Assembly: GCA_019456225.1 (NCBI GenBank)
Contig: VRUI01000016.1
Span: 1-64,000 of the forward strand
DNA length: 64,000 nucleotides
DNA from: Planctomycetota bacterium
Lineage (GTDB): Bacteria > Planctomycetota > Phycisphaerae > Sedimentisphaerales > Anaerohalosphaeraceae
Reading direction: 5' to 3'
The notes under the pieces: generated by a model
What the model was told of the DNA's origin: nothing
Database searches by the model: none
What the model saw: the letters and a program-made list of their open reading frames with translations, nothing else
Program-made: the position numbers and the translations under genes
In this document: one piece after another, positions 1-64,000 of the stretch
How positions within the stretch are numbered: the first letter of the stretch is position 1
Layout of the letters: each line of letters starts with the position of its first letter

Positions 1-456
1 GTAATTGCTGTCAACCCCCACTTGCCACCTTCCAACTTGTCACTAGAACCGCGCGCTATGTCGACGAGCGACATTTTGGGTATACATATACTATAGTCTA
101 CGTAACACCGCTGAACTCCTCACTACTTTCTTTTCCACTTACCACTTACTACTCACGAGAATGCCTGAAAAGCAGTCATTCTCTATTTGTTGAATTTATT
201 TATCCTCTGAATTAGGCGTCAAAAAATGTTCAAAAGCGCGCCATTTCTCTTCAAATAATTCAAAATATCTGTTTTTTTCTCGTTTTCTGTCAATTAATTT
301 CAAAATAATTCAAAAAAAACGCCCAAAACCATAGGTGGGAAATGTCTGCAATGTCCTGAATACACCCTTTTTTCTTCAATCTGTAAAGGAACGAAACGAA
401 CCCCTGGAGTCGTTTTTGACAAGATAGGCAATTTACTCGCAAAAATTAACGCCAAT
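1..456. other. Intergenic region with dispersed-repeat words
   Basis: I see no credible gene here. The stretch holds low-complexity words (ACTTGCCACCTTCCAACTTG at 20-39) and a segment at about 321-339, GCCCAAAACCATAGGTGGG. Both resemble, in reverse complement, words found at about 33090-33210 in this window. The middle part (250-320) is very A+T-rich, with two TTCAAA(A)TAATTCAAAA direct repeats. It lies downstream of the leftward cytochrome gene, so it may be its 3' flank, but I see no clear GC stem plus T-run terminator. Confidence 0.5.
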
Positions 457-2022
457 TTAGATTTCTTTCCCTATTTCCGCGATTGCAAATGGCTCGCACT
501 TACCGGTGTTCTTCCAGGCATCGTAGAGTTTCTTGCCCCAGTCGTCGGTCTTGTTTTCTTCCACCAGAAACTTGAGGTACTCCCATGACATCGACTGGTA
601 CATGATTTGGACGGCGATCTTTTTTGTCCCTGCCGGAATCGACATCTTAGTATCATCCCAGTTCTGCCCGTCCGCGTAGGTTGCACCAATCGGCTCGCAC
701 AGATGTTCCTCGAATTTGCTGTTTACGAAACCTTCCGGCGGAATGCGGTTGTCTTTGGCGATCATGTCATTAAGTACAAAGTGGAACGACGGACCTGCCG
801 GTTTGCCGGTCTTTGCCGCCTGTGCCTTGCTTATCGCCGGCAGTGATTCATATATCTTTGTATCTTCCGGATCGAGCAGTGTCGGTACCGTTACTTTTTT
901 GCCCGCGAGTACGGTTTCTTTCTCGCCGTATCTTCCGGTCTCTTTTATTACTTTGCCGCCTGCGTCAATGAACTGCGTATTGATCCACATACGCCTTCCT
1001 TCCGGGTATCCGGTAGGCAGTTTGTGGCCTGTCAGGTTTGTAATTCGTAGAGTTGCCTGGTTTTTCCCTTCTATTTTCAGCTCGAGTTTCGCAGCAGTTC
1101 GCAGCAGAGCTTTTGCACGCTGTTTACCCGCGTCGAGTGCTTTCTTGCTTATGTCCGCGTCCTTCCAGAGATACGCCACCGCGTCCTGGACCCACGTAGA
1201 ACCGCCAACGGCTCCATGGTTTACGAAGTGTGGGCGTTTCTTTTTACTGTACTTAGATGCCTTTGCCCCGCCTTCAACTGTTTTGTAATGACAATGCTGA
1301 CAACTTCCTTCCTGGCCTTTTGCCGGGAATGCACTAATCGACCATTCGCTGAAAGTACGCTCGACATGGCCGAACTCGTATGGGTGCTGTGTCTTTACGT
1401 CTTTTGCGAATAGTGGATTTGAGACATCGTGGCAGGTGCCGCAAAGTTTTCCGGATGCGTGGAAGTCAGACTTCAGGATCTTATGGCTGATAACCTTGCC
1501 GTCGATGTCTGAGTAGGGGCCTCGCATGGTTTTTTCAGTGTCTGCGACCATCATGGCATTGCCGTATCCCGGGGGGATATCTTTGGCGAGTTTCTTTGCT
1601 TCATCCGAGAGCGGGTCGACAAGCCTGTGACAAACCTGGCAGTTTACTCCATGCTTGTCCTCTTCTGTCAGATTAGAGCCGTCTGCTTTGGTAGACCGGC
1701 CTTCGAGCCATCCCTTGGGAGTGTGACACCGCCAGCAGAACTCACCGACTCCGGGTACGTCCTGGTTGGCAATGGTAAGTGTCGCGCGGTAGATCGGATC
1801 ACGGGCAGCCTGGGACATCATCCCGCCTTGCCAGGAGAAAAACGGGTCTGCGTCACCTGCTTTGGTTTTACTGTGGCACATCTTACAGCTTTTAATCTTG
1901 CTGAATTTGATGTCATTTTCCTCCGGTTGAGTACCCGGAAGATAGACCTCGGAGAAAACCTGCGATGAGAATAATATTAAAATGGTGATAATGATAGATA
2001 TCTTAGTGGTTGAACTTTTCAT
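457..2022 (-). CDS. Exported pentahaem c-type cytochrome
   Basis: About 521 residues. An N-terminal hydrophobic signal peptide (residues 8-24) directs export. Five CxxCH haem-binding motifs follow at about 46-50, 96-100, 128-132, 194-198 and 241-245 (CKMCH, CWRCH, CQVCH, CGTCH, CQHCH). The C-terminal 200 residues lack haem motifs and look beta-rich. I chose the ATG at 2022 because CTCCT on the plus strand (2029-2033, AGGAG on the coding strand) sits 6 nt upstream; a reading 16 codons longer lacks such a site and would bury the signal peptide. By family knowledge such proteins are periplasmic electron carriers or multihaem reductases; the partner and substrate cannot be read from the sequence. 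The gene is monocistronic, with its own promoter candidate. Confidence 0.85.
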   Translation of the reverse strand: MKSSTTKISIIITILILFSSQVFSEVYLPGTQPEENDIKFSKIKSCKMCHSKTKAGDADPFFSWQGGMMSQAARDPIYRATLTIANQDVPGVGEFCWRCHTPKGWLEGRSTKADGSNLTEEDKHGVNCQVCHRLVDPLSDEAKKLAKDIPPGYGNAMMVADTEKTMRGPYSDIDGKVISHKILKSDFHASGKLCGTCHDVSNPLFAKDVKTQHPYEFGHVERTFSEWSISAFPAKGQEGSCQHCHYKTVEGGAKASKYSKKKRPHFVNHGAVGGSTWVQDAVAYLWKDADISKKALDAGKQRAKALLRTAAKLELKIEGKNQATLRITNLTGHKLPTGYPEGRRMWINTQFIDAGGKVIKETGRYGEKETVLAGKKVTVPTLLDPEDTKIYESLPAISKAQAAKTGKPAGPSFHFVLNDMIAKDNRIPPEGFVNSKFEEHLCEPIGATYADGQNWDDTKMSIPAGTKKIAVQIMYQSMSWEYLKFLVEENKTDDWGKKLYDAWKNTGKCEPFAIAEIGKEI

Positions 2023-2097
2023 GTTTGTCTCCTGAGAATAATGTTTATAGCATTTAATACGTTTTTTCATAATGCAAAGTCCATTTATAATTTCTGC

Positions 2098-2117
2098 TTC
2101 AGCAGTGAAAAGCTGAA
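2098..2117 (-). promoter_or_regulatory. Hairpin in the cytochrome leader
   Basis: Inverted repeat TTCAGC-N8-GCTGAA lies in the predicted 5' untranslated region of the cytochrome gene, between its promoter candidate and start codon. It has no T-run, so it is not an obvious terminator. A role in mRNA stability or control is only a guess. Confidence 0.3.
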
Positions 2118-2134
2118 ATGCTTAATACAGGGCT

Positions 2135-2163
2135 ATTTTAGTCTTACTAGATAGTCGAGTCAA
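2135..2163 (-). promoter_or_regulatory. Sigma70-type promoter candidate for the cytochrome gene
   Basis: On the minus strand TTGACT (2163-2158) is followed after exactly 17 nt by TAAAAT (2140-2135). Each hexamer matches the sigma70 consensus at five of six positions. Initiation would fall near 2128, giving a leader of about 105 nt. Confidence 0.5.
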
Positions 2164-2218
2164 GTGAAATTTTATAACTATTTGATGTCAAGGCGTTTAA
2201 AGAGTTAGCGGTGTTTTT

Positions 2219-3070
2219 TCAGGGGGTTGTTTTCCCTACGAATTTTTCAAATTCCAACATTAGTTTCTTTGTGTATTGGCCGACTTTTCCATCGCCGATC
2301 ATTTGGCCGTCGAATTCTACTACTCCGACGACATCCTGAGTTGATACTGCGATGGTCAGTTCGTCGGCGTTTTTTGCCTGGAAGGGGGTCATTTTGTGTT
2401 CTACGACAGTTAGACCTACTTTTGGGGCGATATTTTCAATGATTTCCCGTGTAATTGACGGCAGGATCTCTTTGCCAAGCTGGCGGGTGACGAGTTTTTT
2501 CTCAGCGGCCAGGATCATGAAAAATGCCGACGCCGACCCTTCCGTTATATCTCCGTTGTCATCTATCAGTATCGCCTCCTGGCAGCCTTTTTTCTCGGCA
2601 TCCATCCGGGCCATTACATTCGGCAGCAGGTTTAGCGACTTGATGTCGCAGCGTTTCCATCGCAGATCGGGGTATGTCGACACCTTAATTCCGTTGGTTT
2701 TTTTCCCTTTGTTGTCATCGAGTTGGGTTATTGTCAGGAAGAAATTCGGCTTAAGTTCGGCGGTTGGGCCATGATTTCGAGTTGCCGACCCCCTTGTTAC
2801 ATGGAAGTAAATCTTTGCGTCAGCTATACTTGCGTGATCAAAGGCGGTTTCTACTCGACTTCGCACATCTTCTATGTCGATCCCTTCGATCTGTACCTCT
2901 TTGATGGATCTTGCGAATCTTTGGAGATGCTTTTCGAGTGCGAATATCCTGCCGTTATAGCTCCTGACGACCTCGTAAACGCCATCTCCAAAGAAGGTTC
3001 CCCTGTCCAGATATACCGGTTCCAGTTCTTCGTAAGGTATTATTTTGTCCTGTATCATCGCAAGCTGCAT
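2219..3070 (-). CDS. dat: D-amino-acid aminotransferase (class IV PLP enzyme)
   Basis: 283 residues, the usual length for class IV aminotransferases (D-alanine and branched-chain types). Residues 22-33 carry the RGTFFGDGVYE block, DIKSLNLLPN at 142-151 holds the probable PLP lysine K144, and TEGSAS at 176-181 is the phosphate-binding region. The DIKSLNLL sequence resembles D-amino-acid transaminases more than the branched-chain enzymes, so transfer of an amino group between D-amino acids and 2-oxo acids for peptidoglycan D-glutamate or D-alanine is the best guess. The start at 3070 has AGGGAG 8 nt upstream. The gene is divergent from rplU. A branched-chain or aminodeoxychorismate lyase activity cannot be excluded. 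Confidence 0.8.
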   Translation of the reverse strand: MQLAMIQDKIIPYEELEPVYLDRGTFFGDGVYEVVRSYNGRIFALEKHLQRFARSIKEVQIEGIDIEDVRSRVETAFDHASIADAKIYFHVTRGSATRNHGPTAELKPNFFLTITQLDDNKGKKTNGIKVSTYPDLRWKRCDIKSLNLLPNVMARMDAEKKGCQEAILIDDNGDITEGSASAFFMILAAEKKLVTRQLGKEILPSITREIIENIAPKVGLTVVEHKMTPFQAKNADELTIAVSTQDVVGVVEFDGQMIGDGKVGQYTKKLMLEFEKFVGKTTP

Positions 3071-3172
3071 CGTAAAGCTCCCTGAAAGTCATAATCTCGG
3101 CTATATTTTGCAATAGATTCGCCCATTTTGCAATAGAAGCTTGGAAAAAATCAGAAAAGTGTGAAATTTTTC

Positions 3173-3201
3173 TTTACTTTGCCGCCCGGACTTCATAAAC
3201 T
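3173..3201 (+). promoter_or_regulatory. Weak promoter candidate for rplU
   Basis: TTTACT (3173-3178), 17 nt, TAAACT (3196-3201). Each hexamer matches consensus at only four of six positions. The spacing and location fit rplU, but other AT-rich hexamers are nearby. Confidence 0.3.
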
Positions 3202-3247
3202 ACTTGACTATTCATTTATTAAGTAACAATGTAAGGAGTTTTAACAG

Positions 3248-3577
3248 ATGTACGCTATAATCGAACAAGGTGGAAAACAATATAAGGTTTCCCAGGGTGA
3301 CGTGGTAAATATCGAGCTGACCGAGGTCGCTCCTGACGCCAAGACTATTGAATTGAACAAGGTTCTTTTCGTAGCTGACGGCAAGGATATTAAGGTCGGT
3401 ACGCCGTTCCTTGACGGTGCTAAGGTCATCGCCAGCTTTAAGACAACTGCCGAAGATTCGGTAGTTAAAGGTGCCAAACTCTACCCGATGCAGTTTCGCA
3501 GACGCAAAAACAGCAGCCGAAGAATCGGCCACCGCCAGAAATACCTGCAGGTTGTAATCGACGCAATCGAAGCATAA
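3248..3577 (+). CDS. rplU: 50S ribosomal protein L21
   Basis: 109 residues beginning MYAIIEQGGKQYKV, the signature start of L21, with the conserved basic FRRRKNSSRRIGHRQ-type segment near the C-terminus (about residues 83-98). L21 binds 23S rRNA in the large subunit. AAGGAG at 3233-3238 lies 9 nt before the ATG. A clear intrinsic terminator follows directly, so the gene is transcribed alone. In most bacteria rpmA (L27) follows rplU; here it does not, and nothing resembling L27 appears in the window. The identification is close to certain. Confidence 0.97.
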   Translation: MYAIIEQGGKQYKVSQGDVVNIELTEVAPDAKTIELNKVLFVADGKDIKVGTPFLDGAKVIASFKTTAEDSVVKGAKLYPMQFRRRKNSSRRIGHRQKYLQVVIDAIEA

Positions 3578-3600
3578 GTTTTTCGATCATACAAAATACA

Positions 3601-3638
3601 AAAGCCCTCGCTGTGTAATGCAGACGGGGGCTTTTTTT
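3601..3638 (+). terminator. Rho-independent terminator of rplU
   Basis: Stem AAAGCCCTCG (3601-3610) pairs with CGGGGGCTTT (3625-3634) with one G-T wobble across a 14-nt loop. A T-run (3632-3638) follows. It begins 23 nt after the rplU stop. Confidence 0.9.
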
Positions 3639-3660
3639 GCGCAAAACCACAAATGCTATT

Positions 3661-3720
3661 TTACCAAGTTTACCAAAAAGAAACCCGGTTTCTTTAATTC
3701 CTCGGTTTCTTTAATTCCTC
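3661..3720 (+). repeat. REP-like palindrome copy A plus a half copy
   Basis: The core at 3677-3695 is a perfect inverted repeat, AAAGAAACC-C-GGTTTCTTT. The 39 nt at 3661-3699 are identical to copy D at 5353-5391, including the 14-nt 5' tail ttaccaagtttacc. A right-half copy (CGGTTTCTTTAATTCCTC, 3703-3720) repeats the preceding right arm in tandem. The element lies between the rplU terminator and the ankyrin gene. Confidence 0.85.
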
Positions 3721-3721
3721 C

Positions 3722-3750
3722 CCAAAAAGAAGCCCGGTTTCTCTAATTTA
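3722..3750 (+). repeat. REP-like palindrome copy B
   Basis: CCAAAAAGAAGCCCGGTTTC and following bases match the other copies except for two transitions (GAAG for GAAA, TCTCT for TCTTT). Its right end contains the stop codon of the leftward ankyrin gene (3748-3750), so the repeat touches the 3' end of that gene. Confidence 0.75.
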
Positions 3751-4515
3751 CTCTACTTGAGGGGTATTTTGCGTCTTATCTTTTAAGTGTCTTTGGATGA
3801 TTTCTAAAACATAGCTTCTGTTATAATCTTTTGCTAAATCTTTTGCTAAATCTATGGCAGTTTTATTATTGTTATTTTTAATAAAAGGGTCAGCACCATA
3901 ATTTAGCAATGGTTCAATAATATCTGGAAGACCATGACACCTGACTGCTTCATGCAAAGCTGTATTTCCATCCTGGTTACGAACATTAATTGTCGATCCC
4001 GCTCCATTGTTTAAAAGCAATTCAACGCACTGATGCCTTGCCGTGCCCGCAGCATATATCAATGGTGTATCTCCATCGTCGTCAACAGCACTAAACATGG
4101 CTCCATTATCAAGCAACAATTCCATAACCTCTGGCGACTCAAAATGTATTGATAAATGCAGCGGAGTCTGCTTGTAAGAATAAGTTTCTGGCAAATTAAC
4201 ATCTGCTCCTTTTTGTATGAGAAGTTCGACCAATTCATAAACTACTTTTTTTTCACGTTCTATCTGAGATTCAGATTTGGTTTGCCCTCTTCGACCGCGA
4301 TAATGCAATCCGAATGCCTGTGTTATATATGCACGTCCATCCTTATATTCATCAAGACTGTCAATTGCTTGAAGTTTCTCTCGGACTAATTTCACATCGC
4401 CACGATATAATGCATCACTCAAACTGAGACTCTTGCGATAAAAAAACCGCCCCGTAACCACAAAGAGTATTCCTAGTGAAACAATAACAACTGTTTTTAA
4501 TTTTTTTTGTCCCAT
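3748..4515 (-). CDS. Membrane-anchored ankyrin-repeat protein
   Basis: 255 residues. An uncleaved-looking hydrophobic segment at about residues 8-24 follows a basic MGQKKLK start, suggesting an inner-membrane anchor with the rest outside the cytoplasm. From about residue 90 on there are four ankyrin-type repeats with the marks TPLHLSIHF, ELLLDNGA, DGDTPLIYAAG, VELLLNNGA, DGNTALHEAV and LLNYGADP. Such repeats bind proteins; no enzyme domain is seen, and no partner can be named. The gene is bracketed by REP-like palindromes in opposite orientation (copy B at its stop, copy C about 28 bp beyond its start), so it may have been carried or trapped with the adjacent RAYT element. It is A+T-richer than its neighbours. 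Confidence 0.75.
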   Translation of the reverse strand: MGQKKLKTVVIVSLGILFVVTGRFFYRKSLSLSDALYRGDVKLVREKLQAIDSLDEYKDGRAYITQAFGLHYRGRRGQTKSESQIEREKKVVYELVELLIQKGADVNLPETYSYKQTPLHLSIHFESPEVMELLLDNGAMFSAVDDDGDTPLIYAAGTARHQCVELLLNNGAGSTINVRNQDGNTALHEAVRCHGLPDIIEPLLNYGADPFIKNNNNKTAIDLAKDLAKDYNRSYVLEIIQRHLKDKTQNTPQVE

Positions 4516-4542
4516 TGTAAATTTTCTATTTGCTCTCTAGGT

Positions 4543-4570
4543 AAATTAAAGAAACCGGGTTTCTTTTTGG
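4543..4570 (-). repeat. REP-like palindrome copy C (inverted)
   Basis: Reverse complement of the 28-nt unit CCAAAAAGAAACCCGGTTTC plus TTTAATTT, with core inverted repeat at 4548-4566. It lies between the ankyrin start and the RAYT stop, in the orientation opposite to copies A, B and D. The transposase gene is therefore bracketed by inverted copies C and D. Confidence 0.85.
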
Positions 4571-4592
4571 GGGGATAGGTAATTTGTTTGTT

Positions 4593-5285
4593 TTATTTCC
4601 ATTTTTTTGGTCTGCCTCTTTTCTTTAATGTCGATTCTAAATCTAATTCTTCCGCCGTTTTTATTTTCCAGTCCTCTTCTCCGTAGGGGCAGCCTCTTTT
4701 GATGCAGTTAACCAGTTCATCGCATTGTTCTTTTGGGATTGGTTTGTTTACTATTTCAGCCCAGTTTTTTGGCAGCGGAACCGGCCCCGGGTTCAGGGTG
4801 AAGGGCTTTGAGGGTCGAAATTCAGGATCGATTCTGTGGACGAAGCTGTGGACGAAGCTGGACCACTGCCAGTCGGCGGCGGTTTTTACTATGCCAGCTC
4901 GTAGAGGATTGGCTTCTATGTATTGCATTGCTTTGAGGTATCGCCAATTGCTCTGGATCGGAAAACTTTTGTAGCGATTCTGGTAGAGATGGCCTATCCC
5001 GGTTGTGCCGTGGGCTGTGTGCCATCGCTTAGCATGGGTCAATGTTACCCAGTGCATGAATTCAGGGAGTGCGTTGTCATTAGCCGGCCAAAGGAGCATG
5101 TGCCAGTGGTTTGACATGATGCAATAGCCGCTCAGACGTATATCGAACCGCTCGATACCCTCGGCAAGGACATTTTCAAAGGCGATAAAATCCAGGTCTT
5201 TCTTGAATATCCTCAGCTTGCCGTTGGCTCGATTAAGAGCGTGATACGCGATACCAGCTTTGGTTATGCGTTTTTTCTTTGGCAT
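4593..5285 (-). CDS. REP-associated tyrosine transposase (RAYT, Y1 family)
   Basis: 230 residues, typical RAYT length. It has the HUH-type metal site SNHWHMLL (H60, H62), preceded by the YHALNRANG block (residues 14-22), and YIEANPLRAGIV (about 122-133) with the probable nucleophile Y122. The tail is basic (KKRGRPKKWK). RAYTs are single-copy IS200/IS605-related transposases that act on REP palindromes; here the gene lies between two inverted copies of one palindrome, as expected. An in-frame 12-bp tandem duplication (4836-4847 and 4848-4859) encodes SFVHSFVH at about residues 143-150, just beyond the catalytic region. The frame is intact and the start has ATG at 5285. Activity cannot be judged. 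Confidence 0.88.
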   Translation of the reverse strand: MPKKKRITKAGIAYHALNRANGKLRIFKKDLDFIAFENVLAEGIERFDIRLSGYCIMSNHWHMLLWPANDNALPEFMHWVTLTHAKRWHTAHGTTGIGHLYQNRYKSFPIQSNWRYLKAMQYIEANPLRAGIVKTAADWQWSSFVHSFVHRIDPEFRPSKPFTLNPGPVPLPKNWAEIVNKPIPKEQCDELVNCIKRGCPYGEEDWKIKTAEELDLESTLKKRGRPKKWK

Positions 5286-5352
5286 AGTGAGATTATAAAG
5301 CCCACACTATACAAAGTCAACTGTGAAAATCCTTAAATTTTCGAGTCGTAGA

Positions 5353-5391
5353 TTACCAAGTTTACCAAAAAGAAACCCGGTTTCTTTAATT
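5353..5391 (+). repeat. REP-like palindrome copy D
   Basis: 39 nt identical to copy A (3661-3699), with the palindrome core at 5369-5387 (AAAGAAACC-C-GGTTTCTTT). It lies between the RAYT start and the stop of the siroheme gene and forms the upstream boundary of the REP/RAYT block. Confidence 0.85.
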
Positions 5392-5398
5392 TTATATA

Positions 5399-6037
5399 TT
5401 ATTCGGTTGGCCAGGATTTTATTGTTTTGTCTGCTTTTTTTTGCCAATTCTCTGAACCGTTTTTCAGGAAGTACTCATACGATTCGTCTTCTGATAGTTT
5501 TTTCAGGATTGGCATTCTTACTTTGGGCGGGGTGTTTGCGATGGTTTTTTCTCTTGCGATGGCCAGTTCATCGAGGAATTTTCCGTGGTCTTCTGTGAAT
5601 ATATCTTCCAGTTTTCTTCTTATTCGGCCTGAATATGCCGGGCACTTTCCGTCGGTTCCGATTGCGATCTGGAGGTCGCCGCGTTTTACTACCGCCGGTA
5701 CGTAGAAATCGCACAGGTCGGGTACGTCGACGATGTTGCAGAGAACTTTGGCATTGCGGCAGTCTTTGTAGATTTGTTCGTTGAGGGCTCTGTCGTCGGT
5801 TGCGGCGATCGCCAGAACTGCATTTTCGATGTGTTGGGTCTTGTAGACTCCTTCGATGACTTCGATGTCCAGTCCTTTGCAGATATTGTCGAAGTCGCTT
5901 GCGAAGTTTTTGGAGACTACGGTTACTTTTGCGCCGGCATCGCAGAGGGCGCGAATTTTCCTTGCTCCTACAGAGCCTGCGCCGATTACGGTGACGGGTT
6001 TTCCAGCAAGGTCGAGATTTATCGGATATTTTGACAT
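5399..6037 (-). CDS. Precorrin-2 dehydrogenase / sirohydrochlorin ferrochelatase-type protein (CysG N-domain)
   Basis: 212 residues, the length of stand-alone Met8p/SirC-type enzymes. The N-terminal Rossmann fold has VTVIGAGSVGARK (residues 15-27). NIVDVPDLCDFYVPA (101-115) includes the conserved aspartate D104 used for dehydrogenation and chelation in this family, and DLQIAIGTDGKCPA (121-134) is the family signature. It oxidises precorrin-2 to sirohydrochlorin with NAD and may insert iron, for sirohaem or the alternative haem route. No other haem gene adjoins it. The gene ends 8 bp from REP copy D. Confidence 0.85.
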   Translation of the reverse strand: MSKYPINLDLAGKPVTVIGAGSVGARKIRALCDAGAKVTVVSKNFASDFDNICKGLDIEVIEGVYKTQHIENAVLAIAATDDRALNEQIYKDCRNAKVLCNIVDVPDLCDFYVPAVVKRGDLQIAIGTDGKCPAYSGRIRRKLEDIFTEDHGKFLDELAIAREKTIANTPPKVRMPILKKLSEDESYEYFLKNGSENWQKKADKTIKSWPTE

Positions 6038-6211
6038 GCGCCCATTTTAGCAATATACGCCGAGTAAGTATACCAAAATATACCAATTCAAATGAAAAAT
6101 TGCAGCTGATGATGCAGCCTGTATGGTTTCATGTAAAGTGCGGTTTGAATGGTGTCGATATGGATTTGTGGTTTTAACTGACAATTTGTAATTATCCGGG
6201 GGGGATGCTTT

Positions 6212-7708
6212 TTGGGGTACTTGACGGCGAAATGCGGCCGATTTCTAGTGATACTGTCTTTGCTTGTGGTGGTCTTGCAGGGGTGCAGGCCTGTTGGGCC
6301 TGATTACGAGCGGCCTTTGACAGAGATGCCGGATATCTGGCAGCAGAAGGCTGTAAAGGGGCTTGAAAGCGGTGATGCCGACCTTGAGACGTGGTGGCAG
6401 ATTCTGAAAGATCCTGTTCTGGATAAACTTATCGCCCGTGCCGGTCATGGGAATCTGGAGCTTGAGCAGGCGTGGCGGAGGATCGAACAGGCCAGGGCGG
6501 ATCTTAGTTTTTCGAGAGGGAGACTTTATCCGAAAGTTGACGGGGTGGGGGATTATCAGCGGCTTCGGTTGAGCGATGATGGGACGTTCGGCGTTGACAA
6601 GTCGGGCAATTCGGGCAATATCAATCTACATAATCTCGGCGTCGATTCGGCGTGGGAGATCGACGTTTTCGGCAGGATAAGGCGGTCGGTCGAATCGTCT
6701 GAGGGGGTACTCGGGGCGTCTATTGAGGATTACCGCGATGTGCTGGTTTCCTTGTATGCGGAAGTTTCGCTTAACTATGTCGAATTTCGGGCGCTGGAAC
6801 TTCGGATAAAGCTGGCCGAGGCGAATATCGATTTGCAGAAGAAGACGCTCAAGCTTACGCAGGACCTTTTCAGGGCGGGGATAGTTCCGCAGCTGGATGT
6901 GCAGCAGGCAAAGCTTAACCTGGCTACGACAGAGTCGGCGATACCGCCGCTGAGATTTGGTAAGACGGCGGCGGCTAACCGGCTTTGCGTGCTGCTGGGG
7001 TTGATGCCGGGTGAAATTGATGAGCTATTGCAAAAGGAATACTCATTGCCAAAGCTGCCCGGGCGTGTTGTTGTCGATCTTCCTGTGGAGCTGCTTCGTC
7101 AGAGGCCTGATATTCGGCGTGCGGAAAGACGGCTGGCCGGACAGACGCCCTTGATAGGGGCGGCTACTGCGGAGTTGTATCCGATCTTTACGCTGACGGG
7201 GACATTCGTTTATCAGTCGCGCCAGCTTAACGGGCTTGTCAACCGGGGGAACAGAACATACAGTTATGGTCCAACATTCCAATGGAATTTATTCGACGGC
7301 GATCGGATCAGGAGCAGGATAAGATTTGAGGAGGCGCTGACGAAAGAGGTTTTCGCACAGTATGAAAATACGGTATTGCTTGCGATGGAGGAAGTTGAAA
7401 ATTCGATGACGGCGTATGTAGAGGAATACGACCGTAAGGATGCGTTGAAAAGATCGGTCGATGCATCTAAGGAATCTGTCGAACTGGTCGAGACGCTTTA
7501 TAAGACGGGGCTGACGGATTTCCAGAATGTACTCGACATGCAGCGGTCATTATTCAGTCAGCAGGACCAGCTTGCCGAAAGCGGGGGGAAACTGGTTCAG
7601 AGTCTTATACTGATTTACAAGGCGCTGGGCGGTGGATGGGGAGAAGAAGTGAAAAAAGCGAATATCCAATATCCAACACGGAATATCGAACAAGGAAGTA
7701 AAAGCTAA
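6212..7708 (+). CDS. RND efflux outer-membrane factor (TolC/OprM/NodT family lipoprotein)
   Basis: About 498 residues. The signal ends in a lipobox VVLQGC (Cys25), followed by RPVGPDYERP, typical of NodT/OprM lipoproteins. Long alpha-helical repeats (residues 75-260 and 300-480) form the trimeric outer-membrane channel, with the signature VVVDLPVELLRQRPDIRRAE in the middle. The start is probably TTG at 6212 behind a GGGGG run; no in-frame ATG precedes the signal peptide, so the start is uncertain. It is followed by the adaptor and pump genes. The last dozen codons (ANIQYPTRNIEQGSKS) are encoded by one arm of a dispersed inverted repeat, so the C-terminus looks rewritten by a repeat insertion. 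Confidence 0.88.
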   Translation: MGYLTAKCGRFLVILSLLVVVLQGCRPVGPDYERPLTEMPDIWQQKAVKGLESGDADLETWWQILKDPVLDKLIARAGHGNLELEQAWRRIEQARADLSFSRGRLYPKVDGVGDYQRLRLSDDGTFGVDKSGNSGNINLHNLGVDSAWEIDVFGRIRRSVESSEGVLGASIEDYRDVLVSLYAEVSLNYVEFRALELRIKLAEANIDLQKKTLKLTQDLFRAGIVPQLDVQQAKLNLATTESAIPPLRFGKTAAANRLCVLLGLMPGEIDELLQKEYSLPKLPGRVVVDLPVELLRQRPDIRRAERRLAGQTPLIGAATAELYPIFTLTGTFVYQSRQLNGLVNRGNRTYSYGPTFQWNLFDGDRIRSRIRFEEALTKEVFAQYENTVLLAMEEVENSMTAYVEEYDRKDALKRSVDASKESVELVETLYKTGLTDFQNVLDMQRSLFSQQDQLAESGGKLVQSLILIYKALGGGWGEEVKKANIQYPTRNIEQGSKS

Positions 7709-7762
7709 TAGGCCAATCTGTTTTTTTGGTTATTGGGTGTTCCTTGTTCGTTATTGGATATT
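7668..7762. repeat. Imperfect inverted repeat overlapping the 3' end of the outer-membrane factor gene
   Basis: AATATCCAA (7668-7676) pairs with TTGGATATT (7754-7762), and CGAACAAGGAA (7687-7697) pairs with TTCCTTGTTCG (7740-7750). The left arm also contains a direct repeat of AATATCCAAT. The words look like a dispersed repeat family rather than a terminator, since the stem is A+T-rich and the loop is over 40 nt. Confidence 0.6.
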
Positions 7763-7776
7763 CAAATAATTTAGTC

Positions 7777-7812
7777 GACCGCGTGTGCTGAAGCACACTC
7801 TGCGGATGGCTA
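7777..7812 (+). repeat. Intergenic hairpin repeat, copy 1 (GCGGATGGCTATT type)
   Basis: Stem CCGC-GTGTGC (7779-7788) pairs with GCACAC-(tct)-GCGG (7793-7805). GATGGCTATT follows, as in the copies at about 15136, 16636 and 18931. It lies between the outer-membrane factor and adaptor genes, just before the adaptor ribosome-binding site. Confidence 0.5.
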
Positions 7813-7835
7813 TTGATAGCTAAAAGGAGAAAATA

Positions 7836-9182
7836 ATGAAAGAGGGGATTAAACGGGGGATTGTTAATTTTGTTCTGCTTTTGGCGGCAGTGGGCGGGTT
7901 AGCTGCCTTGTTCTACTTTCGCAAGGAAAAGGAGGCTCCGCCGCCACCGCCACCATCTGTCAGGGTGGCAAAGCCGGTGGTTAAGGACGTTACCCGGTAC
8001 TATGATTTTACGGGTAATACTGAGGCTATGGAATTTATCGATGTACAGGCCAGGGTCGAGGGATTTCTTGAAAGTATACATTTTAAGGAAAGCGACCTGG
8101 TCAAAAAAGATGAGCTGCTTTTTGTTATTGACCCTACGCAATACGATGCGAAACGCGACGAAGCGGCCGCGAAGGTAAGGGCGGGTAAGGCGGAACTTGA
8201 AAGGGCTCAGATCGATCTGGAAAGGGTTGAAGAGGCTGTTAAGACCAATGCCGTTAGCGAACGTGAGGTGAGCACACGGAAAGCTCAGCGGGATATCGCT
8301 GCGGCGGAGCTTAAGGCGGCCGAGGCAGTGCTGATAAACGCCGAGACAGAGCTTGGGTATACGCGGGTTGTCTCGCCGATAGACGGGCGAACGAGCAGGA
8401 GGCTTGTTGATCTTGGAAATCTTGTAGGCGCCACGGAAAAGACACTGCTTACTACCGTTGTCAAAGTCGCACCTATCTATGTTTATTTCAATGTTAGCGA
8501 ACTGATCCTGCTGGAAGTACTCGGGGAAAAACCGGAGCAGCAAAGAAATACCGGGCGAGCATTTTATGTCGGCCTTGCCAGTGAAAAGAAGTATTCCAGG
8601 GAAGGTGTGATGGATTACATAGACAATACGGTTGATCCGGCGACGGGTACGATCAAAGTTCGGGGGATTTTGCCCAATAAAGAGGATCCTATTTTGCCAG
8701 GGATGTTTGTGAGGGTGCGGGTTCCGGCGAAGATCAAAAAAGGGGCGATACTTGTTGAGGAAAGTGCGCTCGGTACTGAGATCGCGGGAAAATTTCTGCT
8801 TGTTGTCGGCGAAGGTGACATTGTCGAGCAAAGACCGGTTACTATCGGGATGCTTTCCGGGAGTATGCGGGTTATCGAAGAGGGTATTACTCCGGACGAG
8901 GTGTATATTGTCGAAGGGAACCAGCAGGCCAGGCCGGGTTTGCCGGTGACTATCGACACATCTGAAAAACCGAAACCTGACAAGGAGCAGGCGGAAAAGA
9001 CCGAAGATAAGGATGCGGCGGCCGATGGGATGGAAGATAAGCTGAATAAGATGATTGAAAAGCTGAACCGGCTTGAGAAGAATTTGGCTGAGATGGAATC
9101 GGATGGTGACAAAACCGTGCCGGAGAAAAAGGGTATCGAGAGACCTAAGACAAAGAAGGAGATGCCCTGGGATGTTGAGTAA
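7836..9182 (+). CDS. RND efflux periplasmic adaptor (membrane fusion protein)
   Basis: 448 residues. A single N-terminal membrane segment (about 9-26) is followed by a proline stretch (PPPPPP, 35-40), then the order typical of AcrA/MexA adaptors: barrel-sandwich (VDVQARVEGFLESI), a coiled-coil hairpin (about 105-165, rich in A, E, K), the second lipoyl half (GYTRVVSPIDGR), beta-barrel and membrane-proximal domains. The C-terminal 50 residues are a charged extension (GMEDKLNKMIEKLNRLEKNLAEME, probable coiled coil), longer than usual. AAAAGGAG lies directly upstream of the ATG. The stop overlaps the start of the pump gene by 11 nt, showing coupled translation. It links pump and outer-membrane channel across the periplasm. 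Confidence 0.92.
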   Translation: MKEGIKRGIVNFVLLLAAVGGLAALFYFRKEKEAPPPPPPSVRVAKPVVKDVTRYYDFTGNTEAMEFIDVQARVEGFLESIHFKESDLVKKDELLFVIDPTQYDAKRDEAAAKVRAGKAELERAQIDLERVEEAVKTNAVSEREVSTRKAQRDIAAAELKAAEAVLINAETELGYTRVVSPIDGRTSRRLVDLGNLVGATEKTLLTTVVKVAPIYVYFNVSELILLEVLGEKPEQQRNTGRAFYVGLASEKKYSREGVMDYIDNTVDPATGTIKVRGILPNKEDPILPGMFVRVRVPAKIKKGAILVEESALGTEIAGKFLLVVGEGDIVEQRPVTIGMLSGSMRVIEEGITPDEVYIVEGNQQARPGLPVTIDTSEKPKPDKEQAEKTEDKDAAADGMEDKLNKMIEKLNRLEKNLAEMESDGDKTVPEKKGIERPKTKKEMPWDVE

Positions 9183-12100
9183 GTTCTTTATATACAGGCC
9201 AATTTTCGCGTGCGTTATATCTATCGTGATCGTCATTATCGGTTTGATCGTGATACCGCTTTTGCCGATTGAGCAGACACCCGATATTACGCCGCCTACG
9301 GTTAAGGTCTCTACTACTTATACAGGTGCCAGCGCAAGTGTTATCTCCGAAACAGTGGCTGCGCCAATCGAGGAGCAGGTCAACGGCGTTGAGGATATGC
9401 TTTACATGCAGTCGAAGAGCTCAAGCGACGGGACGATGAACCTTACGATAACTTTTGAGGTTGGTACGGATGTGGACATGGCGACTGTGCTGGTGCAGAA
9501 TCGTGTTAAGATCGCCGAACCCGTACTGCCGCAGGACGTTAAACGTGAAGGCATAAACACGAAAAAGCAATCAACTAACCTGACGCTGCTGGTGAACCTG
9601 ATATCTCCGGAGGGGACATACGACGAGATTTTTCTGAGTAACTATATCAAGCTGCGGATCGAGGATGAGCTGAAAAGGATTTACGGTGTTGGCGATATTG
9701 AGCTGTTCGGGGCCAAAGAGTTCAGTATGCGGATTTGGCTGGACCCGGAAAAGCTGAAGGTGCGGGATCTTACGACAAATGACATTCTTGACGCCGTGCG
9801 CGAGCAGAATGTTCAGGTTGCCGCCGGTCAGATCGGTGCGCCTCCGAGCAGCAAAGGGCAGGTCTTCCAGTATACGGTAAATACGCTCGGGCGACTTTCC
9901 GAGGTTGAGCAGTTTGAAGATATAATACTTAAGATCAGCGAGGACGGCAGGATACTGCGACTTAAGGATGTCGCCAGGGTCGAGCTTGGAGCGAAAGCTT
10001 ATACGACCAATGCAAAGCTTAACGGTGCGCCTTCGATAGCTATCGGGGTCTATCAGCTTCCGGGTGCAAATGCGCTTGCTATCGCAGACGCGATCCGCGC
10101 GAAGATGGACGAGCTTTCCGAGAAATTTCCGAAAGACGTTGAATACGACATTGCTTATGACCCGACACTGTTTATATCAGAGTCGATCAAGGAGGTCATA
10201 ACGACACTGTTCGTCGCCGTGGCATTGGTGATCCTGACAGTGTATATATTTTTGCAGGACCTGCGGACGACGCTGATACCTGCGATAACGATCCCGGTGT
10301 CGCTTATCGGTACGTTTGCGGTCATGATGGCACTTGGGATATCGATCAATACGCTTTCGCTTTTCGGGCTGGTGCTTGCTATCGGCATTGTGGTCGATGA
10401 CGCGATAGTGGTGGTGGAAAATACGATGCGGATAATCGACGAGGAGGGATTGCCGGCTAAGCAGGCGACGGAAAAAGCTATGATGCAGATAACCGGTCCG
10501 GTAGTTGCGACGACGATGGTTCTGCTTGCTGTTTTCGTTCCGACCGGTATGATCGGGGGGATCACCGGAAGGCTCTACAGACAGTTTGCGATTACTATAG
10601 CGACGGCTACGGTGTTTTCGTCTGTCAATGCCCTTACGCTTAGCCCGGCACTTTGCGGGATGGTTCTTCGACCATCGAAAGAGAAGCACGGTTTTCTGTT
10701 TGACTGGTTCAACAAGAGCTTCGACAGTTCGGCAAGCAAGTATATGGGTGTGATAAAGCGGATCGTAAGGCAGAGTTCGATGACGCTTATTCTGTTTGGT
10801 GTGATGCTTGGGCTTACGCTGTATATTTTTGGCAGTGTGCCCGGAGGATTTATCCCGGACGAGGACCAGGGTTATTTCTTTGTGCAATGCGAACTGCCGG
10901 ACGGAGCGACGCTGGAGCGAAGCGATGAGATAACCGGTGAGGTAATTGACATAATCAAAGCGACACCTGGTGTGTCTGACGTGATATCTATTTCGGGTTA
11001 TTCGATACTAGACAGCCTCAACATCAATAATATGTCATGCTGCTTTGTGACGCTGGATGACTGGGACGAAAGAACCAAACCGTCTTTGCATGTAAACGAG
11101 ATCATCGCGTCGATACAGAGGGAGTTTTCGAAAATTAAAACCGCGCAGTGTATTGCGTTTTTGCCGCCGCCGATCACCGGGCTTGGCAACGCGAGCGGAT
11201 TTGAGTTTCAACTGCAGGACAGGGCCAGCGCCGGGATCAACCAGCTTGAACAGATCGCCGATGATTTTACCGCCGCCGCTAATGCTCACGATACGCTTAC
11301 GCGGGTAAACAGCAACCTTCAGGCAAACGTGCCGCAGTTGTATCTTGATGTTGACAGAGTCAAGGTGAAAAGACTCCATATTGAACTTCAGGACGTTTTT
11401 GATACGCTGCAGGCTTACCTGGGGTCTGCGTATGTCAATGACTTTAACCTTTACGGCAGGACTTTTAAAGTGATGGTTCAGGCCGACCACGGGTTCAGAA
11501 GCCGCGTCGAAGACATCAAGCAGCTGGAAGTAAGAGATGAGCAGGGCAATATGGTTCCGCTGGATACGATACTTAAGGTTGAAGATACGGCAGGGCCGCA
11601 GACTATATTCAGATTTAACCTGTATCCGTCTTCGCAGATTACCGGGGCACCGGCAAAGGGTAAGAGTACCGGACAGGCGATCGCTGCACTTAAGGACATT
11701 GCCGATAAAACACTGCCTATGTCGATGGACTATGACTGGTCCGGGATTACTTTTCAGCAGATACAGGCGGGTAATATGGCTCCGTTTATATTCTCGCTGG
11801 CACTGGTTTTTGTTTACCTGTTTCTTGCGGCGCAATATGAAAGCTGGTCTATACCGATGGCGATATTGCTTTCGGTTCCGCTGGCGATATTCGGTGGGAT
11901 GCTTGCGACGTTTGCAAGGGCGTTCGATAATAACATTTATACGCAGGTAGGGCTTGTACTGCTGATAGGTTTGTCGTGTAAGAGCGCGATACTTATCGTG
12001 GAATTCGCAAAGCAGGAACGCGAGAGTGGTAAAAGCGTTGTCGAGGCGGCTGTCGAGGCGGCGAAGCTGAGGTTTCGGCCGATACTTATGACGGCTTTTT

Positions 12101-12345
12101 CGTTTATACTTGGAGTTTTGCCGCTGGTTATCGCAACCGGCGCAGGCGCTGCAAGCAGAAGATCTCTGGGGACCGCAGTATTTGGGGGAATGACTGTAGC
12201 GACGGTGTTTGGTGTATTTCTTATACCTGTTCTTTATGTCGTTATCCAGAAGATGTCAGATGGGCTTGGTAAAAAAACGCATAAAAAAACCGTACAGGAA
12301 CAAACTTCGTCTGAGGATAATGTAAATGAAGGACAGGGAATTTAA
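9172..12345 (+). CDS. RND multidrug efflux pump (HAE1 family)
   Basis: About 1058 residues, normal for AcrB/MexB-type pumps. It begins MLSKFFIYRPIFACV with TM1, followed by LPIEQTPDITPPTV and two large periplasmic porter loops. In TM4 the proton-relay acids are in GLVLAIGIVVDDAIVVVEN. The second half repeats the fold (TM7-12, GLSCKSAILIVEFA). I place the start at the ATG at 9172, which has GGAG 8 nt upstream and overlaps the adaptor stop; a longer in-frame reading begins with arginine-rich shadow sequence. The pump should export hydrophobic toxins by proton antiport. The substrate cannot be predicted. No adjacent TetR- or AcrR-type regulator is seen. Confidence 0.94.
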   Translation: MLSKFFIYRPIFACVISIVIVIIGLIVIPLLPIEQTPDITPPTVKVSTTYTGASASVISETVAAPIEEQVNGVEDMLYMQSKSSSDGTMNLTITFEVGTDVDMATVLVQNRVKIAEPVLPQDVKREGINTKKQSTNLTLLVNLISPEGTYDEIFLSNYIKLRIEDELKRIYGVGDIELFGAKEFSMRIWLDPEKLKVRDLTTNDILDAVREQNVQVAAGQIGAPPSSKGQVFQYTVNTLGRLSEVEQFEDIILKISEDGRILRLKDVARVELGAKAYTTNAKLNGAPSIAIGVYQLPGANALAIADAIRAKMDELSEKFPKDVEYDIAYDPTLFISESIKEVITTLFVAVALVILTVYIFLQDLRTTLIPAITIPVSLIGTFAVMMALGISINTLSLFGLVLAIGIVVDDAIVVVENTMRIIDEEGLPAKQATEKAMMQITGPVVATTMVLLAVFVPTGMIGGITGRLYRQFAITIATATVFSSVNALTLSPALCGMVLRPSKEKHGFLFDWFNKSFDSSASKYMGVIKRIVRQSSMTLILFGVMLGLTLYIFGSVPGGFIPDEDQGYFFVQCELPDGATLERSDEITGEVIDIIKATPGVSDVISISGYSILDSLNINNMSCCFVTLDDWDERTKPSLHVNEIIASIQREFSKIKTAQCIAFLPPPITGLGNASGFEFQLQDRASAGINQLEQIADDFTAAANAHDTLTRVNSNLQANVPQLYLDVDRVKVKRLHIELQDVFDTLQAYLGSAYVNDFNLYGRTFKVMVQADHGFRSRVEDIKQLEVRDEQGNMVPLDTILKVEDTAGPQTIFRFNLYPSSQITGAPAKGKSTGQAIAALKDIADKTLPMSMDYDWSGITFQQIQAGNMAPFIFSLALVFVYLFLAAQYESWSIPMAILLSVPLAIFGGMLATFARAFDNNIYTQVGLVLLIGLSCKSAILIVEFAKQERESGKSVVEAAVEAAKLRFRPILMTAFSFILGVLPLVIATGAGAASRRSLGTAVFGGMTVATVFGVFLIPVLYVVIQKMSDGLGKKTHKKTVQEQTSSEDNVNEGQGI

Positions 12346-12356
12346 GGGCTTGGCGA

Positions 12357-13070
12357 GTGCTTGGAATATTTAACAAAGATCGGTTTATTGCCAATAAATA
12401 TTTTCATCTGCTGGTGATGCTGGTGATATCGCTGGCGTTTGCGCCGGAGATCGAGAAGGGGATAAGTAAACCCGGCATCCATATCATCACATTTACGTTG
12501 ATGGTTACGATTATTTTGTGCCTGCGGGTTGCCGTCACCAATAAAAAATTATTCTGGATATGTGTCTCTATAGAGGTCGTCGAGTACACAGTCGGTAGGG
12601 TTGCCTCAAATATTTCCAATGCCGCAATTGCAAATCCACTCTCGAATATAAACCTCTTGATGAGCTGCTGCTTTATCGGCATGACGATAGTGCTGTTGAT
12701 GGGAAGTATGTTCAAGAAGGAAAAGGTTGACACCGATACAATCCTCGGCGGTATATGTGTATACCTGTTGATTGGGGTTTTCTGGGCACTGGTATATATC
12801 TGTCTGAACAATCTCGATAATGGCATAATCAAATTTGACGAAGGGGCGTCGCTGTTTTATTTCAGCTATTCGACGCTAACGACGCTTGGGTATGGCGATA
12901 TTGTGCCGAAAGGTAATTTCGGGATGATGCTGGCAAATTTTGAGGCTATAGCTGGTCAGGTATACCTGACGATCTTTGTTGCCCGGCTGGTGGGGTTGCA
13001 TATCGCCGAAAAAACATACGCACTAAGAAAAGAAGGTAGTGGGCAGAAGGCAGAGAATCAGCAGGGGTAA
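12357..13070 (+). CDS. Potassium-channel-like membrane protein
   Basis: 237 residues with five or six hydrophobic segments (about 18-30, 41-58, 65-80, 98-116, 132-150, 190-208). Before the last segment lies the pore loop FSYSTLTTLGYGDIVP (about 169-184), whose TLGYGD is the potassium selectivity filter. It resembles small bacterial ion-transport (Ion_trans_2) proteins; no cytoplasmic RCK or cyclic-nucleotide domain follows. The start is a GTG 11 bp behind the pump stop, so it is likely cotranscribed with the RND genes. Whether it shares a function with the pump, for instance in setting membrane potential, is inference. Confidence 0.8.
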   Translation: MLGIFNKDRFIANKYFHLLVMLVISLAFAPEIEKGISKPGIHIITFTLMVTIILCLRVAVTNKKLFWICVSIEVVEYTVGRVASNISNAAIANPLSNINLLMSCCFIGMTIVLLMGSMFKKEKVDTDTILGGICVYLLIGVFWALVYICLNNLDNGIIKFDEGASLFYFSYSTLTTLGYGDIVPKGNFGMMLANFEAIAGQVYLTIFVARLVGLHIAEKTYALRKEGSGQKAENQQG

Positions 13071-13121
13071 AAGAAAAGCATTTTTACCTATACTGGAGAA
13101 GTGATTAATTATTTTTGATGA

Positions 13122-13150
13122 TTGAATTCGGCACTCAATATTGTTATAAT
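13122..13150 (+). promoter_or_regulatory. Sigma70-type promoter candidate for the URO-D-like gene
   Basis: TTGAAT (13122-13127), exactly 17 nt, TATAAT (13145-13150, perfect -10). Initiation near 13157 gives a leader of about 57 nt before the ATG at 13214. It would serve the URO-D/ThuA/Gfo-Idh gene group. Confidence 0.6.
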
Positions 13151-13213
13151 GGGGTTTTATAGGCCAAAAGTAAAGGTCAACCTGTTTTTTACGCTGAATA
13201 TTGAGGTTTACGC

Positions 13214-14248
13214 ATGAATCAGTCCCAATGGGATACGCTTTTAAGTGTTGTAAATGGCGAACGATTGCCGAAGATTCCAACAGGTTTTATTATTGATTGC
13301 CCCTGGCTGCCCGGCTGGGATGGGGTCAGTACGATGGATTATTTCAGTGACGATACGTGTTGGTTTGAGGCGAATAAGAAAGCTATCGAAACATTTCCGG
13401 AGACTACTTTTCTTCCCGGTTTCTGGGCCGAGTACGGCATGTGTACCGAACCGAGTGCTTTTGGTGCGAAGTGTCAGTGGTTTGAACACGAAATGCCGCA
13501 TGCTGATAAGGTTCTGTCGAGTTTTAGCGAAGTTGATCTGTTGGCCAGGCCTGATGTTCGCACTGACGGTCTTTTGCCGTTTGTTATCAATCGTCTTAAA
13601 CGTACGCAGCCGAAGATCGAGGGGATGGGACATCAGATCAAATTCGCCGTGGCGAGGGGGCCGCTTAATATTGCTTCGTTTTTGATGGGGACCACTGAGT
13701 TAATGATGGGTATGATGACCGAGCAGGAGCGATGCCATAAACTCGTCGGTTTGATCACAGATTTTCTTGTTGACTGGATCGGTTACCAGATCGAAAGTTT
13801 TCCGTCGATTGAAGGTATCCTGCTTCTGGATGATATTGTTGGTTTTGTCGGTGACGCCCAGTGCAGCGAATATGTTGTTCCTTACTTTAAGAAGATCTAT
13901 GGTGCATTCGACGCGAAGATCAATATGCTTCATAACGACGCCAGCGGTCTTGTCAGTTCACCATATCTTGAGCGGATGGGTGTGAATCTGTTTAATCCCA
14001 GCTTTGAGCACAGTTTGCAGGAGCTTAAGGAATTGACGGGCAATAAGGTTGCTATTTTCGGAAATATTCCTCCTCGTGATGTTTTGGCTGAAGGTACGCC
14101 GGCCGATGTTCAGGCAGCCGTGAAGGACTCTGTTGCCGGTCTTGGAGATTTGTCGAGAGTGATTTTGTCTTGCGGCGGTGGGATGCCGCAGAATGTTTCT
14201 AATGAGAATATTAAAGCGTTTATTGACGCGGCTGATGTTTTAAGTTAG
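13214..14248 (+). CDS. Uroporphyrinogen decarboxylase-like protein (methyltransferase-type URO-D fold)
   Basis: 344 residues, the size of the URO-D/CmuA/MtaA superfamily. The C-terminal half has the barrel signatures IEGILLLDDIVGFVGDAQ, HNDASGLVSSPYLERMGVNLFNPS, VAIFGNIPPRDVL and VILSCGGGMPQNVSNENIKAF. The true HemE N-terminal motif RQAGRYLPEY is not visible, so haem synthesis is unlikely. By family knowledge such paralogues act as corrinoid-dependent methyltransferases or unknown enzymes and are abundant in planctomycetes. GAGG lies 7 nt before the ATG. It precedes ThuA and Gfo/Idh genes, suggesting a role in demethylation or breakdown of a modified sugar, which is inference only. Confidence 0.75.
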   Translation: MNQSQWDTLLSVVNGERLPKIPTGFIIDCPWLPGWDGVSTMDYFSDDTCWFEANKKAIETFPETTFLPGFWAEYGMCTEPSAFGAKCQWFEHEMPHADKVLSSFSEVDLLARPDVRTDGLLPFVINRLKRTQPKIEGMGHQIKFAVARGPLNIASFLMGTTELMMGMMTEQERCHKLVGLITDFLVDWIGYQIESFPSIEGILLLDDIVGFVGDAQCSEYVVPYFKKIYGAFDAKINMLHNDASGLVSSPYLERMGVNLFNPSFEHSLQELKELTGNKVAIFGNIPPRDVLAEGTPADVQAAVKDSVAGLGDLSRVILSCGGGMPQNVSNENIKAFIDAADVLS

Positions 14249-14299
14249 CCTGTGTCGGTAAGTGATGGTGTAAATGTCTTAATTTTCGGAGTATTTGTA

Positions 14300-15103
14300 A
14301 TGAAGTCGAGACTTTTTGTGTTTATTGTTATGGTAGTTGGGTGCTTTAGCATGTCTTTTATTAATGGGAGCACGCAAGCCGAATCCAAGGCCAAAATTAA
14401 GGGCGGTAAGGAGAAAACCAGGAAAATTCTGATCTATACCAAGAATGGCAAGGGGTTTGTGCATAAGAATATCCCTACAAGTATTGAGTGCATAAAAGGT
14501 ATTTGTAAGAAAAACGGCTGGGCGTGTGAGGCGAGCGATGATCCGGCGATCTTCACTACCAAAAAGATCGCGGAGTTTGATGTGCTGGTATTTTCTAATA
14601 CCAATAATGAGACGTTTGATACCGATGAGCAGAAAAAAGTCTTTCAGGCATTCATTCGAGGCGGCGGCGGTTTTGTAGCGATCCACTCGGCGTGTGCTTC
14701 GGAAAGAAAGTGGCCGTGGTACTGGGAAAATGTCGGCTGTAAATTCGTAAGCCATCCTAAGATTCAGGAATTCGACATTAAGGTCGTTGACAAAAAGCAT
14801 CCGTCAACGGAATTTCTGCCGGACATCTGGAAATGGACGGATGAATGTTATATTCTTAACCGTTTCAGTATGACTAATCATATTCTGCTTGCCGCGGATT
14901 TGCGGACAGTTGAATTTAATAACCCAAAGAAAGGCCATCCAGGTCATACATTCGGAGATTATACTCCACTGTGCTGGTATCGGGAATTCGATGGCGGAAG
15001 GCAATGGTACACCGCTTTGGGGCACGCTAAAGAGTATTACAAGGATCCGACCTTCATAAAACATATCGAAGGCGGAATTAAGTGGGCGATGGGAACTAAA
15101 TGA
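14300..15103 (+). CDS. Exported ThuA-like domain protein
   Basis: About 267 residues. A signal peptide (roughly residues 5-20) precedes a ThuA domain with KILIYTKNGKGFVH, DVLVFSNTN, FIRGGGGFVAIHSA (about 117-130, the nucleophile-elbow-like motif), HPSTEFLP, WTDECYIL and a terminal YTALGHAKEYY. ThuA-like proteins have a glutamine-amidotransferase-like fold and are often next to Gfo/Idh dehydrogenases in sugar metabolism. I chose the ATG at 14300 because GGAG (14288-14291) lies 8 nt upstream and the signal peptide then begins properly; a reading 16 codons longer is possible. Export fits the Tat-exported and lipoprotein oxidoreductases just downstream. Confidence 0.8.
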   Translation: MKSRLFVFIVMVVGCFSMSFINGSTQAESKAKIKGGKEKTRKILIYTKNGKGFVHKNIPTSIECIKGICKKNGWACEASDDPAIFTTKKIAEFDVLVFSNTNNETFDTDEQKKVFQAFIRGGGGFVAIHSACASERKWPWYWENVGCKFVSHPKIQEFDIKVVDKKHPSTEFLPDIWKWTDECYILNRFSMTNHILLAADLRTVEFNNPKKGHPGHTFGDYTPLCWYREFDGGRQWYTALGHAKEYYKDPTFIKHIEGGIKWAMGTK

Positions 15104-15135
15104 TTATTGTCTATTGTATAATGTATAATGAATGA

Positions 15136-15180
15136 AACCGCTTTTGGCGGATGCTATTTTTCAGCATGGGCACAGCCCAT
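15136..15180 (+). repeat. Intergenic hairpin repeat, copy 2, with a second hairpin
   Basis: ACCGC-ttttg-GCGGATGCTATTTTT (stem 15138-15141 with 15147-15150) is followed by ATGGGC-aca-GCCCAT (15166-15180). It lies between the ThuA gene and the Tat-exported oxidoreductase. The GGATGCTATTTT tail is shared with the copies at about 7777 and 18931, and in variant form at 16636. Confidence 0.5.
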
Positions 15181-15212
15181 CCTACGAAACTTTTTTCAGG
15201 GGTTTAGGTATT

Positions 15213-16595
15213 ATGAAGAGAAGAGAATTTATTAAGAGTGTTGCGGCTACTTCGGCGGGTGTATTTCTTGCATCCGGTGACAGTGCGATGGCGATGCGAG
15301 AGATCGCTGCTAATGATAAGATCAATGTCGCTCAGATTGGTTTTGGGCGTATTGCACATTATGACCTTGGCGAGACGATTAAGCATGATGCTTGTCGTAT
15401 CGTAGCAGTTGCCGATGTTGATATGAACCGTGCGAAAGACGGTAAGCGATGGATCGAGGAAAAATACAGTAAAAAAAGCGGCAAAAATAAAGATGTTGAT
15501 GTTAAGATTTACCAGGACTATCGCGAGATGCTGCAGGACAAGAGCATTGACGCGGTTATCATTTCTACTCCGGACCACTGGCATGCACAGCCTGCGATGG
15601 AGGCGGCACTTGCCGGTAAGGATATTTATCTGCAAAAGCCCGCGTCTTTGACTATCACCGAAGGGCGTGCGATGAGCGATACTGTCAGAGCGCAAAAACG
15701 TATTTTGCAGATCGGCAGCCAGCAGCGTGCATCTACGCCGTGGCCGCAGTTTAAGCGTGTTTGTGAACTGGTCCGCAACGGCAGGATCGGTGAGCTCAAG
15801 CATGTTGAGGTCGGGCTTCCTTCGGATCCGGTATGGGGCGATGCGCCAAAGTCTGTAGTTCCGGCGAATCTTGACTTTGATATGTGGCTTGGATCGACTC
15901 CAGTGGTGGACTATACAGTGAAAGGTGTTCATCCACAGCATAATTTCAGCAGGCCCGGTTGGCTCTGTATTGAAAATTACGGCGCCGGAATGATCACCGG
16001 TTGGGGCGCACATCATATCGATACTGCTCACTGGGGCATGGGTATGGAATACAGCGGTCCCGTCGAAGTCGAAGGCGAAGCTGTCTTTCCGACTAGCGGA
16101 CTGTGGAATGTGCATGGGAAATTCACGACACATGCCAAATATGCTAACGGTGTGACCATGGAAATTAGCAGCAGGTTTACTAACGGTGTTAAATTCATCG
16201 GCAGCGAAGGTTGGCTGTTTGTGTCCCGCGGCAATGCGAAGGTGACGGCGAGCGATCCAAGTTCGGGAAGTTCAAATAAAAGGGCACTCGATGCAAGCGA
16301 CCCGAAGATACTTCACTCGAAGATCGGCGACAATGAGACCAAACTTTATCACAGCCCCGAGATGCATAAGAACTGGCTTGACTGCATTCGCAGCAGGAAA
16401 CAGCCGGTCGCGCCTGTCGAGGTCGGTCACCGTTCGTGCAGCGCGTGCCTGTTAAACGGTATTGCCATGAAGCTTCCGGGCAAATTGCGTTGGGATCCAA
16501 AGAAGGAAAAGTTTATCGGCAACGCCAAAGCAAACGCAATGCTCTCGAGGCCCCAGCGGGGTGAATACGGTACAACTAAGGTCAAACTGTCCTAG
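15213..16595 (+). CDS. Tat-exported Gfo/Idh/MocA-family oxidoreductase
   Basis: About 460 residues. MKRREFIKSVAATSAGVFL is a twin-arginine signal, so the protein is exported folded with its cofactor. A Rossmann domain follows: INVAQIGFGRIAHYDLG (about 36-52), acidic IVAVADVDM, and DAVIISTPDHWHAQPAMEAA. KDIYLQKPASLTITEGR contains the Gfo/Idh EKP-like motif, here QKP. The C-terminal domain has WGAHHIDTAHWGMGME. The ATG at 15213 is preferred over an upstream reading because it starts the Tat signal. It probably oxidises or isomerises a sugar or inositol derivative using NAD(P). The Phycisphaerae/planctomycete families with this layout are very numerous, and the substrate is unknown. Confidence 0.87.
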   Translation: MKRREFIKSVAATSAGVFLASGDSAMAMREIAANDKINVAQIGFGRIAHYDLGETIKHDACRIVAVADVDMNRAKDGKRWIEEKYSKKSGKNKDVDVKIYQDYREMLQDKSIDAVIISTPDHWHAQPAMEAALAGKDIYLQKPASLTITEGRAMSDTVRAQKRILQIGSQQRASTPWPQFKRVCELVRNGRIGELKHVEVGLPSDPVWGDAPKSVVPANLDFDMWLGSTPVVDYTVKGVHPQHNFSRPGWLCIENYGAGMITGWGAHHIDTAHWGMGMEYSGPVEVEGEAVFPTSGLWNVHGKFTTHAKYANGVTMEISSRFTNGVKFIGSEGWLFVSRGNAKVTASDPSSGSSNKRALDASDPKILHSKIGDNETKLYHSPEMHKNWLDCIRSRKQPVAPVEVGHRSCSACLLNGIAMKLPGKLRWDPKKEKFIGNAKANAMLSRPQRGEYGTTKVKLS

Positions 16596-16635
16596 GGAAC
16601 AGTTTGACAATTACGAATTACGAATTACGAATTTT

Positions 16636-16667
16636 GGGTACGGCCTAAAGGCCGAGGCTATTTTATT
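16636..16667 (+). repeat. Intergenic hairpin repeat, copy 3
   Basis: CGGCC-taaa-GGCCG (16641-16645 with 16650-16654) is followed by AGGCTATTTT. Three tandem TTACGAA words (about 16611-16632) precede it. It stands between the two Gfo/Idh genes. Its general form matches the copies at 15136 and 18931. Confidence 0.55.
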
Positions 16668-16692
16668 AATGAATTGCAAAGGATTGTGAGTT

Positions 16693-18072
16693 ATGGGAAA
16701 ATATTCAACTCTTTTGATTGTTTCGGCGATAATGCTGCTTTGTATGGGTTGTGAAGAAATGGAAAAGGAATTTACAGGTGCTGCCGGTGAAGTGAAATTT
16801 TTGACGCTTGACCCGGGGCATTTTCATGCGGCGTTGGTGCAAAAGACGATGTATGATCAGGTTAGTCCTGTCGTGTATGTCTATGCACCGGATGGGCCCG
16901 ATGTGGGGGATCACCTTAATCGTATTAAGGGTTTCAATACGCGAGCCGAATCACCGACGACATGGGATGAGAAGCTTTATACGGGCGATGATTTTCTTGA
17001 AAAGGTGATCGCTGAGAAAAAAGGTAATGTCGTTATCACTTCCGGAAATAACTCCAGGAAAACCGACTATATCTATAAGGCCGTTGCCGGCGGGCTTAAC
17101 GTTCTTGCCGATAAGCCTATGGTTATTCGGCCGGATAAGTTTGACCTGCTGGTTAAGTCTTTTGCAGTTGCCGAAAAGAATGGCGTTTTGATCTATGACG
17201 TTATGACAGAGCGGCATGAGATAAATACTATGCTGCAAAAGGAGCTTGCCAATACGCCGGCTTTGTTTGGGCAGTTGAAAAAGGGAACGCCCGAAGAGCC
17301 TGGTATTACAAAGGAAAGCGTGCATCATTTCTTTAAGTATGTCGCCGGTAATCCTATTAAACGGCCGGGTTGGTTCTTTGACCCTTCGCAAAGGGGCGAA
17401 GGGCTTGTTGACGTCTCTACGCATCTTGTGGATCTGATCCAGTGGGAGTGTTTTCCGGGGCAGATCATTGACTATAAGAAGGATATTGAGATGCTTTCGG
17501 CAAAGCGCTGGGCGACGGATATGACGCTTGAGCAGTTTAAAAAGGTCACCCGCCTTGATGCTGTACCGGAATATCTGCAGAAATACACTGAAGGCGATAC
17601 GGTCAGTGCTGTCAGCAATGGCGAGATGGTTTATAAGATCAGGGATGTTCATGCTAAGGTTTCGGTTGTGTGGAACTACCAGGCACCTGAAGGTACCGGC
17701 GATACGCATTACTCTATTATGCGGGGGACGCGATGCAATATTATCATTCAGCAGAGCAAAGATGAGGGGTATAAGCCTACCCTGTATGTCGAGGCTCTTG
17801 ATGGCAGTGCCGTTGTGGTGGCATTGACTAAGGCTATTGATGTCGATCTCCAGAAGAAATATCCTGGCATTAGTTTTGAACCGGCCGGGGTAAACAGGTG
17901 GAAAGTTAACATCCCGAAAAAATACCACGTCGGTCACGAAGCTCACTTCGGTCAGGTTACTGAGAAATATCTTGGATATCTTGTAGACGGCAAACTGCCT
18001 GACTGGGAAGTACCGAATATGATCGCTAAGTATTACACGACTACAGAAGCACTAAAGAAGGTTAGCGAATAG
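16693..18072 (+). CDS. Gfo/Idh-like oxidoreductase lipoprotein with oxidoreductase C-terminal domain
   Basis: 459 residues. A lipoprotein signal ends in LLCMGC (Cys20). The Rossmann-like part begins VKFLTLDPGHFHAALVQ and includes NVVITSGNNSRKTDYI and LNVLADKPMVI, the family's EKP-like motif as DKP. A long C-terminal domain (about 200-450) with GLVDVSTHLVDLIQWE and NRWKVNIPKKYHVGHEAHF fits the putative oxidoreductase C-terminal family often seen in Bacteroidetes and planctomycetes. It is expected to be membrane-tethered in the periplasm, working beside the Tat-exported paralogue. The substrate is not readable. Confidence 0.82.
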   Translation: MGKYSTLLIVSAIMLLCMGCEEMEKEFTGAAGEVKFLTLDPGHFHAALVQKTMYDQVSPVVYVYAPDGPDVGDHLNRIKGFNTRAESPTTWDEKLYTGDDFLEKVIAEKKGNVVITSGNNSRKTDYIYKAVAGGLNVLADKPMVIRPDKFDLLVKSFAVAEKNGVLIYDVMTERHEINTMLQKELANTPALFGQLKKGTPEEPGITKESVHHFFKYVAGNPIKRPGWFFDPSQRGEGLVDVSTHLVDLIQWECFPGQIIDYKKDIEMLSAKRWATDMTLEQFKKVTRLDAVPEYLQKYTEGDTVSAVSNGEMVYKIRDVHAKVSVVWNYQAPEGTGDTHYSIMRGTRCNIIIQQSKDEGYKPTLYVEALDGSAVVVALTKAIDVDLQKKYPGISFEPAGVNRWKVNIPKKYHVGHEAHFGQVTEKYLGYLVDGKLPDWEVPNMIAKYYTTTEALKKVSE

Positions 18073-18128
18073 CGTAAGGCGTAAAGAGTAAACCGAAAGG
18101 CGTTTGACGTGAATTTGAAAGCTAATAT

Positions 18129-18899
18129 ATGATAGTCGCTACCTTTAACGCTAATTCGATCAGAAGTCGTATCGGGATCATTCTCGATTGGCTTGCCGAA
18201 CAAAAACCCGATGTCCTGTGTGTGCAGGAGACCAAGGTTCAGGATGTAGATTTTCCTGTTGAGGCGTTTGGCGATTGCGGGTATGAGTTTGTTTTTCGTG
18301 GGCAGAAGAAATATAACGGTGTTGCCCTGTTTAGCCGGTATCCTATCGAGGATGTTGAGTTTGGTCTTGACAGCGAACCGGCCGATGAGCCTCGGATGAT
18401 CACTGCTTTTGTAAACGATGTTGCGATCGTTAATACCTATGTTCCGCAGGGCACTTCGCCGGATTCCGAGCGGTTTCAGTATAAGCTCGACTGGTTTAAG
18501 CGGCTGCATCGGTATTTTGAGTCGCATTTTAGCCCGGATGAAGCGGTGTTGTGGATGGGGGATCTCAATGTCGCTATGGACGAACGGGATGTTCATAACG
18601 CAAAGACTGTGTGGGGGAGCGTATGTTATTGCCAGGAGTCTATCGATGCTATAAGCGATGTCGTTGAGTGGGGGTTTGAGGATATGTTCAGGAAATTCAG
18701 CGACGAGGGCGGTCAGTATACGTTCTGGGATTACCGGGTTCGCAACGGGGTTGAGAGGAATGCGGGGTGGCGGCTGGATTATGTTATGGCTACTGCCGCG
18801 ATGTCGGCGAAATGCAGGCGGTGCTGGGTGGATAAAGAACCGCGAATGAAAGAGCGTCCCAGCGATCATACATTTTTGCTTGCGGAATTTGATGATTAA
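18129..18899 (+). CDS. xth: Exodeoxyribonuclease III (AP endonuclease family)
   Basis: 256 residues, normal for ExoIII. The start MIVATFNANSIRSR contains the conserved Asn. VLCVQETKVQD carries the metal-binding Glu34. WMGDLNVAMDERDV has the catalytic DxN, WRLDYVMAT is conserved, and SDHTFLLAEF near the end holds the catalytic Asp-His. It cleaves DNA at abasic sites and degrades 3' ends in base-excision repair. The ATG at 18129 follows an A+T-rich gap of 56 nt and no strong ribosome-binding site is obvious. The context is not informative. Confidence 0.93.
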   Translation: MIVATFNANSIRSRIGIILDWLAEQKPDVLCVQETKVQDVDFPVEAFGDCGYEFVFRGQKKYNGVALFSRYPIEDVEFGLDSEPADEPRMITAFVNDVAIVNTYVPQGTSPDSERFQYKLDWFKRLHRYFESHFSPDEAVLWMGDLNVAMDERDVHNAKTVWGSVCYCQESIDAISDVVEWGFEDMFRKFSDEGGQYTFWDYRVRNGVERNAGWRLDYVMATAAMSAKCRRCWVDKEPRMKERPSDHTFLLAEFDD

Positions 18900-18930
18900 A
18901 TTAAAAAACAAAAATTAAAAATCAAAATTA

Positions 18931-18962
18931 TGGATACGGCCATTCGGCCGATGCTATTATAT
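18931..18962 (+). repeat. Intergenic hairpin repeat, copy 4
   Basis: CGGCC-attc-GGCCG (18937-18941 with 18946-18950) is followed by ATGCTATTAT. It is preceded by A+T-rich tandem words (AAAATTAAAAATCAAAATTA). It lies just before the start of the ThiF/MoeB-type gene, as the other copies lie before their genes. Confidence 0.55.
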
Positions 18963-18972
18963 AGAGGTTATT

Positions 18973-19764
18973 GTGGGATTGAATGAATTACAAAAGCAGC
19001 GTTACAGTCGGCATATTTTGCTGGAAGGTGTCGACGAGGAAGGGCAGTCCAGGCTCTTAGAGTCGAGGGTTCTTGTTATCGGCTGTGGTGGGCTTGGCAG
19101 TCCGGTGTGTCTTTATCTGGCCGCTGCCGGGGTTGGGACGATAGGGATCGTCGACCCTGATCAAGTTGACCTGTCAAATTTGCAGAGGCAGATCGCTCAT
19201 CATACTCCTGATATCGGAGTTGACAAGGTCGAGTCGGCTAAGAATAAGATAAGTGCGATGAACCCGGATGTGAAGGTCGAAACTCATAAGGTTTGGGCCG
19301 GCGCCGGCAATATCCGCGAGATAATCGCCGGTTATGATTTTGTGATCGACGCTACGGATAATTTTTCAGCTAAATTTCTCATCAATGACGCCTGTTTTTT
19401 TGAGCGCAAGCCCTTATGCCATGCCGGAGTCGTCGGTTTTGAGGGTCAGTTGATGACGATCATTCCTGGCCAGACGGCTTGCTATCGCTGCATATTCGAC
19501 GCTCCGCCGCCGGATAGGACAGTCGCGATGTGCGGCGATGTTGGGGTGTTATGTGCTGTCCCCGGTGTAATAGGGACTTTACAGGCTACAGAGGCGATGA
19601 AGTATATTCTGGGAATTGGCGACCTTGCCGTAAATTCGCTGGTGACGTACAATGCGATCAATATGTCATTCAGGAAGATTACGTTGGGGCGGAACCGGCT
19701 TTGCAGTCTTTGTGGCGAAGAGCCGAAGATCAAGGACTTGGGCGGCTTTAAACGGCTATGCTGA
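18973..19764 (+). CDS. ThiF/MoeB/HesA-type adenylyltransferase
   Basis: 263 residues. The ATP-binding Rossmann motif is VLVIGCGGLGSPV (33-45), with VDPDQVDLSNLQRQIAHH next and the ATDNFSAKFLINDAC block. Two CxxC pairs (CYRC at about 176 and CSLC near 249) form the structural zinc site. GVLCAVPGVIG contains the region of the catalytic cysteine. Such E1-like enzymes adenylate the C-terminal Gly-Gly of ThiS or MoaD for sulfur transfer. No thiS, moaD or moaE gene adjoins, so ThiF versus MoeB cannot be decided. The start is GTG at 18973 behind AGAGG. Confidence 0.88.
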   Translation: MGLNELQKQRYSRHILLEGVDEEGQSRLLESRVLVIGCGGLGSPVCLYLAAAGVGTIGIVDPDQVDLSNLQRQIAHHTPDIGVDKVESAKNKISAMNPDVKVETHKVWAGAGNIREIIAGYDFVIDATDNFSAKFLINDACFFERKPLCHAGVVGFEGQLMTIIPGQTACYRCIFDAPPPDRTVAMCGDVGVLCAVPGVIGTLQATEAMKYILGIGDLAVNSLVTYNAINMSFRKITLGRNRLCSLCGEEPKIKDLGGFKRLC

Positions 19765-19872
19765 TTTGCAGTTGGTTAAATTTACTTGCCACCCGGAGTC
19801 ATATCCTCTATATTAGTCATTCTGTTTTGTTGCAGTGTTATTGTTACGACTAAATTTTTATGTGGAATAATA

Positions 19873-20496
19873 ATGAAACCAACTATTAAAATTGATATTG
19901 ATGAAGCATTAGATAAAGAGTTTGTCGAAGTTGAAGTCGGCTGCGGCAGGAAGAAGAAAGCCGGCCGTATTGGGATCGACATTTCCGATCTGCCCGGAGT
20001 CGATATTGTTGCCGATATTGAAGAAGGCCTTTCCTTTATTCCTGATTGCTCTGTAGATGCTGTTCATAGCCGAAGCGTCCTTGAGCATGTGAATAATTTT
20101 GAGGAATTAATGAGGGAGATCATCAGGGTTTTAAAGCCGGACGGAAAAGCTTATATTTATGTTCCTCATTTCTCGAGCCCATATTTCTATTCGGACTATA
20201 CTCATTGCCGGCCTTTTGGTTTGTATACGTTTTATTATTTTGTCAATACTGAGGATCAGCCGTCGCGAAAAGTTCCGGATTATTACAGCGATGTTAAGAT
20301 CAGGGTTACTCGTTTGCGTTTGAAATTCAGATCTTCGTTTAAAGTGTTGAATCCCTTCCGCAAACTTTTCGGCCGAATTATTAACCTTCATCCGAGGCTA
20401 CAGGAGTTTTACGAGGAAAATCTTTGTTACATGTTTCCTTGTCACGGTATCGAGGTTGTGTTTGAGCCGGTAAAATCTGCATGTGAGAGCGATTAA
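19873..20496 (+). CDS. SAM-dependent methyltransferase (class I)
   Basis: About 207 residues. EVEVGCGRKKKAGRIGIDIS is a short motif I, VHSRSVLEHVNNFEELMREIIRVLKPDGKAYIYVPH gives motifs III-IV with the usual LEH and KPDG, and an extended C-terminal part is rich in aromatic and basic residues. The ATG at 19873 is preferred; an earlier TTG at 19786 would add a hydrophobic, unrelated N-terminus. The gene opens the plus-strand glycan cluster and abuts the next gene (TAA then ATG). It probably methylates a sugar or another glycan part; the acceptor is unknown. Confidence 0.75.
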   Translation: MKPTIKIDIDEALDKEFVEVEVGCGRKKKAGRIGIDISDLPGVDIVADIEEGLSFIPDCSVDAVHSRSVLEHVNNFEELMREIIRVLKPDGKAYIYVPHFSSPYFYSDYTHCRPFGLYTFYYFVNTEDQPSRKVPDYYSDVKIRVTRLRLKFRSSFKVLNPFRKLFGRIINLHPRLQEFYEENLCYMFPCHGIEVVFEPVKSACESD

Positions 20497-21108
20497 ATGA
20501 AAAAGCTTTTTAATAAAATATTACGTAACTTTTTTCGTTCAAAGAAGAAGTTGTCTTTGCAGGAAAGGTATCCTCAGCACGAAATCGGCGTAGGTACATA
20601 CGGTCATGGCTTGAAGGTTCGCGGCTGGGATGAGGGGGCTAGATTGCGGATAGGCGCTTACTGCTCGATAGCCTCGGGTGTCAGGATATTTCTTGGCGGT
20701 GAGCATCGAATCGACTGGGTTACGACATACCCATTCAGCTGGATGTGGGATGAAGCTAAGGGGATCTCAGGTCATCCCAGGACTAAAGGCGATGTAGTTA
20801 TCGGCAATGATGTCTGGATCGGGTTTGAATCTGTAATACTGTCGGGGGTTACAATTGGAGACGGGGCGGTGATCGGAGCTCGTTCAGTAATTGTCAAAGA
20901 TGTCCCTCCCTACAGCATTGTCGGTGGAAATCCGGCTAAGTTTATAAAAAAACGTTTTGATGATGCAATAATTGAACGGCTTGTTAAGGTGAAATGGTGG
21001 GAGTGGGACCGTGATGAGATAGCCAAGGCTCTACCCTTGTTGCTGGCAAATGATATAGAGTCGTTTCTTGATTTTGCTGAGAATAAAGTATATCGCGAAG
21101 GTAAATGA
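20497..21108 (+). CDS. Hexapeptide-repeat O-acetyltransferase (CatB/WcaF-like)
   Basis: 203 residues. Left-handed beta-helix hexapeptide turns are visible at [21 protein letters not shown] and [39 protein letters not shown]. It ends in the xenobiotic-acetyltransferase-like [16 protein letters not shown] and a tryptophan-rich tail. The active-site histidine is probably in [14 protein letters not shown]. It should move acetyl from acetyl-CoA to a sugar hydroxyl. It starts directly after the previous stop, indicating an operon. It is not the FdtC-type N-acetyltransferase by my reading. Confidence 0.82.
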
Positions 21109-21215
21109 TTCTACCGTTTGTGTTGATTTTCATAGAGGCTGCAGTGTGTAAATTTCTAATTGATTGTCCATGAGTTCTTCTTGTGGAATGGTTCATTTTT
21201 AGTGTTGAGGTTTAT

Positions 21216-22364
21216 TTGTCAAATAACAAGATAAAAGTGGCATTGTTCTGGTCTTCTTATGTTGGCGAGGGTACGTCCTTTAATGAGTTGGCCAGGCGAT
21301 TGGACCCTGACCGATTTGAGTTGATCTTCATTTCTCTTAAAAAGCTGGATGGTGATCCTGATGGAGTGGACAAAAATGGTCACAGGGTTTATTATCTTTC
21401 GGGTGATCACAGAATCAATGCTTTAGAATTTGGTATTTTATGGAAACTGGTTAAGATTCTGAAATCAGAGAAAATTGACATTCTCCATGCTCATCGACAT
21501 AAGCCTTGCTTTTATGCGTCTATGTCGAGGTGTTTCATATCGATTCCGTTGGTTATAGCGCATATGCATGGCTTGAACAGGACAAAGAATTTTAAGAGAA
21601 AACTATTGAATAGGTTTATGTTTTCAAAGCTTGATAAAGTGATCGGATGTGCTAATAAAGTTTGTGAAGATATAAGGTTTGGCAATCCCGGCCTGGATGG
21701 TTGCAAAGTAGTAGCATTGGAGAATTCTGTTGATTATGAGAAGTATTCAGGAGCTGTTGCAGACGTCAAAGGTATTCGTACGGAATTGGGTGTGCCTGAG
21801 AATGCTTTTCTGTTTCTGGCAGTAGGGCGATTTGCCCCGACAAAAGGGTTTAAGTATTTGATAAAAGCATTTTCGGAAGTTCTGAAGGATAATCCAGGCT
21901 GTCATTTACTTATTGCAGGTGTTGGCAGGGATAAGGTAGAGATGGAAGAACTGGTAAAGAGCCTTGGTCTTGAAGATAGTGTTCATATGCCGGGCAGAAG
22001 GTCAGATATTCCGCAGTTGATGAAGGCATGCGATTGCTTTGTAATGAGTTCGATTGCTGAAGGTATGCCTTTGACGCTGCTTGAGGCGATGTCTTCCGGG
22101 CTGCCTTGTCTGGCAACGAGCGTAGGCGGGATACCAGAGCTTCTGGATAATGACGAAGTTGGCAAACTTGTCGAGCCGGGTGATGCAGGTGCGTTGGCAG
22201 GAGCGATGCTGGGCTATGCTGCGATGGGCAGTGAGGAGTTAGAACAAGTTGCAGAAAGTGCGAGTAAGCATGTCAAGGCGAATTTCAGTCATGAGGTTCT
22301 AGTAAAAAAACTACAGAAAATATATGAAGATGAATTAAGTAAGGCTAAAGTTTCCAAGGCTTAA
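21216..22364 (+). CDS. Glycosyltransferase family 4
   Basis: About 382 residues in a GT-B fold. The N-terminal domain begins IKVALFWSSYVGEGTSFNE. The C-terminal nucleotide-sugar domain has FLFLAVGRFAPTKGFKYLIKAF, HMPGRRSDIPQLMKACDCFV and the EX7E motif in SSIAEGMPLTLLEAMSSGLPC. The start is most likely TTG at 21216 with GAGG (21207-21210) 5 nt upstream; a GTG at 21183 is possible. It is a cytoplasmic glycan-assembly transferase using an activated sugar of unknown kind, retaining mechanism by family. Confidence 0.88.
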   Translation: MSNNKIKVALFWSSYVGEGTSFNELARRLDPDRFELIFISLKKLDGDPDGVDKNGHRVYYLSGDHRINALEFGILWKLVKILKSEKIDILHAHRHKPCFYASMSRCFISIPLVIAHMHGLNRTKNFKRKLLNRFMFSKLDKVIGCANKVCEDIRFGNPGLDGCKVVALENSVDYEKYSGAVADVKGIRTELGVPENAFLFLAVGRFAPTKGFKYLIKAFSEVLKDNPGCHLLIAGVGRDKVEMEELVKSLGLEDSVHMPGRRSDIPQLMKACDCFVMSSIAEGMPLTLLEAMSSGLPCLATSVGGIPELLDNDEVGKLVEPGDAGALAGAMLGYAAMGSEELEQVAESASKHVKANFSHEVLVKKLQKIYEDELSKAKVSKA

Positions 22365-22374
22365 GGAGAAAGCA

Positions 22375-22779
22375 ATGAGTTTAAGTGATTGCAAGATAAT
22401 TGATTTGCCCAAGATAGAAGATCACCGTGGCAATCTTACTTTTATTGAGCAGAACGAACATATTCCATTTGATATAAAACGCGTTTATTATCTTTATGAC
22501 GTCCCAGGCGGTGGTGTTCGCGGCGGTCATGCCCATAAAGCACTGCATCAGTTTATAATCGCGGCGAGCGGAAGTTTTGACGTAGTCTTGAATGACGGTA
22601 AAGAACAGCAGCGGCACCATCTGAACAGGTCTTATTATGGTTTGTATCTTCCACCGATGACTTGGAGGGAATTGGATAATTTTTCTTCAGGATCAGTATG
22701 TCTTGTGTTGGCATCTGAGCCATACGGTGAAGAAGATTATATTCGGGATATTGATGAATTTTATAATGAAACAAGTTAA
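22375..22779 (+). CDS. fdtA: dTDP-4-keto-6-deoxyglucose 3,4-ketoisomerase-type cupin (FdtA/QdtA family)
   Basis: 134 residues, the length of FdtA/TylM3-type sugar ketoisomerases. Single cupin with DHRGNLTFIEQNEHIPF near the start and the conserved VRGGHAHKALHQF (about 48-60) carrying the catalytic histidines H52 and H54. It should turn dTDP-4-keto-6-deoxyglucose into the 3-keto isomer. Next to it lie an N-formyltransferase and a DegT-family aminotransferase, the set needed for dTDP-3-amino-3,6-dideoxyhexose and its N-formyl form. Gal versus Glc stereochemistry (FdtA versus QdtA) is not decidable. The gene is 10 bp behind its upstream neighbour, with AAGGAG before the ATG. Confidence 0.85.
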   Translation: MSLSDCKIIDLPKIEDHRGNLTFIEQNEHIPFDIKRVYYLYDVPGGGVRGGHAHKALHQFIIAASGSFDVVLNDGKEQQRHHLNRSYYGLYLPPMTWRELDNFSSGSVCLVLASEPYGEEDYIRDIDEFYNETS

Positions 22780-22816
22780 GTTCTGGTTGTGAAAGTTTTT
22801 TGGGGATTAGAGACTT

Positions 22817-23638
22817 ATGTTGACAATATGTGTAGCGGGAAAAAATGATATAGCATCTAATACCTTAAGTTATCTTTGTAATCATTTTGGTCAATATCGA
22901 ATTATCGCATTGCCAAACAAGAATGATTGCGGAAAAGATACATGGCAAAAATCTCTTCGTTTTGCATCAAATAAACTGGGTGTTGATGTTTTTGACCGGA
23001 TGGAAGATTTATTTCCATTAGAGGATTTTATTTTTCTATCTCTTGAATTTGATAAGATTATTAAAGTTGAGGATTTTGTTAGTAATCGGCTTTATAATAT
23101 ACATTTTTCAAAACTACCACAATACAGGGGTATGTTTACTTCGGCTTTGCCAATACTTCATGGAAAGCAATCAAGCGGAGTAACTCTTCATGTCATAGAT
23201 AACGGTATTGATACAGGCGATATAATCGACCAGATGGAATTTCCGATAGAGTGTGATGACACTGCCAGAGATTTGTATTTAAAATACAACGAATATGCGT
23301 TTGAGGTTTTAAAGAATAACATTGAGAGTTTGATTGATAATACATATAAACAGTTACCCCAAGATAGTTTTGGAGCGACTTATTATTCAAAAAGTTCTAT
23401 AGATTACAGTTACCTGGACGTTGACTTTAACAAGACAGCGTTTGAAGTTTGCAATCAGATTAGAGCTTACAGTTTCAAAGAGTATCAGTTACCGTCTGTT
23501 TTTGGTTTCCAGATCAGTAATTCTGCAATTACTGGTAACCGCAGTAAAGGCAAGCCTGGGACTCTGGTTGATGAAAATACTAATTTATTGATGGTGTCAA
23601 CAATTGATTATGACGTTGAACTGTCCATTTGTTCGTAG
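22817..23638 (+). CDS. Sugar N-formyltransferase
   Basis: 273 residues. The formyltransferase catalytic triad is intact: NIHFSKLPQYRGM (N94, H96) and GIDTGDII (D132). SGVTLHVIDNG is the flanking family signature. It is shorter than methionyl-tRNA formyltransferase and lacks that enzyme's usual C-terminal domain. It resembles sugar formyltransferases such as VioF, QdtF and FdtF, which use N10-formyltetrahydrofolate. Placed between an FdtA-type ketoisomerase and an FdtB-type aminotransferase, it most likely makes dTDP-3-formamido-3,6-dideoxy-hexose. The rmlA and rmlB genes that would supply the precursor are not in this window. Confidence 0.82.
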   Translation: MLTICVAGKNDIASNTLSYLCNHFGQYRIIALPNKNDCGKDTWQKSLRFASNKLGVDVFDRMEDLFPLEDFIFLSLEFDKIIKVEDFVSNRLYNIHFSKLPQYRGMFTSALPILHGKQSSGVTLHVIDNGIDTGDIIDQMEFPIECDDTARDLYLKYNEYAFEVLKNNIESLIDNTYKQLPQDSFGATYYSKSSIDYSYLDVDFNKTAFEVCNQIRAYSFKEYQLPSVFGFQISNSAITGNRSKGKPGTLVDENTNLLMVSTIDYDVELSICS

Positions 23639-23701
23639 GTTAGATTCATACATGTATAGAGTTTCAGCTACATATAAATTACCAATAGATCGCATTTGAT
23701 T

Positions 23702-24799
23702 ATGATGAAATTTCTTGAATTAAAAAAAGTTAACCACAGATATGAGTCTAGTATACGGGAGGCTTTGGGCCGCGTTATCGATTCGGGCTGGTATTTGCTG
23801 GGTAAAGAGATCGAGGCTTTTGAGGCAGAATTTGCAGATTATTGTGGCGCGAGACATGCAATTGGTGTTGGTAGTGGTTTAGATGCACTTGCACTCATTA
23901 TTAAGGCTTATGGTTTTGGTCCGGGTGATGAGATAATTGTTCCGGCAAATACATTTATTGCGACCGTTCTTGCGGTGACGATGTGTGGGGCTGAACCTAT
24001 TTTTGTTGAGCCTGATGAGCGAAATTACCTGATCGATGTCAAAAAGATCGCGGAAAAGATCACGTCTCGTACAAAGGCGATTATGCCAGTCCATTTGTAT
24101 GGTCAGGCATGCGATGTGGCGAGCATTTGTTCGTTTGCAGAGAAGCATGGACTTAAGGTTATTGATGATGCAGCCCAGGCGCATGGTACTACGCTTTTGA
24201 AAAGCTTTGATCCGGTGGATTTCCAAGGTCGTGCTGCAGGGTATAGTTTTTATCCCGGTAAGAATTTGGGTGCATTGGCCGATGCAGGAGCAGTTGTTAC
24301 AAATGACGCTGATCTTGCTGAGAAAATTAAGGCACTTAGGAATTATGGTTCACATGAAAAGTATTACAATAAATATGTTGGTTCAAACAGCAGGATGGAT
24401 GAGTTTCAGGCTGCGATATTGAGTATTAAATTGAGGGGGCTTGATGAGGATAACGCAGCTCGACGTAAGACAGCAAATTATTACCTTAAAGCAATCATTA
24501 ATGATAATGTGATTCTTCCAGGAGTTCCTGAGAATGCGGGAGATCATGTGTGGCACCTGTTTGTTGTGCGGTCAAAAAAACGCGATGCCCTGAAGGATTA
24601 TCTTGAAGAAAATGGTATTCAGAGTCAGATACATTATCCAGTTCCGCCTCATAAGCAGGAATGTTACCCTCAATATAACGGCTTGTCTTTTACTATCGCA
24701 GAACGGTTAGCCGATGAAGTACTTAGTTTGCCGATATCACCTGTGATGAAAGAAGTAGAAGCTGCGAAAGTTGTCGAGGTGATCAATGCTTTCAAATGA
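23702..24799 (+). CDS. fdtB: PLP-dependent sugar aminotransferase (DegT/DnrJ/EryC1; FdtB/QdtB-like)
   Basis: About 365 residues. The DegT fold is clear: [56 protein letters not shown], and [21 protein letters not shown] with the PLP lysine in YPGKNLG. The [13 protein letters not shown]-type motif is characteristic of the 3-keto-sugar aminotransferases FdtB, QdtB and TylB rather than the 4-aminating group. It should use glutamate to aminate the product of the adjacent ketoisomerase. Starts at 23702 and 23705 are both possible. The last codons overlap the next gene by 14 nt. Confidence 0.85.
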
Positions 24800-26090
24800 G
24801 CGGCCTTTGGTGTCTGTTATCGTACCATATTATAACGGCAGAAAGCACATTAGAGAGGCTTTAGAGTCGGTCCTTGGGCAGACGTACGATAATGTTGAGA
24901 TCGTAGTCGTTGATGACGCCTCACCTGATAAACAGGATTCTGAGTACATAAAAAAGCTTTCCAAAGAGATTGGGTTTCAGCTTATAAGGCATGAAAGCAA
25001 TAAGGGGATTGGGCAAACCCTGGCCGATGCTGTCGAAGTTTGCAGCGGTGAGTATATTGCCGAGCTTTCGCAGGACGATCTTTATATGCCTGATAAGATC
25101 GAAAGACAGGTATGCGAGCTAAGAACTAAGAATCTTGACGCGGTTTACGTTGGCGGCGATGTTATGTATGCTCAAAGCGGTAAGGTTATGAAACGCGACC
25201 TGGGAAAAACGAAAAAAACAGTTGATTCAGGTGCGGCGTTTGGAATGTTAAAACTTAAAAATCTTTCCGGTATTTCGATACAGGGACTGCTCGCGAAACG
25301 GTCAGTATTCCAGGACGACATTATTGGTATTTGGAGGGACTATCTTCTTGACGACTGGCCGGTAAATATTCGGTTGTTTGATAAATATAAAGTCGGTTTT
25401 ATCGATGAATCCCTCTGGAGATTGAGGATTCATGATAGTAATACAAGCCATAATATTTGGAAATGGTTAGGTCCTCAGATAGAGGTTGTTGCACGAATGG
25501 CAGGGGAAGACCATAGAGTGGAGCGTATCGGTGACCGTGTCGCGAGCATGGCTCGGCGATTACGTAAACAGAACGGGGATGTCGATGCGACTGTCCGTTT
25601 CGCTTTTGCGGGGATGGTTCTGACGGATTTGCCTCAACAACAAATAAAAGTACGGCGAGTTTTAAACAAAATTTCATCCAGGCACAAGAGGGCAATTGCA
25701 AAATCAAAGTGCCGGATCCTTGAAGATGCAATAAAGTGTAAAAGCGAAAAGCCAATTTCGGAAAAAACAGGAAATATCAGCTGGGAAGGGCTTGGAAAGG
25801 CTCTTTCCTGTGCGGTTGCGGATTTTCAGGGCCGCGACAGGCTCAATGAAATATCCCAGGTTTTCTTTGAGTTTGCGAAATATGTTTATTCCAGCAATCA
25901 ATCGTCACCTGACTGTGCAGTTAGATTCGCTCTTGCGGCACTGATGCTTACAAGTGATTCCAACGATGAACGCAAAGTCACGCAGTTTGTCGAAGTAGTT
26001 TCGCAAAAGAACTGCGAGATAATTGAAAACAAGCGTAAAGCCATTCGCTCAGGGTGCAGGCGAACGATTAGAAGTCTTTGGCTTAATTAG
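24786..26090 (+). CDS. Glycosyltransferase family 2 with long C-terminal extension
   Basis: 434 residues. The N-terminal GT-A domain shows [31 protein letters not shown] and the metal-binding region [18 protein letters not shown] (QDD in place of DxD). The second half (about 240-434) has no glycosyltransferase motifs; it is basic and helical, and its [16 protein letters not shown] / [15 protein letters not shown] blocks look like an internal duplication. The function of that half is unknown. The start overlaps the aminotransferase gene, so translation is coupled. Confidence 0.8.
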
Positions 26091-26164
26091 GCAATACATG
26101 TTTATGTGGTTGAGACAGTCGAATTAAAAATTCATAATAGGGTTTGTGTATATAAGGAGTTTTG

Positions 26165-27115
26165 ATGGTTTTTCTTAGGCTCATGGGTGGTATGGGAAAT
26201 CAAATGTTTCAGTATGCCATGGCAAGGACTTTGTGTTTAAAGAATGGCAATGAACTGATCATTGATCCTTCGTTGCTCAGTGACAATGAAAGTATGAATT
26301 CTGCGGGGCTTTCTTTAAGGTCTTATGCGCTTGATGTTTTTGATATTCCGGCTCAAATTACAGATAGCCAGCCTGTTCAAAAAGTTCTGAAGGTCAGAAG
26401 GCAGGACAAGTTAAAAAAAGCGGCTGCGATTTTGTTTTGCTCGATCGCAAATAAGTTTTCAGGCTCATGGATGGTTGGTATTGTTGAAAGAAAAAAAGTG
26501 GGATTCGATAAGAGTCTATTGAATCTGCCGTCAGAAGTATATCTTCAGGGTTATTTCCCAAGCTATAAATATTTTGTAGATTCTGAAGAAGTAATTCGGA
26601 AAGAATTTGCTTTTAATGTAGAACCTGGTCAGCAGAATCGTAAAATTATAGATATGATCTCATCCTCTAATTCCGTTAGTTTACATGTCAGGCGTGGAGA
26701 TTATGTTTCTAATGAAAAAACGAAGGATAAATTTGGCGTTTGTAGTCTTGAGTATTATAAAAGGGCAGTCGATTATATCTCAAAGAATGTTGAGCAGCCG
26801 CATTTTTTTGTTTTCACGAATGACCTTGATTATGTAGAGGATAATCTGGAAATCAATTGCCCAGCAACGTTTGTGACTGAAAATAGCGGCAGTAAAAGCT
26901 TTGAAGATATGCGTTTGATGAGTCTTTGTAAACATAATATAATAGCCAATAGCTCATTTAGCTGGTGGGGTGCGTGGCTGAATAAGAACCCGGAAAAGAT
27001 TGTAATATGTCCTTCGCCTGCATTTGATAAGCTGGATATCAGAGATGAAGATTTTTATCCTGAGGATTGGGTGAGTCTCCCTAAAGGAAAACAGGTTGTT
27101 GAGCAGCCTGAATAG
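26165..27115 (+). CDS. Alpha-1,2-fucosyltransferase-type glycosyltransferase (GT11)
   Basis: About 316 residues. The family signatures are MGGMGNQMFQYAMAR at the N-terminus, SLHVRRGDYVS (the HxRRGD donor-binding motif) and IIANSSFSWWGAWLN. GT11 enzymes transfer L-fucose from GDP-fucose in alpha-1,2 linkage to a glycan. No fucose-nucleotide synthesis genes are in the window. The ATG at 26165 has AAGGAG (26154-26159) at a good distance. Family assignment is firm; the acceptor is unknown. Confidence 0.9.
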   Translation: MVFLRLMGGMGNQMFQYAMARTLCLKNGNELIIDPSLLSDNESMNSAGLSLRSYALDVFDIPAQITDSQPVQKVLKVRRQDKLKKAAAILFCSIANKFSGSWMVGIVERKKVGFDKSLLNLPSEVYLQGYFPSYKYFVDSEEVIRKEFAFNVEPGQQNRKIIDMISSSNSVSLHVRRGDYVSNEKTKDKFGVCSLEYYKRAVDYISKNVEQPHFFVFTNDLDYVEDNLEINCPATFVTENSGSKSFEDMRLMSLCKHNIIANSSFSWWGAWLNKNPEKIVICPSPAFDKLDIRDEDFYPEDWVSLPKGKQVVEQPE

Positions 27116-27152
27116 TTTTTTATGCAAATAATCAACAAGATAGGAGTTTATC

Positions 27153-27914
27153 GTGAATTACTTAAAAAGTCTTTATCGTTATTACAGGGAATCTCAGAAA
27201 AAAAGAGGACGTAAGCGGAAAGCTGAGCGTCAGAAAGAAAAGATGAAATCGTTTTATGTTCAATTTATCAAGCCGGGGCAGATATGTTTTGATATTGGCG
27301 CTAATATGGGAAACCGCGCTGAGGTTTTTCTAGAACTAGGAGCTAGGGTTGTTTCGGTCGAACCACAGGAAGAATGTTGCAAGCATTTGGATAATAGATT
27401 TGGCGATAATGCAAACTTTATTCTGATTAACAAGGCTCTTGATAAAGTCCGAGGTCAGCAGGAGTTTTTTATTAGTAATGCTAGTACTCTTTCGTCTATG
27501 TCATCTGAATGGATCGGATTTGCAAAAAAACATGAGCCATTTCAGGGTAGCAATTGGGATACAAAGGTTTTGGTAGAAACAACGACATTGGATGATCTGA
27601 TTTCAGAAAATGGTGTACCGGTGTTTTGTAAGATTGATGTCGAGGGATTTGAGTACAATGTTTTGCAGGGTCTATCCAAACAGATTCCTTTCATATCTTT
27701 TGAGTTTACATCAGGCCTTATCGAATCTACAGTTAAGTGCATTAATCATTTGAATGAAATTAGTATGATGGAGTTTAATTATTCTATAGGCGAATCAATG
27801 GTATTTGAGCTGCCAGAATTTATTTCAAGCGAACAGATTATTGACGTTGTAAAGGGCTTGGGGTTGTCAGGTGTTGCAGGGGGCGATATTTATGCAAGAG
27901 AGTGTCGTTCTTAA
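27153..27914 (+). CDS. FkbM-family methyltransferase
   Basis: 253 residues. A highly basic N-terminus (KKRGRKRKAERQKEK) precedes the SAM fold with CFDIGANMGNRAEVFLELGARVVSVEPQ, then TTTLDDLISENGVPVFCKIDVEGFEYNVLQG, the FkbM hallmark. Members are O-methyltransferases of sugars and polyketides. The start is GTG at 27153 behind AGGAG. Substrate unknown, probably a glycan hydroxyl in this cluster. Confidence 0.87.
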   Translation: MNYLKSLYRYYRESQKKRGRKRKAERQKEKMKSFYVQFIKPGQICFDIGANMGNRAEVFLELGARVVSVEPQEECCKHLDNRFGDNANFILINKALDKVRGQQEFFISNASTLSSMSSEWIGFAKKHEPFQGSNWDTKVLVETTTLDDLISENGVPVFCKIDVEGFEYNVLQGLSKQIPFISFEFTSGLIESTVKCINHLNEISMMEFNYSIGESMVFELPEFISSEQIIDVVKGLGLSGVAGGDIYARECRS

Positions 27915-28013
27915 AAAGCGAACATTGAAATTACTTATTGTGTCAAACTACCGAACGGGTTAAAATATTTTATAGAGTTTTGTAATGGTTTTAAATGAAA
28001 GCTGATTTTAATA

Positions 28014-28028
28014 AACTGATAATCAGTT
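28014..28028. promoter_or_regulatory. Palindrome overlapping a -35 box
   Basis: AACTGAT-A-ATCAGTT is a perfect 7+7 inverted repeat. Its last two bases are the first two of the TTGACT -35 candidate at 28027. This is the placement expected of an operator, but no regulator is encoded nearby. Confidence 0.35.
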
Positions 28029-28056
28029 GACTTATTTGAGCTCGACATTTTATTTT
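28027..28056 (+). promoter_or_regulatory. Promoter candidate inside the first glycan cluster
   Basis: TTGACT (28027-28032), 18 nt, TATTTT (28051-28056). It stands about 30 nt before the methyltransferase start at 28087, within the widest gap of this cluster (about 170 bp). An alternative is TTGTGT-17-TAAAAT at 27938-27966. Confidence 0.35.
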
Positions 28057-28086
28057 TATGAAGTGATTACTAGTGAAAGGTTGTAA

Positions 28087-28758
28087 ATGGGCGACATTAA
28101 TCAATACTACTATATAGAAAGTAATTCGGATTTATTTGAAGGGCCTTTTTTGGAGATCGGCTCTAAGGACTATGGTAACACCCAGGATTTGCGTCCGCTG
28201 TTTAAAGACAAAGGTGATTACACGGGAACTGATATGTTCAGCGGGAAAGGCGTCGATATTGTTCAGGATATGACAGTTGATTTCGACAGATTGAGTGAAG
28301 TCTTTGATAATAAGCGTTTTGGTACAATATTTTGCCTGAGCGTTCTTGAGCATTGCGAAAATCCGTTCAAGATGGCAGAGAATATTACGCGATTATTAAA
28401 GCCGGGCGGGCATATCGTGTTATCGGTTCCGTTCTGCTGGCAGATACATGGTTACCCGCAAGATTTCTGGAGATTTACTCCTCAAGGGATCAAGAAGCTG
28501 TTTTCGGAAATTGATTTTATCGACGAAAAGAGCCTGGCTTGCACATCGAGGCCAAATGATTTCCGCAAAATAGACGAAGAACTGACCAAAATAACATTTA
28601 GCTATACGGCTCACAAGAAAGATGGGAATTTAGTTCGTGCGGTATCGGCTAAACTATTGAAAATGCTCTCCAAGGTTGGCGTTTTGAAATGGCTTACAGG
28701 CTACCGGTATCTTTTCCCCGCGACGAATATATTTGCGATTGGGAAAGTTAAGAAATAG
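28087..28758 (+). CDS. SAM-dependent methyltransferase (type 11)
   Basis: 223 residues. PFLEIGSKDYGNTQDL is the motif I variant, FGTIFCLSVLEHCENPFKMAENITRLLKPGGHIVLSVPF gives motifs II-IV, and DFWRFTPQGIKKLF is common in glycan-cluster methyltransferases. AAAGG precedes the ATG. It follows a 172-bp gap with its own promoter candidates, so it may begin a sub-operon. Acceptor unknown. Confidence 0.8.
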   Translation: MGDINQYYYIESNSDLFEGPFLEIGSKDYGNTQDLRPLFKDKGDYTGTDMFSGKGVDIVQDMTVDFDRLSEVFDNKRFGTIFCLSVLEHCENPFKMAENITRLLKPGGHIVLSVPFCWQIHGYPQDFWRFTPQGIKKLFSEIDFIDEKSLACTSRPNDFRKIDEELTKITFSYTAHKKDGNLVRAVSAKLLKMLSKVGVLKWLTGYRYLFPATNIFAIGKVKK

Positions 28759-28792
28759 AATCAGTTGTAATTTTAACGGGCACTGCTGAGAA

Positions 28793-29776
28793 TTGAATTT
28801 ACTTGTAATATCAAATAATCCTGATCGGCCTAGTTATCGGCAGCGGTTTGGGGTTTATATTGGGCGGCTTTATGACGTGGGGATTGAGGCTGAGGTTGTT
28901 GTTTTGCCTAAGGGGATATTGTCTCGCTGGCGGTTGTTTCGGCGGGCTGGCTCATTCGATGGGGTTTTTCTGCATAAGAAGCGTTTGAATTTTTTCGACG
29001 CTTTCTTTCTTCGGATGTTTTCGCGTAAGATCATCTATGATTTTGATGACGCTATTATGTATGACGATAAACGGCCTGGCAGGGGGAGCTCTAAGCGGCT
29101 GATGGATTTTGCGCGGACCGCTAAACTTGCTGATGTTGTGGTCGCAGGCAACAAGTACCTTGCTGAGCATGCTTTGAAATATAACAGTAATGTTGAAGTG
29201 CTGGCTACGGGGCTTGATGTTGGTGCTTACGATATAGACGCTGAGAGAGTTGATGGCGGCAAAGTCAGGCTTGTCTGGATCGGCAGTAAGAGTACTCTTA
29301 TGTATCTGGAGGGTTTAAGAGAGGTGCTTGAGGAGATTGGCAGGCGATATGATAATGTTGTTTTGCGGATCATTTGCGATGCGTTTCTTGATCTGGAGAA
29401 TATGGAAGTTGAAAAAGTTGACTGGGCATTAGAGTCGCAGTCGCGACAACTGCGAGAAAGCGATATTGGGCTTGCTCCTCTTACGGATGACAATTTTACC
29501 CGCGGCAAATGCGGGTTTAAGATCCTGCAGTATATGGCCGCGTCCTTGCCGGTTGTTGCCAGTCCTGTTGGGGTTAATGGGGATTTAATTAATGATGAGG
29601 CGGCTGGTTTGACCGCAGAAACGCCTGAGGAGTGGATTGCGGCATTAAATAAGCTTATTGCCGATAAGGATATTAGAGGCAGGATGGGTAAAACAGGACG
29701 AGATGGTGTTGGTGAGTTTGGTTTGGGGGTTATTGGCGGGGAATTAGTGAATATTATCAAAAAGACGTTAGAGTAG
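28793..29776 (+). CDS. Glycosyltransferase family 4
   Basis: 327 residues. The start is TTG at 28793, in LLVISNNPDRPSYRQRFGVY. IIYDFDDAIMYDDKRPGR and ADVVVAGNKYLAEHA mark the GT4 N-domain. The C-domain has VRLVWIGSKSTLMYLEGL, DIGLAPLTDDNFTRGKCGFKILQYMAASLPVVASPVG, where EX7E is replaced by the KCGFKILQYM form seen in a known subgroup. Shorter than average GT4. Sugar specificity is unknown. Confidence 0.82.
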   Translation: MNLLVISNNPDRPSYRQRFGVYIGRLYDVGIEAEVVVLPKGILSRWRLFRRAGSFDGVFLHKKRLNFFDAFFLRMFSRKIIYDFDDAIMYDDKRPGRGSSKRLMDFARTAKLADVVVAGNKYLAEHALKYNSNVEVLATGLDVGAYDIDAERVDGGKVRLVWIGSKSTLMYLEGLREVLEEIGRRYDNVVLRIICDAFLDLENMEVEKVDWALESQSRQLRESDIGLAPLTDDNFTRGKCGFKILQYMAASLPVVASPVGVNGDLINDEAAGLTAETPEEWIAALNKLIADKDIRGRMGKTGRDGVGEFGLGVIGGELVNIIKKTLE

Positions 29777-29875
29777 TTTACGATTAATAATTAGAGGACC
29801 AGGGTTATCTCGGGCGTATAAGGAGTGCATGCGGCATTACGGTCCTTTTTTGCCGGTTTATAGTTGGGTTTGCTC

Positions 29876-29904
29876 TTGACCGTGGGGCATGAGTGTGCTA
29901 TTCT
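29876..29904 (+). promoter_or_regulatory. Sigma70-type promoter candidate for the ABC exporter
   Basis: TTGACC (29876-29881), 17 nt, TATTCT (29899-29904). Initiation near 29911 leaves a short leader before GGAG at 29927-29930. It suggests the exporter is also transcribed separately from the glycan genes. Confidence 0.5.
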
Positions 29905-29936
29905 TTTGCCCTTTAGAACTAATAATGGAGTATTTG

Positions 29937-32114
29937 ATGTCCAGAAAAAAAGATGATTTGACCGCTTTTTGGCGGGTTTTTAAGTATGTTTGGCCTCAGT
30001 GGCCAAGGATTGTTGCTGTCGTATGCGTTGTTTTTGTAATCGCGGTGCTTTTTGCGCTTAGCTTTATGACGATCGGGCCGCTGCTTAAAGTTATGATGGG
30101 TGAGGAGGGAATCCACGGCTGGGTCGACAGGAAGATTTGTGACAGCCGGTATGGTATGGATTTCTATGTGCCTAAACTTTCGGATTTCACGGAAGACGGC
30201 AAATCCGATGTTGCTTCTTATCTTCAGATCACCAGCGTTGACAGCAAAGGGCTTGCGTCAGTTGCAGGGCTGAAATTACAAGATAAGATAATCGGGTTTG
30301 GTGACAGAGTTCCTGACGGGGAAATAAGTGTTTCATCGGCTGTACTTCTTGAAAAGTTGGCCAAGGCTGAATCTGTTGACAAGATCGATCTGCTGGTAAT
30401 AAGGGATAGTAACTTAGGGCGACCTACAGAGATGACGGTTTCTCTTGAAGTTCCTGAACTGAAAGGTTTTCAGGGCTGGGTGATAGACAGAGTGCAAAGT
30501 TCGATGAAATTCGTACCCAGGGGGCAGTCTCAAACAACAAAGCGTAAGGCGATTATTTTCATAATACTTGTTATGGCTGTTGTTACTACGATACGATGTT
30601 TTGCGAGATTCGTTCAGAATTACCTTGCCGAAAAAATTGTGCAAACGGCTATAGCTGAAGTCCGGCAGGATTGCTTCGCTAAGGTTATGGATATGCCTGT
30701 GGGACGTTTTTCTCATCAAGGTACCAGTGATACCACAAGCAGGATTGTCGGAGATACGGCTGCTGCTGCGAGAGGCGTTAAAATATTGCTCGGTAAAGCC
30801 CTGCGTGAGCCAATGAAGGCTATTGCGGTTCTAGCCGGTGCAATGTTTATCAGCCCGAAATTGTGTTTGATCTTTCTTGCTATGGCACCGGTTACGATAG
30901 GGCTGTTTGGGGTACTTGGCAAGCGAATAAGAAAGGCTACGATGAAGTCTCTGGTGAGCAGTGCCAGAATGCTCGGCAGGGTGACAGGTGTCGTAAATGC
31001 TTTGAAAGTGGTTAAGGTTTATAATAATCAGGAGCGAGAGGCAGAGCATTATCGTGGTATTAATAACCGGTTGCTCAGGCATACTCTTAGAATTGCAAAA
31101 GTGCAGGCAATGACCAATCCCCTGATGGAAGTTATGGGTATGATCGCCGGTTCTGCCGCACTGCTCGTTGGTATATATTGGGTTACCAGTCCGGGCAGTA
31201 ATATTAAGCCCAGTGATTTTCTTACTCTGCTGGTATTGCTTGGTACTGCCGCTGAGTCTATTCGTAAGGTCAGTGATGTCTGGAATAAACTTCAGGGCGC
31301 CAATGCGGCGTCTGAGAGGGTGTTTGAGATTATCGATGTTCCGAGTGAGCCTGAAAAAGCAGATGCTGTCGAACTTGTGCCTCTGCATGAAAGCATTGAG
31401 TTTAGAGATATTGTATTTACCTATCCCGGAAACGAAACAACAACTCTTAAGGGTGTAAGTCTTACGGTTAAAGCCGGTGAGACGGTAGCGGTTGTCGGGC
31501 CTAACGGTTCGGGAAAAACCACACTCATAAACCTGATCCCGAGATTTTATGAGCCGGATTCGGGTTCGATACTGATCGACGGCAAGGAGATCGTCGACGG
31601 CACTCTGAAAAGTCTTCGCGCCCAAATCGGTATGGTTACCCAGAATGTTGTGACGTTCAACGAGTCGGTTGCGGCGAATATCGGCTATGGCAAGCAGGAA
31701 GCTCACATTGACGAGGTCATCGAGGCTGCAAAGCGTTCTCATGTTCATGAGTTTATCGAGCCGCTGCCGGATGGATATGATACTGTGATCGGTGAAAACA
31801 ATGCAGGTTTTAGCGGCGGCCAGCTCCAGCGGATCGTTATCGCAAGGGCGATCATTAAGAATCCAGAGATACTGATTTTCGATGAGGCTATGAGCCAGAT
31901 CGACGCTGACAGTGAGGCGAAGATCAATGCAGCATTGAAAGGGCTTATGACCAACAGGACCTGCTTCATTATCGCGCACAGATTCAGCACGGTGATATCG
32001 GCTGACCGGATCGTGGTCATGGACGAAGGTAAGGTCTCGGCGATGGGCACGCATGATGAGCTGATGGAAAAGAGCCCCCTTTATCGCGGTCTCTACGAAA
32101 CACAACTGATGTAG
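29937..32114 (+). CDS. MsbA-like ABC exporter with a PDZ-like domain in the first periplasmic loop
   Basis: 725 residues. TM1 is at about 26-48. Instead of the short TM1-TM2 loop of MsbA there are about 150 residues (50-200); within them, 88-172 read as a PDZ domain, with LQITSVDSKGLASVAGLKLQ then DKIIGFGDRVPDG, LLEKLAKA and DKIDLLVIRDS. TM2 begins near 205. The nucleotide-binding domain is complete: Walker A GPNGSGKTTL (521-530), signature FSGGQLQR (625-632), Walker B ILIFDE (645-650) and H-loop His681. It should be a homodimeric lipid or lipid-linked glycan flippase. The ATG at 29937 has GGAG 6 nt upstream; an ATG 5 codons upstream is less likely. It closes the plus-strand cluster. Confidence 0.88.
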   Translation: MSRKKDDLTAFWRVFKYVWPQWPRIVAVVCVVFVIAVLFALSFMTIGPLLKVMMGEEGIHGWVDRKICDSRYGMDFYVPKLSDFTEDGKSDVASYLQITSVDSKGLASVAGLKLQDKIIGFGDRVPDGEISVSSAVLLEKLAKAESVDKIDLLVIRDSNLGRPTEMTVSLEVPELKGFQGWVIDRVQSSMKFVPRGQSQTTKRKAIIFIILVMAVVTTIRCFARFVQNYLAEKIVQTAIAEVRQDCFAKVMDMPVGRFSHQGTSDTTSRIVGDTAAAARGVKILLGKALREPMKAIAVLAGAMFISPKLCLIFLAMAPVTIGLFGVLGKRIRKATMKSLVSSARMLGRVTGVVNALKVVKVYNNQEREAEHYRGINNRLLRHTLRIAKVQAMTNPLMEVMGMIAGSAALLVGIYWVTSPGSNIKPSDFLTLLVLLGTAAESIRKVSDVWNKLQGANAASERVFEIIDVPSEPEKADAVELVPLHESIEFRDIVFTYPGNETTTLKGVSLTVKAGETVAVVGPNGSGKTTLINLIPRFYEPDSGSILIDGKEIVDGTLKSLRAQIGMVTQNVVTFNESVAANIGYGKQEAHIDEVIEAAKRSHVHEFIEPLPDGYDTVIGENNAGFSGGQLQRIVIARAIIKNPEILIFDEAMSQIDADSEAKINAALKGLMTNRTCFIIAHRFSTVISADRIVVMDEGKVSAMGTHDELMEKSPLYRGLYETQLM

Positions 32115-32181
32115 TATACCTGGTGCTCTGCAGAGTCCAAATATTAAATCCCTAAAATGGGTTCGTTTGGTAATTTTGCTT

Positions 32182-32203
32182 ATTTAAAAGTCTCCTTTTA
32201 AAT
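32182..32203. repeat. AT-rich inverted repeat between convergent genes
   Basis: ATTTAAAAG-tctc-CTTTTAAAT, a perfect 9+9 inverted repeat, lies at the convergent ends of the ABC exporter and the unknown gene at 32198, overlapping the latter's stop region. It might act as a weak bidirectional terminator, but it has no GC stem. Confidence 0.4.
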
Positions 32204-32863
32204 GGGTATATCTCCTGAACTTACATCAATGTCCAGTATCTGCGGGGCGGATACTGGCTGACCGAAACGAGTTGACTGAAGACGCTGAAGTTCATGTATG
32301 GCTTTGTAGAGGGTTTTGTCAATCTGGCCCTTGTAGCGGTGGAGCCTTTCCAGCAGATTTTCTGAAGTAAAATCTGCAACCACTGCCTGGCCCAATTTCA
32401 GATCGTTTGGTTCTGGCGAGTCATCCCGTGAATCATTATCTGGTGTTTTTGCAGGTTCATCTTCGACAGGATATTCATTCTTGCCGGGTAGACCGGTGTA
32501 TGTTTTTGTGAAATGTACGATAAAGGGCAAAGAGTTTTTGCCCTTTGAAACCGATTTGGGAGTAAACATGCTGTTTAGCATCTCGACCTCGATTCGGCCT
32601 GCGCGGTTTAGACGCCAAAATGAAGCGGCTATCCGATTTGTGAGCAGCTGTTCCAGGATGCCGACCGGCTGAAATGAATCTGTCATGAGGTTACGGAAAT
32701 CGGCAAACTCCTGGGCGTTTTCATCTTTGATAACCACATGGCTTGACAACAGGCCGTGGGTAGTAGCATTTTTCGAGGAGATTAACTTGCCCTCGGTGGT
32801 CTTCGGTCCGGTTGATTTAAGGGCATTATTTCTGTTGGCTTCTATTTGTTTATCACTAATCAT
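32198..32863 (-). CDS. Protein of unknown function with 'NNALKSTGPKTTEGK' N-terminus
   Basis: 221 residues. The N-terminus (SDKQIEANRNNALKSTGPKT then EGKLISSKNATTHGLLS) is the signature of a widespread family of unknown function, common in planctomycetes and acidobacteria and often multicopy. The middle is helical and basic (RIAASFWRLNRAGRIEVEML). An acidic, proline-rich linker follows at about 125-155. LLERLHRYKGQIDKTLYKAIHELQRLQ forms a C-terminal helical motif. There is no signal peptide and no catalytic motif. The family resemblance is from memory. It stands alone between the two glycan clusters. Confidence 0.65.
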   Translation of the reverse strand: MISDKQIEANRNNALKSTGPKTTEGKLISSKNATTHGLLSSHVVIKDENAQEFADFRNLMTDSFQPVGILEQLLTNRIAASFWRLNRAGRIEVEMLNSMFTPKSVSKGKNSLPFIVHFTKTYTGLPGKNEYPVEDEPAKTPDNDSRDDSPEPNDLKLGQAVVADFTSENLLERLHRYKGQIDKTLYKAIHELQRLQSTRFGQPVSAPQILDIDVSSGDIPI

Positions 32864-33265
32864 TTTATGGTCCTTTCACAGATCTCAATGAATATATTAT
32901 TATTACAATAATATAATTTTGACCGCCATAAAAAATCTGTCAAGTCAGGATATATTGGCAGAACTCATGAGACGGATTGAACCGCAAAGTTTTTTCTAAA
33001 AATAATATTTTTGCGCAGGATGGATTGAAATTAACAACAAGCAGACAGCAATGAGCAGGAAGCTTTAAGTGCGCCAAAAGGGCGGGGGCTGTTTGCTACC
33101 ACCTATGTTTTGGGCCTTTTTGGTAGAAAAGCAAGTTTTTAGTTGTAAGTCCTAAGTGTTTAGGGTATTCTCAGAGATACCATAGTGGCAGGTGGCAAGT
33201 TGGAAAGAAAGAAGATTTGAAAGTACGAAGGTGGGAAGGATTGAAGTCCATTGGAAGGATATGAG
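32864..33265. other. Intergenic region with repeat words
   Basis: No gene is seen. The region is A+T-rich to about 33050. It then holds CTACCA (33096-33101) pairing with TGGTAG (33121-33126) around CCTATGTTTTGGGCC. The reverse complement of this segment (GGCCCAAAACATAGGTGG) matches a word at the left end of the window (321-339). G+A-rich minisatellite-like words (GGTGGCAAGTTGGAAAG and similar, 33187-33250) run up to the next gene's ribosome-binding site. Confidence 0.45.
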
Positions 33266-34789
33266 ATGTCAGTTGAACAATGCAAAGACAAACTAATAGA
33301 CAAGCAGGCCATAAAGCACCTTGCAATTCTATTGGCAATTGCACTTGTAATAGGCATCTACCTGATCATCACAACGGTTCTTATTTCCAAAGATGGAGTA
33401 TTCTACATAGAGCGCGCCCAGCAATTCATGAGCGACCCGATTGGGATCATTAAAAACCATCCGCCGGGCTATCCGTTTCTGATATTGGTCACTCACAAGT
33501 GCGCTTCTGTGCTTTCTGATGATTCATCTGTGTTTATCTGGATATATTCTGCTCAGAGTGTGACTTTGCTGTGCAGACTGCTGGCTCTTGTCCCTTTATA
33601 CTTTATGGGAAAATTATTAGTAGGAAGTAAGAACAGCTTTTCGGCACTTCTGATATTGATCTTTTTACCTTTTCCATCAAAAACCGTTTGTGACGTAGTC
33701 AGGGAATGGCCGTATCTTCTATTTCTATCTACGGGTTTTTTCTTCTTGCTATGGACTGCAATATCTCGGAAGTGGTGGCTATTTGGCCTTGTTGGCCTAA
33801 GCTGTGGTTTGGGATACTGGATACGCTCCGAGAGTTTACAAATACTCGTTTACGGTTTTCTATGGGGAGGACTGGGGTTGCTTAGGCCAAAACTGTGGGG
33901 TTTGAGTAGATGGAAGGTGATCGCTGCGGTGGGATTATTGCTTTTGGGTTTTACGATGTCAGCATCACCATACATGAGATGTTTAGGCAGAATTGTTCCT
34001 CATAGAGTAATCCGTACTATGAGAATTTTTTCTTTTAATGAATTGTCGGACAAAACTGACTCGCAAATAGCTAATGCGAATGGTTTATGCTCTAATTCTG
34101 CAGGAATTATCTCTGGAAATGTTTTGAAAGCTCTTGGTGAAATTTTCAAAAAAATCGGTGAAACCATGATGTGGTTCTTTGTTCCGTTTTTATTTATAGG
34201 TTTGTGGGCCTATTTCAGACAGGGCGTTAGATACGAGTATTCGGTGCTGGTGACAGCTTTTATCCTGGTGAATCTCGCCATGATAGTACTTCGTTATTGT
34301 TATATCCAGCCGCTTGTTAGCCAAAGGTGGACCTTGCCTTTGGTCGTAGTTATTGTTTTTTATGTTCCAGTTGGATTGCAGATCGTGGGTAATTGGTTGA
34401 ATAACAAATGCAATCAGGACAAAGAAAAAGCCGTCATCACAGAGGATAAGCGGTTTTCATGGTTTGTTATTTTGTTTTTGGTTGGCGTCGGAATATGTAT
34501 TCCAAAACTGCTCAGGCCTGTTGGTATAGATAAGAGTGGTTATAAGGATACTGCGAAGTGGCTAAGAGACAATACAGGGAAGAAGGAAGTTGTTGTTGTA
34601 CCAGATAAACGTATCGCATTTTATGCAGACAGAAAAAGGCTGCGAATGGAAAATTCGAATAACAGCATGGGAGGTTATTACCGTGTGGAATTAGTGGAAG
34701 GCGATCAAGAGAGCGGTGAAGTGTCATATTGGGTTAATCAACGGAGAAAAAAGAAAAAGGTCGTTGTAAGTCGAGGAAGTGAAATGTAG
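33266..34789 (+). CDS. GT-C-type membrane glycosyltransferase (ArnT/PMT-like)
   Basis: About 507 residues with roughly ten to twelve hydrophobic segments. After TM1, the first periplasmic loop holds KDGVFYIERAQQFMSDP (acidic residue near the start, typical of GT-C catalysis) and HPPGYPFLIL, as in dolichyl-phosphate-mannose or ArnT-like transferases. VVREWPYLLFLSTG and WIRSESLQILVYG are further family-like blocks. A soluble C-terminal part (about 420-507) follows the last TM. It would use a polyprenyl-phosphate sugar in the periplasm. The ATG at 33266 has GGAAGG 7 nt upstream. It converges with the second cluster, 7 bp apart. Assignment rests on topology and short motifs. Confidence 0.7.
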   Translation: MSVEQCKDKLIDKQAIKHLAILLAIALVIGIYLIITTVLISKDGVFYIERAQQFMSDPIGIIKNHPPGYPFLILVTHKCASVLSDDSSVFIWIYSAQSVTLLCRLLALVPLYFMGKLLVGSKNSFSALLILIFLPFPSKTVCDVVREWPYLLFLSTGFFFLLWTAISRKWWLFGLVGLSCGLGYWIRSESLQILVYGFLWGGLGLLRPKLWGLSRWKVIAAVGLLLLGFTMSASPYMRCLGRIVPHRVIRTMRIFSFNELSDKTDSQIANANGLCSNSAGIISGNVLKALGEIFKKIGETMMWFFVPFLFIGLWAYFRQGVRYEYSVLVTAFILVNLAMIVLRYCYIQPLVSQRWTLPLVVVIVFYVPVGLQIVGNWLNNKCNQDKEKAVITEDKRFSWFVILFLVGVGICIPKLLRPVGIDKSGYKDTAKWLRDNTGKKEVVVVPDKRIAFYADRKRLRMENSNNSMGGYYRVELVEGDQESGEVSYWVNQRRKKKKVVVSRGSEM

Positions 34790-34796
34790 GAGGGAG

Positions 34797-36077
34797 TTAC
34801 AAACCTTTTCGCAGGATTATTACGGGGATGGTTTGCAATATTATGTATATATTTAGCAGGGCCGACCTTCTTTGAATATATAAATAATCATATTTGATTT
34901 TGTGTTTGGGACGCAAGTCATAAAAGCTTCTTATTTGTGCCAAACCTGTCAGGCCTGGCTTTACAGAAAGTCTTAATCCCTGTAAGGCTTTGTGTTGCTT
35001 TACTCGATGAAAATTCTCAGGCCTTGGACCAACGAGGCTCATTTCACCCTTCAAAATATTAAATAACTGAGGAAGTTCGTCTAATCTTGTTTTTCTTAAT
35101 ATCTTTCCAATATTTGTTATTCGAGGATCGTCATTTGTGGCTGGAGAAAAACCTGAGACCTTTTCAGCCTCATTTATCATTGTCCTGAATTTGTAAAGAA
35201 GGAAAGGTTTACTGTTTTTGCCGGCCCGAATCTGTGTATAGAAAACTGGGCCTTTAGATGTAAGATTGATCAAAATAGAAATAATCAACATGGGGATAAC
35301 TGCAAGAAGGAGTAGCACAAGCGATCCAAATATGTCGACAAGAAAGATCATGGTTTCTTCAAGATCAGATTTTCGGCCTATTGAAGTGGCGAGAAATTTT
35401 AGTGTGTTTTCTTGATTTATATTCTCGGAAAGAAGGTCAGAGTAAAGATTCGGCCTGAAACTGACATTTACTTTAAGCATGTTGAGCAGATAAATAAGAA
35501 GATTGAGCTGGGAATCCTTCTCGATATGCTCGCAAATCAATATCTCATCAATATCCTTGTATTGAAGTATGTCAGCAATGTTTGTTACATGCATGATTTG
35601 AATTTGGGAACGATTTACGAATACTTCTTCGTCTGGATTGCCACCTACGACCACAACATTAGTTTTTAAAGTTTTTGCGATTCTGTGTACAATAATATTG
35701 GCGGCTGAAACAAGGATGGTACCAGTGGGAACACCAAGCAAAAAGAGGCTTGAAGGGAAAGGGGACCATTTAATTCTAAACGTATACATGAATGCAAACG
35801 AGAAAAGTGTTCCAACTACCATTCCAATAAAAACCTTCTTGACTAATTGCAAATGTGAACTAAATCTCTTGCGGAAGATGCCTGCAAACGAAAAAGCCAT
35901 CAGGTAAATAATGCCAAGTGCGAGAAAAGATTCTTTGAAAGGGGCAAAACTGGCTTTAGGGATGTCAACGCCATACCTGAGCAAATATCCCACAAAAAAT
36001 GAAATTATGACCAAAACATAGTCTATAAAACAAATGAATATTGGCACTAATATATGTTTAACTTTTTGCATAGACAA
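34797..36077 (-). CDS. Polyprenyl-phosphate sugar phosphotransferase (WbaP/WcaJ family)
   Basis: 426 residues. Four N-terminal membrane segments, a central soluble region, a fifth hydrophobic segment (LVDIFGSLVLLLLAVIPMLI), then the bacterial sugar transferase domain: GPVFYTQIRAGKNSKPFLLYKFRTM, LRKTRLDELPQLFNILKGEMSLVGPRPE and VKPGLTGLAQI. It moves a sugar-1-phosphate to undecaprenyl phosphate and starts repeat-unit assembly on the cytoplasmic face. Which nucleotide sugar (UDP-Glc/Gal or a bacillosamine-like one) is not clear. It is last in the leftward operon and overlaps the upstream GT2 gene by about 20 nt. An ATG 2 codons in (36071) is an alternative start. Confidence 0.92.
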   Translation of the reverse strand: MSMQKVKHILVPIFICFIDYVLVIISFFVGYLLRYGVDIPKASFAPFKESFLALGIIYLMAFSFAGIFRKRFSSHLQLVKKVFIGMVVGTLFSFAFMYTFRIKWSPFPSSLFLLGVPTGTILVSAANIIVHRIAKTLKTNVVVVGGNPDEEVFVNRSQIQIMHVTNIADILQYKDIDEILICEHIEKDSQLNLLIYLLNMLKVNVSFRPNLYSDLLSENINQENTLKFLATSIGRKSDLEETMIFLVDIFGSLVLLLLAVIPMLIISILINLTSKGPVFYTQIRAGKNSKPFLLYKFRTMINEAEKVSGFSPATNDDPRITNIGKILRKTRLDELPQLFNILKGEMSLVGPRPENFHRVKQHKALQGLRLSVKPGLTGLAQIRSFYDLRPKHKIKYDYLYIQRRSALLNIYIILQTIPVIILRKGL

Positions 36078-36813
36078 ACTGTGAAATTTTAGAAAAGGGT
36101 TTTCTTATAATTGTCAGCGGCGACATTTTCAGATCATTCTTTTTCCAGGCACGATAACACTCAATGTTGGCTTTGATAATCTGATAAAGATTTCTATTAC
36201 TTATACCACCGCATCTCATTTTTACAAGTATATTAGGAATATATTTTGTTCTTAGGTTATATCTTTGCAGGAATCGAAGCATTAATTCATAGTCTGCGCC
36301 AATATTATAGCTAAGGTCAAAAACACCATAGGTGTAATAAGCACTTCTTTTGACGAAAAAAGTGGGGTGAGGTGGGTGCCAGCCTTTTCTAAATAGACTA
36401 TCGTGATATGGCTGTGATTTCCACCTCCTGACGATTTTGTTTGGATTGTTTTCGGCAACATATTCAAGATCGCCATAACAACAATCTATATCTTTGGTTT
36501 GCATTACCTGGGCGACTTTACTGATGACCTCCTTGTTGGCATAGATATCATCAGAATTTAAAAAACCAATTATGCTTCCCGATGCCAGATTGATTCCTTT
36601 ATTCATGGCATCGTAAATACCTGAGTCGGGTTCAGAAATGTGTCTGGAAATTCGATCACGGTATTTTGCTAATATCTCAAGCGTCGGATCGGTGGATTTG
36701 CCATCAACAACAATGTATTCAATGTCACTATAGTCCTGGCTCAGGACACTTTTAATAGTATCCTCAATCGTGGCGGCACTATTAAAGCATACGGTTATTA
36801 TTGAAATTTTCAT
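36058..36813 (-). CDS. Glycosyltransferase family 2 (WcaA-like)
   Basis: 251 residues. GT-A fold with MKISIITVCFNSAATIEDTI, YIVVDGKSTDPTLEIL, EPDSGIYDAMNKGINLASGS and IGFLNSDDIY (DD metal-binding motif). GWHPPHPTFFVKRSAY and NIGADYELMLRFL are typical of this subgroup. It adds a sugar to the lipid-linked repeat unit in the cytoplasm. Its start is 2 bp from the upstream GT4 stop. Confidence 0.9.
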   Translation of the reverse strand: MKISIITVCFNSAATIEDTIKSVLSQDYSDIEYIVVDGKSTDPTLEILAKYRDRISRHISEPDSGIYDAMNKGINLASGSIIGFLNSDDIYANKEVISKVAQVMQTKDIDCCYGDLEYVAENNPNKIVRRWKSQPYHDSLFRKGWHPPHPTFFVKRSAYYTYGVFDLSYNIGADYELMLRFLQRYNLRTKYIPNILVKMRCGGISNRNLYQIIKANIECYRAWKKNDLKMSPLTIIRKPFSKISQFVYAKS

Positions 36814-36815
36814 TT

Positions 36816-38009
36816 CTATTCTGTAAGTTTGATAAAAAGATTGTTCCAGTTTTGTTCATAGATAGAATTTGAAAAAAGAGTTCTGTAACGTTCAAGCGCT
36901 GTCTGTGCGAGAGAAATTCTAATATGTTGATTATTAATGAGTTTGACAGTTTGTTTAGCAATTTCCTCATGACTTAAATTCTCCAGGAGCACCGCAGCGT
37001 CCTCAGACAGCATTGATGGGATTAGACCTGCTTTGCTGCTGATAATCGCACAGCCAGATGCCAATGCTTCAAGAAGAACAATCGGCTGTGCTTCTATACG
37101 ACTGGGAAAAACAAAAATGTGAGACTCTCTTAGTAAGCCAAGCTTTTCTTTGCCGAATGCGCCTTTTTTCCATGTGACAGAGATGTTGTCATTCTCGTTA
37201 AGTTTGGAAATAGCATCCTCAATGTTTTCTGTTGCTTCTGCGGGTTCACAGGAAAAACCTACTTGTATAATGTCCCCACACAGAGTCGCTTCAATCTGTC
37301 TGGAGGAATTAGTATCTTTTAATAGCCCAAGCATACCAAGGAATTCATTATATCCTTTTGTGTCGATAAGATTGCTGAGAAATAATATTTTCACTACTTT
37401 ATCAGAGAGATGTTTTGTCTTTAGCTGACTATCTGAAATAGCTTCAATCTCGCATGTGTTGGCAATTACGCTGATACTCTCTTTCTTAATGCCGCACTGA
37501 ACCAGAAACTGTTCCTGAATTTCACTAAGTACGACTACAATGTTTGCAATAGAAAGTACTCTGAGAAAAGCACGCATTTTCCAACTGGCTTTAGGCCATT
37601 TAGCAAACCAATGCCCATGGAGCGAAATGACCAGGGGTATGTTCCGTCGAAACAGTTTCAAACAAATGAAAGGTACACCGTCTCTTAGTATTGAGTTCCA
37701 ACTTTGTCCAAAGTTTAGGTAGATTGCAATATTGCGGCGAAAAATGAGAGAAATAATTAATGTCCATAATTTTAGAATGTCAAATGTGTATTTAATGAAA
37801 ACCCAAATTTTAAATTTCTCATTGCGATTAACGGCAGGAATATGGTATGGCTTTATATTCCATCTATGCGATAGAGATTGCAGGATCAGATTGGAAGCGA
37901 CTTCTTGACCAGTTAGAAAAGCGGCTTTCGGGTAGAAGAAATGAATTGAAGTTTTTTTATTGCACATTGATTCACAAAGATACTTGAGGAATATTTTAAT
38001 TAAAAACAC
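36816..38009 (-). CDS. Glycosyltransferase family 4
   Basis: 397 residues from a GTG at 38009, or 383 from the ATG at 37967 (MCNKKTSIHFFYPK); neither has a good ribosome-binding site, so the start is unsettled. NIPLVISLHGHWFAKWP and IANIVVVLSEIQEQFL mark the acceptor domain. VVKILFLSNLIDTKGYNEFL and SHIFVFPSRIEAQPIVLLEALASGCAIISSKAG, with the EX7E motif, mark the donor domain. A repeat-unit assembly transferase; sugar unknown. Confidence 0.87.
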   Translation of the reverse strand: MFLIKIFLKYLCESMCNKKTSIHFFYPKAAFLTGQEVASNLILQSLSHRWNIKPYHIPAVNRNEKFKIWVFIKYTFDILKLWTLIISLIFRRNIAIYLNFGQSWNSILRDGVPFICLKLFRRNIPLVISLHGHWFAKWPKASWKMRAFLRVLSIANIVVVLSEIQEQFLVQCGIKKESISVIANTCEIEAISDSQLKTKHLSDKVVKILFLSNLIDTKGYNEFLGMLGLLKDTNSSRQIEATLCGDIIQVGFSCEPAEATENIEDAISKLNENDNISVTWKKGAFGKEKLGLLRESHIFVFPSRIEAQPIVLLEALASGCAIISSKAGLIPSMLSEDAAVLLENLSHEEIAKQTVKLINNQHIRISLAQTALERYRTLFSNSIYEQNWNNLFIKLTE

Positions 38010-38085
38010 AAAGAACTGAAACCACGATAAATCTGAAATATATGTGTTACTAGTGGCGTATTTTCAAGCATGGAAGTACAAGTTA

Positions 38086-39336
38086 CTATTTTGACAAAAG
38101 CTCGCATCTTTTATTATGGATTGCTATTGCAAACATCGTGTAAAACAAGAAAATATTTGTCGATCTAATCACAGAGCCATAATGGCAAAGACTTAGAACT
38201 CCAACACCAACAGCGACTGTCGCCGGTAACATCATCATTCGTGTACGTGATGAACTTTTAATAAAACAAAGAACAGGATACAACATAAGCAATAATGATA
38301 TTATCAAAATGAAAAAACCGGAGTGATAAGCCATCTTTAATACGGCAAACTCAGTTGTAAACGGTACGTCGGATAATCGAACTGCCTGGGCATGGCCAGT
38401 GAAAAACAAAAGGGTATCTGTGAAATAATCTGAAGTTCCCAGCCTTGTGGCAGATTGAAGCTCTATTGATTGAAACTTTTTGGTCCATATTGTCAGAAGG
38501 GACCAATCAAAATTGCAAAAATGATCTATCATAAAAAACATAACACTGCTAGTGACGCAAATAGTAAATATCGCTTTAATATCTCTTCGTTTCAAACAAC
38601 TCATCTTATAGATGAAAATTATTACAACTCCTGCCAATGAAGCGAGAATATTTGTCACTGAAAATGTTGTCAATAGTGAAATAAAAAAAAATGGAACAAA
38701 AATAATTAGATAACGAGTATTTTTTCTGGTTGCCAACATTGCAAGCCAAAAGGGTGAAAGGATAGCCAGCATGTTTCCGGAATCATATGATGACCCTGTA
38801 ATGCCGTTAGCACGATAAACAAATGCGACATGATTCAAAAGTGGTCTATTATCCTGTCTTAGTAAGGTTTGGTAATGCATATAAAAATCTTTTCCCGCCG
38901 GGATGATGTTAGTATTTAACAGGATGAAGTCCAATATACAGGATGTCGAGATAATCACTGATACTGTAAATAGCATTCGAATCAGAACGTTTTCATCTAT
39001 ATCGAGAAACAAATATATTACGAAAGGTATCAGTGCCATATGTGAAAAGTAAAGAATTGACTCTGACATTCCGCCTAAAAGTAGTTCACAGAGCAACCAG
39101 TAAATATATATCAGCAAATTGATAATCAAAAGTTGATATAATGTTTTGCCGCCTTTAAATAGTTTATTTCGTGTAGTTAATCCAATTAATGAAACGGATA
39201 TCCCAAAAAGTGTGACTCCGTAATATAGCAATTGCGTTGGGATGATTTCTTTCGTAAACAAAGCTATTAAGCCCCTGTTTATGCTAAGAAATAATACAGT
39301 TAGCGACAGAATTTTAACAAGATCGGATTTTTTCAT
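38086..39336 (-). CDS. Probable O-antigen polymerase (Wzy-like)
   Basis: 416 residues, almost wholly hydrophobic, with about ten to eleven membrane segments. One larger extracytoplasmic stretch (about 150-185) has RQDNRPLLNHVAFVYRANGITGSSYDSG and another lies near 265-305 (KFQSIELQSATRLGTSDYF). Wzy proteins have little sequence conservation, so the call rests on topology, the single copy and the company of Wzx, Wzz and a WbaP-type enzyme. It would join repeat units in the periplasm. The stop of a decayed glycosyltransferase copy lies 7 nt upstream of its ATG. Confidence 0.7.
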   Translation of the reverse strand: MKKSDLVKILSLTVLFLSINRGLIALFTKEIIPTQLLYYGVTLFGISVSLIGLTTRNKLFKGGKTLYQLLIINLLIYIYWLLCELLLGGMSESILYFSHMALIPFVIYLFLDIDENVLIRMLFTVSVIISTSCILDFILLNTNIIPAGKDFYMHYQTLLRQDNRPLLNHVAFVYRANGITGSSYDSGNMLAILSPFWLAMLATRKNTRYLIIFVPFFFISLLTTFSVTNILASLAGVVIIFIYKMSCLKRRDIKAIFTICVTSSVMFFMIDHFCNFDWSLLTIWTKKFQSIELQSATRLGTSDYFTDTLLFFTGHAQAVRLSDVPFTTEFAVLKMAYHSGFFILIISLLLMLYPVLCFIKSSSRTRMMMLPATVAVGVGVLSLCHYGSVIRSTNIFLFYTMFAIAIHNKRCELLSK

Positions 39337-39343
39337 AAGAAGA

Positions 39344-39529
39344 TCATTCAGAAAGTTTTTTTGAATGAAGATAGCGTAATCTTTGCCTTAAAATGACCCC
39401 ACCTTTCATTTCGTGAATCAGGACGTAAAAAAATGAGGGTAGGTATGTTATGAAATATGAAACAAAATGTTTAATACTTGTAAACATATAAGGTTTTAAA
39501 ACGGTGTTCAGCTTTATTTGCGATTTTTG
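39344..39529 (-). pseudogene. Decayed 3' end of a GT2 gene (duplicate of the gene at 41124-42131)
   Basis: Read on the minus strand from 39514, this segment gives KLNTVLKPYMFTSIKHF, then ITYLPSFFYVLIHEMKGG and ILRQRLRYLHSKKLSE-stop (39346-39344). This matches the C-terminus of the GT2 protein at 41124-42131, which ends ILRQRLRYLHSKKLSGNDCQ. In my hand alignment 31 of 45 residues are identical. Upstream, the frame is closed by TAA at 39532-39530, and no glycosyltransferase domain precedes it, so only the tail survives. It fills part of the 327-bp gap between the radical SAM gene and wzy. Confidence 0.85.
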
Positions 39530-39663
39530 TTATATATTTTCAGTATGAATTAACAATGTTGTCTGCCTGCCTTTACTTTTTTTTAAACATAACGTTATTA
39601 TGCGGGGAGATTATTTTGACGATGACATAAGATCTCATGATAAAAAGGGACTCCATTTTACTG

Positions 39664-41127
39664 TTACTGATTTACTAACTTTGATCGGATATGGCTTATT
39701 ACTGGAAGTTGAACAAGTCTACGGAACAAAAAGTTAGCGGTTGAATTGAAATAAACCTTAACCATCACGGTTTGTATCAAAATTTTCCAAAGAGGTCTGT
39801 GTCCCTTATAAACACGGTAATTGAACCGTATATGCGAATTTTGTATCTGTTTCTTCGTAAAATTGGGGGAATCAATAACAGCGTGTATACGTTCCATTCG
39901 AATATCGCTGGCACTATTTATGAAACCTTTTTCAATACAAGTATTGTATAACTCTGTTCCGGGGTAGGGGAAGAATATTCCAGTATAATGAGCGTCCGGC
40001 TGACATTGTCTGTTTAGCGATACAGTTTCCATATGATCATCATATGTTTCTTCGGGGAGACCGATCATATTAAAAACCCAAACTTTGAGTCCGTGTTTAC
40101 GGGCCATAGATACAACATCTAAGAAATTTTTATTTGAATAGTTTCGCTTTAGTACCTCACGCCGAACCCGTTCACTCCCTGCTTCGAGGCCAATGTTGAT
40201 TTTGTAAAAGTTTGCTTTTTCTAGAAGGATAAATATATTTTCATCAATTGATTGCGAAGAAATTCGGAAATTACCGCCATAAGAGATCGAATTGTCAATT
40301 GTCGAGTTGAACTCCTCGAGTTTGGCAAGCAAATCTATCAGCCATGGTTTATCCAAGGCTATAGATTCTACTTCGAAATAGATCTGTTTTTGTGCAGGGA
40401 ATTCGTCGTGAAGAAAAGCGATTTCTTCAATGATGTTTTTGGGAGAACGTGTTCTAATATATTTTCCCGTGGCCACTTTTTTGATAGCATGATTACAACA
40501 ATAGGTGCAGCTATATGGGCAGCCTCGTCCGAGCAATACAGACAATCCCGCTCCGACTTGTTCTTTCATCCACGGCTTCCACATTGCCCGATCTGGAAAT
40601 GGTAAGCTATCAAGTTTTTCAAGAAAAGGACGAGTAGGATTTTTCTCAACCGATCCATTTCGAGATTTAATCCACAAATTAGCTATCTCTCGTGGAAAGT
40701 GTTCCTTTTCTAATTGAGCACATAATTCCACCATTGGATGCTCTCCCTCGCCTATACAAAGAGCATCAAAAAAGTCAGAGAGCACTTCGGAAGGATTCAG
40801 CGTTGCGTGTACGCCCCCGATAACAAGAAAATTGTCGGGCCATTGGTTTTTTATAAAGCCTGCTGTTTTTTTGATAAAAGTATATTGAGAAGCGACAGCA
40901 GTAAAGCAAATGATCTGTGGTCCAAACTCCTCTATGGCTGTTCTTACGAGCTTTTCATTATTCCGCCAACGGTTATTGCTTCCCAATACCAATAGTTGAG
41001 TTTGATGACCATGAGTTTTTAATACAGAAGAAATATAGGAAATTCCAAACTGGATATCTGACCATGATCGAATAGGTTTTGATACCGACTGGGCATCCTC
41101 AAAAGAATATACAAACAATATTTTCAT
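39664..41127 (-). CDS. Cobalamin-binding-domain radical SAM protein
   Basis: About 487 residues from the ATG at 41127, whose ATGA overlaps the GT2 stop. The N-terminal 140 residues form a B12-binding-like Rossmann domain (ILFVYSFEDAQSV, FLVIGGVHATLNPSEVL, CIGEGEHPMVEL). The radical SAM core has GRGCPYSCTYCCNH with the [4Fe-4S] cysteines near C203, C207 and C210, followed by YFEVESIALDKPW, INIGLEAGSERVRREVLKR and NMIGLPEET. Class B enzymes of this type methylate unactivated carbons or do other radical chemistry. Within this operon it probably modifies a nucleotide sugar or lipid-linked glycan. The reaction cannot be predicted. Confidence 0.85.
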   Translation of the reverse strand: MKILFVYSFEDAQSVSKPIRSWSDIQFGISYISSVLKTHGHQTQLLVLGSNNRWRNNEKLVRTAIEEFGPQIICFTAVASQYTFIKKTAGFIKNQWPDNFLVIGGVHATLNPSEVLSDFFDALCIGEGEHPMVELCAQLEKEHFPREIANLWIKSRNGSVEKNPTRPFLEKLDSLPFPDRAMWKPWMKEQVGAGLSVLLGRGCPYSCTYCCNHAIKKVATGKYIRTRSPKNIIEEIAFLHDEFPAQKQIYFEVESIALDKPWLIDLLAKLEEFNSTIDNSISYGGNFRISSQSIDENIFILLEKANFYKINIGLEAGSERVRREVLKRNYSNKNFLDVVSMARKHGLKVWVFNMIGLPEETYDDHMETVSLNRQCQPDAHYTGIFFPYPGTELYNTCIEKGFINSASDIRMERIHAVIDSPNFTKKQIQNSHIRFNYRVYKGHRPLWKILIQTVMVKVYFNSTANFLFRRLVQLPVISHIRSKLVNQ

Positions 41128-42131
41128 TGACAATCATTCCCCGAAAGTTTTTTCGAATGAAGATATCGCAATCTCTGTCGTAGAATAATTCCACCCTTCT
41201 TTTCATGAAGCCAAACATAAAGCAACACCGGCATATAGGTCATTAAATACAATACAAAATACTTTGTACTTACAAACAGATAAGATCGCAAAACGCCGCG
41301 TGCCTTACTTTTTTCTCCTCGCAATATATATTCTGTTGCCATTACAGATGCAATTCTGCTACGAAACAATCTGATCTCGTCTCGATACGTTTCTTCAAAT
41401 TTCGGAATACTGTTGTGGAGCTTGTCCAATATACACAAGCACTCCTCTTCGATTTTATGAAATTTCTTTACGGTGCTCATGTTGGGGTGTAAACGGTATA
41501 CTACTAACGGTTCCTTCTGATAACCGGCCTGAGTCTTATATAACAGCCTTAGGAAGAAATCATATTCTTCAGAAAGATCGAGTTTCTTGTCGAACCAATG
41601 ATCCATATCGTTCAACAATGATTTTCTAAGGATCACGGTTTGCAGATTTACTGGATAGTGAGTTAAAAAAGTGCGGAAAACCGAGCCTTGAGGCATTTTT
41701 GTTCGCATCGAGTATACCAGACGCTGTTTTTCATCCTGCATGACGTAGGCATTTGAATAAAGGAATCCAAGATTTGAATTATTATTAAAATGATGGATCT
41801 GAGTGTCAAGTTTATGCGGAAGCCATAAGTCGTCACAATCCAGAAAGGCAATAAATTGACCTTGTACCTTTTCGATCGCCTTGTTTCTGGCTGCACCCAG
41901 GGGGATGGTTCTTTCCCCTTTGAAATAACGTAATTTATCATTATAGCTTCTGGCAATCTCACCGCTGCCATCGGTTGAGGCGTTATCCCAGAAAATTATT
42001 TCCCAGTTTTTGTAAGTCTGTGCGTAAATGGAATCTATTGCTTCTTTGAGATACTTGGCACTGTTGAAGCAATTCATAATAACGCTTACCAAGGGTTTGC
42101 TTGCTGAATTGTTTGTTTCTTTCGTTGTCAT
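41124..42131 (-). CDS. Glycosyltransferase family 2
   Basis: 335 residues. KPLVSVIMNCFNSAKYLKEAIDS, IIFWDNASTDGSGEIAR, PLGAARNKAIEKVQGQFIAFLDCDDLWLPHKLD (DCDD metal site) define the GT-A domain. A C-terminal helical/amphipathic part (about 255-335) ends in LRQRLRYLHSKKLSGNDCQ and probably attaches to the membrane. That tail is found again, degraded, at 39344-39529. The gene is translationally coupled to the radical SAM gene (4-nt overlap). Confidence 0.9.
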   Translation of the reverse strand: MTTKETNNSASKPLVSVIMNCFNSAKYLKEAIDSIYAQTYKNWEIIFWDNASTDGSGEIARSYNDKLRYFKGERTIPLGAARNKAIEKVQGQFIAFLDCDDLWLPHKLDTQIHHFNNNSNLGFLYSNAYVMQDEKQRLVYSMRTKMPQGSVFRTFLTHYPVNLQTVILRKSLLNDMDHWFDKKLDLSEEYDFFLRLLYKTQAGYQKEPLVVYRLHPNMSTVKKFHKIEEECLCILDKLHNSIPKFEETYRDEIRLFRSRIASVMATEYILRGEKSKARGVLRSYLFVSTKYFVLYLMTYMPVLLYVWLHEKKGGIILRQRLRYLHSKKLSGNDCQ

Positions 42132-42174
42132 TATGGTTTTTCTCTAAGTAACTTAAACTGACTGAAGTATAAAA

Positions 42175-42654
42175 CTACACCTGTTTCCAATCAAAAAAAA
42201 TGTGATCATTTAAAAAAGGAAGTTGTTCAGATTCATTTGGATCATGCGGAATGTCAGAACAATTGACCATTAACGCAGGTATTTCGGAAATTCCCTGAAA
42301 ACCATACCAAAGCATCGGTGGAATACAAACCAAATAATACTTGTCTGGACGTCCCAAAATGATTTCCTGTAGCTGCCCTTTAGTTAGTGAGTTCGATCGA
42401 TCATCAAAAACTACCAGACGAATTCTTCCTACTGGCAAGGCAAACAATTGTGTCATTTTTTTGTGCCGTTTCCAGGCCTTAATCACGCCTGGGTTTGTGT
42501 TAGAGAAATATACCTCACCAAATTTAGAAAAAAGCGGGGAATCCGAACGCAGCATATGCAAAATATCGCCTCGCTCATCTTCAATCTGTTTGAGAGGGGA
42601 AATAACCAGCCCGTTTATTTTGCTCTGTATTTCCGGGTTTATGATACAGCCCAC
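42175..42654 (-). CDS. RmlC-like cupin, probable nucleotide-sugar epimerase
   Basis: 159 residues. A dTDP-4-dehydrorhamnose 3,5-epimerase-like single cupin: ISPLKQIEDERGDILHMLRS, FGEVYFSNTNPGVIKAWKRHKKMTQLF and IPPMLWYGFQGI. The usual RmlC GxxRGxHxQ is replaced by GVIKAWKRHKKM, keeping the histidine. Similar proteins occur beside RfbF and RfbG and probably epimerise a CDP-4-keto-6-deoxyhexose. It overlaps the end of the dehydratase gene by 16 nt, supporting a shared pathway. Exact position and direction of epimerisation are unknown. Confidence 0.75.
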   Translation of the reverse strand: MGCIINPEIQSKINGLVISPLKQIEDERGDILHMLRSDSPLFSKFGEVYFSNTNPGVIKAWKRHKKMTQLFALPVGRIRLVVFDDRSNSLTKGQLQEIILGRPDKYYLVCIPPMLWYGFQGISEIPALMVNCSDIPHDPNESEQLPFLNDHIFFDWKQV

Positions 42655-43733
42655 AGCAGTCCCTCCGCACTGGCCAAGGATGAATACTCGTCTATTTGAC
42701 GAGTAGTTAAATCAAACATACGATCTTTTCCCTGATTATAGTAAGATAGATACCATTCGGCCGTCATGCTTGTCATTTTTTCAAAAGAAAGAATCGCATT
42801 CCAGTTGAGAGAATTCAATGCTTTGTCGCAGCACAGCTTCAAAAGAGTGGCCTCTTTTTGACTACTGGAATTGACTTGATTGCTTTGCCATTTTGCACCG
42901 GGCCATTTTTTTACCATCTGCGAGATAAGTTGTCCCACTGATTGATTTATGGAACCGGCAGGGCCAAAGTTAAATGCCTCTCCAGCAATCTTTTTATTGT
43001 TTTCAATTAACATGGCTCCCAGCCAAAGGTAGCCGCTTAAAGGTTCAAGAACGTGCTGCCAGGGCCGGGTGGCATCAGGGCTTCTAATAATGACTGATTC
43101 TCCACGTGACCATGCCTTAACAGCATCAGGAACAATTCTGTTTTCGGCCCAATCGCCGCCGCCAATCACATTGCCGGCTCGAGTGCTTGATACTCTCGGA
43201 CCATTTTGGAAGAAAGAATTATTATATGAATAGATTATAAGTTCGGCGCATCCTTTAGATGCACTGTAAGGATCTTCGCCGCCTAGAAAGTCACTCTCTC
43301 GATACCCCCATGTCCACTCCACATTGCGATAACATTTATCACTCGTTATTATCACTGCCGCCTGAATTGACGGGCACTGACGAATGCACTCCAATATATT
43401 CAGGGTTCCTAATGTATTAGTTTCAAACGTTGTAATCGGGTCAGTATAAGATCTTCGAACCAGGGATTGGGCTGCCAGATGAAATATAATGTCCGGCTGA
43501 AAATTCTGTATAGCTTTGAGCAGTTGGCCGCGATTACGAACGTCGTCTTCAATATGCTGGATTTCGCCCTTTAAACCTAGAATTTCAAAGTTGGAAGGGG
43601 TTGTTGGAATGTCTTTGGAATAACCGCATACTTCCGCTCCTAATTGGAGCAGCCAGGAGCATAACCATGATCCTTTAAATCCGGTATGACCGGTTACAAA
43701 AACCTTTTTTCCTTTATATATGTCATTAAACAT
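42639..43733 (-). CDS. rfbG: CDP-glucose 4,6-dehydratase
   Basis: About 364 residues. Extended SDR: KKVFVTGHTGFKGSWLCSWL (NAD-binding GxxGxxG), IIFHLAAQSLVRRSYTDP, VIITSDKCYRNVEW and EDPYSASKGCAEL with the catalytic YxxxK. RAGNVIGGGDWAENRIVPD is characteristic of the CDP-glucose enzyme. It forms CDP-4-keto-6-deoxy-D-glucose. RfbF lies 28 bp upstream, and the aminotransferase is upstream of that. I prefer the ATG at 43733 over a TTG one codon earlier. Confidence 0.93.
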   Translation of the reverse strand: MFNDIYKGKKVFVTGHTGFKGSWLCSWLLQLGAEVCGYSKDIPTTPSNFEILGLKGEIQHIEDDVRNRGQLLKAIQNFQPDIIFHLAAQSLVRRSYTDPITTFETNTLGTLNILECIRQCPSIQAAVIITSDKCYRNVEWTWGYRESDFLGGEDPYSASKGCAELIIYSYNNSFFQNGPRVSSTRAGNVIGGGDWAENRIVPDAVKAWSRGESVIIRSPDATRPWQHVLEPLSGYLWLGAMLIENNKKIAGEAFNFGPAGSINQSVGQLISQMVKKWPGAKWQSNQVNSSSQKEATLLKLCCDKALNSLNWNAILSFEKMTSMTAEWYLSYYNQGKDRMFDLTTRQIDEYSSLASAEGLLWAVS

Positions 43734-43761
43734 CAATCACCTGCTTTTTAAGGAGTTTGCT

Positions 43762-44529
43762 TTATAACTTCCATGCGGCATTGCCATCGGCCCACATTGC
43801 CTCTAAGGAATTTTTATCTCGTAATGTATCCATGCACTGCCAGAATCCGGTATGTCGATAGGCGGCAAGCTGTCCGTCTTTGACCAGATTTTCCATTGGG
43901 TCTCCTTCAAGAACGGTCATATCCCCGTGTAGATAATCGAATATTTCCGGCTCAAAAACAAAAAAGCCCCCGTTGATCCAGCCTTCTCCAATTTGGGGTT
44001 TTTCTTTAAAGTCTATCACCGCATCTGCATCAATTTCCATTCCACCAAATCGTGCCGGAGGCCGAACAGCTGTAACCGTCGCTATCTTTCCGCTTTTTTC
44101 GTGAAACTTAATCAACTCACTAACATTAATATCTGAAACACCATCTCCATAGGTAAGCATAAATCTACCTGTCGGCCGAAGCATATCTTTTAATCGATGC
44201 AGCCTTCCACCGGTAAGACTATTTTTGCCGGTATCCATCATTGAAACCGTCCAGTCCTCCGCACCATTATTGGTATATTCCACTTTGCCCTTACCTAAAT
44301 ATGCCGTGACATCATTTGTCATCAGGTTGTAATCGACAAAGTATTGTTTTATGACCTCCCCTTTGTACCCAAGGGCCAAAACAAAATCTTTGTGACCATA
44401 ATGTGAATAAATATTCATGACGTGCCAAAGAATAGGGTGTCCGCCGATTTCAACCATCGGCTTTGGCTTTATCTGGGTCTCTTCACTAAGACGAGTTCCA
44501 AGGCCACCACATAAAATAACAGTTTTCAT
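43762..44529 (-). CDS. rfbF: Glucose-1-phosphate cytidylyltransferase
   Basis: 255 residues, the family length. The nucleotidyltransferase signature MKTVILCGGLGTRLSEETQ and KPKPMVEIGGHPILWHVM opens the protein. FMLTYGDGVSDINV holds the metal-binding aspartate, and GGFFVFEPEIFDYL, with KNSLEAMW near the end, completes the RfbF pattern. It makes CDP-glucose from CTP and glucose-1-phosphate, the entry to CDP-deoxysugars, and feeds the adjacent RfbG. Confidence 0.95.
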   Translation of the reverse strand: MKTVILCGGLGTRLSEETQIKPKPMVEIGGHPILWHVMNIYSHYGHKDFVLALGYKGEVIKQYFVDYNLMTNDVTAYLGKGKVEYTNNGAEDWTVSMMDTGKNSLTGGRLHRLKDMLRPTGRFMLTYGDGVSDINVSELIKFHEKSGKIATVTAVRPPARFGGMEIDADAVIDFKEKPQIGEGWINGGFFVFEPEIFDYLHGDMTVLEGDPMENLVKDGQLAAYRHTGFWQCMDTLRDKNSLEAMWADGNAAWKL

Positions 44530-44551
44530 TATATTTCCTCAAACTAAATTC

Positions 44552-45694
44552 TTAACGACTCATGAATTCTTTGATATTTTTACACACGTACTCAATGTGC
44601 ATTTCGCTCAAACCCGGATGCAAAGGCAAAGATAACAATTCTTCATATAACATTTCTGTAACTGGCAAACTTGCACTGCCATTACCATAATATGCGAACA
44701 AATGATTCGGTTTGTAATGTATCCCTGTGCCGATATTTTGTTCTTCTAGAAACGTCCGCAAGTCATCTCTTTTTCCGTTAAGTATTCTAATCGGCTGAAT
44801 ATGTGGAATCACCATATCCGGATCAGTTTCAAAAAAACGAATATCTTCAGACTTATCCAGAATCTCACGATATTTCCCGGCAAGTTTTTTGCGTATTGGA
44901 GCAAACTCACCGATAAGCCTTTGAAGTTGGACACGGCCAATTGCAGCCATTATATTGCTCATGTGATAACGGTAACCCTGATTGTGGACCTCAAACTCCC
45001 AACTTCGCTGACCCGAGTACCTTTTCTGCGAATCTTTTTCAATTCCAAGAAGCCGGGCATCACGAATATATTGAGCTGCTTTTTGATCTGAGGTTACTAC
45101 GGCTCCACCTTCGCCGCTTGTAATATTTTTGATCCCGTCGAAACTAAAGCAGCTAATGTCTCCAAAGGAACCGATTTTTTTACCATTAGTAATACAACCA
45201 AAAGAATGGGCCGCATCTTCGATAACTCTTAGGTTATGTTTATCTGCAAACTCATAAACAGAATCAAGATCGCCGGGGTTGCTGGCATAATGAACCGGCA
45301 TGATTGCAGTTGTATTTGAAGATAGCCGCTTTTTTGCGTCTTCAAGATCAATGCAGACATTTTGTGGTAATACTTCGCAAGCGATGGGAACTGCTTTGGC
45401 TGCCGATATTGCCTGGAATGAGGATAAAAACGTAAGTGATTGAACCAGAACTTCATTTCCAGGCTGGGTTACTGCTTCAACCGCCAAATGCAAGGCAGCA
45501 GTACCGGAGTTGACACAAATAACCCATTCTCTGTCAACACCAAGAAATCCCGCAATATCTTCCTCAAAGAGTTTAACTTCCTCCCCCATCCCAAGATACC
45601 CGTCCTTTACAATGACTCGGGACACCGCGTCTGCTTCTCTTTGTCCGACTATAGAACGAGAGAGTCGAATATTCTGTCTATACACTTCTGTCAT
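44552..45694 (-). CDS. DegT/DnrJ/EryC1 sugar aminotransferase of the CDP-sugar branch
   Basis: 380 residues. WVICVNSGTAALHLAVEAV, VQSLTFLSSFQAISAAKA, VIEDAAHSFGC and CFSFDGIKNITSGEGGAVVTS, where the lysine of GIKNITSGEGG is the PLP site. Because this lysine is present it is not RfbH, the 3-dehydrase, in which it is replaced by histidine. So the CDP-4-keto-6-deoxyglucose made by RfbG/RfbF is more likely aminated, perhaps at C4, than 3-deoxygenated in the classical way. Located 22 bp upstream of rfbF and 20 bp downstream of a radical SAM gene. Confidence 0.87.
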   Translation of the reverse strand: MTEVYRQNIRLSRSIVGQREADAVSRVIVKDGYLGMGEEVKLFEEDIAGFLGVDREWVICVNSGTAALHLAVEAVTQPGNEVLVQSLTFLSSFQAISAAKAVPIACEVLPQNVCIDLEDAKKRLSSNTTAIMPVHYASNPGDLDSVYEFADKHNLRVIEDAAHSFGCITNGKKIGSFGDISCFSFDGIKNITSGEGGAVVTSDQKAAQYIRDARLLGIEKDSQKRYSGQRSWEFEVHNQGYRYHMSNIMAAIGRVQLQRLIGEFAPIRKKLAGKYREILDKSEDIRFFETDPDMVIPHIQPIRILNGKRDDLRTFLEEQNIGTGIHYKPNHLFAYYGNGSASLPVTEMLYEELLSLPLHPGLSEMHIEYVCKNIKEFMSR

Positions 45695-45714
45695 AAAGAA
45701 TAATTTCGAAAGAG

Positions 45715-47190
45715 TTATTTGAAAAAATTAATTACCTTTGCAGTGAAACCGACAGGATCCTTCAAGAACTTAGGAAAAAGATCTACAGCAAGCATATGAG
45801 GGTGTTTTTTATACTTAGCTTTCAGAAGATACTTACGTCCATTTTTCAATGCCCTCTTTAAATCTTCGCCGTTCCAATCATCGGTGGTAATACAAAAACT
45901 GCGGATAAAAAGATCATCAAGATTGAATTCTCGGCTTATATATTCATTCTTGACGCAAGTTTCGTATAGCTCTGATCCCGGGTAGGGCGTAGCTATGGAA
46001 ATATGAGGATGGTAAACTTCCATATCCTTGGCCAGGCGAAACGTTTCCTGGATTTGATCGAGAGTTTCGCCGGGCATGCCAATGATCAGGTAGATAGAGA
46101 CGCCCAATTTAATTTTCTTTGCATATTCGATTAAAGGTTTTACTTTGTGTAACTTTAAGGGTTTTTTTATTATGCTATCGAGAACATACTGGCTTCCGGA
46201 CTCGAGTGCTAGATTCATTTGATAACAACCGCTTTGCTTCATCTTCAAGATTATTGATTCGGTTAATGCAAAAGCAGCGACTCCATTAGGGGTGTCCCAG
46301 GCAAAATTAAAATTCTCATTGATCATTAAATCGAATATTTTTTCGGCACGCTTAACATTCATAGTTAAATTGTCGTCTTCGAACATCAATTCTTTAATGC
46401 CGTATTTGTCTTTTAGCACCCTCATCTCTTCGATTATATTTTCGGCCGAACGCATTCTATAGCTTTTGCCCCAAACGCGATGAGCGGAACAAAAAGTGCA
46501 GCCAGCACCACAACCGCGTGAAGTCATAATGGGCATGAAACGGCTATGGAGTCTTTTGCCATGCGAAGCGCCGAGACCAAAATAGAGATCCATATTCATA
46601 ACATCCCATGCAGGAAATGGGATACTGTCAACATCTTGTATATATCTTGTTTTGGGGTAGATGATAGTTTCGCCGTCTTTTTTGAGTCCGATCCCGTCAA
46701 GTTGAAGATTGTCGGCGGAGCCTTCAATTATTTTAAGGATATCAAGGATGGAATCCTCACCTTCGCCCAACACGACAAAATCAACGTTTTTGTCAGCTAA
46801 AACCATTTCAGGTAAAACTGTTGGGTGGGCACCGCCTGATACAGTAATGATTTCGGGGTTTACTTCTTTTGCCAAACGAAATATTTCATGTGCATTATTA
46901 CGTTGCTTGGTGAACAATGAATTTATGCCAACCATGTCCGGTCCATAGTCCAGAATGATTTTATGTATATCGGCAAAGCTTAAGCCAATTCTTATAAGAT
47001 CATTATCAATGTCGACCCTGGTATGCCAGCCCATCATTAGAGCGTCTACGATTTTAACTTCAATTCCTTGTTGCTGTAAAACAGCGGCAATATAACCCAA
47101 TCCAAGCGGCGGCAGAGGATTAATGTCCAACTCGCTCTTAAAAGTAAATGCAGGCGGGATAAATAGTAGTGCTTTTTTAATTGATCGCAT
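45715..47190 (-). CDS. Cobalamin-binding-domain radical SAM protein
   Basis: 491 residues. The N-terminal B12-like domain reads KKALLFIPPAFTFKSE, NPLPPLGLGYIAAVLQQQGI, ITVSGGAHPTVLPEMVL, VVLGEGEDSI. The core carries SRGCGAGCTFCSAHR with cysteines at about C227, C231 and C234, then LMFEDDNLTMN, NLALESGSQYVLDSIIKKPL and LIIGMPGETLDQI. It is a paralogue class-mate of the protein at 39664, though the two differ clearly in sequence. Placed between a GT4 gene and the aminotransferase, it may act on the CDP-amino sugar (methylation, or a DesII-like radical deamination), which is speculation. Confidence 0.86.
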   Translation of the reverse strand: MRSIKKALLFIPPAFTFKSELDINPLPPLGLGYIAAVLQQQGIEVKIVDALMMGWHTRVDIDNDLIRIGLSFADIHKIILDYGPDMVGINSLFTKQRNNAHEIFRLAKEVNPEIITVSGGAHPTVLPEMVLADKNVDFVVLGEGEDSILDILKIIEGSADNLQLDGIGLKKDGETIIYPKTRYIQDVDSIPFPAWDVMNMDLYFGLGASHGKRLHSRFMPIMTSRGCGAGCTFCSAHRVWGKSYRMRSAENIIEEMRVLKDKYGIKELMFEDDNLTMNVKRAEKIFDLMINENFNFAWDTPNGVAAFALTESIILKMKQSGCYQMNLALESGSQYVLDSIIKKPLKLHKVKPLIEYAKKIKLGVSIYLIIGMPGETLDQIQETFRLAKDMEVYHPHISIATPYPGSELYETCVKNEYISREFNLDDLFIRSFCITTDDWNGEDLKRALKNGRKYLLKAKYKKHPHMLAVDLFPKFLKDPVGFTAKVINFFK

Positions 47191-47255
47191 GAGATTTGAA
47201 CTTTTATTAAATATATCTTTACATATTTATTATGTTTGCCGAAAAAAATTGGTTC

Positions 47256-48506
47256 TTAATTTAAATTAGCAGTATTTTCAATCAAGCTTGCGTAATCTTG
47301 GGCCATTTTATCCGCAGTAAATAATCTTTTGTAGCGTAGAAAACCTTTTTCTCCTTGTTCTACCCTGAGGTCCTTGTCCAAAAGTAATTTTATAATATGA
47401 TCACTAAATAAACAAACATCAGTTTTTTCCACACAATATCCCCCGTCACCATTTGCTACGACCTCTGGAATGCCCCCTACGTTAGTTGCTACAACAGGGA
47501 CTTTATGTGCCATCGCCTCGACGCTGGTAAAACCGAATGATTCGTATGCTTGTGAAGGAACCAACAGGATATCTGCATTGGATAACAGATGAGAGATATC
47601 TTTTCTAAAGTCCATCAAGTGGACATTGTCATTTAGTTGAAAATCCCTAACATATTTTTCCACCTGGGTTATTTCATGTGGAAACGCAAATCCGCAAGTG
47701 AGCAGGTGAGCATTAGGAACTTTTTTAAGTACTTCTTTAAATGCCTGAAACAGAAAGTAATGCCCTTTCCTTGGCTCATACGTGCTTAACATGAGACAAA
47801 GAGGAGTAGATGGGGAAATTCCAATTTGCTCTCGTATATTAATTGGATATTCATGCTGAATGGGCAAAATATTAAGGCCATTGTGAATATAGGTAGTGTT
47901 ATTTTTTGTGTATATTGTCCGTCGCACATTCATTGAGTCTGCCGATGCACGTGAAACAGTTACAAAATTGCTTGTAAATTTAGAAAGGGCAGTGTCAAAA
48001 AGGTATTCCTGTAGAAAAAAGTACCAAGGGGGCTTTACTACAAGGTTGTGGAAGTTATGGATGGCGTTTGGTTTCCGGCTGAATAATCCCCAAGTCAAAC
48101 TTGCAGCTCGACAGGAGTCACCTCCCGGGTAGCCGCCATTGATAACCATGAGAAAATCTGTTTTTTTGCTAAGCAAGATTTTTCGAAATGCAAATATATG
48201 GAAGATTATAAAGATATAACGGAGAATCGGTGAAATCATTTTTTTTATAAATTTAGGCAGAAGTAGGTTATTTGAAAAATTAAAATATAATGGTATATCG
48301 TGCCGTACTATTTCACATGGATGCGATATATTATCTTCAACGATATCAAGACCCGGATAGTTTCTATTAGCAATTATAACAAATGAATCCTCGTCATTTG
48401 GCCAATGGTTGATAAGATTAATTAGAAATGTATCAACGCCCCCGCAATCATAAATTTCAGTAAATAATAATATTTTCAAGTAATTCTCACTTTTCAATAA
48501 ATCCAA
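47256..48506 (-). CDS. Glycosyltransferase family 4
   Basis: 416 residues. YDCGGVDTFLINLINHWP is the acceptor-side loop. TPLCLMLSTYEPRKGHYFLFQAFKEVLKKVP and DILLVPSQAYESFGFTSVEAMAHKVPVVATNVGG show the donor domain with the EX7E motif (ESFGFTSVE). GDGGYCVEKTD is the family end region. It is a cytoplasmic transferase of repeat-unit assembly. The start is 11 bp after the upstream FkbM gene. Confidence 0.9.
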   Translation of the reverse strand: MDLLKSENYLKILLFTEIYDCGGVDTFLINLINHWPNDEDSFVIIANRNYPGLDIVEDNISHPCEIVRHDIPLYFNFSNNLLLPKFIKKMISPILRYIFIIFHIFAFRKILLSKKTDFLMVINGGYPGGDSCRAASLTWGLFSRKPNAIHNFHNLVVKPPWYFFLQEYLFDTALSKFTSNFVTVSRASADSMNVRRTIYTKNNTTYIHNGLNILPIQHEYPINIREQIGISPSTPLCLMLSTYEPRKGHYFLFQAFKEVLKKVPNAHLLTCGFAFPHEITQVEKYVRDFQLNDNVHLMDFRKDISHLLSNADILLVPSQAYESFGFTSVEAMAHKVPVVATNVGGIPEVVANGDGGYCVEKTDVCLFSDHIIKLLLDKDLRVEQGEKGFLRYKRLFTADKMAQDYASLIENTANLN

Positions 48507-48517
48507 CAGCCATCCGG

Positions 48518-49540
48518 TTATTTTCTCTTAAAATATGGGAACCTGCCATCAATAGCATTGTAATCAGTGCCCCAGCCATAAGTATTGAGGGGATAAGACA
48601 AAAAGTTTCCGATTATTTTAAAGGCTTTACCAAGTTTATTAGCGAATTTATTATTTAAAAATATCTTTTGCCAGATGGGAATACGAGTTATTTGCAATAG
48701 TTTTTCTGAAAGAGCATCTTTTTCTTCACTGTTGAGAGGTGAAGAGTCATGATTGATGTAGTCGATCGCAGAATCAAAAAAACCGTACAAAGAAAGCGAG
48801 AGTACTATTTTTAATAATTTCTCTTTTCTCTTTTCTAGTGACATATCTAAATTGTAAAAAGAATTAATAGAGCGGAAATAGATTGCGTCACCAAACACTA
48901 TTTGACCTCTGTTCAAATGGTGTTTGCTAGAATTGCACCTGTTAGCCCAATATCTGTTCAGATCAAACAGTTCAAACCCCTTTTCTCTGACAAATGAATC
49001 AATATCAGAAAAAAGCGGCTGATCCTTATAGAGATCAAGAAATTCTACCTCTAACTCCAAACCCAGAACCTGGTCAAGGTGATTTTCTGCTCCTTTTAAA
49101 ATATTTAATTCAGAACCCTGAGTATCGATCTTTATGAAATCGGGATCGATCTTGTTTTCCAGGAAAACATTATTAAGTGTTGTTGTTCTTATCTTAATTT
49201 CTTTTTTAATTTTCCATTGTTCTTTGAAAAAGTATCTGTTTATGATTTGATTGTTTGGTTTGTAGACCGAAGAACAACCTTCTTCTTCGGTCAGGTAAAG
49301 TGTCTCATCGGTTTCTTTGTCCAAAACTGCTGCCGGGCAATAAACGAACGAAGCGTTATCTTTATTAATAAGATTTAATCTTTTGCATTCCTCGGCATCT
49401 GCGTCAATGCCGAAATATCTCAGATGTTTTTCAGGAAAATTATTCCATGGTCTTTGAAGGCCCCATCTTGCACCGATATCAATCAGTGCTATCGGACTTG
49501 CCGGATAGATATTTCTAGCTGCTATCAATAATTTATTCAT
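48518..49540 (-). CDS. FkbM-family methyltransferase
   Basis: 340 residues, longer than average. IALIDIGARWGLQRPWNNFPEKHLRYFGIDADAEEC is motif I with a tryptophan-bearing variant. IRTTTLNNVFLENKIDPDFIKIDTQGSELNILKGAENHLDQVLGLELEVEF is the FkbM signature. The C-terminal 120 residues are extra and lack recognised motifs. Probably O-methylates a sugar hydroxyl of the repeat unit. Confidence 0.84.
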   Translation of the reverse strand: MNKLLIAARNIYPASPIALIDIGARWGLQRPWNNFPEKHLRYFGIDADAEECKRLNLINKDNASFVYCPAAVLDKETDETLYLTEEEGCSSVYKPNNQIINRYFFKEQWKIKKEIKIRTTTLNNVFLENKIDPDFIKIDTQGSELNILKGAENHLDQVLGLELEVEFLDLYKDQPLFSDIDSFVREKGFELFDLNRYWANRCNSSKHHLNRGQIVFGDAIYFRSINSFYNLDMSLEKRKEKLLKIVLSLSLYGFFDSAIDYINHDSSPLNSEEKDALSEKLLQITRIPIWQKIFLNNKFANKLGKAFKIIGNFLSYPLNTYGWGTDYNAIDGRFPYFKRK

Positions 49541-49600
49541 GTTATTCCCGTTTTATTTGGTTGTTTATGATAATTCATTCAAAATATTTTAAAGTCGCGG

Positions 49601-50314
49601 TCATTTCTTTTGTACGACCAGCAAATAATTCAAACAAAATTTATCATCTCTAAATAAACTGTCCAACTTCAAACCCAAAAAATTCAGCACAGAGAAGAGC
49701 GCGATATGCGTCACTTTTCTTACGGCCCTATATATTATGTTTTTAAAACCGTGTCGATTAGTCAAAAAAACTACCAAATGCTGAATTGAAGAAGCAAATG
49801 CTCCTTCGATCTCAGTCAATTCTATTACATCAAATCCATTTGATGTAAATATTTTTTCCAGGGAATATTTAGTAAAACGATGATAGTCATAAGGCTCGGC
49901 ATGGCACCTCCACGACATAGGAATAGTAAAAATCCCCTTGCCTCCCTTTTTTAGCAATCTGTGGCATTCTTTGACGTACTTATCAGTGTCATAAATATGT
50001 TCCATCACCTGTGTTGATAAAAGAGTGTCATACGATTCTTTATCTATACCGGTTTCGGTGCAATCGACATATAAATCTGCATTGGTCTGATCGCCGTAAT
50101 TTGACTCTGCGGATGACTTATAATCAACACCAAAATAACTATCGACATATGGCCTAAATATATTTTCATAAGGCTTCGTGCCACAGCCTATATCAACGAG
50201 CTTGCCTTTTGCGTATTTGGGAGCAACATGCAACATACTTTTTAAAAGTCCCTCATTTGCAATTTTGATCGGGGATCTGTATGGGATTTTAAGAAAATGA
50301 TAACTGTTTTCCAT
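49601..50314 (-). CDS. SAM-dependent methyltransferase (type 11)
   Basis: 237 residues. YAKGKLVDIGCGTKPYENIF is motif I, SYFGVDYKSSAESN motif II, and SYDTLLSTQVMEHIYDTDKYVKECHRLLKKGGKGIFTIPMSW gives the following motifs. The second half is basic and hydrophobic, suggesting a membrane-near acceptor. Part of the leftward operon, 60 bp before the FkbM gene. Substrate unknown. Confidence 0.82.
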   Translation of the reverse strand: MENSYHFLKIPYRSPIKIANEGLLKSMLHVAPKYAKGKLVDIGCGTKPYENIFRPYVDSYFGVDYKSSAESNYGDQTNADLYVDCTETGIDKESYDTLLSTQVMEHIYDTDKYVKECHRLLKKGGKGIFTIPMSWRCHAEPYDYHRFTKYSLEKIFTSNGFDVIELTEIEGAFASSIQHLVVFLTNRHGFKNIIYRAVRKVTHIALFSVLNFLGLKLDSLFRDDKFCLNYLLVVQKK

Positions 50315-50402
50315 TGGTTAAGACACCTTTATTATATTCTACACAAAACTTTTTTATAGCGGCTAAATCGTTAAAAGGACTTATTCAAGAGTTAGTTGAA
50401 AT

Positions 50403-51548
50403 TTATTTGTTTGTGATCTCACGATAGAATATGTCCAGTGCCGTTGTGCGTTCTGATTGCCGTGTAGTCAAAAAATTATACTTGTAGTTCTCATAGCTTT
50501 CCAGATTAATGTCGTTTATGTCAATCTGATCAAATTTGAAAATCTTATCAATATTGTAAATATTGGCATCAAGATAATTAGCAAAATCGTGTACACGCAT
50601 CACTAGGCGTTCTCTGTATAGGCGTTCCATGTCATTCGTATAGATAAAAATTACAGGTTTTTCATTGAGTATTGCATAACTAATTGACGTGCTATAATGA
50701 GATATTACAACCTCAGCGTCGCGAACCAACTCTTCAGTTCGACCCCTGTAATTTATTCGACCATGGAATGTGTCGCTTTCATAATCAGATTGCGGATGAG
50801 CGGCAATGACGACTTTAATTCCAAGTTTTTCTTCTAACAGGTCGAAGAAGCGGTTAATTGAGGTGAAATAAACATTTGCATCGGCGATTTCAAGATCTTC
50901 GATTTTCAAGTCTGGATGGAAAGGAAAGTAAACATCAAGAAACACACAATAACGTCCCTCGACAAGCTTATCAGTTTTATTTTTCCCTTTCACATAATGA
51001 TCAAAATCAGGCAAATTTGTAGGTACCACCTTGCAGGCATCTGGGAAATTGTCTAAAATGGCGTGGCCCGCCCCAAAAACAACATCGAAGGGTTTGATAA
51101 GTTTTAACTTTTTGAATAATAAAGATTTTGACTTGCTGATTACTTTTTCAATCAATTTCAAAGGGGTAGTTAAACCGAAGATGACTTTTTGCCAGTCTCG
51201 AACGGTTCTAAATGGAAATGCCCCCCAAGCCATGAAAAAAAGCCTGCAGTTGTATTTGGTTATCATCCTGTACAGCCTGATAACACGACTGTAATAATTT
51301 ACAAGTATTATATATGTAGCATCCCTATTTTCTGGAAGTCGTATTCTCTTTTCAATTTCAGCGTAGGTGTTGATTGTTAATAAATAATCCGCTTGTATTG
51401 TATTTGCTTCCATTAAATCACCAAAGAGTAGATGCGTAAGATCCCAGAATTCGACAGTTATTCCTTTTAATCGAAGGTCATCTATGTACCAGTCCTGTAC
51501 AATTTTTTCGGAAAGATGCGCGTGTGAAATATATATGACTTTTTTCAT
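50403..51548 (-). CDS. Unknown protein, GT-B-like (possible glycan transferase)
   Basis: 381 residues. I do not recognise a named family. The N-terminus MKKVIYISHAHLSEKIVQDW resembles the first strand and loop of a GT-B glycosyltransferase. VVIAAHPQSDYESDTFHGR, GRTEELVRDAEVVISHYSTS and ISYAILNEKPVIFIYTNDME resemble the donor-side part of CDP-glycerol or capsule-type transferases (histidine, SxSI and EKPVI elements). There is no signal peptide and no membrane segment. It lies between wzx and a methyltransferase, so a role in repeat-unit assembly is likely but unproven. Confidence 0.55.
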   Translation of the reverse strand: MKKVIYISHAHLSEKIVQDWYIDDLRLKGITVEFWDLTHLLFGDLMEANTIQADYLLTINTYAEIEKRIRLPENRDATYIILVNYYSRVIRLYRMITKYNCRLFFMAWGAFPFRTVRDWQKVIFGLTTPLKLIEKVISKSKSLLFKKLKLIKPFDVVFGAGHAILDNFPDACKVVPTNLPDFDHYVKGKNKTDKLVEGRYCVFLDVYFPFHPDLKIEDLEIADANVYFTSINRFFDLLEEKLGIKVVIAAHPQSDYESDTFHGRINYRGRTEELVRDAEVVISHYSTSISYAILNEKPVIFIYTNDMERLYRERLVMRVHDFANYLDANIYNIDKIFKFDQIDINDINLESYENYKYNFLTTRQSERTTALDIFYREITNK

Positions 51549-51579
51549 GAATTATTAGCGTTGCTCATATATGTCATTG

Positions 51580-53097
51580 TTACTTATTTTCCAAAGGCGT
51601 ATTTTTTCTAAATACTGACTGGATTGCAGACCTAAGCACTTCGTCTTTCTTTATGTGTATCACATAGTATACTATGCAGCTTACCGTGATGATCGGTATC
51701 AAAACCATGTTAGAAAAGTCGAAGAATAACCTGACTGATGTTATTATGGCGATCACCGGTAAGCATGATGCAAAGCAGTTTGAGAGAATGCCGATTATCC
51801 TGGATAACGATACCCCGCTGGCTCTGAACATATATAGGCCAAACACTATGGTTGCAACTCCATTTAGCAGTGAAAACAAGGATAATGCAATATAGATATT
51901 GTTTGCTAGACCGCCAATCACTATTGATATTGCGCTTATAATGATTGAAACGATATAGAAAATTAGCATGGCTTCTTGTTTTTCAATAATGTTTGTAAGG
52001 ACGCTCGCTGGAGTCATTATAAAATCGACAAATATTTTAAAAGCGAGAATTTGGGTATATACTCCTGCTTCTGACCAGTTCGCTCCAAAAACAAAACCAA
52101 AAAGTGCGTCACCGGAAACTGCAAGTACCAGAAATGCTAACATGCCTATCTTGACCATTTGGTCAAACAGAGTTGCAATTAATGAGGCATTTGTTCCGTC
52201 TTGTTTGGCCTTTGCACTCTTTTGATAAAATACTTCGCCTATCGAGCCAGCTATAAATGACATTGGAAGGCTTAGGATCACAATGCATAAACCATAGTAG
52301 CCAATAACGGTTTTGGAAAAATAAAATGAAAACAAAAAAATTATTACTGTTGTTGCAAGACGGCTGGCTAGGTCGCTCCAAAGATTATAAATTGGGAATT
52401 TACGATACCGCTTGATTCCCTGGATTACACTTTTCCATCGAATACTAGATTTAAATAAGAGAGCGTATTCCTTCCAGATTCTTAATCCAAGAATACCGCT
52501 CATTGTAATTGAACCGGCCAATCTCCCTGCAATCAGGCTGCCAGATGTCGCAAGACCAGAAAGTCCTGCACCAATAAGCACACCTTTATTAACAACTGAA
52601 TCTGAAATCCTCGATACGGCAATGCGACTAAAACCTCTATGGCGAACATTCCAGGAACGGAGAGAGAGATACGCACCATGGGCAAATACATTTACTGGAA
52701 TTATCCAAAGATATACTTTTAACTCTGGCGCGTTAAGCAAATCTAAAAGATAGCCTGAGCCAAAAAAAATAAACAATGTCGACAGCAAGGTTATAATCAC
52801 TGTAAACGAAAGACTAATAAAAAACATATTCGCTGCAACTTCATCTTTTTGAGGTAAGACGATAGATCCGCTATAACCCAGAGTAACGAATACAGCGATA
52901 GGCATTACGATAGAAGCATATAAGTGAAATGTACCGTAAACATCAGGGATATACAGCCTGGTTATCACAGGCATTAAAATTATCCCTAAAATCTGTGTAC
53001 ACAATGGAGCCGAAGCCATTTTAAGTACATCTTTCGCGAATGCCCCTTTTGGAGGATGTGTGGTCGCAGCGTTATTTTTAATTGATGATTTTGACAA
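51580..53097 (-). CDS. wzx: Polysaccharide flippase (Wzx, MOP superfamily)
   Basis: 505 residues with about twelve to fourteen hydrophobic segments. The N-terminus AFAKDVLKMASAPLCTQILGIILMPVITRLYIPDVYGTFHLYASI is typical of Wzx/RfbX proteins. GLSGLATSGSLIAGRLAGS and SLPMSFIAGSIGEVFYQKSA are other family-like stretches. It moves the undecaprenyl-linked repeat unit across the inner membrane. Together with the Wzy and Wzz candidates it defines a Wzx/Wzy-dependent pathway. Confidence 0.88.
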   Translation of the reverse strand: MSKSSIKNNAATTHPPKGAFAKDVLKMASAPLCTQILGIILMPVITRLYIPDVYGTFHLYASIVMPIAVFVTLGYSGSIVLPQKDEVAANMFFISLSFTVIITLLSTLFIFFGSGYLLDLLNAPELKVYLWIIPVNVFAHGAYLSLRSWNVRHRGFSRIAVSRISDSVVNKGVLIGAGLSGLATSGSLIAGRLAGSITMSGILGLRIWKEYALLFKSSIRWKSVIQGIKRYRKFPIYNLWSDLASRLATTVIIFLFSFYFSKTVIGYYGLCIVILSLPMSFIAGSIGEVFYQKSAKAKQDGTNASLIATLFDQMVKIGMLAFLVLAVSGDALFGFVFGANWSEAGVYTQILAFKIFVDFIMTPASVLTNIIEKQEAMLIFYIVSIIISAISIVIGGLANNIYIALSLFSLLNGVATIVFGLYMFRASGVSLSRIIGILSNCFASCLPVIAIITSVRLFFDFSNMVLIPIITVSCIVYYVIHIKKDEVLRSAIQSVFRKNTPLENK

Positions 53098-53160
53098 AAA
53101 GTGTTCTAATAAATATAAATGTAATCTGGAAATAGGTTAAAGAAATTAATGATTTATAAA

Positions 53161-54159
53161 TTAAGTCTTACCTCCGTTGCCGGGGATTTTTTCGTTCAGA
53201 ATCTTCTGCCAGCTTATTTTTTCATAAACTGGACTCTTAAATCCGTCAGGAACAACGTTGTATATTATTACTCCTTGGGATTTTGCATAATTGTTTAAAG
53301 TTTGGTGGGTACTCGAATGTAAGCCTTGTTCTACTTTGTATACACCAACAGTTCTGTAGAGATCATCCTTTTCGAATAATCCATAAAATTCCAGTGTTGA
53401 ATCATATTTGCAGTTATGATTCGCAATAGCTTTTCTGGCCTCTGATTCGGCTTTTTCTCTTCCGATACTTTTTGGAAATACGATATTGTCATAAAAATGC
53501 CAAACATTTCTAGGTTGGTAAGTATACCCGGCACCGCATAAATAAATCTCTTTAAAACCCATATACATCATGATCATAATCGCAAAAAAAACGGAACCGC
53601 CGCCAGAAACACTCCGCTTGGTCAGATCGGCAGCAATTTCATAAGGAATTTTCTCGTTAAGACAGAGTTTTTTTTTTGTTTTAATGAAATATTTTGTTTT
53701 ACCTTTGAAAAGATCATTACCTGGAATGAATTTGTAATTGTCACTATTTAAAATTAATGTCGTGCTATCGTCAAGTCTTTCGTCAGCCTCTCTATAAAAC
53801 TGCACCATCCCATCTTGTTTGAGTGCACCCAGGTAAGGCTCAGGCCAATTAGGATTGCCGGGACGTAAACTTTTGCTCGGTTCGGCATTCATATAATAAG
53901 TCAGATTTGTCTTAAGGATGTCCTTATGAAGGAAAATGAAACCCACACCAAAAGTGTTTTCATCGTTTAGTTTAGTAATGTCTATTTGTTGAAGCGATTC
54001 ACCAGTTAATAATAAAAAAACCCTTTGTCCTTTGTACAGATTCTTAAGAGCAATGTTTTTTTGCAGTCTTTTCTTACCTGATAGATCAATGATGTCCTTG
54101 CCGAAATGGTATGCAGGCCTCAATAAATCTTTAATCTTATTTTTGTAAGATGGTTTCAT
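53161..54159 (-). CDS. DUF115/Maf-like putative transferase, perhaps for a nonulosonic acid
   Basis: 332 residues, no signal peptide. QRVFLLLTGESLQQIDITKL looks like the 'GNGPSL' phosphate-binding turn of MptE-like (DUF115) and GT42-type proteins. ADLTKRSVSGGGSVFFAIMI then YMGFKEIYLCGAGYTY is the matching 'GGSVA...GFKEIYLxG' block, here with GAGYTY. DUF115-type Maf proteins transfer pseudaminic acid to flagellin, and GT42 enzymes transfer sialic acids. Next to the CMP-pseudaminic-acid synthetase gene this suggests a nonulosonic acid transferase. Family placement is by remembered motifs and remains uncertain. Confidence 0.5.
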   Translation of the reverse strand: MKPSYKNKIKDLLRPAYHFGKDIIDLSGKKRLQKNIALKNLYKGQRVFLLLTGESLQQIDITKLNDENTFGVGFIFLHKDILKTNLTYYMNAEPSKSLRPGNPNWPEPYLGALKQDGMVQFYREADERLDDSTTLILNSDNYKFIPGNDLFKGKTKYFIKTKKKLCLNEKIPYEIAADLTKRSVSGGGSVFFAIMIMMYMGFKEIYLCGAGYTYQPRNVWHFYDNIVFPKSIGREKAESEARKAIANHNCKYDSTLEFYGLFEKDDLYRTVGVYKVEQGLHSSTHQTLNNYAKSQGVIIYNVVPDGFKSPVYEKISWQKILNEKIPGNGGKT

Positions 54160-54267
54160 TTATTTTATTTAAGCGAGAAGGTTCAATTGGTTAATATCAA
54201 TGGCAAGTAGTCAATCTGCTTTGATTGATCTGTGAGATCTACAAAAGTTGGTTTAACGTAAATGAAA

Positions 54268-54966
54268 TTATAACAAACCTTTGCGTTTACAGGCCTCAAA
54301 AATAAACTCAGCTGTTTCCCAATCCTCGGGAGTATCGATGTCCTGTACAAGATGTCGGGGTAAGATCAGTGGAAGAGCATATTCGGAGAAAAGTTTTTTG
54401 CTTTCAAGAAACTTTTTACTGTCCAACCAATAGAGTTGTCCGGCATCGTGATAAACCTCGGCGAAGTCCTGTGTTCTTTTAAGCTCGTTTTCTGGCCATA
54501 GCATTTTGAGGCGACCATCATCTGAGACGCTAAGCCCCCTGAAAATACAGGACTCAAAAGTTGTTACCGTAAAAACAGAAGACGCTTCGCTTTGAGATAA
54601 TAGTGAAAATCCGGCTTCTATAGACTTGCTCGTCACAAAAGGAGCTGCAGCATAAATACAGCAGCAATTATTTACTTTCTCCCCATGGCCGTTTAGCCAA
54701 TTAATCGCATGCTCCAACACCGGGGCAGTAGGAGTGTGATCGTCGGAAAGTGCCTCAGGCCGAATAAAAGGAACCTCCGCGCCTGCCCTTATGGCAATGT
54801 CGGCTATTTCTTCTGAGTCAGTGGAAACGATTATCCTTGTGAAAAGATCGCTTTCAATTGCAGCTTCTATAGAGTAGTTAATGATGGGTTTACCAGCAAA
54901 ATCTTTGATATTTTTGCCGGGTAAACGTTTGCTTCCACCTCGTGCCGGAATTATCGCTGCATTCAT
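54268..54966 (-). CDS. pseF: CMP-pseudaminic acid-type cytidylyltransferase
   Basis: 232 residues, the PseF length. AAIIPARGGSKRLPGKNIKDFAGKPII is the CMP-sialate synthetase signature, and IIVSTDSEEIADIAIRAGAEVPFIRPEALSDDHTPTAPVLEHAI completes the N-half. FAEVYHDAGQLYWLDSKKFLE and HLVQDIDTPEDWETAEF are typical of PseF. It activates the nonulosonic acid with CTP. It overlaps pseI by 4 nt. Confidence 0.92.
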   Translation of the reverse strand: MNAAIIPARGGSKRLPGKNIKDFAGKPIINYSIEAAIESDLFTRIIVSTDSEEIADIAIRAGAEVPFIRPEALSDDHTPTAPVLEHAINWLNGHGEKVNNCCCIYAAAPFVTSKSIEAGFSLLSQSEASSVFTVTTFESCIFRGLSVSDDGRLKMLWPENELKRTQDFAEVYHDAGQLYWLDSKKFLESKKLFSEYALPLILPRHLVQDIDTPEDWETAEFIFEACKRKGLL

Positions 54967-56015
54967 TTTAACATTCCCTCATTTATATGCCCATCATTAA
55001 GAGGGGTTCCTTTTGAAATGTCCATGGAAAAATGTTTGCCGATTATATTCTTCAGGTACTTTGGGGCCAGTCCATTCGCCGGACGTATCGACCTGACGTT
55101 ATCCGGGGTGACTACGTCTCCTGCTTTGACTTCATTTACAACAAAAAGTGAACGCCTGAATACTCTGCTGTTTTTCTCGGAATCGGTCAATCCGTAATGG
55201 ATTTCCCCAATAGCTTTTTCAGCAATTCTGATATCTTCTACGAGCTGCTTTAATTCACCAGGTTCTATCGAAAAGAAACTATCTGGAGTTTGGACTTCTC
55301 GGGATAAGATGAAATGTTTTTCAATCACACATGCTCCCAAGGCTACCGAAGTCACAGCAGCCGCGATACCTAGACTATGATCAGAAAGCCCAACGGGGCA
55401 ATTAAATCTTTTCTGAATATCCGGTATGGTGGCAAGGTTTATGTCTTCGGGGGCAGCTGGGTAGCTCGATACACACTTTAAAAGTGTAACTTCTTCTGCT
55501 CCTGCGTTTCTTGCAGTATCAACCGCATCCTGTATATCTTCAAGACTCCCCATTCCTGTTGACATTATCAAAGGCTTGCCGGTTTGTGCTGCATATTCGA
55601 TTAGCGGCAGGTCTACCAATTCAAACGAAGCTATCTTGTGGGCACAAATCTCCAATTTCTCTAACATATCAATACTGGATGGATCAAATGCAGAGCATAA
55701 AAAGGTCAATCCAAGATCGTCCGTTATTTTTTTAAGTTCAGGAAACCATTCCCACGGTGTATACGCTTTTTTGTACAGATCATAAAGTGTTTGCCCGCCC
55801 CATTGAGGATGGTCGATGATGAAACACTTATTATCAACATCTATTGTCATAGTATCAGGTGTATAAGCCTGGAATTTAACAGCATCAACGCCGCATTCTT
55901 TGGCAGACTTAATCATGCTTACTGCCGTCTCAAAATCTTGTCCGTGATTTGCTGAAATCTCTGCTATAATAAAAATTGAACTGTTACTGCCAATCTCTTT
56001 ATTGTCGATTTTCAA
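54963..56015 (-). CDS. pseI: Pseudaminic acid synthase (NeuB family)
   Basis: 350 residues. FIIAEISANHGQDFETAVSMI and AVKFQAYTPDTMTID open the NeuB barrel. MLEKLEICAHKIASFELVDLPLIEYAAQTGKPLIMSTGMGS and VGLSDHSLGIAAAVTSVALGACVIEKHFI follow. The C-terminal SAF/antifreeze-like domain is NEVKAGDVVTPDNVRSIRP...GKHFSMDISKGTPL. The 'AHKIASFE' and 'PLIMSTGM' forms fit PseI rather than NeuB. It condenses 2,4-diamido-2,4,6-trideoxy-L-altrose with phosphoenolpyruvate. Confidence 0.93.
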   Translation of the reverse strand: MKIDNKEIGSNSSIFIIAEISANHGQDFETAVSMIKSAKECGVDAVKFQAYTPDTMTIDVDNKCFIIDHPQWGGQTLYDLYKKAYTPWEWFPELKKITDDLGLTFLCSAFDPSSIDMLEKLEICAHKIASFELVDLPLIEYAAQTGKPLIMSTGMGSLEDIQDAVDTARNAGAEEVTLLKCVSSYPAAPEDINLATIPDIQKRFNCPVGLSDHSLGIAAAVTSVALGACVIEKHFILSREVQTPDSFFSIEPGELKQLVEDIRIAEKAIGEIHYGLTDSEKNSRVFRRSLFVVNEVKAGDVVTPDNVRSIRPANGLAPKYLKNIIGKHFSMDISKGTPLNDGHINEGMLK

Positions 56016-56656
56016 TGGGACTCTGCCTTAAATATTTTCAAAATATACTTATGCTTTCCGTGGTTAAAAAAAGCAGGGAAGTCGTCATTATTAACTGTTC
56101 GTAGTAAATCAAACTGATCCGAAAGACTTTTATTTACATCTAACTCGCTGTCTTTAGCAGTTCTTTTGGCGTATTTGCTTTCATGCCCATTTTGCGGCGT
56201 AGCTGACATGTTTTCATAGTTTTTAATGAAATATTTGCACATCTCGATGGTTTTCAAGCCCTGTTTTTTCCGTATTCCATCATGTAACTCGTGCCCCTCA
56301 AGTTCGATATGATCCTTTATGAAAATATCACCGTCATCCACTCCGCTACCGGCTTCAAAAAGTACTACCGGAATTTTGTTTTTCCCTTCTATTACCTGCC
56401 AGAATAGAGGCGCCCATCCTTTGCCTGATGGCAAGTCGCTCTCGTGAACTACTAAATTGTGCTTGTGATTTTCAAGAAATGCTTCGCTGGTTATCTTAAA
56501 GTAGCTTAGCATAAATACTATTTGATAGCTGCCGTCTATTTGCTTATGAGAAAAGAATAAATCAGCTTCGAGCCCTTTACTTTTGAGGCTGGCAACAAAC
56601 CTTTCTGAGTAGGGAACAAACCAGCTTTCCTTTGACGTTAAAACCGCTATTTTCAT
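56012..56656 (-). CDS. Formyltransferase-like protein 2 of the pse operon
   Basis: About 214 residues from the ATG at 56656 (MKIAVLTSKESWFVPYSERF); starts up to 56683 are possible and overlap the PIG-L gene. It has a formyltransferase fold: NLVVHESDLPSGKGWAPLFW and SGVDDGDIFIKDHIELEG. The catalytic His and Asp of this family are kept, but the Asn two places before the His (NxH in sugar formyltransferases) is Val. It has no tRNA-binding C-terminal domain. Its position between pseI and the deacetylase suggests acylation, probably formylation, of a pseudaminic-acid precursor amine. Confidence 0.72.
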   Translation of the reverse strand: MKIAVLTSKESWFVPYSERFVASLKSKGLEADLFFSHKQIDGSYQIVFMLSYFKITSEAFLENHKHNLVVHESDLPSGKGWAPLFWQVIEGKNKIPVVLFEAGSGVDDGDIFIKDHIELEGHELHDGIRKKQGLKTIEMCKYFIKNYENMSATPQNGHESKYAKRTAKDSELDVNKSLSDQFDLLRTVNNDDFPAFFNHGKHKYILKIFKAESH

Positions 56657-56661
56657 GTTGT

Positions 56662-57336
56662 CTATTTTATGCATCTGACACACTCGAAAGCTTCCGCAAA
56701 TTTCAATCCTGTTTTAACTCCCCAATTCCTGGCAAATAACTCAACTGCTTCAAGGGAACGCGGATGCGGAAATTCCCTCATCTCAGATTTATAATATTCC
56801 AAAGCCTTAAGTTTAACATCTATTGTTTCAGATATATCAAAAAAAGTGTTCGGTGAAAAACTTAAAGGATACTTCCATTCGGTAGATGACATTGTTTCAA
56901 AAGAATAAATGGCCTTGACAGATTCGTCTGCCATCGGCCTGGTCGCAGTTATGACCGCCTCAAACGTAAGACGATGGTCTATGTTTAAATCATCGTAGTA
57001 ATGAGTGAAAATAGTATCGGGCTTGACCTTGTTTTTAACTTCTTCAATTACTTTCACGATTTCAAGCAAAGCAATAGAGTCAAAACTATTATCGGGGAAA
57101 TCAAAACTGAAGACTTCTTTTGATCCGACAGTCTGATTTGCAGAAGTCATGCAGCTGCTCAGGTATTCTGTCTCTTTAGCAACATCTTGCTCTTTAAGCC
57201 CTCTCGCAGCAATGCCTTTGCCCAATATCAAAGTATAGATATCATCGCCTTGTTGTGCCAATTTTGCCATCGTTCCGCCGCAGCCAAGTATTTCATCGTC
57301 CGGATGAGCTGCGATAACCAGTATTTTATTCCGCAT
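56662..57336 (-). CDS. PIG-L/LmbE family deacetylase
   Basis: 224 residues. KILVIAAHPDDEILGCGGTM is the zinc-binding AHPDDE signature (residues about 5-20), and THYYDDLNIDHRLTFEA has the second metal-binding histidine region. The family removes N-acetyl groups from GlcNAc-type sugars. It lies between two formyltransferase-like genes, overlapping both or nearly so, so it probably deacetylates an intermediate whose freed amine is then formylated. The substrate is inferred. Confidence 0.87.
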   Translation of the reverse strand: MRNKILVIAAHPDDEILGCGGTMAKLAQQGDDIYTLILGKGIAARGLKEQDVAKETEYLSSCMTSANQTVGSKEVFSFDFPDNSFDSIALLEIVKVIEEVKNKVKPDTIFTHYYDDLNIDHRLTFEAVITATRPMADESVKAIYSFETMSSTEWKYPLSFSPNTFFDISETIDVKLKALEYYKSEMREFPHPRSLEAVELFARNWGVKTGLKFAEAFECVRCIK

Positions 57337-58027
57337 CTTTTATCCTTATCTTTACCTCGGCCAAAATAAAACTATCATTCTTACGGGCTCCGGTGAACTC
57401 TATTTTTAAACTATCCGTTTCGATAAATGCATGAGGATATCCTTCGCCATCAAGCATCCTGATGAAATCATAAACCTTGTTAGTGCTTTCCAGATGAGAT
57501 ATGTCGCCTTGCTCCGGTGTGCGACGTTTGAAGAGAACTGGCTCACCCTGTTGGGGGGTTGGTTCTGGGGAATTATTTAATATTTGAGGGATCATTGTAT
57601 TAAACACTATTTCAGAACCGCGGACGAAAATGTCTGTCGCGGTCCCACCCAAATCCAGATCATGTTTAAAATAGACAGGACCTGCGTCAAGACCGTTTAC
57701 AACTCGGATTGCTGAGATTTTTGTCTTTTCTATGCCTCTTTCGATAAGATTCTGAAGGGGACTGCCCCCTCTACCAAAAGGCAAATCGGTCATGTGAAAG
57801 ACTACGCATTCAAAGTTATCGTAGATTTCTGGGGGGATAATCCAGGACCAGTGAGGAAAAAAAATATACTTTGGTTTGAGTTCCTTAATTGTTTCGTAAT
57901 TCAAATCATCTTTGTCAGTGATAAGACTTATTTTCAATTGCGGACTGATGGACATGAACTCTTTTGCGTTATCAATATTCCACGATTTGATGGTTGCAAT
58001 TACTATTTTGTCTTCGTTTGTCTTCAT
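57326..58027 (-). CDS. Formyltransferase-like protein 1 of the pse operon
   Basis: About 233 residues. The ATG at 58027 overlaps the pseG stop in ATGA. The formyltransferase core is CVVFHMTDLPFGRGGSPLQN, with the family His but Val in place of the catalytic Asn, and VVNGLDAGPVYFKHDLDLGG, with the Asp kept. A short C-terminal segment (about 175-233, PVLFKRRTPEQGDI and on) resembles the substrate end of sugar formyltransferases. Coupling to pseG suggests action on UDP-4-amino-4,6-dideoxy-AltNAc or the released sugar, in the place PseH usually fills. Confidence 0.74.
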   Translation of the reverse strand: MKTNEDKIVIATIKSWNIDNAKEFMSISPQLKISLITDKDDLNYETIKELKPKYIFFPHWSWIIPPEIYDNFECVVFHMTDLPFGRGGSPLQNLIERGIEKTKISAIRVVNGLDAGPVYFKHDLDLGGTATDIFVRGSEIVFNTMIPQILNNSPEPTPQQGEPVLFKRRTPEQGDISHLESTNKVYDFIRMLDGEGYPHAFIETDSLKIEFTGARKNDSFILAEVKIRIKDAE

Positions 58028-59007
58028 GATAAAACCATATCGCATATTTTTTTGGCACCATTGCCATCAACAAATTGTCGTGTTCCTTTTGAACATTTAG
58101 ATCTTTTATTGAAAGGCATTATTTCATCTAATGATCTTTTTAAATTAGATAGAAAATCTTTATCCTTATGCTTGCCTGCATATTCCATATGTCCTGTTTT
58201 GCACCAGCCGGAGATGTTTTGCATCTGATTTTCAGCAATGCTAACCGCTATTGTGGGCAATCCCATGCTAGCAAGTTCATATAGAGTTTGTCCGCCCGAT
58301 GAAATTGCAATGTCACTGTTCTGCATCGCTTCCCTGAAATCAACTGCATCAAGGTCAAACAGCAATTCAGTATTTCTATCCTGCACACTCTGGATTTCTG
58401 AGATATTTGAAAACAGACTGGTAACTATTATTTTTTTGTGCAGATGGGGGTAATTCTCATTCAGAAAAGTCTGGATCGTCGGAGTCAGATTATGCATATC
58501 TGACCCACCGCAAGTAACCAGCAATGTTTTAACTTCTCGTCGTATCTCTTTTGCCGGGGCATTGCAAAACTCTTTTCTTAATGGAAAATATGATGTGCCC
58601 AATAGATACCTGACACCGGCTCTTGCAGGGTAATTCATGTCTTCTGCAGATATGGCACCATTAAGAACAATTCCTTTAGGATAGTCAATTCGTAAATCAT
58701 CATCAAAAAAAACAACTGTCGCAACTTGCTTTGAAACAAGTTCATATATCTCGCGGCCGGCTAGATAGGAATCAATAAAAGCAATGTCGCAATTACCAAG
58801 AGCATCAATAAGCAGTTTCCTGTTATTAATCCAATCAAAGATACGGTGACGCTTACCCGATAGTAATTGTTCAACCTGACCCTCGCCGTAAACAATCAAC
58901 TCGGGCGATAAATCGTTCTCTTCAAAAGCCTGGTAGATAGACGAACATCTGGAAATATGTCCATATCCGATATTACCGCCGCACTCTGTCAGTATTATTA
59001 TTTTCAC
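58024..59007 (-). CDS. pseG: UDP-2,4-diacetamido-2,4,6-trideoxy-L-altrose hydrolase-type enzyme
   Basis: 327 residues. MKIIILTECGGNIGYGHISRC is the PseG start with the glycine-rich loop and catalytic-histidine region (GYGHISR). NSDIAISSGGQTLYELASMGLPTIAVSIAENQ is the donor-binding half of this GT-B-like hydrolase. It splits UDP from the 2,4-diamido sugar before PseI. It is not fused to PseH (GNAT) as in some bacteria. Confidence 0.9.
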   Translation of the reverse strand: MKIIILTECGGNIGYGHISRCSSIYQAFEENDLSPELIVYGEGQVEQLLSGKRHRIFDWINNRKLLIDALGNCDIAFIDSYLAGREIYELVSKQVATVVFFDDDLRIDYPKGIVLNGAISAEDMNYPARAGVRYLLGTSYFPLRKEFCNAPAKEIRREVKTLLVTCGGSDMHNLTPTIQTFLNENYPHLHKKIIVTSLFSNISEIQSVQDRNTELLFDLDAVDFREAMQNSDIAISSGGQTLYELASMGLPTIAVSIAENQMQNISGWCKTGHMEYAGKHKDKDFLSNLKRSLDEIMPFNKRSKCSKGTRQFVDGNGAKKICDMVLS

Positions 59008-59068
59008 TGGATGTTATTACTCGTAAAAGCAACGATTATTTAAAAGAGTCACAGCACAGTTTCAATGG

Positions 59069-59716
59069 CTAAGCCTTTTTTTCAAGAAGATACATGTTGT
59101 CAATGTTTTCGTCATTGCAATACTTGACTTTCTTTTCTTTGACTAACTCTAGATCTTCAAATACAGACTTGTATAATGCGGCGAAATCAGTTTTCCATAA
59201 CAGCCCGTCATTGCCGCGGTAATTTACTTCCTCATAAGAATTAGCATAATACTCAAAGCCCCAGATATATTGACTACTGCATCGATATATCTCCTTTAGA
59301 GCGGCTTTGATATCGGATGGAGATATATGAATTAACACTCCTGATGTATAGACTAAGTCAAAAAAACCGGTCTTATAAGGTACGTCAAAAGCACTTCCAA
59401 AGATAATGTTAATATCTTTAGTGTTCTCTTTACTTTTTTCGATTGCATATTTATTAATCTCTATTCCAAAGAGGTTCTTGAAACCCATATCCTGAAGACA
59501 TAGAAGCTGGGCACCGACATTAGAACCAACCTCGAGTATTCGGATGTTTTTATCTAAGCCTGAAAGGAATTCTTCATTCAGCATAGTTCTCGTAACATTG
59601 TAGTTGTTTTGATATAAAGAATTGAGTTCAGATAAGCTGGAACAATTTCGGTCAACATAATTGTTTCCAAAATCATTCATCCATTCTGACATCTGGCTAG
59701 TTTCTTTATTAACCAT
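59069..59716 (-). CDS. Pseudaminic acid biosynthesis-associated methylase
   Basis: 215 residues. It opens QMSEWMNDFGNNYVDRNCSS, then ILEVGSNVGAQLLCLQDMGF (motif I), YTSGVLIHISPSDIKAALKEIYRCSSQYIWGFEYYA and YRGNDGLLWKTDFAALY. These features match the methylases usually found inside pse operons, whose substrate is not established. Placed between pseC and pseG. Confidence 0.87.
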   Translation of the reverse strand: MVNKETSQMSEWMNDFGNNYVDRNCSSLSELNSLYQNNYNVTRTMLNEEFLSGLDKNIRILEVGSNVGAQLLCLQDMGFKNLFGIEINKYAIEKSKENTKDINIIFGSAFDVPYKTGFFDLVYTSGVLIHISPSDIKAALKEIYRCSSQYIWGFEYYANSYEEVNYRGNDGLLWKTDFAALYKSVFEDLELVKEKKVKYCNDENIDNMYLLEKKA

Positions 59717-59803
59717 AAAATACCTTCCGAAAGTTAATTAAAATATTGAATAAGGTGCTGGTCAAGTAGAGAGTATTTGCTTGAGACTATGATAGATGCT
59801 TTT

Positions 59804-60985
59804 TTATACGATTCTCTTAATAACATCAAAGACATTATCAATTACACGTTTTACTTCTTCATCGGTCATTGCTGGAAACAAGGGTATTGTAAGTGCCTGG
59901 GAATAATACTTTTCTGCTCCTGCAAAATCGCCTTCCTTATATCCGTAGTTTTCTCTATACCACGGCTGAAGCGGTACCGGGTAATAATGAACTTGAGTTC
60001 CAACGCCTTTGGCCATAAGTTCTTTCATGACCTGTTTACGACTTTTGCCCAGTGATTGATAATCGATCTGCAAACAGTAAATATGCCAGGATGAACCCAA
60101 TTCATTTTCCGGACTCGGGATCACTACATGGGGCAAATTAGCCAACTCTTTATGATACCTTGCGGCAATAGCCTGCCTCCGTGCAACGAAACCATCAATT
60201 TTCTTGAACTGGGACAACCCCAACGCACAGTTTATATCAGGAATGCGGTAATTATACCCAAGGTCTTTCATCTCATAATACCAGGGACCTTCTTTGGGTT
60301 TAGTTAAAAGAGATGCGTCTTTTGTCATACCATGATTTCTAAACAATCTTAATCTGTAGGCCAGGTCTTTGCGGTCAGTCAGGATCATGCCGCCCTCACC
60401 TGTTGCTATGTGCTTGACAGGATGAAAACTGAACATGGTCATATCAGCCCACTTTAACGAACCAACGGTAGTGCCGTCAGCATGTTTAGCCCCAAGTGCA
60501 TGGCATGCATCCTCTATTATAACAGCATCAGGGCATTTTTTCCGAACGAGCGGTGCGATCTGTGACATGTCGCATGGATATCCGGCAAAATGAACAGGAA
60601 GAACTGCCCTGGTATTTTCGGACAGAACCGGCTCAAGTAATTCAGCAGTCATTTGGACTGTAGAAACATCAACATCTGTAAAAAGGGGAGTGGCACCAAC
60701 ATAAGCGCCAGAGTTGCTTGTTGCAAGAAAAGTTATTGCCGGGGCAACAATCTCATCGCCTTTGCCGATACCTGCAGCCAACATAGCTAAATGTAAAGCA
60801 GCGGTACCTGAATTACAGGCCACCGCATATTGTGCGCCGCAATATGAAGCGATTGCGTTTTCAAACTCTGTGACCTTGGCTCCTTGCGTTAGCCAGCCAT
60901 TTCTTAACACATCAACTACGGCATCAATATCATCCTGGTCTAATTGATGTCGCCCGTATGGAATAATCTCAATTGCATTACTCAT
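59804..60985 (-). CDS. pseC: UDP-4-amino-4,6-dideoxy-N-acetyl-L-altrosamine transaminase
   Basis: 393 residues. PYGRHQLDQDDIDAVVDVLRNGWLTQGAKV is the PseC N-terminus, YAVACNSGTAALHLAMLAAG and VIIEDACHALGA follow, and MFSFHPVKHIATGEGGMILT holds the PLP lysine (HPVKHI). It aminates the C4 keto product of PseB with glutamate. Located 30 bp after pseB. Confidence 0.94.
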   Translation of the reverse strand: MSNAIEIIPYGRHQLDQDDIDAVVDVLRNGWLTQGAKVTEFENAIASYCGAQYAVACNSGTAALHLAMLAAGIGKGDEIVAPAITFLATSNSGAYVGATPLFTDVDVSTVQMTAELLEPVLSENTRAVLPVHFAGYPCDMSQIAPLVRKKCPDAVIIEDACHALGAKHADGTTVGSLKWADMTMFSFHPVKHIATGEGGMILTDRKDLAYRLRLFRNHGMTKDASLLTKPKEGPWYYEMKDLGYNYRIPDINCALGLSQFKKIDGFVARRQAIAARYHKELANLPHVVIPSPENELGSSWHIYCLQIDYQSLGKSRKQVMKELMAKGVGTQVHYYPVPLQPWYRENYGYKEGDFAGAEKYYSQALTIPLFPAMTDEEVKRVIDNVFDVIKRIV

Positions 60986-61015
60986 TTTCTATTCCTATGT
61001 TTCATTACTACAGAG

Positions 61016-62029
61016 TTAGTTTGCCGCCTCTTTCTCGAAAGGTTCAATAAGCACCTTTAATTGCTCCAAGGTAAGCCAGTGATTATTGTTATTACTTGTA
61101 TAGGAAAAACCATCGGGACATCTCTTGCCGGCAGTATGGTTAGAATTGTCATTTTGACGCCACCAGGGAAAAGCAGGCTCAATAATGTAATATTCATCAA
61201 ATTCAAGTGTCTGTCTCGCATCATCTTCTGAAATCATACATTCATGCAATTTTTCGCCAGGCCGAATTCCAATGTTCTCAATTTCACAATCCGGGCCTAT
61301 GGCATTGGCTAAGTCCAGCATTTTCATGCTTGGAATCTTTAAAACAAATAGTTCGCCGCCATGCATTACGTCGAATGCCTTCAAGACCAGATCAACTCCC
61401 TGATCTAAAGAAATCCAAAAACGAGTCATTCGAGGATCAGTAACCGGCAAAACACCCGTTTTACGTTTTTTTATAAAAAATGGAACAACCGAACCTTTAG
61501 AGCCGATCACATTTCCATATCGAACAACCGCAAAACGTGTACCTTCCGCACCTGCCAGGGAGTTTGCAGCAACAAATAACTTGTCGGAACACAATTTTGT
61601 CGCTCCATACAGGTTTATCGGGTTAGCCGCTTTGTCGGTTGATAGTGCTACCACCTTCTTAACTCCGCAGTCAATAGCTGCACTAATGACATTGTTGGCA
61701 CCATTAACATTAGTTGCAATACATTCTTGCGGGTTGTACTCGGCGATGTCAACATGTTTCATCGCTGCGGCATGGACAACATAGTCAATCCCGGCAAAAG
61801 CTCTTTGAAGCCGTGACAAATCACGGACATCGCCAACAAAATATCTGATCTGAGGATATTTGTCCTGAGGGAAATGATTACGCATCATCTCAACATGTTT
61901 CTGCTCGTCACGACTGAATACTACCAGTCGCCTGGGAGAATATTTATTCAAAAAGATTTCTACAAACTTCTTGCCAAATGACCCAGTGCCGCCAGTAATT
62001 AAAATATTGCAGTTTTTATGGAAAGGCAT
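61016..62029 (-). CDS. pseB: UDP-GlcNAc 4,6-dehydratase (inverting)
   Basis: 337 residues. ILITGGTGSFGKKFVEIFL (NAD-binding) and VVFSRDEQKHVEMMRNHF are the PseB signature. YVVHAAAMKHVDIAEYNPQEC replaces the usual Tyr of SDR enzymes by MK, as in PseB/CapD, and NLYGATKL and GSKGSVVPFFIKK follow. It produces the 4-keto-6-deoxy-L-arabino sugar, committing UDP-GlcNAc to pseudaminic-type acids. It is separated from wzz by 149 bp. Confidence 0.95.
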   Translation of the reverse strand: MPFHKNCNILITGGTGSFGKKFVEIFLNKYSPRRLVVFSRDEQKHVEMMRNHFPQDKYPQIRYFVGDVRDLSRLQRAFAGIDYVVHAAAMKHVDIAEYNPQECIATNVNGANNVISAAIDCGVKKVVALSTDKAANPINLYGATKLCSDKLFVAANSLAGAEGTRFAVVRYGNVIGSKGSVVPFFIKKRKTGVLPVTDPRMTRFWISLDQGVDLVLKAFDVMHGGELFVLKIPSMKMLDLANAIGPDCEIENIGIRPGEKLHECMISEDDARQTLEFDEYYIIEPAFPWWRQNDNSNHTAGKRCPDGFSYTSNNNNHWLTLEQLKVLIEPFEKEAAN

Positions 62030-62178
62030 TGCTGAAAATCTCCACTTAATTAAAGGACTCTACTATCTGTCATAGAAACAAAGATAAAAACATTGAAATG
62101 AAAATATAAAACCAGTCTATACCGGAAATAGTTATGGAAGTGTTATGTTTCTTACTTAAGCAATCATGCTTGATGTCG

Positions 62179-63432
62179 TTATTTGGTCACTTTAAGCCGT
62201 TTTCCTAGGAGGCTTGAGCCTGACTTTTTCACGGCTTCCAGCAAAAATGCTGCAAAAACTGAAAGCATTGATGCTGCTATGAGTACCAGAACACTCTTTT
62301 TTAGTGTTCCCTTGGCGATGGCGTAGACTTGCGGCGTTTCTGTTACAGGCTCGTTTGCTGATATTTTGTTTTCTATTCCTATGGTATAGGAGCTTAGGTA
62401 GTCTTTTAGCTCTGGTTTCTCGATAATATTGGGCAGGGTTGTTAAAAACGTTTTGAACTGGGTGATCGAATAGTCGCCGGAAACCTTTTCGTTTAGTCTG
62501 GCAAGTATGCTCTCATTCAGGCTTACCAAATCTGTGTAGTACTGGTATTCTATTTCAGTAGTAATGTCCTCCTGCTCCAGGGCGACGATCTTTGACTCTA
62601 CGGCCTGGATCTGGTAGCTCATTGGCAGGTACTGGCTGTTGCTGCCAATATCATACCGAAGTGTTATATTGCTTTCTGCGTTACCGGTGGGCTGGGCTTT
62701 AATGTTTTTCAGGCCGGCCAGTACGTTACGGTTTTGCTCGAGAGCGAGTTTTGTGCTAAACCGGCTGCTTTCGATCCCCGCCTGGTTGCTTTTGTTTGAT
62801 CTTATCACTGCTTCCAGCTGATCCTGAACAGGATACAGAGAGATGACGTTTTCAATATTGTACCTTATTATAGACGATATTTTTTGCATAGCTTCTTGTG
62901 GTTTGCCGGTAATTTTAACATTCAGCAACGACGCCTGCATATTAAGGATATCTTTAAGCTGAGTCTGATCGGTAACATTTAACTTGGAAAGGTCAAAAAA
63001 AGCAGGATCAGTGCCAAATTCTACGAAACCCTTTAAGCCGCCGGCGTAACCCCGGACCTGTGCGGCGTACTCAGCAAGACCGTTCTTTTGCATTTTATCT
63101 GCGAGTTTGGTTAGATTCTCCTGGCTGTAGAATCTGCTAAGCATTACATTGTAATTCTTCTCGTTGAGATTCCAGATGGTCGTATCATCCCTTACATTAT
63201 CTCTCACGTCATCTCTTACGTCATAAACATAAGAAGTAGTGTAAGTTCGTGGAGACAGAAACATAAGCAGTCCCACCGCCAGCGTCGGCAGCGCCGTTGC
63301 TATCAGGATAAACCATTTCCAGTTCCAGATAACAGCAAGATAGTCAAGAAGGTTAATTTCGTCTTCTTCGTATATGCCCATATCTTCAAGAGCATCATCC
63401 TCTTGCTTTTTCGGGTAGTTTTTTGTACTCAT
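62179..63432 (-). CDS. Polysaccharide chain-length determinant (Wzz family)
   Basis: 417 residues. Two membrane segments, TM1 about 39-59 (WKWFILIATALPTLAVGLLMF) and TM2 about 386-405, flank a long helical periplasmic domain, the Wzz layout. The N-terminal cytoplasmic part is acidic (EEDEINLLDYLAVIW, with the usual IDLxxL-like motif). Straight after TM1 a 12-bp repeat gives VRDD-VRDN-VRDD (residues 72-83). It controls chain length in the Wzx/Wzy pathway. AGGAAG lies 10 nt before the ATG. It is first in the leftward operon. No tyrosine kinase domain is fused. Confidence 0.87.
   Translation of the reverse strand: MSTKNYPKKQEDDALEDMGIYEEDEINLLDYLAVIWNWKWFILIATALPTLAVGLLMFLSPRTYTTSYVYDVRDDVRDNVRDDTTIWNLNEKNYNVMLSRFYSQENLTKLADKMQKNGLAEYAAQVRGYAGGLKGFVEFGTDPAFFDLSKLNVTDQTQLKDILNMQASLLNVKITGKPQEAMQKISSIIRYNIENVISLYPVQDQLEAVIRSNKSNQAGIESSRFSTKLALEQNRNVLAGLKNIKAQPTGNAESNITLRYDIGSNSQYLPMSYQIQAVESKIVALEQEDITTEIEYQYYTDLVSLNESILARLNEKVSGDYSITQFKTFLTTLPNIIEKPELKDYLSSYTIGIENKISANEPVTETPQVYAIAKGTLKKSVLVLIAASMLSVFAAFLLEAVKKSGSSLLGKRLKVTK
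63180..63223 (-). repeat. 12-bp tandem repeat inside wzz
   Basis: Units ACATTATCTCTC, ACGTCATCTCTT and ACGTCATAAACA follow one another in frame on the minus strand, giving the VRDD/VRDN/VRDD run. Such repeats can change copy number without breaking the frame. Confidence 0.6.
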
Positions 63433-63896
63433 CTTATTAACTTCCTGACAAATTTCTAAGCCCCTGCTTTAAATAAAAACAGGCCAAGCCTTAAATATTC
63501 ACACCATAAGCGAAAAACGGTAGTTATATCGGTCATTAAACTAATATCTGAACAATAAAATCACAAGAAAAAAAGCAAAAAGATTATTTTTTTTAGTAAA
63601 TTGCTCAGCTATCCGAGCTTTATACTACTCAAGCTCTTATAATGGCAACAGGTCGTATTTATCGCTCAGTTTAGACTCCGTCCCCGTAAGGCGCATTATC
63701 AGGCACAAAAGGCCTCAATCATACACTTATTTTCAGTTCCGGGAGGATAGTTTTTATCTTAAAATGCCAAGAAAATCCGGATATGCATTTCAAAATAATG
63801 TTTTACCAGCAAAATAATAGCCTGTTCTTAAAATTTAGCAAGTTATTTTTGCATTATAATTATAACTTGAGAGTAAATCACTGACGTATAAAGCCT
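63433..63896. other. Upstream region of the second glycan operon
   Basis: No gene is seen. The strip holds a long A+T-rich leader for the leftward operon (including CCTG...CAGG around TTTAAATAAAAA at about 63470-63494) and a minus-strand promoter candidate. It also lies between the diverging wzz gene and a probable plus-strand gene at the right edge. I saw no JUMPstart/ops element. Confidence 0.45.
63619..63648 (-). promoter_or_regulatory. Promoter candidate for the wzz-pse operon
   Basis: On the minus strand TTGCCA (63648-63643), 18 nt, TATAAA (63624-63619). Initiation would leave a leader of about 180 nt. Spacing is one above ideal and other weak candidates exist in this A+T-rich stretch. 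Confidence 0.35.
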
Positions 63897-64000
63897 ATGC
63901 CTGACTATGAGGCTACGAGGGAATTCCTTATTTGTGATATTGGCGGTAATTTAGCTGATTTTGTAGAACCGCTCATTGCCAAGGCTCGCTCTTCTGGAAT
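63897..64000 (+). CDS. Possible start of a plus-strand gene, cut by the window end
   Basis: ATG at 63897 begins an open frame of at least 34 codons (MPDYEATREFLICDIGGNLA, then DFVEPLIAKARSSG) that runs off the window. A TATAAT box at 63855-63860 lies 36 nt upstream but lacks a good -35 box, and no clear ribosome-binding site is seen. The amino-acid composition is protein-like, but the family is not recognised. It may belong to another transcription unit divergent from wzz. Confidence 0.4.
   Translation, partial: MPDYEATREFLICDIGGNLADFVEPLIAKARSSG

Follow-up and report, generated by a model that had tools for sequence, protein, structure and literature searches.

An HtrA-type PDZ domain in the TM1-TM2 loop of an MsbA-like ABC exporter of the Phycisphaerae

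A single reading frame in the 64,000-nucleotide stretch of planctomycete DNA analyzed here (the window) had been read, from its letters alone, as an MsbA-like ABC exporter with a PDZ domain inserted between its first two transmembrane helices, and the locus raises the question of whether such an arrangement is genuine and, if so, what a PDZ domain might do in a probable lipid pump. The features to which we refer are as follows.

19786..29776, + strand: upstream glycan genes (methyltransferases, hexapeptide transferase, GT4, formyltransferase, DegT aminotransferase, GT2, GT11, FkbM methyltransferase and GT4)
29937..32114, + strand: PDZ-bearing MsbA-like ABC exporter, a half-transporter of 725 residues (Pfam, NCBIfam, orthologues)
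29979..30098, + strand: TM1, helical at residues 15-54 in the model, with a hydrophobic core at 25-43
30084..30152, + strand: juxtamembrane segment, residues 50-72, motif KVMMxxEGLHGW, where conservation within the protein is highest
30153..30449, + strand: HtrA-type PDZ domain, residues ~73-171 (profiles, fold model, fold matches)
30450..30530, + strand: linker and pre-TM2 helix, residues 172-198 (model helix 178-190; 23% mean identity)
30531..31361, + strand: remainder of the transmembrane domain, residues 199-475 (ABC_membrane 199-436; model helices)
31362..32111, + strand: nucleotide-binding domain (NBD), residues 476-725 (ABC_tran 504-652)

Positions 29937-32114 encode one intact half-size ABC exporter, MsbA-like, with a PDZ domain in the TM1-TM2 loop. 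The frame runs uninterrupted from ATG to TAG; an alternative in-frame ATG lies upstream at 29889, and the family alignment places the starts of relatives near 29937. ABC_membrane (7.6e-33, 114.8 bits, cut-off 28) is followed in the same chain by ABC_tran (2.7e-35, 122.4 bits, cut-off 25), both above the Pfam cut-offs and in the order that marks a type IV ABC exporter, and the complete exporter claimed in the sequence-only reading is borne out. The Walker A (GPNGSGKT, 521-528), signature (SGGQ, 626-629), Walker B (ILIFDE) and H-loop (H681) motifs of the NBD are invariant or nearly invariant in an alignment of 42 sequences; the full-length model is of moderate quality (pLDDT 74.8). The earlier reading had also raised the possibility that a sequencing frame problem joins two separate genes. 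We rejected this artefact, in which a frame error or chimera would fuse two genes, one for an exporter and one for a PDZ protein; nothing spoke in its favor, and we give it a negligible probability. Of 40 relatives, 38 have an orthologue, nearly all full length, and the identical fusion recurs across dozens of assemblies of independent origin, in several cases on single-contig chromosomes. The gene is absent from the assemblies of the relatives G007 and G015; the latter assembly, 99% complete and with LpxK, has as its best exporter a protein of about 597 residues that is 26% identical. The genome from which the window is drawn contains a single copy of the PDZ exporter together with one paralogue (34% identical, 572 residues) that has no insert, and some genomes (G099, G120, G130 and others of family f11) contain two PDZ-bearing exporters.

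In type IV exporters, whose topology is established, the TM1-TM2 loop faces the periplasm, and it should therefore be extracytoplasmic here as well. In 44 PDZ-bearing exporters a median of about 156 residues separates the hydrophobic core of TM1 from that of TM2, in agreement with the loop of about 150 residues first noted from the letters; the corresponding figure is 18 for E. coli MsbA and 11 for the paralogue from the same genome. In nine exporters of the class that have no PDZ domain the spacing is 44-63, so that the loop of this class amounts to some 50 residues even without the domain; the model and this comparison together place the PDZ domain inside a class-type loop, flanked by two juxtamembrane helices. 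At this site, an exporter of a planctomycete that does not belong to the class (L193, G360:C1:109863-111470) has another kind of insert, coiled-coil-like, which makes the TM1-TM2 loop a recurrent insertion point, and the loop of these exporters tolerates the insertion of whole domains.

The domain within the loop is a genuine PDZ domain, of the HtrA/DegQ type, and occupies residues of about 73-171. Taken alone, the window protein matched Pfam PDZ_2 weakly (E 0.02-0.18; 15.4 bits, below the gathering score of 27), and its own sequence was rejected as proof; evidence was therefore sought from the family. Single-sequence Pfam scans of 42 aligned inserts returned PDZ_2 in 29 (best E 2.7e-7), PDZ_6 in 26 and PDZ in 24, so that the profile search proposed earlier succeeds for the family and fails for the window protein by itself. 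A profile of the insert family matched the PDZ domains of DegQ, DegP and site-2 proteases in the PDB (best 2.5e-9), and profile-profile alignment (hhalign) with PDZ1 of E. coli DegP, DegQ and DegS gave 97.6% (E 4e-12). An AlphaFold2 model of residues 50-206 (pLDDT 86.5, pTM 0.79) adopts the PDZ fold, as the sequence-only reading had anticipated while allowing that the loop might not fold in this way, and the predicted order of strands and helices is that of the HtrA type. When the model was compared with known structures by Foldseek and VIA-align, the matches listed were HtrA, Ctp, site-2-protease and other PDZ chains throughout, with Z scores of up to 8.0 over 74-95 aligned residues and DegS, DegQ and DegP PDZ domains nearest; a Z of 8 is by itself middling, and the claim is carried by the uniformity of the list, which does not exclude families beyond it, together with the sequence evidence. 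The domain proposed from the letters thus stands, with its limits moved from the residues 88-172 originally given. At the position of the HtrA carboxylate-binding loop, matched by position and not by structural alignment, a hydrophobic-G-hydrophobic motif is found in 35 of 42 sequences within the order and in 8 of 19 from other orders, and a basic residue precedes it in 37 of 42 and 19 of 19, respectively; this pattern, weaker outside the order, hints at a putative peptide groove.

The fusion extends well beyond close relatives. An insert profile matched 184 of 298 genomes of the class Phycisphaerae at 1e-8; the stronger matches cover the whole insert and lie in frames of about 700-800 residues, whereas part of the weaker ones may reflect a PDZ domain alone. 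Among 392 genomes sampled across the phylum, no match from outside the class spanned the start of the insert, and the few weak ones were PDZ cores in other frames. All named matches come from Planctomycetota; most bear the label Phycisphaerae or Sedimentisphaerales, and one that of Blastopirellula. The same insert, which the earlier reading had proposed to look for in other planctomycetes, is thus widespread, and in the genomes sampled the PDZ exporter is restricted to the class Phycisphaerae. In a tree built on the shared exporter core, with the insert left out, the PDZ-bearing exporters group with the MsbA-like exporters of the class that have no PDZ domain (support 0.993), a placement that points to vertical descent; a related PDZ-less clade exists within the class. 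Two independent gains of the domain were considered and rejected: the free tree needs two changes, yet a single PDZ-bearing clade is not rejected (AU p 0.68), and the tree constrained to one such clade scored higher than the free tree. A single gain is compatible with these data.

Conservation within the protein is uneven and directs attention to a segment that had escaped the sequence-only reading. Mean identity to the window protein is 75% in residues 50-72, 67% in the NBD, 52% in the rest of the membrane domain, 32% in the PDZ domain and 23% in the linker. Across several families of the class, E57 and G58 are each retained in 61 of 61 sequences, H60 in 57 and W62 in 60; H60 and W62 are missing from the PDZ-less relatives, which argues that the helix and the PDZ domain behave as one inherited module. 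The EGLHGW helix leads directly into the position of the HtrA carboxylate-binding loop, and it is nearly fixed while the surface of the adjoining PDZ domain drifts. Within close pairs, the domain is under purifying selection (omega mostly 0.05-0.28, with a single pair at 0.65), and its low overall conservation does not imply a fixed ligand. This pattern lends some credit to the main rival of the reading that we prefer, in which the PDZ domain would be a ligand-free structural lid on the outward gate or on its dimer twin, steadying the TM1-TM2 wing and binding no peptide. The drift of domain and linker beside a nearly fixed helix fits such a role, as do the incomplete carboxylate-loop motif in other orders and the presence of unrelated sequence, for example a coiled coil, at the same site in other planctomycetes. 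However, a lid has no need of a PDZ fold, and that fold is retained in most of the order along with the basic-hydrophobic-G-hydrophobic motif; we regard the passive lid as a possibility of the lesser sort, well short of an even chance.

The nature of the pump itself can be stated more firmly than the job of its loop. The best NCBIfam model is TIGR02203, MsbA (1.5e-135), at 452.9 bits against an equivalog cut-off of 602, and the protein is accordingly filed as MsbA-like and not as MsbA; the cut-off was passed in none of 25 genomes of the order, and missing it says little against an MsbA-like mode of working. LpxK was found in 25 of 25 and LptF/G in 23 of 25 genomes of relatives, identifying hosts with lipid A and Lpt components; in about half of the relatives the PDZ exporter is the sole match to the MsbA model at 1e-80, and a heptose/LPS core operon in the genome of the window includes lpxK, hldE, waaF-like and waaP-like genes. 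In the window, the exporter is the last gene of a glycan run, and the proposal that it closes a glycan cluster holds for this locus, but this context is local and not a fixed home: one set of relatives has the exporter directly after rmlACDB (about 16 loci) and ahead of glycosyltransferases, another has a metallo-beta-lactamase gene and a GH130 gene on either side of it, and in other families of the class it is located after holB. A gene that is nearly always present while its neighbors change is more in keeping with a housekeeping lipid flippase than with an exporter dedicated to one glycan cluster, and rml or glycosyltransferase neighbors fit LPS. The promoter candidate credited to the gene was not upheld; 4 sites were found, among them the sigma-70-like one at 29876-29904, against 4.2 expected by chance. 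Downstream, on the opposite strand, a gene for a 221-residue protein (32198-32863) has no Pfam matches.

These neighborhoods bear on a second alternative, that the protein flips an undecaprenyl-linked glycan, as PglK does, and not lipid A, with the EGLHGW helix corresponding to the external helix of PglK and the PDZ domain docking a glycan ligase or polymerase. It draws on the glycan cluster in the window, on the rmlACDB loci and on the helix that PglK possesses between TM1 and TM2. Against it, the PglK model scores 195.8 bits (cut-off 1000), far below the MsbA score, the gene adjoining the exporter in other orders is holB and not a glycan gene, and the exporter is often the sole MsbA-like gene where LpxK and LptF/G are present; we consider the glycan reading unlikely. 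The protein is most likely the MsbA-type lipid A-core flippase of the Phycisphaerae, a substrate assignment that we infer, and this role for the exporter is likely even where the partner and task of its PDZ domain are more conjectural.

We suggest, with confidence only a little better than even, that the locus encodes an MsbA-type lipid exporter whose helix-PDZ module docks an envelope protein and couples flipping to the next step. An MsbA-type transport cycle is established for the family, and the present protein would work through a similar cycle, probably as a homodimer. Its TM1-TM2 loop would form one inherited module, composed of the EGLHGW juxtamembrane helix, the HtrA-type PDZ domain and the second helix before TM2. 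The conserved helix may lie at the membrane surface beside the outward gate and keep the PDZ domain there; it may itself act in flipping, by analogy with PglK, in which an additional TM1-TM2 helix is able to contact the lipid tail and has been implicated in flipping (PMC4900756, PMC9000953). The PDZ domain, in turn, would dock an envelope protein in the periplasm by its terminus or by a strand that lies exposed, and docking would couple flipping to the step that follows; the suggestion in the sequence-only reading that the domain could couple export to a periplasmic partner is plausible in this light. A more specific form of the proposal, in which the docking module is built into the lipid A flippase of the class and the flippase is physically passed to a periplasmic partner protein, or gated by it, through a peptide tail, is put forward more tentatively, well below an even chance. 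Docking of an envelope protein remains our first choice. Against the reading as a whole stand the missed MsbA cut-off in the order, the low conservation of the PDZ domain, the weakening of the carboxylate-loop motif in other orders, the two assemblies that lack the gene, the PDZ-less clade of the class and the moderate full-length model. A further possibility is that the PDZ domain serves as an envelope stress sensor in the manner of DegS or AlgW, binding the C-termini of stray outer membrane proteins and throttling or boosting LPS export. The nearest folds are indeed the PDZ domains of DegS, DegQ and DegP, and a published account describes the PDZ domain of AlgW as sensing the C-termini of outer membrane proteins (PMC8545111), but likeness of fold says nothing of ligand or specificity, and we think this role improbable, more so than glycan flipping.

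Candidates for the docked partner were considered. A conserved partner gene next door was rejected, as the neighbors differ between families, and the extra periplasmic domain of LptF was rejected because it occurs in both PDZ-bearing and PDZ-less members of the class, with no correlation; thus, no conserved partner was identified among neighbor genes or through the LptF comparison.

Each element of the protein has precedents. Like the lipid A-core flippase MsbA (E. coli b0914, TIGR02203), it is a half-size type IV exporter, with intact ATPase motifs and an alignment that runs from TM2 through the complete NBD; it differs in the length and PDZ content of its loop, in its shortfall from the MsbA cut-off (453 versus 602 bits) and in that its gene does not adjoin lpxK. 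PglK, a lipid-linked oligosaccharide flippase, likewise has an extra membrane-surface helix between TM1 and TM2, but this is a short helix only, without a PDZ domain. The HtrA proteases DegS, DegP and DegQ share the strand and helix order of the domain (PDZ1), whereas the exporter has no protease domain and holds its PDZ domain inside a transporter loop. RseP and other site-2 proteases also place periplasmic PDZ domains between transmembrane helices of an inner membrane protein, but they are intramembrane proteases with tandem PDZ domains and without ABC domains. The PDZ domain and the ABC exporter are each known, and their combination was not seen described in the literature searched: no paper was found that combines the two, a search from which subscription papers were mostly missing, so that absence is not proof; the terms "ABC" and "transporter" occur nowhere in the main text of a survey of 7,852 microbial PDZ proteins (PMC6411480), and neither MsbA nor PDZ is mentioned in a previous genome-based study of the outer membrane in planctomycetes (PMC3422733).

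In E. coli, flipping and the later steps of outer membrane assembly are treated as separate, and we know of no protein contact that accounts for the way in which a flipped lipid reaches the next export step. The docking proposal, if true, would provide a direct protein link between the two, and a flippase that brings a periplasmic docking domain of its own, conserved throughout a class, would serve as bait for the partner and as a means of addressing how flipping and export are coupled. The design itself, a pump that probably flips an outer membrane lipid and bears a PDZ domain on its outer face, is common to much of the class Phycisphaerae.

Two minor observations were made elsewhere in the same genome. 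Its LptF (L197:3147-4859, G000:C47) has about 570 residues, of which some 180-200 are extra periplasmic residues outside Pfam coverage, and two adjacent proteins (L197:5124-5918 and 6185-6943) share the tail PVPGAFLLxGIGVACVGWMKRRR, which resembles a C-terminal sorting signal.
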